43,687 bases of DNA. Source: an uncultured Gemmiger sp. (lineage in GTDB: Bacteria > Bacillota > Clostridia > Oscillospirales > Ruminococcaceae). Both the position numbers and the translations under genes were made by a program. The stretch's first letter is position 1; each line of letters begins with the position of its first letter. Under the pieces are notes generated by a model that saw only the letters and a list, made by a program, of their open reading frames with translations, made no database searches and was not told the origin of the DNA. Positions 1 to 43,687 of this stretch are shown one piece after another. The stretch lies in NCBI GenBank assembly GCA_944388135.1, contig CALXHP010000073.1, positions 1 to 43,687 of the forward strand. The letters are read 5' to 3'.

Positions 1-68
1 CCCCTTGAGGGGCGTTGTCCGTATTACGCCCTTCTAGGGCTTACACAAGCCCCCGGCTTAGCCGGGGG
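1..68. mobile_element. Possible IS200/IS605-type end with three consecutive hairpins
   Basis: Three short perfect hairpins follow one another: CCCC-TTGA-GGGG (1-12), GCCC-TTCTA-GGGC (28-40) and CCCCCGGC-TTA-GCCGGGGG (50-68). A reading frame entering from the left edge stops at 35-37. Subterminal GC-rich hairpins with a 3-nt loop are typical of IS200/IS605 ends, and a near-identical hairpin lies at the far right of the window (43636-43652). No transposase domain is visible here, so the assignment is an inference. The third hairpin could also act as a terminator for a gene outside the window, but no T-tract follows it on the plus strand. Confidence 0.35.
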
Positions 69-88
69 TCCTGACTTTGCTGTAGATA

Positions 89-1441
89 TTATGCCTGCAC
101 GGGTGTGCTGCTGAAACACCCCCGCCGTTTCAGATAAAGGAAGGCCGCCACGCAGATGATCACCGATACCAGTGACCCGCACACGGTGGCCAGTCCCATG
201 GGGAGAAGCGTATCGGGGAAGAGCACCGACATCAGGTGGACCCCGGGCACCCGCATCAGCAGGATGGCACAGATATTGTGCAGGAAAGAGATCTCCGACC
301 TGCCGTAGGCGCAGAAGTATCCGCTGAAACTGAAATGGATCCCCGCAAACAGGCAGTCCCAGATATAGCCGCGGATGTACTGCCCGCCTGCCAGAATGAC
401 CGCCGTGTCGGTGGTAAAAAGTCCTACCACCGGTTCGGCAATCCATTGCATCACGATGCTGACGCAGAACCCGAACCCTGCGGCGATCAGGATGGCATAG
501 CGCAAGGTAAGCGTTGCACGATCGTGTTTGTTGGCGCCGATGTTCTGGGCTCCCAGGGCCGATACGGTGGACAGCATGGAGGAGGGAACCAGGAACAGAA
601 AGCTGATGACCTTTTCCACGATTCCCACCGCGGCAGCGTCATTCAGCCCCCGGCGGTTGGCAATGATGGTGATGACGATAAAGGCAATCTGGATGAAACC
701 ATCCTGAAATGCTACGGGAAGGCCGATTTTCAGCACCTGACGCAGGACGGGACGGCGGGGCTTCAGGTCGGCGCGCCGCAGGCGGATGCCGGTCTGGCGG
801 GTCAGGATCACCCCCAGGGAAACCACTACGCTGATGGCCTGGGACAGGGTCGTTCCCAGGGCAGCGCCGGCGGGGCCCAGCCCCATGACCCCGATAAAGA
901 GGTAATCCAGGGCGATATTGGCCACACAGGCTACCGCAATAAAGTACATGGGACTTTTGGAATCCCCCAGCCCCCGGAAGATGGAACTGATGATGTTGTA
1001 AGCGGTGATACAGGGAATACCGATAAAACAGATGGTCAGGTAAGCTGCCGTCCCAGCAACGGCTTCCTCCGGGGTGGACATGATGGCCACAATAGGTTGT
1101 ACAAATATCACCAGAATGGCCATCAGGGCAACAGAAATTGCCATAAAAAGGGAAACGGTGTTGCCGATGACTGCCGTAACCTGTTTGCGGTCTCCGGCAC
1201 CAATGGCCCGTCCGATGCTGACGGTAGACCCCATAGCCAGCCCTACGATCATCACGGTGATCATGTGCATGACCTGGCTGCCCACCGAAACAGCGGTGGT
1301 ACTGGCGGCTCCCTCAAACTGCCCGATGATGAACAGATCCGCCATGCCGTACAGCGTTTGCAGAAAATAGGATAAAAGGTAGGGCAGCGAAAAGTACAGT
1401 ACATTGCGCAGAACGCTGCCGGTGGTCAGATTTTTTTCCAT
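89..1441 (-). CDS. MATE family efflux transporter
   Basis: This is a 450-residue multidrug/toxin extrusion protein of the inner membrane, exporting cationic compounds or drugs in exchange for Na+ or H+. The sequence shows about twelve hydrophobic segments in two similar halves; the N-terminal half has the family pattern of Gly-rich loops (YGMADLFIIGQ, then GSTVSIGRAIGAG). I chose the ATG at 1441 because a GAGG element sits about 9 nt upstream and MATE proteins usually begin shortly before the first helix; a GTG- or ATG-initiated extension to 1477 would run through a hairpin. The gene is transcribed alone, divergently from the peptidase at 1695. The substrate cannot be told from sequence. Confidence 0.9.
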   Translation of the reverse strand: MEKNLTTGSVLRNVLYFSLPYLLSYFLQTLYGMADLFIIGQFEGAASTTAVSVGSQVMHMITVMIVGLAMGSTVSIGRAIGAGDRKQVTAVIGNTVSLFMAISVALMAILVIFVQPIVAIMSTPEEAVAGTAAYLTICFIGIPCITAYNIISSIFRGLGDSKSPMYFIAVACVANIALDYLFIGVMGLGPAGAALGTTLSQAISVVVSLGVILTRQTGIRLRRADLKPRRPVLRQVLKIGLPVAFQDGFIQIAFIVITIIANRRGLNDAAAVGIVEKVISFLFLVPSSMLSTVSALGAQNIGANKHDRATLTLRYAILIAAGFGFCVSIVMQWIAEPVVGLFTTDTAVILAGGQYIRGYIWDCLFAGIHFSFSGYFCAYGRSEISFLHNICAILLMRVPGVHLMSVLFPDTLLPMGLATVCGSLVSVIICVAAFLYLKRRGCFSSTPVQA

Positions 1442-1455
1442 GTGTTGTGTCCTCG

Positions 1456-1501
1456 GCCCTGCCTGCATGGCGGACACAAACAGTTTGGTGTCCGGCAGGG
1501 C
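1456..1501 (-). promoter_or_regulatory. Strong leader hairpin just upstream of the MATE ribosome binding site
   Basis: The outer arms GCCCTGCC (1456-1463) and GGCAGGGC (1494-1501) are perfect complements. An inner stem GGACAC (1472-1477) pairs with GTGTCC (1488-1493). On the minus strand this structure lies in the MATE mRNA leader and ends a few bases before the GAGG ribosome binding site. It may tune initiation or respond to a ligand or translation; there is no T-run after it, so it is not a simple terminator. Confidence 0.55.
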
Positions 1502-1531
1502 CTGCGGTGATTTCTCCCCTCCACACCTTAT

Positions 1532-1562
1532 ATAATAACGCCGGAGCCCCTGTTATCGTCAA
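1532..1562 (-). promoter_or_regulatory. Candidate promoter of the MATE gene
   Basis: On the minus strand TTGACG (1557-1562) is followed after 19 nt by TATTAT (1532-1537). The spacing is a little long for a sigma-70/SigA promoter. It lies upstream of the leader hairpin, giving a leader of about 85 nt. Confidence 0.4.
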
Positions 1563-1633
1563 TGCTTTTTTACAAAAAAAGACATCTTTTCCCTTGCCCG
1601 GGGCTGGAAAAAGTAAGTTTTTTGCGGGGTTTG

Positions 1634-1662
1634 TTTACTTTTACTGGGACAAGCGGTATAAT
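1634..1662 (+). promoter_or_regulatory. Promoter of the yfmF-yfmH-lgt-folD run
   Basis: TTTACT (1634-1639), a 17-nt spacer and a perfect TATAAT (1657-1662) precede the TTG start at 1695. This is the only good SigA-type signal before the next four closely packed genes. Confidence 0.6.
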
Positions 1663-1694
1663 ACCGGTATCTATTTGTTGAAAGGAATAACGCT

Positions 1695-2993
1695 TTGGAA
1701 CGAAAACAACTCGCGCCCGGGGTGTATATCACCACACTGGACGCTGCAAAATTCAATCGCTGCCGTATCACCGTTCATCTGCGCTTTCCCGCCCGGCGGG
1801 AATCAGCCACCGATGCTGCGGTGCTGGCCCTGGTACTGGAGCGGGGCTATGCGGCTTGCCCGGATATGACGGCCCTTTCCCGCCGGCTGGCGGAACTGTA
1901 CGGCGCCGACCTGGGAGTGGACCTCTCCAATGCAGGTACCGACCGGATTCTCTCGGCGGATATCTGCGGGATTCAGGACCGTTACGCCCTGAACGGAGAG
2001 AATCTCACCGACGCCTATGCCGATATCGTCTTTGGCACCATCTTTGATCCCTACCTGGTGGAGGGCGTTTTTGATGCCGAGGCGGTCCGCATCGAGACGG
2101 AAACCCAGGCTCGCCGTCTGGAGGCAGAATTCAACTCCAAACGCCTTTACTGCGTGCGTCAGGCCCGCCGTAAGTTTTTCGGGGACTCTCCGGCGGGCAT
2201 CGAGCTGGGCGGATATCCCGGTGAGCTGATTCACGTCACACCCGCCAGTCTGAAAGCGGAATACGACCGCATCCTGGCCACTGCCACCATCGACGTTATG
2301 GTCCAAGGAGCCGATGAAGCCCGGGTCGCCGACCTGCTGCTGCAAAAATTGCAGAATCTTCCCCGTACCCCCCAACCCTTTGCGTCGCCTATGGGGATGC
2401 CTGCCGCCGAGGTACGCCATTTCCGGGAAGAAATTTCCGGCCTGACCCAGGCGAAACTTTGCATGCTGTTTACCGCGGGGGACAACCCCAATCCGCCCAG
2501 TGTGAGCATCCTGCGGGTGGCTATGAGCGTGCTGGGCGGTTCCGCCACCAGCCGTCTGTTCCGCAACGTGCGGGAAAAACAATCTCTTTGCTATTATTGC
2601 GGTTCGGCTGCCCAGCGGGCCACCGGTGTGATGATGATCGATTCCGGCGTGGAACCCGGCAAGGAGGAGCAGGCGGAAGCGGCCATTCTGGCAGAGTGGG
2701 AGAACCTCAAGAATGGCCCCATTACCCAGGAAGAGGTGGACGACTGCCGCCGTGGTCTGCTCTCCGGCATGGATGCCCTGGGGGACAGCCTGGCCGCCTT
2801 GGAAAACTGGTATTACGGTCAGATCACCCGGGGGGAACCCCTTTATCCGCCGGAATACGGCAAGGTGCTCACCAGTGCCGTGTCCCTGGATGAGGTGCGT
2901 CAGGCGTTGCAGAGCTACAGCTATTCCCTCTGTTATGCCGTTACGGCCAAACCCGGTACCCAGGGGAAAGGAGGGGCGGAAGATGTCCAGTAA
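1695..2993 (+). CDS. yfmF: M16-family peptidase-like protein without zinc motif (YfmF type)
   Basis: This 432-residue protein is the non-catalytic partner of a paired M16 (pitrilysin-like) system. Its fold features (N-terminal M16 beta-alpha pattern, then a second M16 domain with a GGSATSRLFRNVREK-like region) are clear. The region where the active subunit carries HXXEH (about residues 40-57) has no such motif. In Bacillus, YfmF and YfmH are annotated as needed for the 5-aminopentanol modification of elongation factor P; that role here is by homology only. The start is TTG at 1695 with AAAGGA about 8 nt upstream. The 3' end overlaps the next gene by 11 nt, indicating translational coupling and probably a heterodimer. 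Confidence 0.82.
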   Translation: MERKQLAPGVYITTLDAAKFNRCRITVHLRFPARRESATDAAVLALVLERGYAACPDMTALSRRLAELYGADLGVDLSNAGTDRILSADICGIQDRYALNGENLTDAYADIVFGTIFDPYLVEGVFDAEAVRIETETQARRLEAEFNSKRLYCVRQARRKFFGDSPAGIELGGYPGELIHVTPASLKAEYDRILATATIDVMVQGADEARVADLLLQKLQNLPRTPQPFASPMGMPAAEVRHFREEISGLTQAKLCMLFTAGDNPNPPSVSILRVAMSVLGGSATSRLFRNVREKQSLCYYCGSAAQRATGVMMIDSGVEPGKEEQAEAAILAEWENLKNGPITQEEVDDCRRGLLSGMDALGDSLAALENWYYGQITRGEPLYPPEYGKVLTSAVSLDEVRQALQSYSYSLCYAVTAKPGTQGKGGAEDVQ

Positions 2994-4269
2994 AGAACAA
3001 TTTGCCGCCGCCCAGGCCCGGGCCGCCGGAGCTGTCAGCTGCCAGAAGGCGGTCTTGCCCAGTGGCTTGACAGTCCTCTGCCGCACCATGCCGGGTTACA
3101 GCAGTGTCCACGCCATCTATGCCACTGCCTTCGGTTCCATCCACCGGCAGTTTCAACTGGACGGCAAGACGGTGACGCTGCCCGCCGGCACGGCCCATTT
3201 CCTGGAGCACAAGATGTGCGAAACCCCCAAGGGGGACTCTTTTAGCTTCTACGCCAAGACCGGTGCTTCGGCCAATGCCTTCACCAGCTATGACCGCACC
3301 TGCTATATCTTCTCGGCCACCCAGAAGATCGACGAAAACCTGGACATCCTGTTGGGGCTGGTGGGCAAGCCCTGGTTTACCAAGGCCACCATCGCCAAGG
3401 AACAGGGGATCATCGGCCAGGAGATCAAGATGTATGACGACAGCCCCGACTGGCGGCTGCTCAATGCGTTGTTCCGCTGCCTGTATGCCGACCATCCCCT
3501 GCGGGACGATATTGCCGGCACGGTGGACAGCATTGCCACCCTGACCCCGCAGCTGCTGTACAGTTGCACCAAGGCATTCTATGCGCCGTCCAATATGGTA
3601 TTGTCGGTGGCGGGAAAAATCACACTGGAACAGGCGGTGGAAGCCTGCAAACGAAACGGCCTGTACCGGGCCCGCGCCGCCCATGAGGTGGTCTGGGACA
3701 TTCCGGCGGAAGCAGGTCCCATCCCCCGGAAAGAGGCACGGTTCACCATGCCGGTGAACAAGCCCTGTTTCGGTGTGGCTTACCGGGAACCGCCGCTGGT
3801 CCCCGGCGACCTGAAGCGGGAACTGCTGCTGGATATGCTCAGCGATCTGGTGGTGGGCGGTCTGACCAAACTGTACCGCAAACTGTATGACGAAGCGCTG
3901 GTCAACCCGGAATTTTCCGGTGACTTCATTTCGGTGCGGGGTGCCTGTGCGGTGGCCTTCACCGGCGAGAGTGAGACGCCCCGCCAGGTGGCAGAGATGC
4001 TCCAGGCGGAGATCGAACGGCTTCGCACCGAAGGCGTTGACCCGGAGCTCTTCCTTCTGGTGAAAAACCAGATGTATGGAGAATTGCTGGGCGATGTGGA
4101 GACGGTGGATGACGCCGCCGAGGAGGCGGCCGCCGCCTGCCTGAAAGGCCGCACTTTGGCCGATGAGATCGCCGCGCTGGCGGAGCTTACGGTGGAGGAC
4201 GCCAACGCCCTGCTGAAAACGGCCCTGCGGGAAGAGAACCGGGCCTACGTGCAGATCGACCCGCAGTAA
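2983..4269 (+). CDS. yfmH: M16-family zinc peptidase (YfmH type)
   Basis: This 428-residue protein is the catalytic partner of the preceding gene. The inverted zinc motif H72-F-L-E75-H76 is intact, and Glu147 in the GQEIKMYDD stretch fits the third zinc ligand at the usual distance. A second, non-catalytic M16 domain fills the C-terminal half. The ATG at 2983 has an excellent AAAGGAGG 8 nt upstream and overlaps the end of yfmF. A longer reading frame opens upstream in the same frame but runs inside yfmF and has no such signal. Proposed role: cytoplasmic peptidase of the YfmF/YfmH pair; the substrate is unknown. Confidence 0.85.
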   Translation: MSSKEQFAAAQARAAGAVSCQKAVLPSGLTVLCRTMPGYSSVHAIYATAFGSIHRQFQLDGKTVTLPAGTAHFLEHKMCETPKGDSFSFYAKTGASANAFTSYDRTCYIFSATQKIDENLDILLGLVGKPWFTKATIAKEQGIIGQEIKMYDDSPDWRLLNALFRCLYADHPLRDDIAGTVDSIATLTPQLLYSCTKAFYAPSNMVLSVAGKITLEQAVEACKRNGLYRARAAHEVVWDIPAEAGPIPRKEARFTMPVNKPCFGVAYREPPLVPGDLKRELLLDMLSDLVVGGLTKLYRKLYDEALVNPEFSGDFISVRGACAVAFTGESETPRQVAEMLQAEIERLRTEGVDPELFLLVKNQMYGELLGDVETVDDAAEEAAAACLKGRTLADEIAALAELTVEDANALLKTALREENRAYVQIDPQ

Positions 4270-4317
4270 GTTTCCCCGCAAAAGGGGACAATACAAAAGA
4301 AATCGAGGAAGTATACT

Positions 4318-5466
4318 ATGGTCTACCATGTTCAATTTCCGGGGCTGGGGCTGGAGTTTACCATCAACCGGGTGGCCCTTTCCATCGGCGGGTTCAATAT
4401 TTACTGGTATGGTGTCATCATCGCAGTGGGCATGCTGCTGGCGCTGCTCTACGCTTTTCATTATGCGGCGGATTTCGGCATTGATTCCGATCGTCTGGTG
4501 GACGTTGTGGCCATCGGCACGGTAATGGCCATTGTCTGTGCCCGTATCTATTACGTGGCCATGGCGCCCTTCCAATACCAGAGCCTTTGGGAGATGGTGG
4601 ATATCCGCCTGGGCGGTATCGCCATCTATGGCGCGGTCATCGGCGCTTTTGTGTTTGGCGGCCTGGCCGCCAAATGGCGCAAGGTGCCGCTGCTGCCGCT
4701 CTTCGATCTGGTGGCCCTGGGCTTTCTCATCGGCCAGGGCATCGGCCGCTGGGGGAACTTTGTGAATCAGGAAGCTTTCGGCACCAACACCACGCTGCCC
4801 TGGGGCATGTACAGCGAAGGCACCAAAGCCTATCTGCAATCGGTGCAGGTCACGCTGCCCGCCGGCGTGACGGTGGACCCCAGCATGCCGGTACATCCCA
4901 CCTTCCTGTATGAGAGTATCTGGTGTCTGGTGGGCTTTGTAGCCCTGGCCCTGTATGTGAAGCATCGTAAATTCCACGGTCAGATTTTCCTGCTGTATGC
5001 CATCTGGTACGGCCTGGGCCGTGGTTGGATCGAGGGCCTGCGCACCGATTCGCTGCTCATCGGCAATACCGGTTTGCGGGCCAGCCAGCTGGTGGCGTAT
5101 GTTTCGGCACTGGTGGCCTTCTTCCTGCTGGTAGCCGGCCTGCGCCGGGTGGAGGGCAGGAAGCTGATGGTCACACTGCCTGTGAGGGATATCCAGAAAG
5201 AGGCCAAAGCGGGGGACCGCTTTGCACCGGATACCCTTCCGGCCAATGCCTCCCATGCTGAATTTGTAAAAGCTACCGATGCCATGAACGACCGGTTGGC
5301 AGCGCTGGACCTGGATGTACTGGATATTGAAGCGTTGGAAGATCCCGAACCGGAACCGGCAGAGGTCACACCCAAGCCGGTGCCGGACGAGATAGAGGAT
5401 TCTGCGGCCGAAAAGGAGGCTGCACAGCCTTCTGAGGAAGCCGCCACACAGCAGGAGGGAAAGTAA
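4318..5466 (+). CDS. lgt: Prolipoprotein diacylglyceryl transferase with acidic C-terminal tail
   Basis: Lgt moves diacylglycerol from phosphatidylglycerol to the lipobox cysteine of prolipoproteins in the membrane. The signature GRWGNFVNQEAFG, the GGIAIYGAVIGA loop and the late GLGRGWIEGLRTD motif are all present, together with about seven membrane segments. At 382 residues it is long for Lgt: after about residue 280 comes a hydrophilic tail rich in Glu, Pro and Ala (for example DPEPEPAEVTPKP) that is not part of the enzyme and should lie in the cytoplasm. The ATG at 4318 follows GAGGA by 8 nt. The stop codon abuts the folD ATG directly, so the two are co-translated. Lipoproteins that it could process include the one at 38705. 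Confidence 0.95.
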   Translation: MVYHVQFPGLGLEFTINRVALSIGGFNIYWYGVIIAVGMLLALLYAFHYAADFGIDSDRLVDVVAIGTVMAIVCARIYYVAMAPFQYQSLWEMVDIRLGGIAIYGAVIGAFVFGGLAAKWRKVPLLPLFDLVALGFLIGQGIGRWGNFVNQEAFGTNTTLPWGMYSEGTKAYLQSVQVTLPAGVTVDPSMPVHPTFLYESIWCLVGFVALALYVKHRKFHGQIFLLYAIWYGLGRGWIEGLRTDSLLIGNTGLRASQLVAYVSALVAFFLLVAGLRRVEGRKLMVTLPVRDIQKEAKAGDRFAPDTLPANASHAEFVKATDAMNDRLAALDLDVLDIEALEDPEPEPAEVTPKPVPDEIEDSAAEKEAAQPSEEAATQQEGK

Positions 5467-6321
5467 ATGAGTGCAAAGATCATCGACGGAAAAGCATTGG
5501 CCACGGCTGTCAAACAGGAGGCAGCTCAGCAGGTGGAGGCGCTCAAAGCAAAGGGGATTGCCCCTTGCCTGGCCGTGGTGCTGGTAGGGGAGGACCCTGC
5601 CAGCCAGGTCTACGTGCGGGGCAAGATCAACGATTGTGCCCAGTGCGGCATCGAAAGCCGGAATATCCGCTTGCCTGAGACCACTACCCAGGAAGAGCTG
5701 CTGGCTCAGGTCAAATCCTTGGCGGAGGACCCTGCCGTCCACGGTATTCTGGTACAGCTGCCGCTGCCTGCCCAGATTGACGAGAAAACCGTGATTGACG
5801 CCATCCCGCCGGAAAAGGACGTGGACGGGTTCTCCCCGGTGAATGTGGGCCGCATGCAGATCGGCGAACCCTGCTATCTGCCCTGTACGCCCGCCGGCTG
5901 CATCCGGATGATCGAATCCACCGGCACCGAGATCACCGGCAAACATGCGGTGGTGATCGGCCGTTCCAACATCGTGGGCAAACCGGCGGCCATGCTGCTG
6001 CTGGCCAAGAACGCCACGGTAACCATCTGCCATTCCAAAACGCAGAATCTCCAGGAAATCTGTGCTTCCGCGGACATTCTGGTGGCCGCGGTGGGCCGTG
6101 CGGGCTTTGTCACCGGGGATATGGTCAAACCGGGTGCGGTGGTCATCGATGTGGGCATCAACCGCGGCGCCGACGGCAAGCTCCACGGCGATGTGGACTT
6201 TGAGGCGGCCGCCGAAAAGGCATCCTGGATCACCCCGGTGCCGGGCGGTGTCGGTCCCATGACCCGTGCCATGCTCATGCTCAACACAGTGGAAGCGGCA
6301 CGCCGGGCAGGCAAGGCGTAA
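5467..6321 (+). CDS. folD: Bifunctional methylenetetrahydrofolate dehydrogenase/cyclohydrolase
   Basis: FolD interconverts 5,10-methylene-THF, methenyl-THF and 10-formyl-THF in the cytoplasm, supplying one-carbon units for purines and formyl-Met-tRNA. The 284-residue length is standard. Seen motifs: the catalytic Lys53 region (YVRGKINDCAQCGIE), VQLPLP, PCTPAGCIRM, the NADP-binding GRSNIVGKPAAMLL, and PVPGGVGPMTRAML near the end. The start ATG touches the lgt stop and the GGAGGGAAAG ribosome binding site lies inside the lgt 3' end, so it is the last gene of the operon from 1634. Confidence 0.96.
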   Translation: MSAKIIDGKALATAVKQEAAQQVEALKAKGIAPCLAVVLVGEDPASQVYVRGKINDCAQCGIESRNIRLPETTTQEELLAQVKSLAEDPAVHGILVQLPLPAQIDEKTVIDAIPPEKDVDGFSPVNVGRMQIGEPCYLPCTPAGCIRMIESTGTEITGKHAVVIGRSNIVGKPAAMLLLAKNATVTICHSKTQNLQEICASADILVAAVGRAGFVTGDMVKPGAVVIDVGINRGADGKLHGDVDFEAAAEKASWITPVPGGVGPMTRAMLMLNTVEAARRAGKA

Positions 6322-6358
6322 AAATACGCTGCAGCGGCCATGTTTTGACAAAAATTCC

Positions 6359-6387
6359 TTGACAAGCCGTACAATGTATGGTATAGT
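6359..6387 (+). promoter_or_regulatory. Strong promoter of rplU-rpmA
   Basis: A perfect TTGACA (6359-6364), a 17-nt spacer and TATAGT (6382-6387). A second TTGACA at 6345-6350 lies 14 nt upstream and could give an overlapping promoter with TACAAT at 6370-6375 (19-nt spacer). Near-consensus signals fit the high demand for ribosomal proteins. Confidence 0.75.
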
Positions 6388-6393
6388 TTTAGA

Positions 6394-6477
6394 GCCGCTT
6401 GGTATGGGCCCGAAAAGTGTGCGGTTTTGCCGCAACGCCCTACTGTCCAGCGAGACTTATTGAAAGAGGTTATCCGA
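6394..6477 (+). promoter_or_regulatory. rplU mRNA leader with small hairpin
   Basis: About 84 nt separate the predicted transcription start from the rplU ATG. A compact hairpin GCGG-TTTTG-CCGC lies at 6420-6432. Firmicutes rplU genes often carry an L21 leader RNA used for feedback control; I cannot confirm that this one matches that family's consensus. Confidence 0.35.
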
Positions 6478-6789
6478 ATGTACGCAGTTATCAAGACCGG
6501 TGGCAAGCAGTACAGCGTCAAGGTTGGCGACGTGGTTTACGTCGAGAAGCTCAACGCTGAGGCTGACAGCGAAGTCACCTTCGATCAGGTCCTGGCCGTT
6601 GGCGAGGAGGGCGCTGTCAAGGTTGGCGCTCCCGTTGTTGAGGGCGCTTCCGTCACCGCCAAGGTCGTCAAGAACGGCAAGGGCAAGAAGCTCAACATTC
6701 TCACCTATCGTCCCAAGAAGGGCAGCATGGTCCGCAAGGGTCATCGTCAGCCCTACACCAAGGTGGAAATCACCGCGATTAACGGCTAA
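6478..6789 (+). CDS. rplU: 50S ribosomal protein L21
   Basis: This 103-residue large-subunit protein binds 23S rRNA near L20. It starts with the family N-terminus [12 protein letters not shown] and ends with the conserved [23 protein letters not shown] block. The ATG at 6478 is preceded by AGAGG at good spacing. It is followed after only 14 nt by rpmA. In Bacillus-type genomes a small protease gene (prp/ysxB) sits between rplU and rpmA; it is missing here. Confidence 0.97.
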
Positions 6790-6803
6790 GGAGGTACAGC
6801 ACA

Positions 6804-7055
6804 ATGGCACATAAAAAAGGCGTAGGTTCTACCAAGAACGGCCGTGATTCCGAGTCCAAGCGCCTCGGCGTCAAGCGCGGCGACGGTCAGTACGTTCTGG
6901 CCGGCAACATTCTGGTCCGCCAGCGCGGCACCCACATCCATCCGGGTGAGGGCGTCGGCATCGGCAGCGATGACACCCTGTTTGCGCTGATCGATGGCCG
7001 CGTTCACTTCGAGCGCATGGGCCGCGACCGCAAGCGCTGCACGGTCAAGCAGTAA
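6804..7055 (+). CDS. rpmA: 50S ribosomal protein L27 without the cleavable N-terminal extension
   Basis: The 83-residue L27 reaches into the peptidyl transferase centre with its N-terminus. The protein begins directly with [20 protein letters not shown], the mature-type N-terminus. Many Firmicutes L27 proteins carry an extra segment of roughly nine residues removed by the Prp protease. Both the extension and the prp gene are absent from this locus, a consistent pair of losses. A GGAGG lies 9 nt before the ATG. A strong terminator follows. Confidence 0.97.
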
Positions 7056-7065
7056 AAAAACCAGA

Positions 7066-7096
7066 CGGGCGGGCCGGCATGGCCTGCCCGATTTTT
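7066..7096 (+). terminator. Intrinsic terminator after rpmA
   Basis: A 10-bp stem with one G-T pair (7066-7075 with 7081-7090), loop GGCAT, followed by ATTTTTATT. Confidence 0.85.
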
Positions 7097-7132
7097 ATTA
7101 CAAACGGTGCCCGGCACCGCACGAGGTAAACT

Positions 7133-8416
7133 ATGGCAACCAGTAATTTTATTGATACCGCGACCATCTGGCTGCACGCCGGCAAAGGCGGCGACGGCGC
7201 CGTGACCTTCCACCGCGAAAAGTTCGTGGCGGCGGGCGGTCCCGACGGCGGTGACGGTGGCCGCGGCGGCGACATTATCTTTGTGGCCGATGACAACCTT
7301 TCCACCCTGATGGACTTCCGCTACAAGCGCAAGTACACCGCCCAGGACGGCGAAAACGGCCGCGCCAAACGGCAGAGCGGCGCCGATGCCGAGGATCTGG
7401 TCATCCGGGTTCCCCGGGGCACGGTTTTGAAAGAAGCCGAGACCGGTCTGGTCATTGCCGACCTGTCCGGTTCCGAGCCGGTGGTGGTGGCCCGGGGCGG
7501 ACGCGGTGGATGGGGCAACTCTCATTTTGCCACGCCCACCCGGCAGATTCCCAAATTTGCCAAACCCGGTCTGCCCGGTGAGGACCTGCATGTCCAGCTG
7601 GAACTGAAGGTCATTGCCGATGTGGGATTGATCGGCTTCCCCAATGTAGGCAAATCCACCCTCATCAGCATCATCTCGGCGGCCAAGCCCAAGATCGCCA
7701 ACTATCACTTCACCACCCTGACCCCGGTTCTGGGCGTGGTGCGGGTCGGCCCGGAGCAGAGCTTTGTCTGTGCCGACATCCCGGGCCTGATCGAAGGCGC
7801 CGCAGAAGGTGTCGGCCTGGGTCATGACTTCCTGCGCCATGTGGAACGCTGCCGTCTGCTGCTCCATGTGGTGGATGTTTCCGGCTGTGAGGGCCGGGAC
7901 CCCAAGGCGGATTTTGAACAGATCAATCATGAGCTGGCGGGATTCAGCGCCGAACTGGCCCAGCGTCCCCAGATCGTGCTGGGCAATAAGTGCGACATCG
8001 CCACGCCGGAACAGATCGAAGAGTTCAAGAACTTTGTAGAGGCCCAGGGACTGACCTTCCTGCCCATCTCGGCGGCGACCCGGCAGGGGGTGGACAACCT
8101 GCCCGCTCTGGTCTACAACCGCCTGAAAGACCTGCCGCCCATCAAGGTGTACGAGCCGGAGTACAAGCGTCCCGACAAGAGTCTGGAACCCACCCGGCCC
8201 TTTACGGTCACCCGTACCGGCGAGCATGAATTTACCATTGACGCCCCCTGGCTGGAGCGCATTCTGGCCGGCACCAACGTGGAAGACTATGAAAGCCTGC
8301 AGTATTTCCAGACCCAGCTGGGCGATTCCGGTATTCTGGACAAACTGGTGACGGAAGGTGTCGAGGAAGACGACACCATTAAAATCGGTGAATACGAGTT
8401 TGATTATCTGTATTGA
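7133..8416 (+). CDS. obgE: Obg family GTPase
   Basis: This 427-residue GTPase acts in late 50S subunit assembly and stress signalling. Domains in order: the glycine-rich Obg fold (about 1-160, with repeated GG motifs such as GGDGGRGGD), the G domain (Walker A GFPNVGKST at 168-176, DIPGLIEGA switch, NKCD, SAA) and a C-terminal OCT domain with an acidic end. The ATG at 7133 has GAGG 7 nt upstream. It is placed right behind the rplU-rpmA terminator, a common gene order, and its stop overlaps or nearly touches mrnC. Confidence 0.97.
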   Translation: MATSNFIDTATIWLHAGKGGDGAVTFHREKFVAAGGPDGGDGGRGGDIIFVADDNLSTLMDFRYKRKYTAQDGENGRAKRQSGADAEDLVIRVPRGTVLKEAETGLVIADLSGSEPVVVARGGRGGWGNSHFATPTRQIPKFAKPGLPGEDLHVQLELKVIADVGLIGFPNVGKSTLISIISAAKPKIANYHFTTLTPVLGVVRVGPEQSFVCADIPGLIEGAAEGVGLGHDFLRHVERCRLLLHVVDVSGCEGRDPKADFEQINHELAGFSAELAQRPQIVLGNKCDIATPEQIEEFKNFVEAQGLTFLPISAATRQGVDNLPALVYNRLKDLPPIKVYEPEYKRPDKSLEPTRPFTVTRTGEHEFTIDAPWLERILAGTNVEDYESLQYFQTQLGDSGILDKLVTEGVEEDDTIKIGEYEFDYLY

Positions 8417-8418
8417 GT

Positions 8419-8823
8419 ATGTTATTTGAAGCAAAATCCGAAGTGGACATTCATGAAATGTCCCCGCTGTCCCTGGCCTTTGTGGGGGATGCGGTGCTGG
8501 AACTGCTGGTGCGCGCCCGGCTGGTGGGCACCACCCGGCTGCAGCCCAACCGGCTGCACACCGTAGCCACCCATTACGTCAGTGCCCACGCCCAAAGCCG
8601 AGAACTGGAAATTCTGGAACCTTTGCTCACCGAAGCGGAGGCCAACGTGCTGCGCCGCGGCAAGAATGCCAGCAAGGCCAGTGTGGCCAAACATGCCACG
8701 GTACAGGAATACCGGGCCTCCACAGGCTTTGAATGCCTGTTGGGGTGGCTTTACCTCCAGGGCAATACTGCCCGGGTCCAGGAACTGTTCGACGCCCTTT
8801 GGACAGGGTATCAGCCGGAATGA
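8419..8823 (+). CDS. mrnC: Mini-ribonuclease 3
   Basis: This 134-residue protein has an RNase III catalytic domain but no double-stranded-RNA-binding domain. In Bacillus it matures the ends of 23S rRNA within the large-subunit precursor. The catalytic FVGDAVLELLVR helix is at the front and a second conserved helix (ECLLGWLYL) is near the end. I prefer the ATG at 8419, 2 nt after the obgE stop; a TTG at 8413 in the same frame would overlap that stop. No clear ribosome binding site is seen, so translation is probably coupled to obgE. Confidence 0.9.
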   Translation: MLFEAKSEVDIHEMSPLSLAFVGDAVLELLVRARLVGTTRLQPNRLHTVATHYVSAHAQSRELEILEPLLTEAEANVLRRGKNASKASVAKHATVQEYRASTGFECLLGWLYLQGNTARVQELFDALWTGYQPE

Positions 8824-8827
8824 AAAA

Positions 8828-8860
8828 GCCCCGGTCCCTTTTGGGGCCGGAGCCTTTTCT
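8828..8860. terminator. Bidirectional terminator between mrnC and the small minus-strand gene
   Basis: An 11-bp stem with one mismatch and one G-T pair (8828-8838 with 8843-8853) and loop TTTT. It is followed by CTTTTCT on the plus strand and by TTTTT on the minus strand, so it can stop both convergent transcripts. Confidence 0.75.
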
Positions 8861-8887
8861 ATGCCGCAGCAAATCTGCGGGCCGGTA

Positions 8888-9040
8888 TCACTTGCAGTTC
8901 TTGCTCTCGGTAGCGCTGGTGGTGCGGTTGGTGCTGCGCTGCTGGGTACCGTTGGTGGTCTTTTTCTGGGTGCTGCTGGTGGTGTGGTTGGTGGTATTGG
9001 TGCTGCGGTTGGTCGTATTGTTCGTCTGATTCTTTGCCAT
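8888..9040 (-). CDS. Small Thr/Asn/Ser-rich low-complexity protein (50 residues)
   Basis: An ATG at 9040 has a clean AAAGGAG at the right distance and opens a 50-residue frame that ends in TGA at 8888-8890. The protein starts MAKNQTNNTTNRSTN and contains 16 Thr, 9 Asn and 6 Ser, many Lys/Arg/Gln, a single Cys two residues from the end, and no Leu, Ile, Val or aromatic residue. It should therefore be disordered and soluble, or decorated or cross-linked. I do not recognise a family; small Asn/Thr-rich proteins of this look occur in Clostridia, and a spore- or envelope-associated role is only a guess. A longer minus-strand frame in another register covers the same DNA but lacks a ribosome binding site. 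A hairpin at 8864-8880 and the bidirectional terminator lie downstream. Confidence 0.6.
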   Translation of the reverse strand: MAKNQTNNTTNRSTNTTNHTTSSTQKKTTNGTQQRSTNRTTSATESKNCK

Positions 9041-9139
9041 GAGAGGTTACTCCTTTCGCAAGTAAAAAACGATCTGCGGTTTGTTGCCGCACTGGTAGTT
9101 TGCCCGACCATGGCCTGTTTATGCAAGGGAGGAAACAAG

Positions 9140-10507
9140 ATGGAATTCCCCGCCGATTTTCTTTTGCGGGAACGTGCCCTGCTGGGAGAGCGCTTTTCGG
9201 AACTCTATACTTATGCCACGCCAGAGCCGGCCCGCGGGATTACGGTGAACACCTTGCGCTGCACGCCGGACCGTCTGGCGGCTCAGGCCGATTTTTCCCT
9301 TACCCCATCACCGTTTTGCCCCTCGGCCTTCACAACAGCCCCGGACTGGCGTCCCGGGCGGCACCCCTGGCATCATGCGGGTGTTTTTTATGCCCAGGAA
9401 CCCAGTGCCAGCGCCCCGGCAGCTCTGCTGGATGTGCAGCCGGGCATGCGGGTGGCGGACCTTTGCGCTGCGCCGGGCGGCAAGACCAGTCAGTTGGCCG
9501 CCGCTTTGCAGGGGCGGGGACTGCTGGTTGCCAATGAATTTGTGGCCGCACGGGCCGAGGTACTGCGCCAGAACCTGGAGCGGATGGGGGTGACCAACGC
9601 CCTCATCACCAATGAAGACACCGCCCGCCTGGCAGCAGCCTGGCCCGGTCGGTTTGATCGTGTACTGGTGGATGCCCCCTGCTCCGGGGAAGGCATGTTC
9701 CGCAAGGAAGCCGCAGCCGCCGCCCAGCACAATGATGCCCTGGTAGCGCACTGCGCTGAACTGGGCGCGGAAATTCTGGAAAACGCCGCGGCGTTGCTGG
9801 CACCGGGTGGTGTCCTGGTCTATTCCACCTGTACCTTTGCCCCCCAGGAGGATGAGACCCAGATCGCGGCTTTCCTGGCCCGGCATCCGGAGTTCTCTCT
9901 CTGTGATCTGTCGGATTGTGGTTTCGGCCGCCCCGGCGAAGCCAACCGTGCCCCGGACGGCTTTGCTGCGGAACGCTGCCGCCGGATCTGGCCGGCCGAC
10001 GGCGGAGAAGGCCATTTTATGGCAAAGTTGCAAAAGGCATCGGACCTGGAGGCAGCTGCCCCGGGACGCGGCAAACCTTCCCGCCCAGCCAGGATTCCAC
10101 CGGAATGGACCGAATTTGCCACACGCTATTTCCCGGACCTTGTTCAACAACCGGCAGCAACGGCGGGGGAGTGGGTCCTGCTGCCGCCTGCCGGCAGTGA
10201 GATGCTGCCCATCGGTAAGCTGCGCCTGGTACGGGGCGGCGTGCTGGCTGGTAGTGTCGCCAAAAAACGTTTCCAGCCGGCCCATGCGCTGTTTATGGCC
10301 TATGGCGCTCAGTGCACCAACCGGGAGGAACTGACCCGGGATGACCCCCGCACGGCTGCCTGGCTGCGCGGAGAAGAGATCGACGCCGCCACGGCCGCGA
10401 ACGGCTGGTGTGCCGTCTGCGTGGACGGATTCCCTCTGGGCGCCGGCAAGGCAAGCGGCGGACGCATCAAAAATCATTACCCCAAGGGGCTTAGAAATCT
10501 TCGATAA
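9140..10507 (+). CDS. RsmF/RsmB-type rRNA cytosine-C5 methyltransferase (NOL1/NOP2/Sun family)
   Basis: This 455-residue protein is predicted to methylate cytosine C5 in rRNA using S-adenosylmethionine. The SAM-binding motif is VADLCAAPGGKTSQLAAAL. The two cysteine motifs of the family are both present: DAPCSGEGMF and YSTCTFAPQEDE. The C-terminal part resembles the RsmF tail with an RNA-binding PUA-like module. The ATG at 9140 has AAGGGAGG upstream; the frame is open far into mrnC, but that part is not homologous. Target site (16S position) cannot be decided from sequence. It appears to be a single-gene unit closed by a very strong terminator. Confidence 0.9.
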   Translation: MEFPADFLLRERALLGERFSELYTYATPEPARGITVNTLRCTPDRLAAQADFSLTPSPFCPSAFTTAPDWRPGRHPWHHAGVFYAQEPSASAPAALLDVQPGMRVADLCAAPGGKTSQLAAALQGRGLLVANEFVAARAEVLRQNLERMGVTNALITNEDTARLAAAWPGRFDRVLVDAPCSGEGMFRKEAAAAAQHNDALVAHCAELGAEILENAAALLAPGGVLVYSTCTFAPQEDETQIAAFLARHPEFSLCDLSDCGFGRPGEANRAPDGFAAERCRRIWPADGGEGHFMAKLQKASDLEAAAPGRGKPSRPARIPPEWTEFATRYFPDLVQQPAATAGEWVLLPPAGSEMLPIGKLRLVRGGVLAGSVAKKRFQPAHALFMAYGAQCTNREELTRDDPRTAAWLRGEEIDAATAANGWCAVCVDGFPLGAGKASGGRIKNHYPKGLRNLR

Positions 10508-10516
10508 ATCGGCAGA

Positions 10517-10574
10517 AAAGACGGGTCTGCACGCGGCAGCAAAAAAGCCTGCCGCGACGCAGACCTGTCTTTTT
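10517..10574 (+). terminator. Long intrinsic terminator after the methyltransferase
   Basis: A very long stem: the outer 15 bp AAAAGAC-GGGTCTGC (10517-10531 region) pairs with its complement ending at 10574, then a small internal loop, then CGCGGCAG pairing with CTGCCGCG around loop CAAAAAAG. The descending arm ends in TCTTTTT. Confidence 0.85.
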
Positions 10575-10624
10575 GTATGAAAATGAAAAAAGAAAGTTCC
10601 CACAATTTTCACGGTTTTATACGG

Positions 10625-10663
10625 GGTCAAACCCTTGACCGAATCTAACCAGCATGGTATCCT
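10625..10663 (+). promoter_or_regulatory. Promoter of ftsEX with inverted repeat over the -35 box
   Basis: TTGACC (10635-10640), a 17-nt spacer and TATCCT (10658-10663) with an extended TG two bases before the -10. The -35 box is the right arm of the inverted repeat GGTCAA-ACCC-TTGACC (10625-10640), so a repressor or activator could bind here. Confidence 0.5.
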
Positions 10664-10720
10664 TATAAATGTATGACTGTAACCATCACCCGGACGTAAC
10701 AAGTCAACAGGAGATCCCCA

Positions 10721-11473
10721 ATGATTGATTTTGAACATGTTTCCAAAACCTACGAGACCCATAATGATGAAAACGTGGCACTCGAGGATATCAATATTCA
10801 TATTGACGAAGGCGAATTTGTCTTTATCCTGGGCCATTCCGGCGCGGGCAAATCCACCTTTCTGAAGCTGATCCAGATGGAAGAAAAGCCCACCGAGGGC
10901 CGCGTGCTCATCAACGGGCAGGACCTGACCAAGATCAAGCGCCGGAAAGTCCCGTATCTGCGCCGTCAGATGGGCGTGGTGTTTCAGGATTTCCGTTTGA
11001 TCCCCACCATGACGGTCTATGAAAATGTTGCTTTCGCCATGCGGGTGACCAATATTTCCACCAAAAAGATCAAAGCCCGTGTCCCGTTTGCCCTCTCTCT
11101 GGTGGGCCTGGAGGATAAGATGGATCGTTTGCCGGACGAGCTTTCCGGTGGCGAACAGCAGCGCGTGGCGGTGGCCCGGGCTCTGGCCCATGGTCCCAAG
11201 ATCATCATCGCCGACGAACCCACCGGCAACATCGACCCAGAGATGTCCTTGGACATCATGCAGCTTTTTGAAGCCATCAACAAGGTCAACATCACCGTGG
11301 TCGTTGTCACCCATGAGCATGAGCTTGTCAATAAACTGGCGGCAAAATACAACAACCGGGTCATTACCCTGGCCGACGGCATGGTGGCTTCGGATACAGC
11401 TCATCCGGAAGTGGCACGCCGGTATGCCGCCAAGGTGGCCGCCCGCAGCCATGATGGGTACGACGACGAATAA
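10721..11473 (+). CDS. ftsE: Cell division ATP-binding protein FtsE
   Basis: FtsE is the ATPase of the FtsEX complex that controls peptidoglycan hydrolases at the septum. At 250 residues it shows Walker [10 protein letters not shown] (38-46), the FtsE-typical [18 protein letters not shown], signature LSGGEQQR, Walker [13 protein letters not shown] and an H-loop THEHEL. A GGAG lies upstream of the ATG. About 20 C-terminal residues beyond the ABC core are Arg/His rich. The next genes, ftsX and a coiled-coil hydrolase, complete the system. Confidence 0.96.
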
Positions 11474-11499
11474 TTGAGATAACCAAAGAGGGGAACATC

Positions 11500-12405
11500 A
11501 TGCGCTTTTCCAGTTTTACTTATCTGGTCGGGCAGGGACTGCACAATTTGCGGGCCAACCGGCTGATGACTTTTGCCTCGATGGGCGTCCTCACCGTCTG
11601 CATGCTGCTGATCGGTGCCGCCTATCTGCTGGGTGTAAATATCGATGCCATGGTCGAATATATCGGTGATCAGAACGAGACCGTTGTATATATGAACCTG
11701 GACGCGACGGAGGATCAGATCGCCGCCGCAGACTCTGCCATCCGCAGTACCGCACATGTGGTAGGGGTGACCTATGTTTCACCCCAGGAAGTCCTTTCCA
11801 TCTACAGCGATATGCTGGCTGATTATATCGACCTGGAATCGGCTTTTTCCAGCGATAATCCGTTCTATCCCAACTATCGTGTTGTGGTGGACAGCCCCGA
11901 CAACATTCCCACCGTGAAGCAGCAGCTGGAGCAGATCGACGGTGTCTACCGCGTCAATGCTCCGCTGGACCTGTCCAACATCTTCGTCTCCCTGCAAAGG
12001 ACCATCAGCTATGCCTGCTATGCGGTGGTGGGTGTGTTGGCCATCGTCAGCATCGTTGTGATCAACAACACCATCAAGATCACGGTGTTCAACCGCCGCA
12101 AAGAGATCGGCATCATGAAGCTGGTGGGCGCTACCAACGGCTTCATTCGGTTTCCTTTCTTTGTGGAGGGTGTCACTTCCGGCCTGATCTCGGCTGCCAT
12201 CGCTTCCGGCGTTGTGTGCGGTGCCTACTATGCCCTTTGCCGCTGGTATGCCGAAAATCCCACCACCCTTTCCCAGATGTTCGGCGGGCAGCTGGTGCCC
12301 CTTACCGAGGTCTGGTATTATATCGTTGGCGGTTTTGCGCTTCTGGGCTTTGTATTGTGCGGCATCGGTACCGCCACCAGCATCCGTAAACATCTGAATG
12401 TCTGA
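11500..12405 (+). CDS. ftsX: Cell division permease-like protein FtsX
   Basis: The 301-residue FtsX has the expected topology: an N-terminal membrane helix (about residues 25-46), a large extracellular loop (about 47-170) that in relatives contacts the hydrolase partner, and three C-terminal membrane helices, with FNRRKEIGIMKLVGAT between them. It does not transport; FtsE ATP hydrolysis is passed through FtsX to the wall hydrolase outside. GAGGGGA precedes the ATG. The spacing to ftsE (26 nt) and to the M23 gene (26 nt) marks one operon. Confidence 0.96.
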   Translation: MRFSSFTYLVGQGLHNLRANRLMTFASMGVLTVCMLLIGAAYLLGVNIDAMVEYIGDQNETVVYMNLDATEDQIAAADSAIRSTAHVVGVTYVSPQEVLSIYSDMLADYIDLESAFSSDNPFYPNYRVVVDSPDNIPTVKQQLEQIDGVYRVNAPLDLSNIFVSLQRTISYACYAVVGVLAIVSIVVINNTIKITVFNRRKEIGIMKLVGATNGFIRFPFFVEGVTSGLISAAIASGVVCGAYYALCRWYAENPTTLSQMFGGQLVPLTEVWYYIVGGFALLGFVLCGIGTATSIRKHLNV

Positions 12406-12431
12406 GCAAGAAGGAAGTAAGGACAATAGCC

Positions 12432-13646
12432 ATGAAAATATCTCCTATGATCAAGCGAACGGTGTCTTTGGTATTGTCTGTGGCCATGGTGGTAGCCATG
12501 ACCGTTTCCACCAATACCACAACGCTGGCGGACGATAAAAAATCCGAATTGCAGGCCCAGAAAGAGGCTGCCCAGCAACAGCTGGAGAATATCCAGAACC
12601 AGATCAAAGAAAACGAGGCCAATAAGGCTAATGCGGAAGTGCTGAAGGAACAGTACCAGCAGCAAACCGAGGTCATTACCAACCAGATCGGCATTCTGCA
12701 GCAATCTATCGCACAGGTGGAAGAGGATATCAACAACAAACAGCTGGAGATCGACGCCAAGCAAAAGGAAGTGGATACCAAGCAGGCCGAGTACGATGAG
12801 CGCTGGGCCGGCTTCAAAGACCGCCTGGGCGCCATGCAGATGCTCAACGACGGCGGTTCCATTGCGTTGCTTTCCAGTGCCAACAGCCTGTATCAGCTGC
12901 TGACCTTTGCCGAATCCCTGGAGCAGATCTCCAGCAAGGACAAAGAAATTTGCCAGCAGATCGAAACGGAGCGTCAGGAACTGGAAGCCCAGCGCACCGA
13001 GCTGGAAAATGCCAAGGCCGAGCTGGAAACCCAGCAGGCAGAACTGCAAAGCCAGAACGACGAACTGGATGGGAAAAAAGCCGAATTGCAGACCAGTATC
13101 CAGCAGCAGGATCAGACCATTTCCGCGGCGGATGCTGCCGCTGCGGTGCTGGCCGCCGAGGAAGAGGAAGCCCGTAAAAACCTGGATAAGGCAGCGGCGG
13201 AACTGGATGCCTACCTGAATGCTCAGGTGGACAAGTACAGCAGTGCAGCAATGACCTGCTCGCTGAATTTCGGACCTGCCTTGCCTTCTTATAAGTATAT
13301 CTCCTGTGTATTTGGAACCGGCGGCCATCGCGGCACAGACTTTGCTGCGCCCGGCGGTACGGAAATTTATGCGATTGCTGACGGCATTGTCACCGATGCC
13401 ACCTACCATTACAGCTGGGGCAACTACGTGCAGATCTACCATGGCAAAGATGACGAGGGAAATACCTATTCCACGCTGTACGCCCATATGATCAGCACGC
13501 CCATCGTCAGTGCCGGTCAGTCCGTTACCAAGGGCCAGGTCATCGGCTACGTGGGGTCCACCGGCTATTCCACCGGCAACCATCTGCATCTGGAGATGAA
13601 GATCAACGGCGTGTTGACCAACGTGACCAACTGGATTCCGCATTGA
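12432..13646 (+). CDS. Secreted coiled-coil M23 (LytM) peptidoglycan hydrolase, FtsEX partner
   Basis: This 404-residue exported endopeptidase probably cuts peptide bonds in peptidoglycan under FtsEX control. Residues 1-33 form a signal peptide. Residues about 36-265 are long coiled coils rich in Gln, Glu and Lys, with a gap near 135-165 as in PcsB/CwlO-type proteins. The M23 domain (about 285-400) keeps its zinc and catalytic residues: H299-R-G-T-D303, YAH352, and H384-L-H386. Gram-positive FtsEX partners often carry CHAP or NlpC/P60 domains instead; here the EnvC-like M23 domain has an intact active site, unlike EnvC itself. The ATG follows a GGAAG by a short gap. Confidence 0.92.
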   Translation: MKISPMIKRTVSLVLSVAMVVAMTVSTNTTTLADDKKSELQAQKEAAQQQLENIQNQIKENEANKANAEVLKEQYQQQTEVITNQIGILQQSIAQVEEDINNKQLEIDAKQKEVDTKQAEYDERWAGFKDRLGAMQMLNDGGSIALLSSANSLYQLLTFAESLEQISSKDKEICQQIETERQELEAQRTELENAKAELETQQAELQSQNDELDGKKAELQTSIQQQDQTISAADAAAAVLAAEEEEARKNLDKAAAELDAYLNAQVDKYSSAAMTCSLNFGPALPSYKYISCVFGTGGHRGTDFAAPGGTEIYAIADGIVTDATYHYSWGNYVQIYHGKDDEGNTYSTLYAHMISTPIVSAGQSVTKGQVIGYVGSTGYSTGNHLHLEMKINGVLTNVTNWIPH

Positions 13647-13667
13647 TAGCAGGGGAGGGTTTGATCC

Positions 13668-13781
13668 ATGAAACCGCAGAAGCATAAAACGGCTGTGCGC
13701 ATTTTCTGTCTGGTATTTGCTGCCATGATGGTTTTGAGCCTGTTCAGCACCATTCTGTTTTCGTTGTCTTACGCCGCCTGA
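13668..13781 (+). CDS. 37-residue single-pass membrane micro-protein
   Basis: A short frame starting at ATG 13668, with GGGAGGG 8 nt upstream, and ending TGA at 13779-13781. The product has a basic start (MKPQKHKTAVR) and then one hydrophobic stretch to the end (IFCLVFAAMMVLSLF and following). It could be a membrane peptide or an uncleaved signal-like anchor. It lies between the M23 hydrolase (21 nt before) and the S41-like gene (33 nt after), inside the same transcript. Similar tiny hydrophobic proteins are common next to wall-hydrolase genes in Clostridia, but I know of no assigned function. A role as an adaptor of FtsX or the hydrolase is an inference. Confidence 0.7.
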   Translation: MKPQKHKTAVRIFCLVFAAMMVLSLFSTILFSLSYAA

Positions 13782-13814
13782 AGCGGTCATCAAAAGTAAG
13801 GAGCCTTCTGACCC

Positions 13815-15029
13815 ATGAGCAAAAAAATCAGTCTGGGCGTTGCCGCCACCATTGCGCTGATCGCGATGGCGGTCACCTTTTCGCTTACGATGGTTGTCTC
13901 GATGAATATGTTCAATTCTACCGTATCCAGCGTAAAAAATAAGGAGCGGCAGTACAACAAGCTTTCGGAGATTGACCGTTTTGTGCGCGCCAACGAATAT
14001 TTCACTATCAACGAGGATACCCTCAACGATACGATCGCGGCCGGTTATGTGCTGGGCATCAATGATAAGTATGCCAAATACTATTCTGCCAAAGCCTACA
14101 GCGAGATGCAGGCCGTTGCCTCCGGCAAACTGACGGGAATCGGTGTTGCCGTAGTCAATGACACCTCCTCCGGCTATGCACGGATCATCCGCGTGTATGA
14201 CGGTTCTCCTGCCAGTGAGAACGGTCTGGAAGTCCGTGGCTTTATTACGGCCATCAACGGGGTCTCCACCAAGACGATGGGGGACACGTCTACCATCACT
14301 TCCGCACTGTTGGGGGAGGAAGGCACCACCACCACCATCACATACCTGACGCCGGATCGTCAGGAGCAGACGCTGGATCTGGTGCACACCAACTATAACA
14401 CGCCGACGCTTTCCTATCAGATGACGGCGGGGAGCTGTGGGTATATCCGTATCGACTCTTTCGGGACAAGCACAGCCAACGAATTCAAGACGGCTGTAGA
14501 CAGTCTGAAAGAACAGGGCGCCACCTGCTATGTGTTTGATCTGCGTGACAATACCGGCGAAAACCTTAACGCTGCTCTTGTGGCGGCCGATTATTGCGTA
14601 CCTTCCGGACTTATTGCCCAGCAGGAGGATAAGGACGGTAACGTCACCGACCTGCGCATGTCCGACGAAAATCAAATCACGGTGCCTATGGTTTGCCTGG
14701 TCAACGGAAATACGGCCGCCGGTGCAGAATTGTTTGCCAATGCCTTGCGTAAAATGGGCGGGGCCACTCTGGTGGGTACTACCACGATGGGCAAAGGCGT
14801 TGTAATGAGTGAAGCCCAAAGCTTCTCCGATGGTTCTGCTGCCTATATCACCATTGGCCTGCTGTTGGATAATGAAGGCCAGTCCTGGAACGACACCGGG
14901 CTGACCCCGGATGTGGACGCCGCTTTGAGCGCCGACGAGCAGAGCGCATACTATGATTTCACCATAGAAAACGATCCGCAGATCAGCAAGGCAGTCAATG
15001 CTGCCATGTCTCTGACCGGACAGAACTGA
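13815..15029 (+). CDS. S41/CtpA-like PDZ protein with degenerate active site
   Basis: This 404-residue protein has the CtpA layout: an N-terminal membrane anchor (about 7-30), a helical segment, a PDZ domain (about 104-195, GVAVVND and SPASENGLEVRGFITAINGV) and the S41 core (YIRIDSFGT, FDLRDNTG, VNGNTAAGAE, GTTTMGKGVV). In active members the catalytic Ser lies 25 residues before the Lys of GKG and the Gln lies 4 after it. Here those positions are Ala302 (codon 14718-14720), Lys327 and Met331. Ser and Gln are therefore both lost and only Lys remains; the canonical NNPGG loop is also changed. It is predicted to be a pseudoprotease that binds peptides or wall enzymes outside the membrane. The reading frame is otherwise intact. 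Confidence 0.88.
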   Translation: MSKKISLGVAATIALIAMAVTFSLTMVVSMNMFNSTVSSVKNKERQYNKLSEIDRFVRANEYFTINEDTLNDTIAAGYVLGINDKYAKYYSAKAYSEMQAVASGKLTGIGVAVVNDTSSGYARIIRVYDGSPASENGLEVRGFITAINGVSTKTMGDTSTITSALLGEEGTTTTITYLTPDRQEQTLDLVHTNYNTPTLSYQMTAGSCGYIRIDSFGTSTANEFKTAVDSLKEQGATCYVFDLRDNTGENLNAALVAADYCVPSGLIAQQEDKDGNVTDLRMSDENQITVPMVCLVNGNTAAGAELFANALRKMGGATLVGTTTMGKGVVMSEAQSFSDGSAAYITIGLLLDNEGQSWNDTGLTPDVDAALSADEQSAYYDFTIENDPQISKAVNAAMSLTGQN

Positions 15030-15048
15030 TCGGGAAAGGAAGGATACA

Positions 15049-15912
15049 GTGCCCAATCTCACCGACCTTTCTACCATACGTGATTTGTGCACACGGTATG
15101 ATTTTGCACTTTCCAAAGGGTTCGGGCAAAACTTTATTATCAATCCCGGTATCTGCCCGCGCATCGCGGAAGCGGCCGGTATCGGTCCCGGTTGGGGTGT
15201 GCTGGAAATCGGCCCCGGCATTGGCGTGCTTACCGAACAGCTCTGCCAACGTGCCGACAAGGTGGTATCCATCGAGGTGGATAAGCGTCTGCCGGCACTT
15301 TTGGCGGAGACGATGGCGGCGTACAGCAACTTCAAGCTGGTTCTTAACGACGTGCTGAAAGTTGATCTGAAGTCCCTTCTGGCAGAGGAATTTGGGGATA
15401 AACCTGTGGCGGTCTGCGCCAACCTGCCCTATTACATCACCAGTCCCATTCTCATGCGCCTTTTGGAAGAAAAACTTTCCATCCGTAACATTACCGTTAT
15501 GGTACAAAAGGAGGCTGCACAGCGCCTTTGTGCAGCCCCTGGCACACGGGAGGCCGGTGCCATCAGCTATGCGGTGGCTTACTATGCCCAGCCAAAATTG
15601 CTTTTCAGTGTTCAGCCCGGCAGCTTTTATCCGGCTCCCAGCGTGACCAGCGCCGTGATCCGCCTGGATGTACGCCAGCAGCCCCCTGTGGCATTGCCGG
15701 CGGAGCAGGAGGCATCCTATTTTGCTCTGATCCGGGCGGCATTTTCCCAGCGCCGCAAGACAGCCGCCAACGCCATTGCCAACGGTTTGAAACTCCCCAA
15801 AGGGGAAGTTCTCAAGGCTTTGGATGCTGCCGAACTGGATCAGCGTGCTCGCCCGGAACAGCTTACCTTGCAGGATTACTGTGCTTTGCAGGCTGCCTTG
15901 TTTCAGCATTGA
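15049..15912 (+). CDS. rsmA: 16S rRNA (adenine1518/1519-N6)-dimethyltransferase
   Basis: RsmA (KsgA) dimethylates two adjacent adenosines in the 3'-terminal hairpin of 16S rRNA late in 30S assembly. The 287-residue protein has KGFGQNFIINPGI, the SAM motif VLEIGPGIGVLTEQL and the catalytic NLPYYITSPI. The start is GTG at 15049 with AAAGGAAGG upstream, 19 nt after the S41-like gene, so it may be read through from that operon. Its stop codon overlaps the -35 box of the tRNA promoter. Confidence 0.95.
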   Translation: MPNLTDLSTIRDLCTRYDFALSKGFGQNFIINPGICPRIAEAAGIGPGWGVLEIGPGIGVLTEQLCQRADKVVSIEVDKRLPALLAETMAAYSNFKLVLNDVLKVDLKSLLAEEFGDKPVAVCANLPYYITSPILMRLLEEKLSIRNITVMVQKEAAQRLCAAPGTREAGAISYAVAYYAQPKLLFSVQPGSFYPAPSVTSAVIRLDVRQQPPVALPAEQEASYFALIRAAFSQRRKTAANAIANGLKLPKGEVLKALDAAELDQRARPEQLTLQDYCALQAALFQH

Positions 15913-15938
15913 CAACCCATACAAAAATGTGCTATACT
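15909..15938 (+). promoter_or_regulatory. Promoter of tRNA-Thr overlapping the rsmA stop
   Basis: TTGACA (15909-15914), an 18-nt spacer and TATACT (15933-15938), 12 nt before the tRNA. The TGA stop of rsmA (15910-15912) is part of the -35 box. Confidence 0.7.
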
Positions 15939-15949
15939 AATCTAGTTCC

Positions 15950-16025
15950 GCTAGCATAGCACAATTGGCAGTGCAGCTGATTTGTAATCAGCAGGTTGCA
16001 GGTTCGATTCCTGTTGCTAGCTCCA
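15950..16025 (+). tRNA. tRNA-Thr (anticodon TGT)
   Basis: The acceptor arms GCTAGCA and TGCTAGC pair fully. The D-arm (GCAC/GTGC), anticodon arm (GCTGA-TTTGTAA-TCAGC, anticodon TGT) and T-arm with loop TTCGATT are all present. The CCA end is encoded (16023-16025). The terminator and island begin directly after it. Confidence 0.95.
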
Positions 16026-16031
16026 AATTAT

Positions 16032-16078
16032 AAGCGCCGCAGCGAGGTTTTTTGCCTTGCTGCGGCGCTTTCTTTTTG
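16032..16078 (+). terminator. Intrinsic terminator after tRNA-Thr
   Basis: A stem AAGCGCCGCAGC (16032-16043) with GCTGCGGCGCTT (16059-16070), extended inward by AGG/CCT, followed by TCTTTTTG. Confidence 0.85.
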
Positions 16079-16131
16079 TTTGAATGGATTTCTGACTACT
16101 TTTTGACTACTTTGGGGCGTTTTTGAATGCT

Positions 16132-16618
16132 TTACCCGCTTCCTTTTTCGAGATATTCGTCTATGCGATGGACTGCTTTCAGGCTGTCCTCGGCCTCCAG
16201 ATGGGCATAAATTTCGGCAGCCATCTGAATGGTGGCATGATCGAACAGTTGCTGGGCTGTGCGCAGATCTACACCGGCACGGTAGAGAGTTGTTGCATAT
16301 ATATGGCGCAACATGTGGGCATAAAGAAGGAAGTCCAGCAGGGAGGCCAGATGATTCTTCTAAAGACGCTGATAGACGGTAGAGGTCATGACTCCGCCGG
16401 TGGAGGTGGGCACAACATATTCACCAATGTGTGGTGTGGAGAGAAGTACTTCCCGCAGTTTTTTCGGTATGGGAAGCACCCGGCGGGAAGCGCGGTTTTT
16501 CAGTTCTATGCTGGGGTCCGGCTTGTTGCCGTCCGGGAAGGTGACGCCGCGCAATATGGCCATGCTGGCCGGGCCAATATCATCCCAGCGAAGGCCCATT
16601 GTTTCCTCTTTCTTCTAC
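16132..16618 (-). pseudogene. Tyrosine recombinase (phage/ICE integrase), C-terminal remnant with in-frame stop
   Basis: Two pieces lie in the same frame. The upstream piece (to 16360) has the ETMGLRWDDIGP stretch that follows the first catalytic Arg box of tyrosine integrases, then a conserved STGGVMTSTVYQRL. A TAG at 16360-16362 interrupts it, and the frame then continues through KNHLASLLDFLLYAHM into HIYATTLYRAGVDLRTAQQ and HATIQMAAEIYAHLE, the normal C-terminal box. The nucleophile-region Tyr (AEIYAHL) is kept. Everything upstream of about 16618, including the DNA-binding half, is missing, and stop codons (TAGTAG) appear there. It is dead unless suppressed. Confidence 0.8.
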
Positions 16619-16774
16619 TAGAATGTGGTTGCGGGTCACATTGTTTCACGTGAGCAAAGCAGATTTGTTGCCATTCTACCAGTTACTACCAAGGGGGTGC
16701 CTTTTTCTACCTTTTTAAATGCCAAAGCTTTTTGTAAGATAAGATTTTGGTGTACCGGTGCCATGGACTTTTTG

Positions 16775-17965
16775 TTACTTTCCGTGCCAGCGAAAAGCTC
16801 TGCGAAAGCCTTTCTGTTCGGCTTCCTGTACAGTAAAGGCGTAGAAGTCTTTGGAGTATGGCGTTATAAGCGTGTGGTCATATTGTTGATCGAAAGGGAG
16901 ATGGTAAATTTGTTCGCCATATTTTGAAAAATTACATTTGATTTGCGGATAGGTTCCATGAGGAAAATGTTCGCGTACTTCGATGCCGAGATAGTTAGCA
17001 CACTGTTTTGCTACAGAGGATAGAGAAGTAGTAGTAATAAACAGCCCATGAATATCCTTTTTATTGGCATGTTGCAACTTGTAGAGAACACAAGTCCCGT
17101 ATAGTTGAAAAATGTGCTTTTCGTGGATCGTTTTGTCTGTACTCCAGCGCTTACATTGAATAATAACGCATTGGGAGTTGCTTTCTGCAATCAAGTCGCG
17201 CCCCATATCTTTTAGGCCTTTGGTTGCGCCTATATAGTGGACCTTGTAACCTTTTTTCTCATATAAATATCCGATGTATCGTTCGTATTCTATACCAATT
17301 TGCCAAGGAGTTTTTTTACGCTTATTATAGCGATCAAGTGCAAGTTGCCATTTATCAGTATTTGAAAGTTTAGCGTATTCTTCAGGCGAAAGCCAATTTT
17401 TTACCGCATCGTAGGAATCATACGAAATCTCGGAGCCAGTAGATGCTTCAGTGGCCATCTTGGAAATCTCTTCTGGGGTTAGAAGGAGATAATCTTCAAG
17501 CCATGGAAAAAGGGAAGTAAAATAATCGATTTGAAGCTTATACTGTTGTAAAGCGCAAACCGCCGCCTTACGTGCACGAGCAGCTTCGCGTACCTTATCA
17601 GCAGCTATTGGAGCAGAGGGAGTTTTATTTTCCAGAAGAAAGGCAGAATACTGGAGCTTTTGAGAATCTAGATCAGCATAAGCTTTGGCCATCCATTGAA
17701 TTGCGGATAACGTATCATTTTTGGCTTTTTCAAATAGGTCGTTTTCTTCCATAAGTCGAGATTTTAAGGTAGAAACTTCCTGCTGGTTTTGAACCAACTC
17801 GATCTGCTCTTTTTCTAACACTTTGCTCTTTACTTCTAATTCGGCTTCACGCTTGGCTATATCTGATTTTACTGATTTGACCCCCATTTCATAGGCGGTA
17901 AAAAACATTAAGGCAATGGCGAGTATGGCAAACTGACCAATAACGAGAATAACATCTAATTCCAT
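16775..17965 (-). CDS. Membrane-anchored coiled-coil Mrr-type restriction endonuclease
   Basis: A 396-residue protein whose likely task is cutting foreign or modified DNA. Residues about 5-27 form one membrane helix at the N-terminus, about 30-85 a coiled coil and 120-220 a helical linker. Residues about 222-330 form an Mrr-like PD-(D/E)XK nuclease: GIEYERYIGYLYEKKGY, D257 in GRDLIA and Q270-C-K272, so the active site looks complete. The tail ends with a short FTVQEAEQKGFRRA motif seen after some nuclease domains. The ATG at 17965 has AAGGTG upstream; a GTG at 17974 is possible. It lies 15 nt behind the XRE gene. The DNA is clearly more AT-rich than the flanks, suggesting transfer. Target and trigger are unknown. 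Confidence 0.75.
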   Translation of the reverse strand: MELDVILVIGQFAILAIALMFFTAYEMGVKSVKSDIAKREAELEVKSKVLEKEQIELVQNQQEVSTLKSRLMEENDLFEKAKNDTLSAIQWMAKAYADLDSQKLQYSAFLLENKTPSAPIAADKVREAARARKAAVCALQQYKLQIDYFTSLFPWLEDYLLLTPEEISKMATEASTGSEISYDSYDAVKNWLSPEEYAKLSNTDKWQLALDRYNKRKKTPWQIGIEYERYIGYLYEKKGYKVHYIGATKGLKDMGRDLIAESNSQCVIIQCKRWSTDKTIHEKHIFQLYGTCVLYKLQHANKKDIHGLFITTTSLSSVAKQCANYLGIEVREHFPHGTYPQIKCNFSKYGEQIYHLPFDQQYDHTLITPYSKDFYAFTVQEAEQKGFRRAFRWHGK

Positions 17966-17980
17966 GCAGATCACCTTGCA

Positions 17981-18391
17981 TTAAGCCTGCTGGGGGAGAA
18001 AAGGAGATGCCCCCTCCCTGGCATTGGTCTGATATTTGTGTTTCGGCACATTGGGCACAGTGAACTGGCCGTGGATATCTAGAGTACGAACTTTGTTTAA
18101 GGGTGTAGATTCTGACAGAAAATGAATGGTTTTCGAGGGCTGCGAAAGAAATTCTGCAACATTATACCCAATCAACCAGAGTGGACATACATTTAATTTT
18201 TCTGCAAGAACTGCAACAACATCAATTTTAAAAAATCGGTCACCGAGCTCCCAAAGATTTAATGCCTGGTTGGGAAATGCAACACGATGCGAAAAAGCTT
18301 CCAAGGTTATGCCGGACTGCTCACGGTATTCTTTTAATCCACCGGAAAAGTTTGAAATACGGTTTATGAATAATCTTCCCCTTGAAAACAA
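17981..18391 (-). CDS. XRE-type helix-turn-helix regulator
   Basis: A protein of up to 136 residues with a Cro/C1-like helix-turn-helix in its first half (LKEYREQSGITLEAFSHRVAF, then NLWELGDRFFKIDVVAVLAEKLNVCPLWLIGY). The C-terminal half is a short hydrophilic tail without a recognised domain. It probably controls its own transcript, which includes the nuclease. The start is uncertain: the frame opens at TTG 18391, AAGGGGA lies a little inside it and no ATG follows at the right spacing, so a rare start codon such as ATT is possible. The AT-rich base use matches the nuclease gene. A perfect palindrome 130 nt upstream (18522-18548) may be its operator. Confidence 0.7.
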   Translation of the reverse strand: MFSRGRLFINRISNFSGGLKEYREQSGITLEAFSHRVAFPNQALNLWELGDRFFKIDVVAVLAEKLNVCPLWLIGYNVAEFLSQPSKTIHFLSESTPLNKVRTLDIHGQFTVPNVPKHKYQTNAREGASPFLPQQA

Positions 18392-18521
18392 TACTACAAG
18401 AAATCACCAAACGCAATATTTTTATAAAAATACGTGGACAAAATCATTGAATGGTTGTAGCATGGTGGCATTACTATATGTTAAAGTCCAAAGCAAAGGC
18501 AAAGCAATCTATGCAAAGTAG

Positions 18522-18548
18522 TTGCTTGGCATAATCTATGCCAAGCAA
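18522..18548. repeat. Perfect 12-bp inverted repeat with 3-nt spacer
   Basis: TTGCTTGGCATA (18522-18533) - ATC - TATGCCAAGCAA (18537-18548). A related half-site, AATCTATGCAAAG, lies just to the left (18506-18518). It could be an operator for the nearby XRE protein, or a recombination or excision site of the element; there is no T-run, so it is not a terminator. Confidence 0.65.
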
Positions 18549-18612
18549 GGGACTATTACGGCATTGCGCAAGAAGATAGCGTGAGATAAAAGCGAAATCG
18601 AGAAAAAACTGT

Positions 18613-20398
18613 GTGGAGGTTATGTCTCCAATATTAACGAGAGAGCAAAGTAAAATGAGAACGTTGCTTCGGGCAGATGAGAGTTACAGACCCGGGATAA
18701 GTACAAATCTGCATAAAGCCACTGTAGAGAATTCTAGGATGCAGGTGAGATACGGGCAGGCCATGAAAGTGAACAAAACCCTTGTGGCAGCCCTGTAATT
18801 TGGAATATCTGAGTGAAGATACCGGCGCCACAGTGCAGGAGAAGAAAACGATTCTGCAAACGCTGCGGGAAATGCTGGATATGCTTCTGGAAAAGGTACG
18901 TGGATTGCTGCAGGGCGGCGACGCAACACTGACTGCCGCACAGGCCCGGGAGATGGCGGGGCAGGCGACCAGATGGAAGCGCGGCGCGGGATGGTAGATA
19001 ACTACCTGCAGGAACTGGAGACCGCCAGAAAAGAAGCAGAAAACCGAACTTTGCAATGGAATGCAACGGGGAAAGATCAGCCAACGGGACGAAATGAAAA
19101 GGTATACAGCAGAGGCCAGGAGGAAGGCAGCAAAAACGAAACAGGACCGGCTGAGCATCCGCAGGGAAAGATGACCGGCGCAGAGCAGGTGAGCTACCAA
19201 ACGCTTGAAAAAAGTGCCGGATATGCAGGTGACCGCAGTGCAAAGCCGTGCAGCTGAAGGGAAAAGTGTGCAGCAGCTGATCAAGGACGGGTTGAACAGC
19301 ACACAGCGTACCCCGGGCAAGAAAAATGGGAGGGTGGTAAATAACTATACAGGAGACACCATTGTTGTTACACAGGACGGACTGCGTTATGGGTTGCTGC
19401 GGAAAGGAAGTGTGCAGAAAAACAGGTAGTATATTGGAAAAATCGGTCAGATAATAGAAAACGCGGTCAAGATCAATGAACTTGAACCGCGTGGTAAGGA
19501 ACTGCGTTCCGATGTATATTAGGGGCTTGTCAGGATGAAAATGGAACAATGCGAGCCATCCGGTTCATTGTGAATATGTATGAGAATGGCAGGGCAACAC
19601 TTGATGGAGACAGCCTCCAGCCTCTGCAGGGCCATACAAGCAAAAAAGTTGGAACAGCGCCCATAAAGGGACAGGGGATCGGTACGAATACCGTGGCCCC
19701 AGACCGTTCCAACACCATCAGTATACCAGAGTTCCTGAACAGCGTCAAGGAAGCATGGGGAGATAACCTTGCTGGGACTGTGCGGTATAAACTGGGAATC
19801 GATGCCAAAAAAGCTGGTACAGATAATCTGAAAGATGCACTTCGTTATAGCAGGAAAGACGGTGACAAGCAAGAGCTGACGGCAGAGAAACGCCGACGCC
19901 AGGCGGCGGAGGCAGCAAACCGGAGAAAGCGGCACCAGCGGGTGCATCGATGCATTGTTTGACGAACTGGCTGAGGAGTGGCCGGGCATCTTTGATAAAG
20001 ATGCAGCCCCGGCAGACAATATCCAGCGGCTGATGGAAGTTTATGATGAAGTGCGTGACGGGGCAGCTTATGACCTGGGAAACGGGAATGAGCGAGGAAG
20101 AAGAGGCAGCCTACCTGGCACAAGACCTGTACGATGCTTACACTATGCCTCGCCGTCAGACCTATGCAGACCGAAGTGCCGCCCGGGCCGAGAAAGTGAC
20201 CCAACAGTTCCAGAGGGAAAAAGCGCAGGCGATGGCACAGCAGAAAGCTGCTTATAAGCAGAAGCTGCGGGAACAGAGAAAATGGGCGCGGGATCGCATG
20301 GCAGAACTGCAAAACCAGTACCGGGCGGCAAAAGAAGCCCCCGAACAGGAGCTTGTGATCAAAACACACGACCAGATTTCGGGGGCGGCGGATTTTTC
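18613..20398 (+). pseudogene. Shredded large phage/ICE polyprotein (MuF/LPD-like domains)
   Basis: Fragments of one long protein appear in successive frames. At 18797-18990 there is a coiled helical piece (YLSEDTGATVQEKKTILQ, REMLDMLLEKVRGLLQGGD). At 18973-19257 it continues (MVDNYLQELETARKEAENR). At 19205-19962 there is a domain of the kind found at the C-terminus of MuF-like and large polyvalent proteins (KIGQIIENAVKINELEPRGKE, then RFIVNMYENGRATLDG and NTISIPEFLNSVKEAW). At 19955-20380 there are helical linkers (FDELAEEWPGIFDKD, EEEEAAYLAQDLYDAY). Frameshifts and stops (for example TAG at 19519) separate them, so no full protein can be made. It is evidence of an old prophage or conjugative element rather than of an active gene. 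Domain naming is from memory of such sequences. Confidence 0.65.
20337..20386. terminator. Candidate terminator at the asnA 3' end/island boundary
   Basis: GCCCCCGAA (20337-20345) pairs perfectly with TTCGGGGGC (20378-20386). On the minus strand, after asnA, it is followed by TTCTTTT; on the plus strand by GGCGGATTTTTCTTT. The 32-nt loop is long for a terminator, though it can fold further. Confidence 0.4.
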
Positions 20399-20413
20399 TT
20401 TGTATTCAATGGT

Positions 20414-21424
20414 TTACAGCAATTCCACACCGGTGTTGCGGCAAGCGGTTACGGTCTCGGCATCCCACAGGCTGACCTGGACCTCACCGACGTGAACTTT
20501 TCCCAACAGAAGCATGCACAGGCGGCTCTGGCCGATGCCCCCGCCCATGGTCAACGGCAGGGTACCGTCCAGCAGCATCTTATGGAAGGGCAGCTCCGCA
20601 CGTTCGGGGCAGCCGGCTTCTTCCAACTGACGGCGCATGGCATCTGCATCTACACGAATTCCCATACTGGACAGCTCCAAAGCGCAGCCCAAGGGCTTGT
20701 GCCAGAACAAAATGTCGCAGTTCAACGTCCAATCATCGTAGTCAGGGGCGCGGCCGTCATGAGTCTGGCCGCTTTTCAGTTTACCGCCAATCTGCATAAT
20801 GCAGATGGTCCCGTGCTCTTTGGCAAAAGCGTTTTCCCGCTCTTTCGGGGTCATGGCGGGGTAGCGGTCCTCCAGTTCCTGGGTGGTGATAAAAGTAACT
20901 TCCCGGGTCAGATGAATCCGCTTCAATGCCGGGAATTTCCAGCGCAGTTCATCGGAAGTAGCACACACCGCGTCCACAATATCCCGTACGGTATCCTGCA
21001 AAAAGGCGGTGGTGCGCTGGCGTGCCGTGATAACCCGTTCCCAGTCCCACTGGTCCACATAGATGCTGTGGAGGTTGTCCAATGCCTCATCGCGGCGTAC
21101 CGCGTTCATATCGGTGACCAAACCCTGGCCGGGACGGAATCCGTATTTGTACAGGGCATAGCGCTTCCACTTGGCCAGGCTGTGCACGATTTCTGCCTTC
21201 TCGTCCAGGCAGGGGACGTCAAAGGAAACCGGACGCTCCACACCGTTCAGGTCATCGTTCAGACCGCTGCCGTGAAGCACGAAAAGAGGTGCGGTAACCC
21301 GCTTCAGATGAAGCGCCAGGCAGAGTTTCTCCTGGAAGATGGTTTTGATCAGACCGATGGCTTTCTGGGTATCATACAATCCCAGAAGGCTTTTGTAGTT
21401 GGCGGGAATGTTGACGGAACTCAT
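20414..21424 (-). CDS. asnA: Aspartate-ammonia ligase (asparagine synthetase A)
   Basis: AsnA makes asparagine from aspartate, ammonia and ATP in the cytoplasm and is related to class II aminoacyl-tRNA synthetases. The 336-residue protein begins MSSVNIPANYKSLLGL. It has the substrate loops APLFVLHGSGLNDDLNGVERPVSFDV, YVDQWDWERVI and GGGIGQSRLCMLLL. I use the ATG at 21424, which has AAGGAG 10 nt upstream; a GTG four codons earlier is less likely. It is the last gene of a minus-strand run after the two ABC exporter genes (41-nt gap), though a link in function is not obvious. Its 3' end lies right at the edge of the decayed element and is intact. Confidence 0.95.
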   Translation of the reverse strand: MSSVNIPANYKSLLGLYDTQKAIGLIKTIFQEKLCLALHLKRVTAPLFVLHGSGLNDDLNGVERPVSFDVPCLDEKAEIVHSLAKWKRYALYKYGFRPGQGLVTDMNAVRRDEALDNLHSIYVDQWDWERVITARQRTTAFLQDTVRDIVDAVCATSDELRWKFPALKRIHLTREVTFITTQELEDRYPAMTPKERENAFAKEHGTICIMQIGGKLKSGQTHDGRAPDYDDWTLNCDILFWHKPLGCALELSSMGIRVDADAMRRQLEEAGCPERAELPFHKMLLDGTLPLTMGGGIGQSRLCMLLLGKVHVGEVQVSLWDAETVTACRNTGVELL

Positions 21425-21465
21425 TTTACTACACACTCCTTGACAGAAAATTTTTCCGATAGAAC

Positions 21466-23223
21466 TCAGGCTTTCGCAAACTGACTTTCATACAGTTGGG
21501 CATAGAAGCCGCCCTTGGCCAACAGCTCATCGTGGGTACCACGCTCGATGATGTTGCCGGCTTTCATTACAAGAATCTGATTGGCGTTCTTGATGGTGGA
21601 GAGGCGATGGGCCACAATAAAGCTGGTCCGGCCTTTCATCAGCTCTTCAAAAGCGTCCTGTACCAGTACTTCCGTGCGGGTATCGATGCTGGAAGTGGCC
21701 TCATCCAGAATCAGAATGGGCGGACGGCGCAGCATGACACGGGCAATACAAAGCAGCTGCCGCTGGCCCTGACTGATGTTGCCGCCATCTTCCGCCACCA
21801 CGGTGTCATATCCGTTGGGCAACCGGCAGATAAAGCTGTGGGCACGGGCGCGTTTGGCTGCATCAATGATTTCTTCCCGTGTGGCATCCGGTTTTCCGTA
21901 GGCTATGTTTTCGGCAATGGTACCGGATTTCAGCCAGGTCTCCTGCAGGACCATACCCAGATTGGCGCGCAGGCTGTCCCGGGTGACGGTGTCAATGGAA
22001 CGGCCATCCACCTTCAGGCAGCCTCCATTGATTTCGTAGAACCGCATCAGCAGGTTTACCAGGGTGGTCTTTCCGCAGCCGGTGGGGCCAACCAACGCGA
22101 TCCGCTGGCCGGGCCAGACTCGCAGATTCATGTCCTCGATCAGGGGTACATCGGGCACATAGCGGAATTTTACATGTTCAAACGCTACGCTGCCGGCGCC
22201 CATAGGCAATACAGCGGCATCGGGGGCATCCGGCACAATGGGAGTTTCATCGATCAAATCAAAGACACGCTGTGCGCAGGCCAGGGCATTCTGCAGCTCG
22301 GTCATCACATCGGAAATGTCATTGAAAGGCTTCGTGTATTGGTTGGCGTAGTTCAGAAAGACGGAAAGCTCGCCTACCGTCAGGCTCCCTGCGATGGCGG
22401 CAAACGCTCCCAGGACGCCGACGGCGGCATACACCAGGGCGTTCACAAAGCGGGTGCAGGGGTTGGTCAGGGAAGAGAAAAAGACGGCACGGACGCCGCA
22501 TTTTTGCAGGTCCAGGTTGATACGGTCAAAACGGGCCTCGGCACGGCTCTCATAGCCAAAGGCCCGAACCAGATGTTCATTGCCCACCAATTCCTCCACA
22601 AGGCTGGTCATTTCGGCGCGGGTCTCGCTCTGGACCTTGAACATGGAATAGGTGTGGGTGGCAATGAACCGTGCCACAAAGATGGAAAGCGGAGTCAGCG
22701 CCACCACCACCAGGGCGATCCGCCAGTCGATGGAAATCATGACGCCCAAAGTGCCCAAAATCGTCAGGACACCGGTAAACAACTGGGTGAACCCCATCAA
22801 AAGGCCGTCGCTGAACTGCTCCACATCTGTGGTGATCCGGCTGATCGCATCGCCGGGGCGATGGGCATCCATATATTTCAGCGGCAGGATTTCCAGCTGC
22901 TCAAAGGCCTTTACCCGGATATCCCGCACCACCTGAAAGGTGATCCGGTTGTTGACTACGTTCATCAGCCATTGGGCCACAGCCGTACAGAAAATCGTGA
23001 CGCCCATGGCGAGGGCCAGCTTGCCCAGACCTGCAAAATCCACCTGGCCGGGCCCCAGAATCAGGTCCACTGCCTTACCGGAGATCACCGGTGCCAGCAA
23101 GGTGGTAAAAACGGTGATCACTGCCAGTGTCAGCGTCAAGGCCACCGAACCGGCATAGGGACGAATCAAAGCAAGGACACGTTGGATGGTGGAACGATTC
23201 AGTTTGGTATGCGGTTTACTCAT
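21466..23223 (-). CDS. ABC exporter half-transporter (catalytic subunit of a heterodimer)
   Basis: A 585-residue fused permease-ATPase. Six membrane helices occupy about residues 20-325; the ATPase has Walker A GPTGCGKTT, the variant signature ISQGQRQLL, Walker B LILDEATSSID with the catalytic Glu, and the H-loop AHRLST. This pattern matches the TM288/BmrD-type half, which supplies the competent Walker B Glu while its partner is degenerate. The ATG (23221-23223) overlaps the TGA of the preceding gene in an ATGA, so the halves are co-translated. The complex should export drugs, lipids or peptides; the substrate is unknown. Confidence 0.92.
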   Translation of the reverse strand: MSKPHTKLNRSTIQRVLALIRPYAGSVALTLTLAVITVFTTLLAPVISGKAVDLILGPGQVDFAGLGKLALAMGVTIFCTAVAQWLMNVVNNRITFQVVRDIRVKAFEQLEILPLKYMDAHRPGDAISRITTDVEQFSDGLLMGFTQLFTGVLTILGTLGVMISIDWRIALVVVALTPLSIFVARFIATHTYSMFKVQSETRAEMTSLVEELVGNEHLVRAFGYESRAEARFDRINLDLQKCGVRAVFFSSLTNPCTRFVNALVYAAVGVLGAFAAIAGSLTVGELSVFLNYANQYTKPFNDISDVMTELQNALACAQRVFDLIDETPIVPDAPDAAVLPMGAGSVAFEHVKFRYVPDVPLIEDMNLRVWPGQRIALVGPTGCGKTTLVNLLMRFYEINGGCLKVDGRSIDTVTRDSLRANLGMVLQETWLKSGTIAENIAYGKPDATREEIIDAAKRARAHSFICRLPNGYDTVVAEDGGNISQGQRQLLCIARVMLRRPPILILDEATSSIDTRTEVLVQDAFEELMKGRTSFIVAHRLSTIKNANQILVMKAGNIIERGTHDELLAKGGFYAQLYESQFAKA

Positions 23224-24959
23224 AACGTCTTTTCCACCTCCTCTTTGCTCAGCTGGCTCAGGCAGATTTCTTTGTACACCGGGCAAGCCTTGAGAAGTTC
23301 GGCATGGGGGGCATCGCCCACCAGATTGCCGTCATCCATCACCAGAATGTGGTCGCCCCGCTGAACGCTGGCGGCGCGCTGGGAAACGATAAATACCGTC
23401 ATTCCCTGGGTCTTTTCTTTCAACGCCTTGCGCAAAGCGGCATCGGTAGCAAAGTCCAGCGCCGACGCACTGTCATCCAGAATCAAAACTTTGGGTTGGG
23501 GGACCAGGGCACGGGCAATGGTCAGCCGCTGACGCTGACCGCCGGAAAAATTGCGTCCGGCGGTCTCCACCGGCTCGTCCAGCATTCCGGGTTTGCTGCG
23601 CACAAAATCCGCCGCCTGGGCAATTTCCAGTGCAGCCCAGATCTCCTCGTCGGTCGCGTGGGGGGCTGCCCAGCGCATATTGTCCCGGATGGTGCCGGTA
23701 AACAGCATGGCCTGTTGGGGTACCACGCCGATCAGCTGCCGCAGCTGAGCAAAGCTGTATTCTTTTACATTGTGGCCAAACAGCCGGACAGAACCTTCTG
23801 TGGCATCATAGAAACGGGCCACCAGATCGATCAGCGTTGTTTTGCCGCTGCCGGTACCGCCGATCACCCCGATGGTCTGCCCGGATTGTGCGATAAAGGA
23901 CACATCCGTCAGGCTGGGGGCGCCGGCGCCCCGGTAGGTGAAGGATACATGGTCGAAGGCAACCGCCGGGCTGCCGGCCACCGGGGCCAGCGTCGGGGCC
24001 TGGGGGTCCGGCATGGAAGTCCGGGTGTTCAGAATCTCATTCACACGCATGCCGCTGGCCAGAGCGCGGGTCACCGAAATCACCAGATCCGCCAGGCGAA
24101 GAAGGCTCAGCAAAATCTGACTCATGTAGTTGATCAGCGCAATGATCTCGCCCTGGGTGAGGTTGCCGGTATCGACTTCCCGTCCACCCAGGATCAGCAG
24201 GGCAATGACGGTAAGGTTGACCACCAGATAGGTCAAGGGATTCATCATGGCGGAAATCCGCCCTGCTTTGATCTGGATGGATTTCAGGTGATCGTTGGTC
24301 TCCACAAAGTTGGCCAGCTCATCGGCCTGCCGGGCAAAGGCCCGTACCACACGGGCGCCCACGTAGTTTTCGCGGGTCAGCAGCGTGACGCGGTCCAGGC
24401 CATTCTGGGCCTGGTGATAGATCGGCACGGTAGACCGCATAATCAGCCAGATAATCAGCGAAATAATCACGGTGGCTGCCACGAAGAGCAACGTCAGGTG
24501 CGGACTGATGGAAAACGCCATGATCAAGGCGCCAATCACAATAAAAGGGGAGCGGAGCAGCAAGCGCAGCGTCAGGTTGACACCGTTTTGCACCTGATTG
24601 ATGTCACTGGTCATCCGCGTGACCAGCGTAGGTGTGCCGATGCCGTCCAATTCGCTGTAGCTCAGTGTATCGATATGCCGGAACAGGTCTTTACGCAAAG
24701 CCGTACCAAATCCCAGTGCGGCTTTGGCAGAAAAGTACTGGGCCGTCAGGCTGCAGGTCAACCCGATCACCGCCAGCAATACCAGCAGGCCGCAGCGCTG
24801 CCAGATAAAGACAGCGTCGGCGTTTTTGATACCGGTGTCGATGATACTGGCTACCACAAGGGGGACAAACAGTTCAAAACAGGCCTCCAGCATCTTAAAG
24901 AGCGGCGCCAGCAGGGCCTGTTTTTCATAGCCCTTGATATAGAGCAACAATTTGTGCAT
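23220..24959 (-). CDS. ABC exporter half-transporter (degenerate-site subunit of a heterodimer)
   Basis: A 579-residue partner of the next gene. Six membrane helices come first, then an ATPase with Walker A GGTGSGKTT (367-375) and signature FSGGQ (471-475). Two catalytic residues are replaced: Asp496 stands where the Walker B Glu should be (LILDDSASALD), and Gln527 replaces the H-loop His (IVSQR). This is the usual picture of the degenerate half in heterodimeric exporters (TM287, BmrC). The intact signature here serves the partner's nucleotide site. The ATG at 24959 has GGGGTGG upstream; the same frame is open much further, but that part is antisense to the clp gene. Confidence 0.92.
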   Translation of the reverse strand: MHKLLLYIKGYEKQALLAPLFKMLEACFELFVPLVVASIIDTGIKNADAVFIWQRCGLLVLLAVIGLTCSLTAQYFSAKAALGFGTALRKDLFRHIDTLSYSELDGIGTPTLVTRMTSDINQVQNGVNLTLRLLLRSPFIVIGALIMAFSISPHLTLLFVAATVIISLIIWLIMRSTVPIYHQAQNGLDRVTLLTRENYVGARVVRAFARQADELANFVETNDHLKSIQIKAGRISAMMNPLTYLVVNLTVIALLILGGREVDTGNLTQGEIIALINYMSQILLSLLRLADLVISVTRALASGMRVNEILNTRTSMPDPQAPTLAPVAGSPAVAFDHVSFTYRGAGAPSLTDVSFIAQSGQTIGVIGGTGSGKTTLIDLVARFYDATEGSVRLFGHNVKEYSFAQLRQLIGVVPQQAMLFTGTIRDNMRWAAPHATDEEIWAALEIAQAADFVRSKPGMLDEPVETAGRNFSGGQRQRLTIARALVPQPKVLILDDSASALDFATDAALRKALKEKTQGMTVFIVSQRAASVQRGDHILVMDDGNLVGDAPHAELLKACPVYKEICLSQLSKEEVEKTL

Positions 24960-25002
24960 TGGTAAAACCACCCCGTTTTCGATGTTTTGGGTCACGCTTT
25001 TT

Positions 25003-25031
25003 AGTATAGCACAGTCTGTTGTATTTGTCAT
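25003..25031 (-). promoter_or_regulatory. Promoter of the ABC exporter-asnA run
   Basis: On the minus strand ATGACA (25026-25031), a 17-nt spacer and TATACT (25003-25008), with TG one base before the -10. The start of transcription would be about 35 nt before the first ATG. Confidence 0.6.
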
Positions 25032-25112
25032 TGCAGGATTTGCCCGGATTCGAGGATTATTTGCGCCGGCAACGCCTATACTTGCTATGAGATCAAATGG
25101 GGAGGCACAAGG

Positions 25113-27392
25113 ATGCTGTTTCATTATTATAAAGGTTTTTCCCGTGCGGCGGCCCACACGCTGTACACGGCGGTCATACTGGCGGGGCGGCAAGGGTGTG
25201 CCGCCGCCGACACAGGCCATCTGCTGTTGGCCATGCTTCAGACGGCCCAGGGACCCACCGCGGATTTCCTGCGCCGCAAACGGATAACCGAATCCGCCTT
25301 GCGCGGTTGTGTACAGGGCAGAAGCTGCAGTGGCCAACCCCGCAGTCTGGGCAAAAACGACCTGGCGCCGGAAACCCGTAAAGCCATGGAATTTGCCGTG
25401 CTGGGGGCTCATGCGGCCAGTGCCGCCCGGGCAGAGAACGAACATCTGCTCTGTGCCATGCTGGAGGATGCCTCCTGCACGGCCAGTGTATGGCTGGCCT
25501 CTTTGGGCATTGAGGTCCCCCAGGCCGCCCGGGAATGCCGTCAGCTTTCCGGGCAGCTGGTACTGCCCGCACAACCTCGCATGGCGGCCACCCGGGGCGG
25601 TAAACCCAGCGAAAAATACGGCCGTGACCTGACACGGCTGGCCCAGGAGGGGCGTCTGGACCCGGTCCTTTGCCGGGATGCTGAGCTGGACCGGATGATC
25701 GAAATCCTGTGCCGCCGGCAGAAAAACAATCCGTGCCTGTTGGGGGAACCGGGGGTAGGAAAAAGCGCCTTGGCGGAAGCCCTGGCCCAACGCATTGCAT
25801 CGGGGCAGATCACCCCGTCCCTGCGCAACAAGCGGGTCCTTGCCCTGGATATGGCTTCCATGGTGGCGGGCACCAAATACCGCGGCGACTTTGAGGAACG
25901 GTTCAAAAATCTGTTGGAGGAACTCTACCGCGACAATTCCACCATTCTTTTCATTGATGAGATTCACGTTATCGCCGGTGCCGGTGCGGCAGAGGGGGCC
26001 ATTGATGCGGCCAGCATTCTCAAGCCCATGCTGGCCCGGGGGGAAATCCAGCTCATCGGTGCCACCACGGTGGAGGAATATCGCAAAACCATCCAGAAAG
26101 ATTCCGCTCTGGAGCGGCGTTTCGGCAAGGTCATGGTGGAGGAGCCCAGTCCAGCCGATGCAGAGACAATTCTGCGCGGACTGATGCCGCGATATGAACG
26201 CTACCACGGCATTTCCATTCCCCAGGAAGCCATCCATGCGGCGGTGGAGCTCAGCGTGCGATACCTGCCGGGGCGGTATTTGCCGGATAAAGCCATTGAT
26301 CTGTTGGACGAGGCTGCGGCTTCGGTGCGGATCGCCTGCGCCGGCAGTGATGTAAAGCAAAAGGCATTACGCCCATCCGATGTGGCGAAGGTGGTCAGCA
26401 AAGCCAGCGGCGTACCGGCCGAACGAGTGGGGGAGGCCGAGCGGGAACGACTTGCCAATCTGGAAAGCCGGCTGGCGGCAGAAGTCATCGGACAACCCAA
26501 AGCAGTGGCGGCCGTAGCGGCAGCCATCCGGCGCAGCCGTACCGGACTGCGGGAGAGCGGCCGTCCCATCGGTGCCATGTTGTTCCTGGGCCCTACCGGT
26601 GTAGGCAAGACCCAACTGGCACGTACCCTGGCAAAATGTTGGTTTGGCAGCGAAAAAGCCCTGCTGCGGTTTGATATGTCGGAATATATGGAACGCCATA
26701 CCGTCGCACGGTTGTTAGGGGCACCTCCGGGGTATGTGGGACACGACGAGGGGGGCCAGCTCACCGAGGCAGTGCGCCGCCGCCCCTACAGCGTGGTCCT
26801 CTTTGACGAGATCGAGAAGGCCCATGGCGATATCCAGAACCTGCTGCTGCAGATTCTGGAGGACGGCAGTCTCACCGATTCCCAGGGACGTAAAGCTGAT
26901 TTTTCCAATACCATCATTCTGCTTACTTCCAATCTGGGGGCCCGCTGCCTCAGCGGCCAGACTGCCCCCATGGGATTCGGGGCAGCCGACAGTGAAACGG
27001 CCCGCCGGGGCGAGCAGGCCATCCAGGAGGCCAAAGCCTTCTTCCGTCCGGAGCTGATGGGGCGGCTGGATGAGACTGTGTTGTTTGCTCCCTTGGGTCC
27101 CGAGCAACTGGCGGCCATTGCCGACCGGCTTCTCTGCGAACTGGAGGAACGGGCCGCCCACCAGGGGTATACCCTCCATCATACCGCTGCGGCGGCCCGG
27201 AGCCTGGCAGGGGATAAGGTGCCTCCCTATGGTGCACGGGAACTTCGCCGTACCGTCAGCCGGGCGGTGGAACAGGCCTTGGCCGATCGCATCGCGGCCG
27301 GAACTGCCCACGCAGGCACGGTATATACCGCCGATGCGGCACCGGATGGTCGTATCATTTTGCAGGAGACCGATCTGGCCGCCTGTGTCTGA
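25113..27392 (+). CDS. Short ClpA/ClpC-like AAA+ unfoldase without middle domain
   Basis: A 759-residue Hsp100 ATPase with two AAA modules. It begins with a diverged Clp N-domain (about 1-150). Walker A1 is GEPGVGKSA (211-219), Walker B1 LFIDEIH (279-285), Walker A2 GPTGVGKT (493-500) and Walker B2 [10 protein letters not shown] (562-571). Between the modules (about 405-425) the sequence passes straight on, so the ClpC middle domain (and UVR motif) that binds adaptors is absent. A MGFG (620-623) sits where ClpP-docking loops (VGF/IGF type) are found, so it probably feeds ClpP. GGGGAGG lies 7 nt before the ATG. It is a single gene, divergent from the ABC operon; no CtsR or CIRCE site is visible. 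Confidence 0.88.
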
Positions 27393-27405
27393 CCCTATAC
27401 AGAGA

Positions 27406-27435
27406 AAAACCGTCCGGCATGCCGGACGGTTTTCG
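27406..27435. terminator. Bidirectional terminator between clp and hydA
   Basis: A near-perfect palindrome: AAAACCGTCCGGC (27406-27418) with GCCGGACGGTTTT (27421-27433). Its A/T ends give a T-run in both directions, serving the two convergent genes. Confidence 0.85.
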
Positions 27436-27451
27436 TGGTATATTCCCAAGA

Positions 27452-29209
27452 TTACTGTAAACTTTGCGGCATTTCCCAACCGGTATGGTCGGTATGCAGC
27501 CATTCCTCGGCCCGTTCGCTGCCCGGGGCTTCCAGAGCTTCCCGGTACAGTGTTTGAATTTCCGGATTCTCATGGCTGAATCGCAGCATACTGCACTGGT
27601 CCAGGGCGTACAACCGGCGCCCGCGCTCGGTTGCCCGCTCTTCGTCGTCCAGATTCTGAGGCTGGCCGCCGCCCCCTGCACAACCGCCGGGACAGGCCAT
27701 GACCTCCACAAAGTCATAGTGTACTTTGCCGTTGGCGATGGCATCCAACAGATGCCGTGTATTGCCCAGGCCGTTGACCACAGCCGTGCGGACTATGGCA
27801 CCACCGCCCAGATCAAATTCAGCTTCGGTCCATCCCTGGGCAAAGGCACGTCCCCGCACCGCGGTGAATGCGTCAGGCCTGGGATTCTTGCCGTTTACCA
27901 GGTAGTAAGCGCTGCGCAGCGCCGCTTCCATCACACCGCCGGTAACCCCAAAAATAACGCCCGCGCCGGTATAGGTGCCCAACGGGGAATCAAAGGCTTC
28001 CTCGGGCAGCGTTTCGGGATGCAGACGTTCGGCGCGGATCATCCGTACCAATTCCCGGGTGGTCAGCACCAGGTCCACATCCTGCCCGGCCGCCGTGTGC
28101 ATGGTGGGCAGATCACACTCCTGCTTCTTGGCAATGCAGGGCATGATGGACACACAGTAAAGTCTGTCGGGCGAAACACCCAGCTTTTCAGCAAAATAAT
28201 TTTTGGTTACCGCGCCAAACATCTGCTGGGGGCTCTTCGCTGTGGAAAGGCGGTCCGTCCACTGGGGATAATGGCTTTTCAGATACCGCACCCAACCGGG
28301 GCAGCAGCTGGTAAACATGGGCAGCTCTTTTGTCTCCCCGGCCTGATAACGGCGCAAAAACTCTGTTCCTTCCTCCATGATGGTCAGATCGGCGCTGAAA
28401 GAGGTATCAAACACATAATCGAATCCCAGCCGCCGCAGGGCAGCGGCCATCCGGTGAACGGTAGCTTGCTCAGGCGCCAGTCCCAGGTTCTCTCCCCAGG
28501 CAGTGCGCACCGCGGGGGCGATCTGCACCACGGTGATTTTTTCGGGATCGGCGATGGCATCAAATGCCCGTTGGGTATCATTGCGCTCCCGCAACGCACC
28601 GGTGGGGCAGTGGGTGATGCACTGCCCACACAGCGCACAGTCGCTCTCCTTGATGCGCCGGTTTCCGCTTACATCTACCCGGGTACGGCTGCCCGTACCG
28701 GACAGATCCCATACGTGGACGCCCTGCACCTTGTCACAGACCTGGATGCAGCGCATACATTTAATGCATTTGTTGGTATCGCGGTAGAGGGGAAAATCCC
28801 GGGGCCATTGGGCACGGGCACCGGTGACCAGATCGGCAGGGTAGGGATTCTCCAGAATGCCCAGGTCGTTGGCCACATTCTGCAGATGGCAGTTCCCGCT
28901 GCGCAGGCAGGTGGCACAATGGCAGTCATGCTGGCTCAGGATCAGTTCCACATTGATACGGCGTGTGCGGCGCACCCGGTCGGTGTTGGTACGGATGGCC
29001 ATCCCCTCGAATACCGGGTTGTTGCAGCTGGGAACCAGGTTCCGTTCCCCTTCGATCTCCACACAGCATACCCGGCAGGCGCCGATCTCGTTCAGATCCT
29101 TCAGATAGCACAGATGGGGGATGTCTACGCCGGCAATCTTGGCAGCGTTCAGAATGGTGGTACCTTCCGGCACTTGGACGGCCACGCCGTTGACAGTTAC
29201 ATTTACCAT
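27452..29209 (-). CDS. [FeFe] hydrogenase, group A2-like catalytic subunit
   Basis: This 585-residue cytoplasmic enzyme makes or uses H2. From the N-terminus: a [2Fe-2S] domain (C34, C45, C48, C62), the His/Cys [4Fe-4S] segment (HDCHCATCLRSGNC, 94-107), two [4Fe-4S] clusters (CIKCMRCIQVC and CALCGQCITHC) and the H-cluster domain. All three H-cluster motifs are complete: TSCCPGW (300-306), MPCIAKKQE (356-364) and EVMACPGGCAGGGGQP (502-517). The C-terminal extension is about 70 residues. The ATG at 29209 overlaps the stop of the flavoprotein gene by 7 nt. The GltD-like neighbour points to the glutamate-synthase-linked group A2. It probably disposes of fermentation electrons. Confidence 0.94.
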   Translation of the reverse strand: MVNVTVNGVAVQVPEGTTILNAAKIAGVDIPHLCYLKDLNEIGACRVCCVEIEGERNLVPSCNNPVFEGMAIRTNTDRVRRTRRINVELILSQHDCHCATCLRSGNCHLQNVANDLGILENPYPADLVTGARAQWPRDFPLYRDTNKCIKCMRCIQVCDKVQGVHVWDLSGTGSRTRVDVSGNRRIKESDCALCGQCITHCPTGALRERNDTQRAFDAIADPEKITVVQIAPAVRTAWGENLGLAPEQATVHRMAAALRRLGFDYVFDTSFSADLTIMEEGTEFLRRYQAGETKELPMFTSCCPGWVRYLKSHYPQWTDRLSTAKSPQQMFGAVTKNYFAEKLGVSPDRLYCVSIMPCIAKKQECDLPTMHTAAGQDVDLVLTTRELVRMIRAERLHPETLPEEAFDSPLGTYTGAGVIFGVTGGVMEAALRSAYYLVNGKNPRPDAFTAVRGRAFAQGWTEAEFDLGGGAIVRTAVVNGLGNTRHLLDAIANGKVHYDFVEVMACPGGCAGGGGQPQNLDDEERATERGRRLYALDQCSMLRFSHENPEIQTLYREALEAPGSERAEEWLHTDHTGWEMPQSLQ

Positions 29210-31038
29210 TGGGCCGTCCTCCCTCCCTTAAAGATACCATAGCCGAAATGATCGCACCGCAGGCAGCGCCCCGCTTCCTGCATGGCCTCCTCCTCGGTCA
29301 TGCCGCAGCTGGCAAGCTCAAAATCACAGTGGGCCTCCAGGGCGTTGCGGCTCTTCAGCTGGATTCGCCCACAGGGTGGGGTGTTGGACAGCTTGGCCGG
29401 CGGGATCTTTACGGCAGTACCGATGGTATGGGAATACCCCAGAAAGCTGTCGATGTTGGCGGCACTGACTTTGCCGGCAGCCACCGCCCGAATGACCGTA
29501 GCTGGGCCGGTCACGGCGTCGCCGCCGGCAAACACATTGGGCGTGCCCGGCACGTAGCCCGACAGATCGGCTTTCAAGGCGCCACGGCTGGTACCGATAC
29601 CGCCCTTCTCGAATTCATCGGATTCAATCCGCTGTCCGATGGCGATAATCAGATAGTCGCAGGGAATGCGGAATTCTTTCTGCCTGGCATCCCGCGGCGC
29701 CGGGCGGCCGTCGCGGCCATACCCGCCGATGATCTGCGGCCGGGTCCACAGGGCGCTGACTTCCCCTTGCTCGTTGGCTTCGATACGGGCCGGGGCCTGC
29801 AGCGGCAGGATCTGGCACCCCTCCGCCATGGCATCTTCAATCTCCTCAGGAAGGGCTGTCATGTCATCCACCCGGCGGCGGTAAACGCAGGTCACACTCT
29901 CGGCGCCCAGCCGGATGGAAGTCCGGGTGGCATCCATGCTCACATTGCCGCCGCCGATGACCACGATCCGTTTGCCGGTAAAGTCAGGGGCATGCCCCTC
30001 GCCGCAGCTGCGCAGGAACTCCACGGCAGACAGCACATTCTTGCTGTTTTCGCCTTCCAGCCCCAGCTTTTTGTCCGCATGGGCGCCGATGGCAATGTAC
30101 AGGGCGTCATATTCTTTCTGCAGATCGGGCAGCTGCAAATCTTTTCCTACACAAACACCGGTCTTGACCTCCATACCGGTGGCCAGAATATAATCGATGT
30201 CCCGCTGCAACACTTCCGGCGGCAGGCGATAGTCGGGAATCCCATAACGCAGCATGCCGCCCAGCTTTTCCCGCTGTTCAAAGACGGTAATGCTGTGCCC
30301 CATCAACCGCAGGTAGTAGGCAGCCGTCAGTCCGCTGGGTCCGCCACCGATAATGGCCACCCGTTTGCCGGTATCTTCGGCCGGGGCGGGGGGCTGCTGG
30401 TGTCCGGCATAGTCGGCGGCAAAGCGTTTCAGACCGCAGATGTTGACCGCGTCATCTACCAGCCGGCGACGGCACTGACGCTCACAGGGATGCTCGCAGA
30501 CATAGGCGCAAGCATGGGGGAAAGGGTTGTCCTTCCGGATCAGATCCATGGCATCGTCATACTGACCCTCCCGGATCAGGGCAATGTACCCGGGAATGTC
30601 CACATGAGCCGGGCAGACCGTCACGCAGGGAACCGGCTGTTTCAGTGAGCAGATGCACCGGCCATAGTGGGCGTGTTCCTCGTAATCTTCCCGGAATCCA
30701 CGTACCCCCTGCAGAACCATGGCCGCTGCTTCGTAACCGATGGCACAGTCGGCAGAATCCACAATGGCGGCGGCCGTCTGCTCGATCAGGTCAATGGTGC
30801 CTTCCGGCGCGGTCTGATCCAGCACACTTTCCAGAAGGTTCTCCAGCTGGGACAGACCGATGCGGCAGGGCACACACTTGCCGCAGGTCTGTGCATGGCA
30901 CAGACGCAAAAAATTCAGCGCCATATCCACCGGGCAAAGCCCCGGCGGGTTGGCGGCGATGCGATGCCCCATATCGCGGCAGAGGTCCTGCACGACCTGC
31001 TGCGCACGATCGGGCGTCTCGATAGAAAGTCGTATCAT
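29203..31038 (-). CDS. NuoF-like/GltD-like NAD(P)H flavoprotein partner of the hydrogenase
   Basis: A 611-residue electron-transfer protein. Residues about 1-125 resemble the 4Fe-4S end of NuoF/HydB (CHAQTCGKCVPCRIGLSQLE). Then follows the GltD-type N-domain with cysteines CPAHVD and CAYVCEHPCERQCRR, the FAD site GGGPSGLTAAYYL, and the NAD(P) site GGGNVSMDATRTSIRLG. A last Cys pair (CLRC) is near the C-terminus. It is likely to pass electrons between NAD(P)H and the hydrogenase. I place the start at ATG 31038, which has GGAGG 10 nt upstream; the frame is open 27 codons further but lies in the promoter. Full NuoF FMN-binding parts are missing, so electron bifurcation is unproven. Confidence 0.88.
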   Translation of the reverse strand: MIRLSIETPDRAQQVVQDLCRDMGHRIAANPPGLCPVDMALNFLRLCHAQTCGKCVPCRIGLSQLENLLESVLDQTAPEGTIDLIEQTAAAIVDSADCAIGYEAAAMVLQGVRGFREDYEEHAHYGRCICSLKQPVPCVTVCPAHVDIPGYIALIREGQYDDAMDLIRKDNPFPHACAYVCEHPCERQCRRRLVDDAVNICGLKRFAADYAGHQQPPAPAEDTGKRVAIIGGGPSGLTAAYYLRLMGHSITVFEQREKLGGMLRYGIPDYRLPPEVLQRDIDYILATGMEVKTGVCVGKDLQLPDLQKEYDALYIAIGAHADKKLGLEGENSKNVLSAVEFLRSCGEGHAPDFTGKRIVVIGGGNVSMDATRTSIRLGAESVTCVYRRRVDDMTALPEEIEDAMAEGCQILPLQAPARIEANEQGEVSALWTRPQIIGGYGRDGRPAPRDARQKEFRIPCDYLIIAIGQRIESDEFEKGGIGTSRGALKADLSGYVPGTPNVFAGGDAVTGPATVIRAVAAGKVSAANIDSFLGYSHTIGTAVKIPPAKLSNTPPCGRIQLKSRNALEAHCDFELASCGMTEEEAMQEAGRCLRCDHFGYGIFKGGRTAQW

Positions 31039-31078
31039 GGTGGTTGATCCTCCGTTTATAACCGTTCTTACACTCTCT

Positions 31079-31107
31079 ATTATACGGGTCGGAGAACGAT
31101 AAATCAA
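31079..31107 (-). promoter_or_regulatory. Promoter of the hydrogenase operon
   Basis: On the minus strand TTGATT (31102-31107), a 17-nt spacer and a perfect TATAAT (31079-31084). Confidence 0.75.
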
Positions 31108-31129
31108 TAACAAATTCAAAACTTGTTAT
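31107..31129. promoter_or_regulatory. Inverted repeat at the hydrogenase -35 box, candidate operator
   Basis: ATAACAA (31107-31113), 9-nt spacer, TTGTTAT (31123-31129); the arms are perfect complements. It touches the -35 box from upstream. The arms face inward, the reverse of the usual Rex site (TTGT...ACAA), so Rex is not assumed. Confidence 0.45.
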
Positions 31130-31164
31130 AAATTACTGTGCAAAATGACGAATCACAGAAAAAT

Positions 31165-31202
31165 AGACACAAAAAACAAGGTGTCCGGTCGCCCGGGCAC
31201 CC
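31165..31202 (-). terminator. Intrinsic terminator upstream of pyrI-proximal hydrogenase DNA (end of pyrBI)
   Basis: On the minus strand a 9-bp stem with one mismatch (31193-31201 with 31180-31188), a 4-nt loop and then TTGTTTTTTGTG. It closes the pyrB-pyrI transcript. Confidence 0.75.
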
Positions 31203-31221
31203 TGAAAATGTGTATGAGTAA

Positions 31222-31650
31222 TTATGGCTTTACACGGAATTCCTGCTCACAGTAAACGCAGCGGTACCGTCCGCTGGGGGTCAGCGTAAAGATATGGTCG
31301 CAGCCTTCCTCAATGGAGGTTACACAGCGGGGATTGGTGCACTTGATCACATTCACCAGGCGCTGGGGCTGCTTGGGGCGAATCTTGTTGACGATATGGC
31401 CGTTCTCGATCACGGTAATGGTGATTTTCGGATCAAGATAGCCCAGAATATCAAAATTCAGCTTGCTTACGTCACCCTCGATTTTGATGATGTCCTTTTT
31501 GCCGCTTTTCTGGCTGCGGACATTCTGCAGAAGGGCTACGCTGGCGTCGTGGAGCTTTTCCAGTTCCATCATATGGTACAGGCCCAGACCGGTACCGGCG
31601 GTGATGTGGTCGATGACCACGCCGTTCAGAATCTCGTCAACCGTTAACAT
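31222..31650 (-). CDS. pyrI: Aspartate carbamoyltransferase regulatory chain
   Basis: PyrI binds nucleotides and tunes the catalytic PyrB trimers in pyrimidine synthesis. The 142-residue protein has the allosteric domain ([15 protein letters not shown], then [14 protein letters not shown]) and a C-terminal zinc domain with C104, C109, C131 and C134. I choose the ATG at 31650 with GGGAGGT 8 nt upstream; a TTG one codon earlier is in frame. The start lies inside the end of pyrB (14-nt overlap), so chain ratio may be set by coupling. Confidence 0.95.
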
Positions 31651-32590
31651 CAAAAGCTACCTCCCCGGTTTTGGGGTCTGCAAGACCCAGCAGCGTCATA
31701 ATCAAGGCCATGCGCATGTACACACCGTTCTGCGCCTGCTCAAAGTAAGCGGCACGCGGATCGTCGTCCACATCCAGCGTGATCTCGTTCACGCGGGGCA
31801 GCGGATGCAGTACCGCCATATCGGCAGGCGCCAGGGCCAGCTTATCCTTGGTCAGAATATAACTGTTCTTCAGCCGGATATAATCTTCTTCATTGAAGAA
31901 GCGCTCCTGCTGCACGCGGGTCATGTAGAGAATGTCCAGTTCCGGCAGGGATTCTTCCAGGTTGCGGGTCTCCACATAGTCGATGCCGTTGGGGGCCAGG
32001 ATTTCACTGATGATATAATCGGGAACCCGCAGCTCCTCCGGCGAGATCAGCACAAACCGCATGCCCGGCAGACGGGACAGGCTCTTGATCAGGCTGTGGA
32101 CGGTACGGCCGAATTTCAGGTCTCCGCAGAAGCCGATGGTCAGGTTGTCCAGACGGCCCTTGCGGCGGCGGATGGTCATCATATCCAGCAGCGTCTGGGT
32201 GGGGTGACTGTGACCGCCGTCTCCGGCATTGATCACCGGGATACGGCTGTAGCGGGCTGCACGCAGCGGAGCACCTTCTTTGGGGTGGCGCATGGCGGCA
32301 ATATCGGCATAGCAGCTGATGATCCGGATGGTATCCGCAACGGTCTCACCCTTGGACGCGCTGGACACTCTCGCGTCCGGGAAACCAATAACCTGGCCGC
32401 CCAGATTGAGCATGGCAGCCTCAAAGGAAAGGCGGGTACGGGTACTGGGCTCATAGAAGAGCGTGGCCAACCGCTTGCGGTAGGCTACGTCCTTGTAAGC
32501 GGACGGGTCGTCGTGGATACGGTCGGCCAGATCCATCAGGCGAAGGGTTTCATCCAGCGTAAAGTCCGCCGGGTCGATCAAATGTCTCAT
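31637..32590 (-). CDS. pyrB: Aspartate carbamoyltransferase catalytic chain
   Basis: PyrB joins carbamoyl phosphate and aspartate, the committed step of pyrimidine synthesis. At 317 residues it shows the carbamoyl-phosphate loop STRTR (49-53), the Ser/Lys region [13 protein letters not shown], and the substrate motif [10 protein letters not shown]. Two ATGs lie 6 nt apart; I use the second (32590), since AAGGGG is 7 nt before it and too close to the first. The pair pyrB-pyrI implies an E. coli-like dodecamer. The usual Bacillus pyrR attenuator is not visible in the leader. Confidence 0.96.
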
Positions 32591-32681
32591 ACACATTCCC
32601 CTTTAAAATCTCTATTTATCCCACAGCGCACCGGATTGCCACAAGCAATAGGGCGCGCTGCGAAAACATGGTTACGTGTTG

Positions 32682-33434
32682 TTACACCAGCTTGCGCACA
32701 ATGGCAAAGTCAAAAAAATCAGTGTAGCAGGTCTGACAGCAGAGCACCGGGCGGCACAGGCGGGAGTAGCATGTCTCGTCCAGCTGCATCAGGGCCTGGT
32801 CAGGCCGAAGTCCCAATTGACGCCGGATGCCCGGCGTGCCGGTCACGGCGTGAATATGGGCCAGCGTTTTGGTGATATCCACGTGGCAGTACTGGGTCAC
32901 GATCTCAAAAATAGACCGGGTAAAATCCAGCGTGTCCAGCCGCTGCCCGCCAAACAGAGAAAGCGGAAGAATATCGGTGGAATACAATACCGGTATGTCA
33001 TCGGCCAACACCCGGCGGCGTACAAACACCAGGGTGGGCTTTTCTGCCCCGGGCAGCCCCAGCCGCTCGGCCAAAGCAGGGGAGGCAGTCTCCCGGGTAA
33101 CCAGTACATTGTCGCTGTGGGGCTCATATCCGGCAGCCCGGATCATCCGGTAGAATTCCAGCTTCTGATCCAGGCGGTTGTTCATCCCCAGCACGTCCCG
33201 GTTCACCAGAGTCCCGATGCCCCGCACACGTTCCAGATAACCTTCCCGTTCCAGCAGACTTAAAGCATCCCGTACCACCGTGCGGCTTACTCCCAAAGCC
33301 CCGGCCAGTTCCACCTCGCTGGGCAGCTGGGCAACACCGGCATACAGACCGCTGCGCAGCTCAGTGACCAGCCGGTCGGCGGTCTGCTGGCTGCGCAGTT
33401 CACCGCCCAGCGGGGCCTCAGTTGCCTTTTTCAT
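32682..33434 (-). CDS. GntR family regulator, HutC/UTRA type
   Basis: A 250-residue repressor-like protein. Residues about 12-80 are a GntR winged helix (LPSEVELAGALGVSRTVVRDAL, then LLEREGYLERVRGIGTLV). The rest is a UTRA ligand-binding domain that in the HutC subfamily binds sugars, amino acids or their phosphates. Its C-terminus has an unusual group of Cys residues (CRPVLCCQTC). The ATG at 33434 has AAAGGA at 7-nt spacing and overlaps the end of nth by 17 nt, so it rides on the nth transcript. No transporter or catabolic gene sits beside it to reveal its target. Confidence 0.88.
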   Translation of the reverse strand: MKKATEAPLGGELRSQQTADRLVTELRSGLYAGVAQLPSEVELAGALGVSRTVVRDALSLLEREGYLERVRGIGTLVNRDVLGMNNRLDQKLEFYRMIRAAGYEPHSDNVLVTRETASPALAERLGLPGAEKPTLVFVRRRVLADDIPVLYSTDILPLSLFGGQRLDTLDFTRSIFEIVTQYCHVDITKTLAHIHAVTGTPGIRRQLGLRPDQALMQLDETCYSRLCRPVLCCQTCYTDFFDFAIVRKLV

Positions 33435-34074
33435 GCAGGTATTCCTTTCCCGCCCGGCATACGTCGGCCAGGCAGCATTTGGCACAGAACGGGGTGGTCC
33501 GCGCTGTACAGACGGCCCGGCCATGATACACCAGCCGGTGGCAGAAATCGCTGCCTTCTTCCGGCGGGATGATCTTCCACAGCTCCCGCTCCACCTTGGC
33601 GGGTTCCTTGATGTTGTCCACCAGTCCGATGCGGTTGCACAGGCGGATGCAGTGGGTATCGGTGACGATGGCCGGTTTGCCGAAAACATCCCCCATGATC
33701 AGGTTGGCACTCTTACGGCCCACCCCGGGCAATGCCAGCAGGGCGTCAAAATCATCGGGTACTTTGCCGCCATAGTTGTCCCGCAGCATCCGCATGCAGG
33801 CAGAAATATCCCGGGCTTTGCTGCGGCCCAGCCCACAGGGCTTGACGATGGCTTCGATCTCGTCCGGGGTGGCGGCGGCCAGGGCCTCCACACTGGGGTA
33901 CCGGGCAAACAGATCCTGCACCACCACATTCACCCGGGCATCGGTGCACTGGGCGGCCAGACGTACTTCCACCAGCAGCTGCCAGGCGTGGTCATAGTCC
34001 AGCGTACATTCAGCCAGCGGATATTCGTCTTTCAGGCGTTGGATGCAGATTTGCGCCAGTTCCTTTTTTGTCAC
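33418..34074 (-). CDS. nth: Endonuclease III (DNA glycosylase/AP lyase)
   Basis: Nth removes oxidised pyrimidines and nicks the abasic site. The 218-residue protein has the helix-hairpin-helix LPGVGRKSAN with catalytic Lys121, the catalytic Asp139 in VTDTHC, and four C-terminal Cys for a [4Fe-4S] cluster. The first two cluster Cys are seven residues apart (C-TARTTPF-C), one more than the usual six. The start is GTG at 34074 with GGAG 8 nt before it. It is transcribed from the face-to-face promoter at 34107-34135. Confidence 0.94.
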   Translation of the reverse strand: MTKKELAQICIQRLKDEYPLAECTLDYDHAWQLLVEVRLAAQCTDARVNVVVQDLFARYPSVEALAAATPDEIEAIVKPCGLGRSKARDISACMRMLRDNYGGKVPDDFDALLALPGVGRKSANLIMGDVFGKPAIVTDTHCIRLCNRIGLVDNIKEPAKVERELWKIIPPEEGSDFCHRLVYHGRAVCTARTTPFCAKCCLADVCRAGKEYLHEKGN

Positions 34075-34103
34075 AGCATTCGCTCCGTTTCATGTTCTTT
34101 CTC

Positions 34104-34132
34104 TTGATTCTACCACGGCGATACCTTATAAT
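34104..34132 (+). promoter_or_regulatory. rarA promoter, superimposed on the nth promoter
   Basis: TTGATT (34104-34109), 17-nt spacer, TATAAT (34127-34132). Its -35 overlaps the -10 of the minus-strand promoter, and its -10 overlaps the -35 of that promoter. Confidence 0.75.
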
Positions 34133-34135
34133 CAA
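34107..34135 (-). promoter_or_regulatory. nth-gntR promoter, superimposed on the rarA promoter
   Basis: On the minus strand TTGATT (34130-34135), 17-nt spacer, TAGAAT (34107-34112). Both promoters use the same spacing, so RNA polymerase can sit on only one at a time. Confidence 0.7.
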
Positions 34136-34239
34136 GAGGAAGAGAGCCTCAGATTGCTCACCTGCCACTTAAACAAATAAAAAAACAGGGCCCGGTGCCC
34201 CGCAGGATATACTACCTATTATAAAAGGAGGGAAAAGGC

Positions 34240-35502
34240 ATGGAACCCTTGGCACAGCGGCTGCGGCCCCGCACCCTGGATGAGGTCTGCGGCCAGCAGC
34301 ATCTTCTGGGCAAGAATCAGGTGTTCCGCCGCACGGTGGAGAGCGGCCGCATTCCCAATATGATTTTTTACGGCCCTTCCGGCGTGGGCAAGACCACGGT
34401 GGCCAGCATCATTGCCGCAGGCAGCGGTATGCGGCTGCACAAGCTCAACGGAACCACTGCCTCTACCAGCGACATCAAATCGGTTTTGGCGGATATCGGC
34501 ACCCTGGGGGCAACGGGGGGAATTCTGCTCTACCTGGACGAGATCCAATATTTCAACAAACGCCAGCAGCAGAGCCTGCTGGAATGTGTGGAACAGGGTA
34601 CCGTGACCCTGATCGCCTCCACCACCGAGAATCCCTATTTCTATGTTTATAATGCCCTGCTCTCCCGGTGCACGGTGTTTGAGTTCAAATCTCTGACCGC
34701 GGCAGATATCCGCCGGGGGGTACAGAACGCTGCCGCCCGCCTGAGCGCAGAGGACAAGGTTCCCATTCTGATTCCCGATGATGCGCTGGACTATCTGGCC
34801 CAGAGCGCTGGGGGCGATATGCGCAAAGCCCTGGGCAACCTGGAATTTGCCGTGACCGCCGCGCCCGTGGAAAACGGACAGCGCACCGTGACCCTGGATA
34901 TGGTCCAGCAGGTGGCAGCCCGCACGGCCATGCGGTACGACAAGCTGGGGGACGACCATTACGATATTGTTTCTGCCTACCAGAAATCCATGCGCGGTTC
35001 CGACCCGGACGCGGCGCTGCATTATCTGGCCCGCCTGCTGGAAGCGGGGGATCTGCCCAGCGCCTGCCGCCGCCTGATGGTCTGCGCCTGCGAGGATGTG
35101 GGCCTTGCCTGGCCACAGATCATCCCCATCGTCAAGGCGGCGGTGGATATTGCCAACGCCGTGGGTCTGCCCGAGGCACGGCTGCCCCTGGCCGATGCGG
35201 TGGTCCTGGTGGCCACCGCCCCCAAGTCCAACTCGGCCCACGACGGCATCAACGCAGCCATGGCAGATGTACAGGCGGGGCGCACAGGGCCCATTCCGCG
35301 CCAACTGCAGAACAAACATTACGACGGTGCCGATGCCAAGGTCAAGGGGCAGCATTATCTTTATCCCCACGATTTTCCCCATCACTGGACAAAGCAGCAG
35401 TATCTGCCCGATGCCATCAAGGACCGCCGCTACTACGAACCCGGCGACAACAAAAACGAACAGGCCTTTGCCCAATACTGGAAAAAAATCAAAGGCGAAT
35501 GA
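34240..35502 (+). CDS. rarA: Replication-associated recombination protein A (RarA/MgsA)
   Basis: This 420-residue AAA+ ATPase, related to clamp loaders and Werner-helicase-interacting protein, acts at stalled forks. Walker A is GPSGVGKTT (45-53), Walker [10 protein letters not shown], sensor motif STTENPYF, then [10 protein letters not shown]. The C-terminal tetramerisation domain ([41 protein letters not shown]) is complete. AAAGGAGGG lies before the ATG. A leader of about 100 nt separates it from the promoter. The partner gene downstream is a hydrolase 12 nt away, probably co-transcribed. Confidence 0.95.
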
Positions 35503-35514
35503 AAGGAGGATACG

Positions 35515-36450
35515 ATGTCCCAACTTTCCTGTGAGACCATCCGCTTTCCTTCCTCGGACACGATGCATACCGTATCCGGCGTGGTATATACCAGTCCCGA
35601 TGTCCCGGTACATGCCGTGCTGCAGCTCAGTCACGGTATGTGCGAATATGTACGCCGGTATGAACCCATGGCCCGTTTTTATGCCGATCACGGCATTGCC
35701 CTGGCCGGCAATGATCATCTGGGGCATGGGGATACAGCCGCCCCTGAAGAATACGGCCATTACGGGGAACCCGGCGGCCGGTATTATCTGCTGCAGGACC
35801 TGCACAAGATGAATGAACTGATCCACAAGGAGTTCCCCGGTCTGCCGGTGTTCCTGTACGGGCACAGTATGGGCAGTTTCTACGCCCGCTGGTATGCCGA
35901 ACGCTGGCCCGATACCATAGCAGGTCTGATCATTTCCGGTACAGCCGGGCCGCGGCTGCTCAATGTGATCGGCCAGGGTGTCGCCACGGTATTGGCAGCG
36001 GTAAAGGGACCGCGCACCGTTTCGCAATTTATGATCCATGCCAACATGGGTGCTTACTGCAAACGAATCCCCGATGCAAAATCCCCCAATGCCTGGCTCA
36101 CCCGGGATGAAGCGGTGGTACAAGCCTATGACGCCGATCCGCTGTGCACCTTTCCCTTTACAGTGGGCAGCTACCGGGAGATGCTGGCAGCCATCAACCA
36201 TGTAAACCGCACACAGTGGGCACGGGCCCTGAAGAAAACCCTGCCCGTCCTGCTCATCTCCGGAGCCGAGGACCCGGTGGGGGATTACGGCGAAGGAGTG
36301 CGCAAGGTCTGGGCGATGCTGGGGGATGCCGGCGTACAGGATCTGACCTGCCAGATTTATGAAGGTGCCCGCCACGAACTGCACAACGAGACCAACCGGG
36401 AGGAAGTCTTTGATTACGTCCTGACCTGGCTGGAAGATCATCTTCATTAA
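35515..36450 (+). CDS. Alpha/beta hydrolase, monoacylglycerol-lipase-like
   Basis: A 311-residue soluble hydrolase of the serine aminopeptidase/lysophospholipase group. The nucleophile elbow is GHS118MGS, and the triad is completed by Asp253 (GAEDPVGD) and His287 (GARHELHNE). The HG oxyanion motif appears early (LSHGMCEYVRRY). No signal peptide is present, so it works inside the cell on an ester or lipid. The ATG follows GAAAGGAGG. It sits behind rarA and ends with a terminator. Confidence 0.88.
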   Translation: MSQLSCETIRFPSSDTMHTVSGVVYTSPDVPVHAVLQLSHGMCEYVRRYEPMARFYADHGIALAGNDHLGHGDTAAPEEYGHYGEPGGRYYLLQDLHKMNELIHKEFPGLPVFLYGHSMGSFYARWYAERWPDTIAGLIISGTAGPRLLNVIGQGVATVLAAVKGPRTVSQFMIHANMGAYCKRIPDAKSPNAWLTRDEAVVQAYDADPLCTFPFTVGSYREMLAAINHVNRTQWARALKKTLPVLLISGAEDPVGDYGEGVRKVWAMLGDAGVQDLTCQIYEGARHELHNETNREEVFDYVLTWLEDHLH

Positions 36451-36460
36451 ATCATTTTTA

Positions 36461-36496
36461 TCCGCACGGAAAAAACGTGCGGATTTTTTCTTTTTC
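36461..36496 (+). terminator. Intrinsic terminator after the hydrolase
   Basis: TCCGCACG (36461-36468) pairs with CGTGCGGA (36476-36483), loop GAAAAAA, followed by TTTTTTCTTTTT. Confidence 0.85.
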
Positions 36497-36499
36497 CCC

Positions 36500-36527
36500 T
36501 TGACAAACAGCGCAAAAGATGTATTAT
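36500..36527 (+). promoter_or_regulatory. Promoter of the YtrA-type operon
   Basis: TTGACA (36500-36505), 16-nt spacer, TATTAT (36522-36527). The -10 lies within the palindrome that follows, so binding there would block transcription. Confidence 0.65.
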
Positions 36528-36554
36528 TGTATTAAGCACTTAATACAATAATAC
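36521..36554. promoter_or_regulatory. Perfect 34-nt palindromic operator
   Basis: Arms of 16 nt, 36521-36536 and 36539-36554, are perfect reverse complements around a CA centre. The key half-site reads TATTGTATTAAG. It covers the -10 box and start region, as expected for an auto-repressing GntR regulator. In RNA it would also form a hairpin just before the ribosome binding site. Confidence 0.8.
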
Positions 36555-36570
36555 AGAAAGGCAGATTGCG

Positions 36571-36948
36571 ATGGACTGGAATATTACCGCAGGCCGTCCG
36601 GTCTATGTTCAACTGGTAGAGCAGATGGAGCTGGCATTGGTGAATGGGACTTTTCCGCCCGGCAGCAAAATTCCGCCGGTGCGGGAACTGGCTGCCGATG
36701 CGGGGGTCAACCCCAACACCATGCAGCGTGCTTTGCAAGAGCTGGAAAACCGTGGCCTTTTGCAGGCCCAGCGTACGGCGGGCCGGACCGTCACGGCGGA
36801 CGCTGACGCCCTGCAGGCGCTGCGCCGTAAACGGGCGGTCAGTCTGGCGGCGGAATTTTTGTACCAGATGCAGGCACTGGGATTGGACCGGGCCGAAACC
36901 GAGGAGCTGCTGCGGCAAACAGCAGAAGGAGGAGACAGGGATGAATGA
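36571..36948 (+). CDS. GntR family regulator, YtrA subfamily
   Basis: A 125-residue repressor with a GntR winged helix (about 5-75: PVYVQLVEQMELALVNGTFPPG, VRELAADAGVNPNTMQRAL) and the short C-terminal dimer helix pair of the YtrA group, with no ligand domain. In Bacillus the ytr operon responds to cell-wall antibiotics. The next two genes are an ABC ATPase and a permease, as usual. It should bind the palindrome before it. AAAGG lies before the ATG, and its stop overlaps the next start by 8 nt. Confidence 0.9.
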   Translation: MDWNITAGRPVYVQLVEQMELALVNGTFPPGSKIPPVRELAADAGVNPNTMQRALQELENRGLLQAQRTAGRTVTADADALQALRRKRAVSLAAEFLYQMQALGLDRAETEELLRQTAEGGDRDE

Positions 36949-37645
36949 AAATGTGATTTATGAAGCACAGGATCTGCACAAGCGGTACGGCAGCCGGGTA
37001 GCCCTCAACGGCGTTTCTTTTGCCGTTACTACCGGCAAGCTGGTGGGGCTGCTGGGGCCCAACGGCAGCGGCAAAACCACGTTGCTGAAAATTTCGGCGG
37101 GGCTGCTCACGGCCAACGGCGGCTGTGTTTTGATCGACGGTCAGGAACCGGGCGTGTACACCAAATCTATCACCAGCTATCTGCCGGACCGGATGGCCCT
37201 GCCCACCGAGATGCGGGCTGCCGATGCCGTGGACTTGTATGCCGATTTTTACACGGATTTTGATGCGGCCAAAGCCCGGGCCATGCTGGCGGATCTGCAT
37301 ATCGAAGCAAGGAACCGCATCGGCGCCATGAGCAAAGGCACCCAGGAAAAGATGCAGCTTTGCCTGACCATGAGCCGGTCCGCCAGACTGTATCTGCTGG
37401 ATGAACCGCTGGGCGGGGTAGACCCGGCAGCACGGGACTACATTCTGCAAACGATTCTGCGCAACTACCACGAGGATGCTGCCCTTGTCCTGTCCACCCA
37501 TCTCATCGGCGATATTGAAAGGGCCCTGGACGAAGTGATCTTCTTGCAGGAAGGCTCCGTCCTGCGGCAGGTGGGGGTGGATGCCCTGCGGGAAGAAACC
37601 GGTCATAGCGTGGATGAATATTTCCGGGAGGTTTACAAATGCTGA
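36941..37645 (+). CDS. ABC transporter ATP-binding protein, YtrB-like
   Basis: A 234-residue ATPase: Walker A GPNGSGKTT (39-47), a variant signature MSKGTQEKMQL as usual in this group, and Walker B LYLLDEPLGGVD. It should energise the following membrane protein, in export or sensing of wall stress. The ATG at 36941 with GAAGGAGGAG is inside the regulator's end; the frame is open to 36644, but that part lies within the regulator gene. It overlaps the permease start by 7 nt. Confidence 0.92.
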   Translation: MNENVIYEAQDLHKRYGSRVALNGVSFAVTTGKLVGLLGPNGSGKTTLLKISAGLLTANGGCVLIDGQEPGVYTKSITSYLPDRMALPTEMRAADAVDLYADFYTDFDAAKARAMLADLHIEARNRIGAMSKGTQEKMQLCLTMSRSARLYLLDEPLGGVDPAARDYILQTILRNYHEDAALVLSTHLIGDIERALDEVIFLQEGSVLRQVGVDALREETGHSVDEYFREVYKC

Positions 37646-38442
37646 CCAAATTGCTGAAATACGAATGGAAAACCACCGCACGGGTATTGCTGCCCATAGG
37701 TGGCGGCGTACTGATTTTCACGATCCTTACCGGGCTGGCCAATGCCCTCCTGAACCACCAGAGCGACCTGCCGGCGATGGTGGACTTCTCTCAGGCCATG
37801 TTGAATATGATTGCAGTGCTGGTGTGGATCTTTCTGCTGGCAGCCTGTGTCTTTGTCAATGTCCGGCAGTTTTATAAACTGCTGGGGGAACAGGGATACC
37901 TGATGCTGTCTCTTCCCGCGGCGGTTTGGAAACACATCGCTGCCAAACTGATCTGTGCCTGCGCCTGGTCTGTGATCGGTGGGGCATTTCTGATACTGTG
38001 CGGCTGCATCCTGAATATGAGTTTCGGAGGAATGAGCCTGAATGCGGGGGATAGTATGGCCGGGCTTCAGCCCGGAATCCTGGCGGCTCTCTGCCTGGTG
38101 ATGCTGTTCCTGCTGGCCCTGCTGGCCGGAACCTATCTGGATTTCTATCTGGCCTGCGGCATCGGCGGCCAGTTTGGCCAGCAGCGTCTTTTGGCCAGCA
38201 TCATTGCCTACTTTGTACTGGGCTTTATAGAACAGATTCTCAGCACAGTTCTGATGATGATGGCTGTCTTTGCCTGGGTAGCGGCCGATGGGGCCGCCTG
38301 GATGCAATTTCTCTACTCCGTGGATTCCTTCTGGGCTACCATCTATCTGCTTTTGATCCTTTTGGCCTTTGTCCTGGTGCTCGATGCCATCAAATGGGCC
38401 ATCACCCAATGGCTGATGACCCGACGCCTGAATCTTGCCTGA
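37639..38442 (+). CDS. ABC-2-like membrane protein of the YtrA-type operon
   Basis: A 267-residue integral membrane protein with about six to seven hydrophobic helices in the ABC-2/YtrC style (WKTTARVLLPIGGGVLIF, then IAVLVWIFLLAACVFV). It begins with MLTKLLKYEWK, the common start of such permeases. It pairs with the ATPase upstream (7-nt overlap). Substrate unknown; lantibiotic or lipid II-antibiotic resistance is possible by analogy. Confidence 0.85.
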   Translation: MLTKLLKYEWKTTARVLLPIGGGVLIFTILTGLANALLNHQSDLPAMVDFSQAMLNMIAVLVWIFLLAACVFVNVRQFYKLLGEQGYLMLSLPAAVWKHIAAKLICACAWSVIGGAFLILCGCILNMSFGGMSLNAGDSMAGLQPGILAALCLVMLFLLALLAGTYLDFYLACGIGGQFGQQRLLASIIAYFVLGFIEQILSTVLMMMAVFAWVAADGAAWMQFLYSVDSFWATIYLLLILLAFVLVLDAIKWAITQWLMTRRLNLA

Positions 38443-38472
38443 TATACACCATTCAGAAAAGGAGACTATTGT

Positions 38473-38685
38473 ATGGAAAAACGCCAATACATCTGCCCCA
38501 AGTGCGGCTGCACCGAATATGAAGCCGACCAGCTGCAGGCTACCGGGGGAAATTTTGCCAAACTCTTTGACATCCAGAATAAAAAGTTCGTCACGGTCAG
38601 CTGCTGCCAGTGCGGGTATACCGAGCTGTACAAGCAGCAGGGCAGCGACGGCTGGGATGTGCTGGACTTCCTCATCGGTGGCTGA
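38473..38685 (+). CDS. Small zinc-ribbon protein
   Basis: A 70-residue protein with two Cys pairs, CPKCGC near the start and CCQCGY in the middle, forming a zinc ribbon of the nucleic-acid-binding type known from a Pfam zinc-ribbon family. Between them is TGGNFAKLFDIQNKKF, the family hallmark. AAAAGGAG precedes the ATG. It follows the permease by 30 nt in the same direction and may be part of the operon. Exact role unknown. Confidence 0.85.
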   Translation: MEKRQYICPKCGCTEYEADQLQATGGNFAKLFDIQNKKFVTVSCCQCGYTELYKQQGSDGWDVLDFLIGG

Positions 38686-38704
38686 TGCCGGAGGAGCGAA
38701 GAAT

Positions 38705-39292
38705 ATGAAAAAGCAAAACTGGTTTTTACTGCTGGCGGCGATGTTCACGGTACTTTTGCTGTGCGGCTGCAGCCAGTATGATGACAAGTACGAGGACGGG
38801 GCGTTCCTGGCCGACCGGGCAAACCACTATGTGGCGATAATATGGACAAGCAATCCGGAATTGGACGGGACTTACTCTCTGCATGCAGGCAGTTTTTCCG
38901 GCGTACGGACGCTGCGCTCTTTCACGGTGGAAGAGGAAGGGACCCTGTGCGAAGTGATCCCGGACCTCATCTGTACCAAGGGAGAAGCAAAACTGTTGCT
39001 GGTGGATGCCCAAGAAAGTACTCTGCTTTCACAGTGGCCGCTGGATAGCCAGGACCCTCTGTCGATCACTTTACCGGCTGGCCGGTATGAATTGCGCCTT
39101 GCCGGCAAGAGCGCCGGTTTTGACGGAACGATCAGCCTTGCTCTGAATGGGCAGATTTCGCCGTGGGATGACGTACTGGGGGAAATACAGGCGTCGGCGG
39201 AACAAGCACTGAGGGGAGGATGGAAAGAAGTCTTTCGCGAGGCAGCCGACTCGCTGCGGCAAGTCCTGGGAAACAAACAAAATGCTGCATAA
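38705..39292 (+). CDS. Putative lipoprotein, unknown function
   Basis: A 195-residue protein with a lipoprotein signal peptide: MKKQNWFLLLAAMF and hydrophobic core, then LLLCGC with Cys22 as lipidation site (Cys at -2 is unusual, Gly at -1 normal). The mature part has beta-rich segments (LDGTYSLHAGSFSGVRTLRSF, LPAGRYELRLAGKSA) and a helical end. I recognise no domain. GGAGGAG precedes the ATG and it follows the zinc ribbon by 19 nt. The previous stretch in the same frame, read from 38435, lies over the zinc-ribbon gene and is not coding. It could be an extracellular sensor of this wall-stress operon. Confidence 0.75.
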   Translation: MKKQNWFLLLAAMFTVLLLCGCSQYDDKYEDGAFLADRANHYVAIIWTSNPELDGTYSLHAGSFSGVRTLRSFTVEEEGTLCEVIPDLICTKGEAKLLLVDAQESTLLSQWPLDSQDPLSITLPAGRYELRLAGKSAGFDGTISLALNGQISPWDDVLGEIQASAEQALRGGWKEVFREAADSLRQVLGNKQNAA

Positions 39293-39347
39293 TGTATGGC
39301 TTTACCGAAATATGAAAGATTCTTTACCGCAATGTAAAATATGGATG

Positions 39348-39375
39348 TTGACAAACCCTGCACGTGCCGTATAAT
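39348..39375 (+). promoter_or_regulatory. Strong promoter of the potABCD operon
   Basis: Perfect TTGACA (39348-39353), 16-nt spacer, perfect TATAAT (39370-39375). Transcription would start near 39382, 208 nt before potA. Confidence 0.85.
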
Positions 39376-39381
39376 GTATTC

Positions 39382-39589
39382 TGTGTGCATCTGGGGGTAA
39401 ATCTGATCATGCCCTGCCACATTGGCGTTGTACGTGCTGCTTGCAGCGGCTTTCCAGGGTAGGAAAGACCGTGTAACAAACCTTTGCGGGGCGGCATAAA
39501 GCGCGCTGACCCGCAGGGGAGTGTAGGCGGCCAAAGCCGGATAACTGCATACCCGCTGCGGGAAATTCCGCAAAGGGGGATGCAGTAAT
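39382..39589 (+). ncRNA. Structured potABCD leader, possible riboswitch of unrecognised class
   Basis: The leader folds into a series of stems: CCCTG/CAGGG (39412-39416 with 39455-39459) enclosing GCTGC-TT-GCAGC (39436-39447); TGCGGG/CCCGCA (39485-39490 with 39510-39515); CGGC-CAAA-GCCG (39528-39539). A last hairpin, CTGCAT/ATGCAG (39545-39550 with 39580-39585) with inner TGCGG/CCGCA, contains the AAAGGGGG ribosome binding site of potA. That arrangement would let an upstream aptamer control translation. I compared it from memory with the common classes (TPP, cobalamin, lysine, ykkC, c-di-AMP, glycine) and saw no match. A polyamine ligand is the natural guess from the genes. Confidence 0.5.
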
Positions 39590-40636
39590 ATGGACGAAAA
39601 CATCATCGTATCACTGAAAGACATTGTTGTCGATTTTGACGGGCAGAAGGTTCTGGACGGACTTTCCCTCGACATTCACGACAAGGAGTTTGTGACTTTT
39701 CTGGGCCCTTCGGGCTGCGGCAAAACCACAACGCTGCGCGTGATTGCCGGGTTTATTACCCCAAAATCGGGCAATGTCTTTTTTGATGGCAAGGATATCG
39801 CGGACCTGCCGCCCTACAAGCGCCCGGTCAACACGGTGTTCCAGAAGTATGCGCTCTTTCCGCATCTGAACGTGTTTGAAAATGTGGCTTTCGGTCTGCG
39901 TCTGAAAAAGATGCCGGAGGAAGAGATTCGCCCCAAAGTGCTGGAAATGCTGGAGATCGTTGGCCTGAAGGGTTTTGAACGGCGCAGCATTCATCAGCTG
40001 TCCGGCGGCCAGCAGCAGCGTGTGGCCATCGCCCGCAGCCTGGTCAATCAGCCGCGGGTGCTTCTGCTGGACGAGCCCCTGGGTGCCCTTGACCTGAAGC
40101 TTCGCAAGGAAATGCAGCTGGAGCTGAAACGCCTCCAGCGGGAGATGAACATCACCTTCGTCTACGTCACCCACGACCAGGAGGAAGCCCTGACCATGTC
40201 GGACACCGTGGTGGTCATGTCGGGGGGCAACATCCAGCAGATCGGTTCCCCCCAGGATATCTACAACGAACCCCGCAATGCCTTTGTAGCCCGTTTCATC
40301 GGTGACTCCAACATTGTGGACGGCGTCATGATCAAGGACTTCCTGGTCAACTTCGGCGGCCACGACTTTACCTGCGTGGACCGCGGCTTCAAATCCAATG
40401 AGCCGGTACAGGTGGTCATCCGCCCCGAGGACGTGCAGATCGTGCCGCCCTCCATCGGTATGCTCACCGGCCTTGTGCGGGAAGTGATCTTCAAGGGCGT
40501 GCACTTTGAAATGCATGTGGATGTGGAAGGCTACGAATGGCTCATTCACTCCACCCAGGCCAGCCAGCCCGGTGAACTCATCGGCATGAACATCGGCCCC
40601 GACGAGATCCATATCATGGCCCGTACGGAGGTGTAA
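39590..40636 (+). CDS. potA: Spermidine/putrescine ABC transporter ATPase
   Basis: A 348-residue ATPase driving polyamine import. Walker [10 protein letters not shown] (39-47), signature LSGGQQQR, Walker [13 protein letters not shown]-loop [12 protein letters not shown]. The C-terminal part (about 240-345) is the regulatory TOBE-like domain ([14 protein letters not shown] and [12 protein letters not shown]). The start follows an A/G-rich site placed inside a leader hairpin. It begins the potABCD operon, with potB 3 nt later. Confidence 0.95.
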
Positions 40637-40639
40637 GCG

Positions 40640-41461
40640 ATGCTGAAATCCAAAACCTCCCGCTGGCTGGCAGGCCCCTACCTGGTGTGGATGGCGGCTT
40701 TTATTGTGGTGCCGCTCTTTATCGTCATCTGGTACGCCATGACCAATTCCGACGGTCAGTTTACCCTGGATAACCTGACCCAGATCGGCCGGTATTCCAG
40801 CGTCTTTGCCCGCAGCCTGATCCTGGCAGCGGTATCCACCGTGATCTGCCTGGTACTGGCTTTTCCCGTGGGATATTTTCTTTCCCGGCTGCGGGCCAAC
40901 AAACAGCACATTATGCTGATGCTGGTCATGCTGCCCATGTGGATGAACTTTTTGCTGCGCACCTACGCCTGGATGACCCTGCTGGAGAAAAACGGCCTCA
41001 TCAATAAGTTCTTCGGCTTGTTCGGCATCGGTCCCTTCAATATGATCAACACCTCCGGGGCTGTGGTGCTGGGTATGGTGTACAACTATCTGCCCTTCAT
41101 GATTCTGCCCATCTATACGGCCATGACCAAAATCGATGACTCCATCATCGAGGCGGCCCAGGACCTGGGCTGCAATGTCTGGCAGATTCTCTGGCGGGTG
41201 CTGGTACCGCTGACCGGCCCCGGCATTGCCACCGGCATCACCCAGGTGTTTGTGCCCTCGGTCTCCACTTTCATCATCAGCCGGATGCTGGGCGGCGGTT
41301 CCAATCTGCTCATTGGTGACCTGATCGAGCTGCAGTTCCTGGGCAACTCCTATAACCTGAACCTGGGCTCTGCCATGAGCCTGGTGCTGATGGTCATTGT
41401 CCTGCTCTGCATGAGCTTCACCTCCAGCTTCGATGAGTCGGAAATGGAAGGGGTGATGTAA
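40640..41461 (+). CDS. potB: Spermidine/putrescine ABC transporter permease PotB
   Basis: A 273-residue permease with six membrane helices and the EAA loop (EAAQDLGCNVWQILWRVLVPLTGPG) that docks on PotA. The start ATG has GGAGG just upstream, inside the end of potA. The next gene begins 1 nt after its stop. Confidence 0.94.
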   Translation: MLKSKTSRWLAGPYLVWMAAFIVVPLFIVIWYAMTNSDGQFTLDNLTQIGRYSSVFARSLILAAVSTVICLVLAFPVGYFLSRLRANKQHIMLMLVMLPMWMNFLLRTYAWMTLLEKNGLINKFFGLFGIGPFNMINTSGAVVLGMVYNYLPFMILPIYTAMTKIDDSIIEAAQDLGCNVWQILWRVLVPLTGPGIATGITQVFVPSVSTFIISRMLGGGSNLLIGDLIELQFLGNSYNLNLGSAMSLVLMVIVLLCMSFTSSFDESEMEGVM

Positions 41462-41462
41462 A

Positions 41463-42314
41463 ATGAATAAGAAACAATCCGTCATTTTACAGCGCACCTA
41501 TATCATCCTGATTTTCTGCTTCATGTACCTGCCCATCGCGGTCATGATCGCCTTCAGCTTCAACGAGAGCAAATCCCGCTCCAACTTCACCGGCTTCACC
41601 CTGGACTGGTACAAGAGCCTTTTCCACAACGAGATGATCCTCTCGGCTCTGGGGCTCAGCCTGGTGCTGGCGCTGGTTTCCAGCGTGCTGGCCACGGTGC
41701 TGGGTACCCTGGCCACCATCGGCATCAACTCCATGAGCCGCCGCACCCAGCTGATCGTCAACAACATCAGCTATGTGCCGGTGGTCAACCCCGAGATCAT
41801 CACCGGCGTTTCCCTGATGCTTCTCTTCGTCATGGCACAGAATTTCGGCCTTGGGGGAGACGGCGGCCTTTTCGGCTGGCCCACCCTGATCATTGCCCAC
41901 ATTACCTTCAATGTGCCCTATGTGATTTTTAATGTTGGCCCCAAACTGCGCCAACTGGACCCAAGCCTCTATAATGCGGCGCTGGACCTGGGCTGTACCC
42001 CCCGGCAGGCTTTCTTCAAAGTCATTTTGCCGCAGCTCTCCCCGGCGATTCTTTCGGCGTTCCTCATCTGCCTGACCTACTCCATCGACGATTTCATGAT
42101 CTCCTATTTCAACTCCGGCACCATGCAGACGCTGCCCATCGCCATCTATTCCATGACCCGCAAAAAGGTCAGCCCGGAGATCAACGCCCTGTCGGCGGTG
42201 ATGTTCTGTGTGATCCTGGCCATCATCCTGATCTCCAATGCGGCGGATTCCCGTGCCTACCGGAAAAACCAGACGGCTATCCGCAAGGCCATGCAGGAAG
42301 AAGGGGAGCGCTGA
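41463..42314 (+). CDS. potC: Spermidine/putrescine ABC transporter permease PotC
   Basis: A 283-residue permease, second membrane half. Six helices, EAA-like loop (AALDLGCTPRQAFFKVILPQLSPAI), and the PotC-typical LTYSIDDFMISYFNSG. Its ribosome binding site (GGGGTGA) lies in the potB end. potD begins 2 nt after its stop. Confidence 0.94.
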   Translation: MNKKQSVILQRTYIILIFCFMYLPIAVMIAFSFNESKSRSNFTGFTLDWYKSLFHNEMILSALGLSLVLALVSSVLATVLGTLATIGINSMSRRTQLIVNNISYVPVVNPEIITGVSLMLLFVMAQNFGLGGDGGLFGWPTLIIAHITFNVPYVIFNVGPKLRQLDPSLYNAALDLGCTPRQAFFKVILPQLSPAILSAFLICLTYSIDDFMISYFNSGTMQTLPIAIYSMTRKKVSPEINALSAVMFCVILAIILISNAADSRAYRKNQTAIRKAMQEEGER

Positions 42315-42316
42315 TC

Positions 42317-43561
42317 ATGAAAATACAGAAATTGTTTGCCGCGGTTCTTTCTGCGGCGGTCCTGGCGATGGTCTATGCGCCGGCTTCTCTGGCGGAAGGG
42401 GAGACCATTCCCGTTAATGACGATATCTCGGTTTCCGCTGATTACGATTGGACCCGCTTTGCCGATGACAACATCACCCTCAATGTCTACAACTGGGGCC
42501 TGTATATATCCGATGGCTCCGACGACAGCGTGGATGTCCTTTCCGCCTTTGAAGAACTCACCGGCATCAAGGTCAACTACACCACGTTTGATTCCAACGA
42601 AAGCCTGTATGCCAAGATGAAATCCGGCGGTGCCACCTATGATGTGATTTTTCCTTCGGATTATATGGTGGGCAAGATGGCTGCCGAGGGAATGCTGGCC
42701 CCTCTGGATTTTGATAAGATCCCCAACTTTGCCGGCATCGGTAAGGAATATTTAGGCTGGGACTTCGACCCGGACAACACCTACAGCGTGCCCTATATGT
42801 GGGGCACTACCGGCCTGATTTACAATACCACCCTGGTGGATGAAGCCCCTACCAACTGGTCGGCTTTGTGGGACGTACAGTATGCCAACAATGTTCTGAT
42901 GTTCAACAACTCCCGGGATGCCTACGCCATCGCCGCCAAGAAACTGGGGTATTCCCTGAATCCCCAATCGGTGGAAGAAGTGGACACCGTGATGCAGGAG
43001 CTGAAAAATCAGAAGAGTGTGGTCCAGGCCTATGTCATGGACGAGATCTTCGATAAGATGGAAGGCGGCGAAGCCGCCATGGCGCCCTACTATGCGGGCG
43101 ATGCCTTGACGATGATTGACGATAATCCGGATCTGGCCTTTGTGCATCCCAGTGAGGGCGTCAACTTCTTTGTGGACAGCATGTGTATCCCGGCCAATTC
43201 CAACAACAAGGAAGTCGCCGAACTGTTCATCAATTATATGTGTGAGCCTTCGGTAGGTCTGGCCAACTGCGATTATATCGGGTATTCCACCCCCATCACG
43301 GCGGTGTGGGAACAGCTGGACGACGATCTCAAATACAACGAGATTGCCTATCCCGGCGAAGATGTGATGAGCAAGGCGGAAGTCTTTACCACGCTGCCCG
43401 ACGAGATCAACGCGGAGCTGGACTCCCAGTGGAGCGAGATGAAGAGCTACGAGGAAGGCGGCAGCGGTTGGATGGTCGTGGTGCTGCTGGCGTTGGCGCT
43501 GGTGATTTCCTTCTTCAATATCTGGCGCAAATTGCGCAAAAAAGTCCGGGACGACTATTAA
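42317..43561 (+). CDS. potD: Polyamine-binding protein PotD with C-terminal membrane anchor
   Basis: This 414-residue solute-binding protein captures spermidine/putrescine. Residues 1-26 form a signal peptide cut after SLA (no lipobox Cys). The binding domain follows (NITLNVYNWGLYISDG, FDSNESLYAKMKSGGATYDVIFPSDYM, WGTTGLIYN). The end is unusual: a membrane helix at about 385-403 (VVVLLALALVISFF) followed by a basic tail RKLRKKVRDDY. Gram-positive PotD proteins are usually tethered by an N-terminal lipid; here a C-terminal helix seems to do so. GGAG lies in the potC end. Confidence 0.93.
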   Translation: MKIQKLFAAVLSAAVLAMVYAPASLAEGETIPVNDDISVSADYDWTRFADDNITLNVYNWGLYISDGSDDSVDVLSAFEELTGIKVNYTTFDSNESLYAKMKSGGATYDVIFPSDYMVGKMAAEGMLAPLDFDKIPNFAGIGKEYLGWDFDPDNTYSVPYMWGTTGLIYNTTLVDEAPTNWSALWDVQYANNVLMFNNSRDAYAIAAKKLGYSLNPQSVEEVDTVMQELKNQKSVVQAYVMDEIFDKMEGGEAAMAPYYAGDALTMIDDNPDLAFVHPSEGVNFFVDSMCIPANSNNKEVAELFINYMCEPSVGLANCDYIGYSTPITAVWEQLDDDLKYNEIAYPGEDVMSKAEVFTTLPDEINAELDSQWSEMKSYEEGGSGWMVVVLLALALVISFFNIWRKLRKKVRDDY

Positions 43562-43571
43562 TGCCCATCTG

Positions 43572-43607
43572 AAAGAAGCTGCAGGCAACATCTGCAGCTT
43601 CTTTTTT
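43572..43607 (+). terminator. Intrinsic terminator of potABCD
   Basis: GAAGCTGCAG (43575-43584) pairs with CTGCAGCTTC (43592-43601), extended by three A-T pairs, loop GCAACAT, followed by TTTTTT. Confidence 0.9.
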
Positions 43608-43610
43608 GCA

Positions 43611-43687
43611 TTGTTAGCTTAAGCGTAACAACAACCCCCGGCTATGCCGGGGAGTGTAAAGAGATTATATAGTGAAAAAAGACCTTC
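43611..43687. mobile_element. Possible IS200/IS605-type end at the right edge
   Basis: After the potABCD terminator come an imperfect palindrome with arms TTGTTA and TAACAA (43611-43631) and a perfect CCCCGGC-TAT-GCCGGGG hairpin (43636-43652). A GTG at 43672 could open a frame that runs out of the window. The hairpin is almost the same as that at 50-68. It resembles the subterminal hairpin of an IS200-like left end, but no transposase is visible. Confidence 0.35.

What the first reader, a model, noticed from the sequence alone, without database searches (positions are those of the whole stretch)
39382..39589. Folded leader of potABCD hides the ribosome binding site: candidate new riboswitch
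A near-consensus promoter gives a 208-nt leader with at least four stems, and the last hairpin buries AAAGGGGG. The layout of aptamer plus translational switch fits a polyamine-sensing RNA. It does not look like the well-known classes.
Basis: partly seen in the sequence, partly recalled or inferred. Interest (0 to 1): 0.75.

Follow-up and report, generated by a model that had tools for sequence, protein, structure and literature searches.

The report
Conserved RNA switch before polyamine importer
The start of the messenger RNA for a bacterial polyamine importer folds into a conserved knotted shape, in no RNA catalogue searched here, that hides the ribosome landing site, and it is probably a sensor that turns polyamine uptake up or down in gut Clostridia.

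Summary
The leader (39382-39589) is real and conserved, although its conserved fold differs from the one given. A covariance model from 24 leaders, run over 297 genomes of the family, gave 90 places at E<=1e-3; 89 lie directly upstream of potA. Broader searches found it, again at potA, in eight other families. A pattern scan of 84,980 species gave 39 stretches, 37 of them 2-13 nt before potA. Base pairs changed on both sides number 879 cells against 295 in shuffles. No Rfam match in the window or 32 loci scanned. The ribosome binding site is not buried by a conserved local hairpin but by a near-invariant 9-bp pseudoknot, CCUUUGCGG/CCGCAAAGG, and often also by GGAUGCA pairing with the 5' end UGCAUCU. 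Best reading: a new candidate riboswitch class controlling potABCD translation, with a polyamine as likeliest ligand. Structure, location and occlusion geometry rest on comparison; ligand, ON/OFF direction and regulation are inferred. It does not match the SAM-I model to which the known spermidine riboswitch belongs. Ligand-binding tests are decisive.

The parts
39348..39375 (+). Promoter TTGACA - 16 nt - TATAAT; start of transcription expected near 39382
   Evidence: 12 of 12 matches; -35 is 6 of 6 in 24 of 25 aligned leaders; transcription start inferred
39382..39589 (+). Whole leader of potABCD
39386..39392 (+). P0 5' strand UGCAUCU, pairs with 39578-39584 at the end of the ribosome binding site
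   Evidence: exact TGCATC upstream in 38 of 65 leaders that end in GGATGCA (1.55 expected); 5 of 5 leaders with GGATACA carry TGTGTCT; not universal. Letters checked
39422..39428 (+). P1 5' strand, pairs with 39503-39509
39434..39440 (+). P2 5' strand, pairs with 39491-39497
39446..39472 (+). P3 hairpin (39446-39455 with 39462-39472), apical part variable
   Evidence: (lower part and two apical pairs)
39481..39489 (+). Anti-Shine-Dalgarno strand CCUUUGCGG of the pseudoknot
   Evidence: 9 bp with 39568-39576; 99.8% of cells paired over 96 distinct sequences
39491..39497 (+). P2 3' strand
39503..39509 (+). P1 3' strand
39510..39562 (+). P4 hairpin (39510-39516 with 39556-39562), loop very variable in length
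   Evidence: not found by RNAalifold
39568..39576 (+). Pseudoknot 3' strand CCGCAAAGG, contains the first part of the ribosome binding site
39572..39579 (+). Ribosome binding site AAAGGGGG, 10 nt before the ATG
   Evidence: assignment by position and purine content
39578..39584 (+). P0 3' strand GGAUGCA
39590..40636 (+). potA, ATP-binding protein of the spermidine/putrescine importer
   Evidence: NF043075 558 bits, cut-off 550; TIGR01187 372.2, cut-off 355.6
40640..41461 (+). potB-like permease
   Evidence: best NF007044 PotB, 195.6 bits, below cut-off 348
41463..42314 (+). potC-like permease
   Evidence: best NF043073, 255.5 bits; NF007047 PotC 217.3; both below cut-off
42317..43561 (+). potD-like substrate-binding protein
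   Evidence: best NF007048 PotD, 207 bits, below cut-off 582

Best explanation
A structured RNA class, not found in Rfam, in the 5' leader of potABCD, most likely a riboswitch that represses translation of the polyamine importer when a polyamine (or close relative) is plentiful. P1 and P2 are taken to stack as one long helix with an internal loop and to present the strand CCUUU(U)GCGG, which lies between P3 and the 3' side of P2. That strand pairs with CCGCAAAGG of the ribosome binding site (pseudoknot), and in many members the 5' end UGCAUCU pairs with the adjacent GGAUGCA, so the site is clamped from both sides. Ligand would bind P1-P2-P3, stabilise the clamp and switch translation off; when the clamp opens the ribosome can enter. 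Shown here by comparison: helices, pseudoknot complementarity, near-exclusive location before potA, no Rfam match. Inferred: that the clamp forms in the cell and blocks the ribosome, that a small molecule controls it, that the molecule is a polyamine, and that binding means OFF.
For: Position: 89 of 90 model matches at E<=1e-3 in 297 genomes are directly before potA, RNA end -3 to 13 nt from the start; 7 of the 90 come from genomes that gave model sequences, so 82 of 83 outside them. At order level 11 of 11 non-own matches at E<=6.4e-4 are at potA, 8 of them in five other families; at class level 3 of 3 non-own at E<=1.9e-4, three more families. Pattern scan of 84,980 species: 37 of 39 at potA (partly the same genomes). 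Covariation on A4, 96 distinct rows: 879 cells changed on both sides against 295 in shuffles, 89.7% of cells paired against 65.9%, score 0.569 against 0.176, slid registers 0.079-0.110; on A1, not fitted to the structure, 79 cells against 38.1, score 0.249 against 0.145. RNAalifold finds P1, P2 and P3 unprompted on A1. Pseudoknot: 9 bp, 99.8% of cells paired; in 94 of 96 leaders measured it is stronger than any alternative partner between it and the ribosome binding site. No terminator-like site. Rfam: nothing at the RNA.
Against: No ligand, expression or probing data. The pseudoknot is almost invariant, so it rests on complementarity and not covariation. A4 was fitted to the structure; the bare number of pairs with double changes does not separate it from shuffles (31 of 40 pairs against 30.0, 120 of 500 shuffles reach it; on A1 14 against 13.4, and further pair types 55 against 50.9). 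P4 is less well paired (77.2% of cells) and RNAalifold did not find it. P0 is not universal: of 32 leaders with a variant 3' segment 9 fit their own 5' region better than the common segment would, 7 tie and 16 fit worse. In the window and L033 the anti-SD strand has a stronger alternative partner in P4 (-18.5 and -18.7 against -16.9 kcal/mol). The own genome has one match only, at potA, none at its spermidine synthase cluster. Of 18 other-genus family members with a close potA (E<1e-140) only 8 have a match at E<=1e-3; in two of the other ten (G043, G060) the contig starts too near potA to tell. In the same 26 genomes none of the 8 without a close potA has such a match. Four readable leaders of 29 lack the motif.
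Confidence: 0.6

Rival explanations
1. A riboswitch of this architecture that senses something other than a polyamine, for example an ion, arginine, agmatine, a methionine-cycle product or a global signal.
For: Only the gene association points to polyamines; the Pot proteins also match models of other ABC importers, and the substrate was not tested.
Against: Nearly one gene context only. A general signal would be expected before other operons too; in 1,282 genome searches with the two models (297+295+391+299, some genomes more than once) the only match at E<=1e-3 seen away from potA is L120, second weakest of the 90. Weaker matches were inspected only in part.
Confidence: 0.18
2. A leader bound by a protein, for example autoregulation by a Pot component or a dedicated RNA-binding repressor.
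For: A leader that is nearly always beside the same operon fits autogenous control; conservation of both loops and helices fits either reader.
Against: The multi-helix pseudoknotted fold exceeds what most protein-bound leaders need, and Pot proteins have no known RNA-binding role (both recalled, not from a call).
Confidence: 0.15
3. A fixed translational brake or thermometer: the clamp limits translation without sensing a metabolite, or responds only to bulk polyamine or Mg2+ acting on RNA structure.
For: The pairings are strong in isolation (pseudoknot duplex -16.9, P0 -8.1 kcal/mol).
Against: A brake would not need P1-P3 with covariation and conserved joining strands kept across families.
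Confidence: 0.06
4. A chance fold of GC-rich DNA with no function.
For: None beyond the general weakness of single-sequence MFE.
Against: z -3.46, covariation and 89 of 90 matches at potA.
Confidence: 0.01

Closest known systems
Spermidine riboswitch (variant SAM-I aptamer; PMC10853860: abstract and one results section read)
   Same: RNA control of polyamine genes; a polyamine as (here presumed) ligand.
   Different: That class is a SAM-I four-stem junction, sits before polyamine biosynthesis genes and terminates transcription. This RNA has no SAM-I match in Rfam, sits before potABCD and has a ribosome-binding-site clamp and no terminator-like site.
potE motif (PMC8632094, passages read)
   Same: Candidate riboswitch before a polyamine transporter gene in Firmicutes.
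   Different: Veillonella and environmental samples, potE antiporter, some 200 nt from the gene, no obvious expression platform, structure not well supported by covariation by its authors' account. Not aligned to this RNA here.
potABCD ABC-leader of Haemophilus somnus and Pasteurella multocida (PMC2965389, one passage read)
   Same: Structured leader before potABCD.
   Different: Gammaproteobacteria; a candidate from a survey of premature terminators. Not aligned to this RNA here.
NAD+ riboswitch of the pnuC motif (PMC8632094, passage read)
   Same: Works alike in outline: compact aptamer, one gene family (a transporter), possible pseudoknot with the ribosome binding site.
   Different: Different ligand and gene; whether that family is in the Rfam copy was not checked, and it was not aligned to this RNA.
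potB 5' RNAs of Borrelia burgdorferi (PMC10319736, passages read)
   Same: RNA-level lowering of a pot importer by spermidine.
   Different: ORF-internal premature 3' ends in a spirochaete; no leader of this kind in the passages seen.

Membership tests
SAM-I / spermidine riboswitch | Match to the SAM-I covariance model | tested here: not met
   No Rfam match at the RNA in the window, in 20 loci (one of them the window's own) or 12 more loci; that the SAM-I model is in the Rfam copy is recalled, and rare variants could score below threshold
SAM-I / spermidine riboswitch | Transcription terminator as expression platform | tested here: not met
   0 terminator-like sites in 39100-39800 (window only)
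SAM-I / spermidine riboswitch | Selective spermidine binding | not testable with these tools
   Needs in-line probing
Any of 4227 Rfam families | Score at gathering threshold over the RNA | tested here: not met
   Window and 32 loci, one of them the window's own
Riboswitch (general kind) | Conserved structure with covariation | tested here: met
   the pseudoknot and P0 are supported otherwise
Riboswitch (general kind) | Consistent position upstream of, and on the strand of, functionally related genes | tested here: met
Riboswitch (general kind) | Expression platform coupling fold to translation | tested here: inconclusive
   Complementarity covering the ribosome binding site is there; coupling itself not shown
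Riboswitch (general kind) | Direct selective binding of a small molecule | not testable with these tools
   none
potE motif | Sequence and structure of the Veillonella motif before potE | not tested
   Its alignment was not available; the gene context differs (potABCD here)

The most novel reading that the evidence does not exclude
An independently evolved polyamine riboswitch class, unrelated to the SAM-I-derived one, that controls uptake and not synthesis, acts on translation, and traps the ribosome binding site between a pseudoknot and a 5'-end clamp. It would be shared by Clostridia of at least nine families.
Probability: 0.5. Interest if true: 0.85.

Novelty: new variant of a known kind. 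Interest (0 to 1): 0.75.

Why it matters
Polyamine riboswitches were long expected; the abstract of PMC10853860 (2023) calls earlier claims unconvincing and reports one class. A second RNA, without a SAM-I match and tied almost exclusively to the polyamine importer, would be a ready test of how RNA tells small polycations from the bulk polyamine and Mg2+ that all RNA attracts. It would also give a handle on polyamine exchange by Gemmiger and related gut commensals. Even if the ligand is something else, it is an RNA class with covariation that the Rfam 15 searches here did not match.

Tried and rejected
Local hairpin as the occluder: rejected as the general mechanism, because hairpins like that appear in 8 of 25 leaders, all near relatives (by eye, last 61 nt only).

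Competing helix between the anti-SD strand and the 5' side of P4 as a conserved switch: strong in the window and L033 (-18.5 and -18.7 kcal/mol) but stronger than the pseudoknot in only these 2 of 96 leaders (two of 98, L059 and L104, were not parsed), so rejected as general; it may matter in that clade. RNAalifold also pairs UGCA (columns 26-29) with UGCG inside the anti-SD strand in the first subtype; by eye it has no counterpart in the second subtype, so it stays a lead.

Matches at other genes: four order-level matches at E 0.0054-0.0094 and five class-level ones at E 0.0021-0.0095 had no potA match in their loci and are treated as chance. The one phylum-level match (L185, 0.006) was not inspected. 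In one search the places at E>1e-3 were not inspected at that point; one of them (G255) came back with the second model at 7e-8 and is at potA.

Known-family explanation: no Rfam match. Literature (open PMC library only): searches, of which I saw the listings (20 of 333, 5 of 5, 20 of 22, 11 of 11, 20 of 69, 20 of 47, 20 of 24), showed no paper evidently describing this RNA; papers not listed, subscription papers and preprints are not covered. PMC7266159, PMC11109978 and PMC6429828 were searched by term only; supplements were not searched.

Rows dropped: 4 of 29 readable leaders (L018, L019, L026, L030) were left out because no motif was seen by eye, and L022 because its contig starts inside potA. 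In one search, L008 was dropped as identical to L005 over the core. In one search, 8 of 105 entries were left out: L120 and L133-L136 as not the RNA, L122 and L123 as repeats, L033 without good reason. In one search, 48 of the 89 family members were used, leaving out long-insert members, near-duplicates and weaker matches. A4 holds 98 rows, 96 distinct; the class-level members L137-L139 are not in it.

Full report
What was checked. The window holds, at 39590-43561, a four-gene operon whose first protein exceeds NCBIfam cut-offs for the polyamine importer ATPase and whose other three have spermidine/putrescine transporter models as best match, below cut-off. A 12-of-12 promoter ends at 39375 and the 208-nt stretch to the potA ATG folds more stably than shuffles (z -3.46). 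In the window Rfam gives one tRNA elsewhere at gathering threshold; in 39100-39800 at E<=10 there are four matches, to two microRNA families, a thermometer and RAGATH-25, all far below their gathering scores.

Relatives. potA orthologues were sought in 100 relatives. Of 29 loci with a readable leader, 25 carry an alignable leader; four do not (L018, L019, L026, L030). Very conserved blocks appear: UGCAUCU near the 5' end, GCGUUGUAUGUGCYRC, GUGUAACAAACCUUUUGCGGGG, GGCAUAAUUGGCGCUGACC and UCCGCAAAGGGGGAUGCA.

Structure. The alignment of 24 cores made without any structure (A1) supports four helices and a pseudoknot (85.4% of cells paired against 78.3% in shuffles, 79 cells with both sides changed against 38.1, score 0.249 against 0.145; but pairs with a double change 14 against 13.4 and further pair types 55 against 50.9, which do not separate). 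RNAalifold found P1, P2 and part of P3 on that alignment unprompted; it did not find P4 and cannot find pseudoknots. On 96 distinct sequences aligned with the second model (A4), 879 cells have double changes against 295, 89.7% of cells pair against 65.9%, and sliding the partner by one to three columns drops the score from 0.569 to 0.079-0.110. The number of pairs with a double change (31 of 40, every pair outside the pseudoknot) is not informative, since shuffles give 30.0. A4 was fitted to the structure, so these figures lean towards it, and relatedness of the sequences is not modelled. P1, P2 and the two parts of P3 have 82-94% of cells paired, P4 77.2%. The pseudoknot, 39481-39489 with 39568-39576 in the window, is paired in 99.8% of cells but nearly invariant, so it rests on complementarity kept in all families.

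The second clamp. Of 65 leaders whose 3' segment reads GGATGCA, 38 have an exact TGCATC in the stretch of up to 148 nt that ends 8 nt inside the core, where shuffles give 1.55. All five leaders with GGATACA have TGTGTCT, which restores a Watson-Crick pair; three of the 65 have TGTGTCT as best partner, using G-U. Of the 32 leaders with variant segments nine fit their own 5' region better than GGATGCA would, seven tie and sixteen fit worse. So P0 is well supported in many members, and not universal.

Distribution and context. Seven of the 90 come from genomes that gave model sequences. Among 26 family members of other genera examined, 18 have a close potA (E<1e-140) and 8 of these have the RNA at E<=1e-3; none of the 8 without a close potA has it. 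Two genomes of the own genus without a close potA (G008, G012) gave no match. The second model over 295 genomes of the order matched 16 at E<=0.01: the own genome, 11 others at E<=6.4e-4, all at potA and 8 of them outside the family, and four weak ones not at potA. Over 391 genomes of the class it matched nine: own, three at E<=1.9e-4 all at potA, five weak ones not. Over 299 genomes of the phylum: own and one weak, not inspected. A pattern scan of the pseudoknot, without the models, in 84,980 species gave 39 stretches, 37 of them 2-13 nt before potA; the other two are the same stretch in two Aliiroseovarius genomes without potA beside it. Many of these genomes overlap with those of the model searches.

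How it most likely works. The ribosome binding site AAAGGGGG lies across the join of the pseudoknot 3' strand and the P0 3' strand, so both pairings would remove it from the ribosome. No terminator-like site is present, so the control point is most likely translation. The P1-P2 helix with its internal loop, P3, and the A-rich joining strand (columns 138-139, 92-93% A) make a plausible aptamer. For an importer, OFF at high ligand is the expected sense. The own genome also has a cluster of an Orn/Lys/Arg decarboxylase, spermidine synthase and an arginase-family enzyme, while no S-adenosylmethionine decarboxylase of PF02675 was found in this 83% complete assembly. The own genome's single match is at potA, so the RNA would govern uptake only.

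Against known systems. The spermidine riboswitch is a SAM-I variant before biosynthesis genes that works by termination (PMC10853860, abstract and section 8). The RNA here fails both tested features. The potE motif and the Pasteurellaceae pot leader differ in taxon and context; their alignments were not compared. In outline it works like translational riboswitches with a ribosome-binding-site pseudoknot such as the pnuC motif, without evidence of membership.

Verdict.

Noticed in passing
L184 (MT837720.1) 1-7756: A record labelled Bacteriophage sp. carries the whole potABCD operon with this leader; it looks like mislabelled bacterial DNA. Its potA matches in two pieces.
   Followed up: partly
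L018 upstream of potA: A same-genus leader with a 90% identical potA seems, by eye, to have lost the P1-P3 part but to keep a P4-like hairpin and a GGGGGA ribosome binding site: a possible natural deletion of the sensor.
   Followed up: no
window 39481-39489 with 39510-39519: In the window and one near relative (L033) the anti-SD strand can pair with the 5' side of P4 more strongly than with the ribosome binding site, possibly a clade-specific competing state.
   Followed up: partly
L126-L128, L131, L138, L139; L130: A third subtype in other families has ACUCUUUGCGG as anti-SD strand (ACCCUUUGCGG in L130) and, in L126-L128, L130, L131 and L138, a GCAGUU...GAACCG-like stretch before the core.
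   Followed up: no
window 42317-43561: The PotD-like protein ends in a hydrophobic stretch followed by basic residues, which looks like a C-terminal membrane anchor.
   Followed up: no
L186 (own genome, contig C4): Orn/Lys/Arg decarboxylase, spermidine synthase and arginase-family genes lie together, with no PF02675 S-adenosylmethionine decarboxylase found in the assembly.
   Followed up: partly
L124 881-964, minus strand: A ribosomal protein L21 leader match just below its gathering score (35.2 against 36).
   Followed up: no
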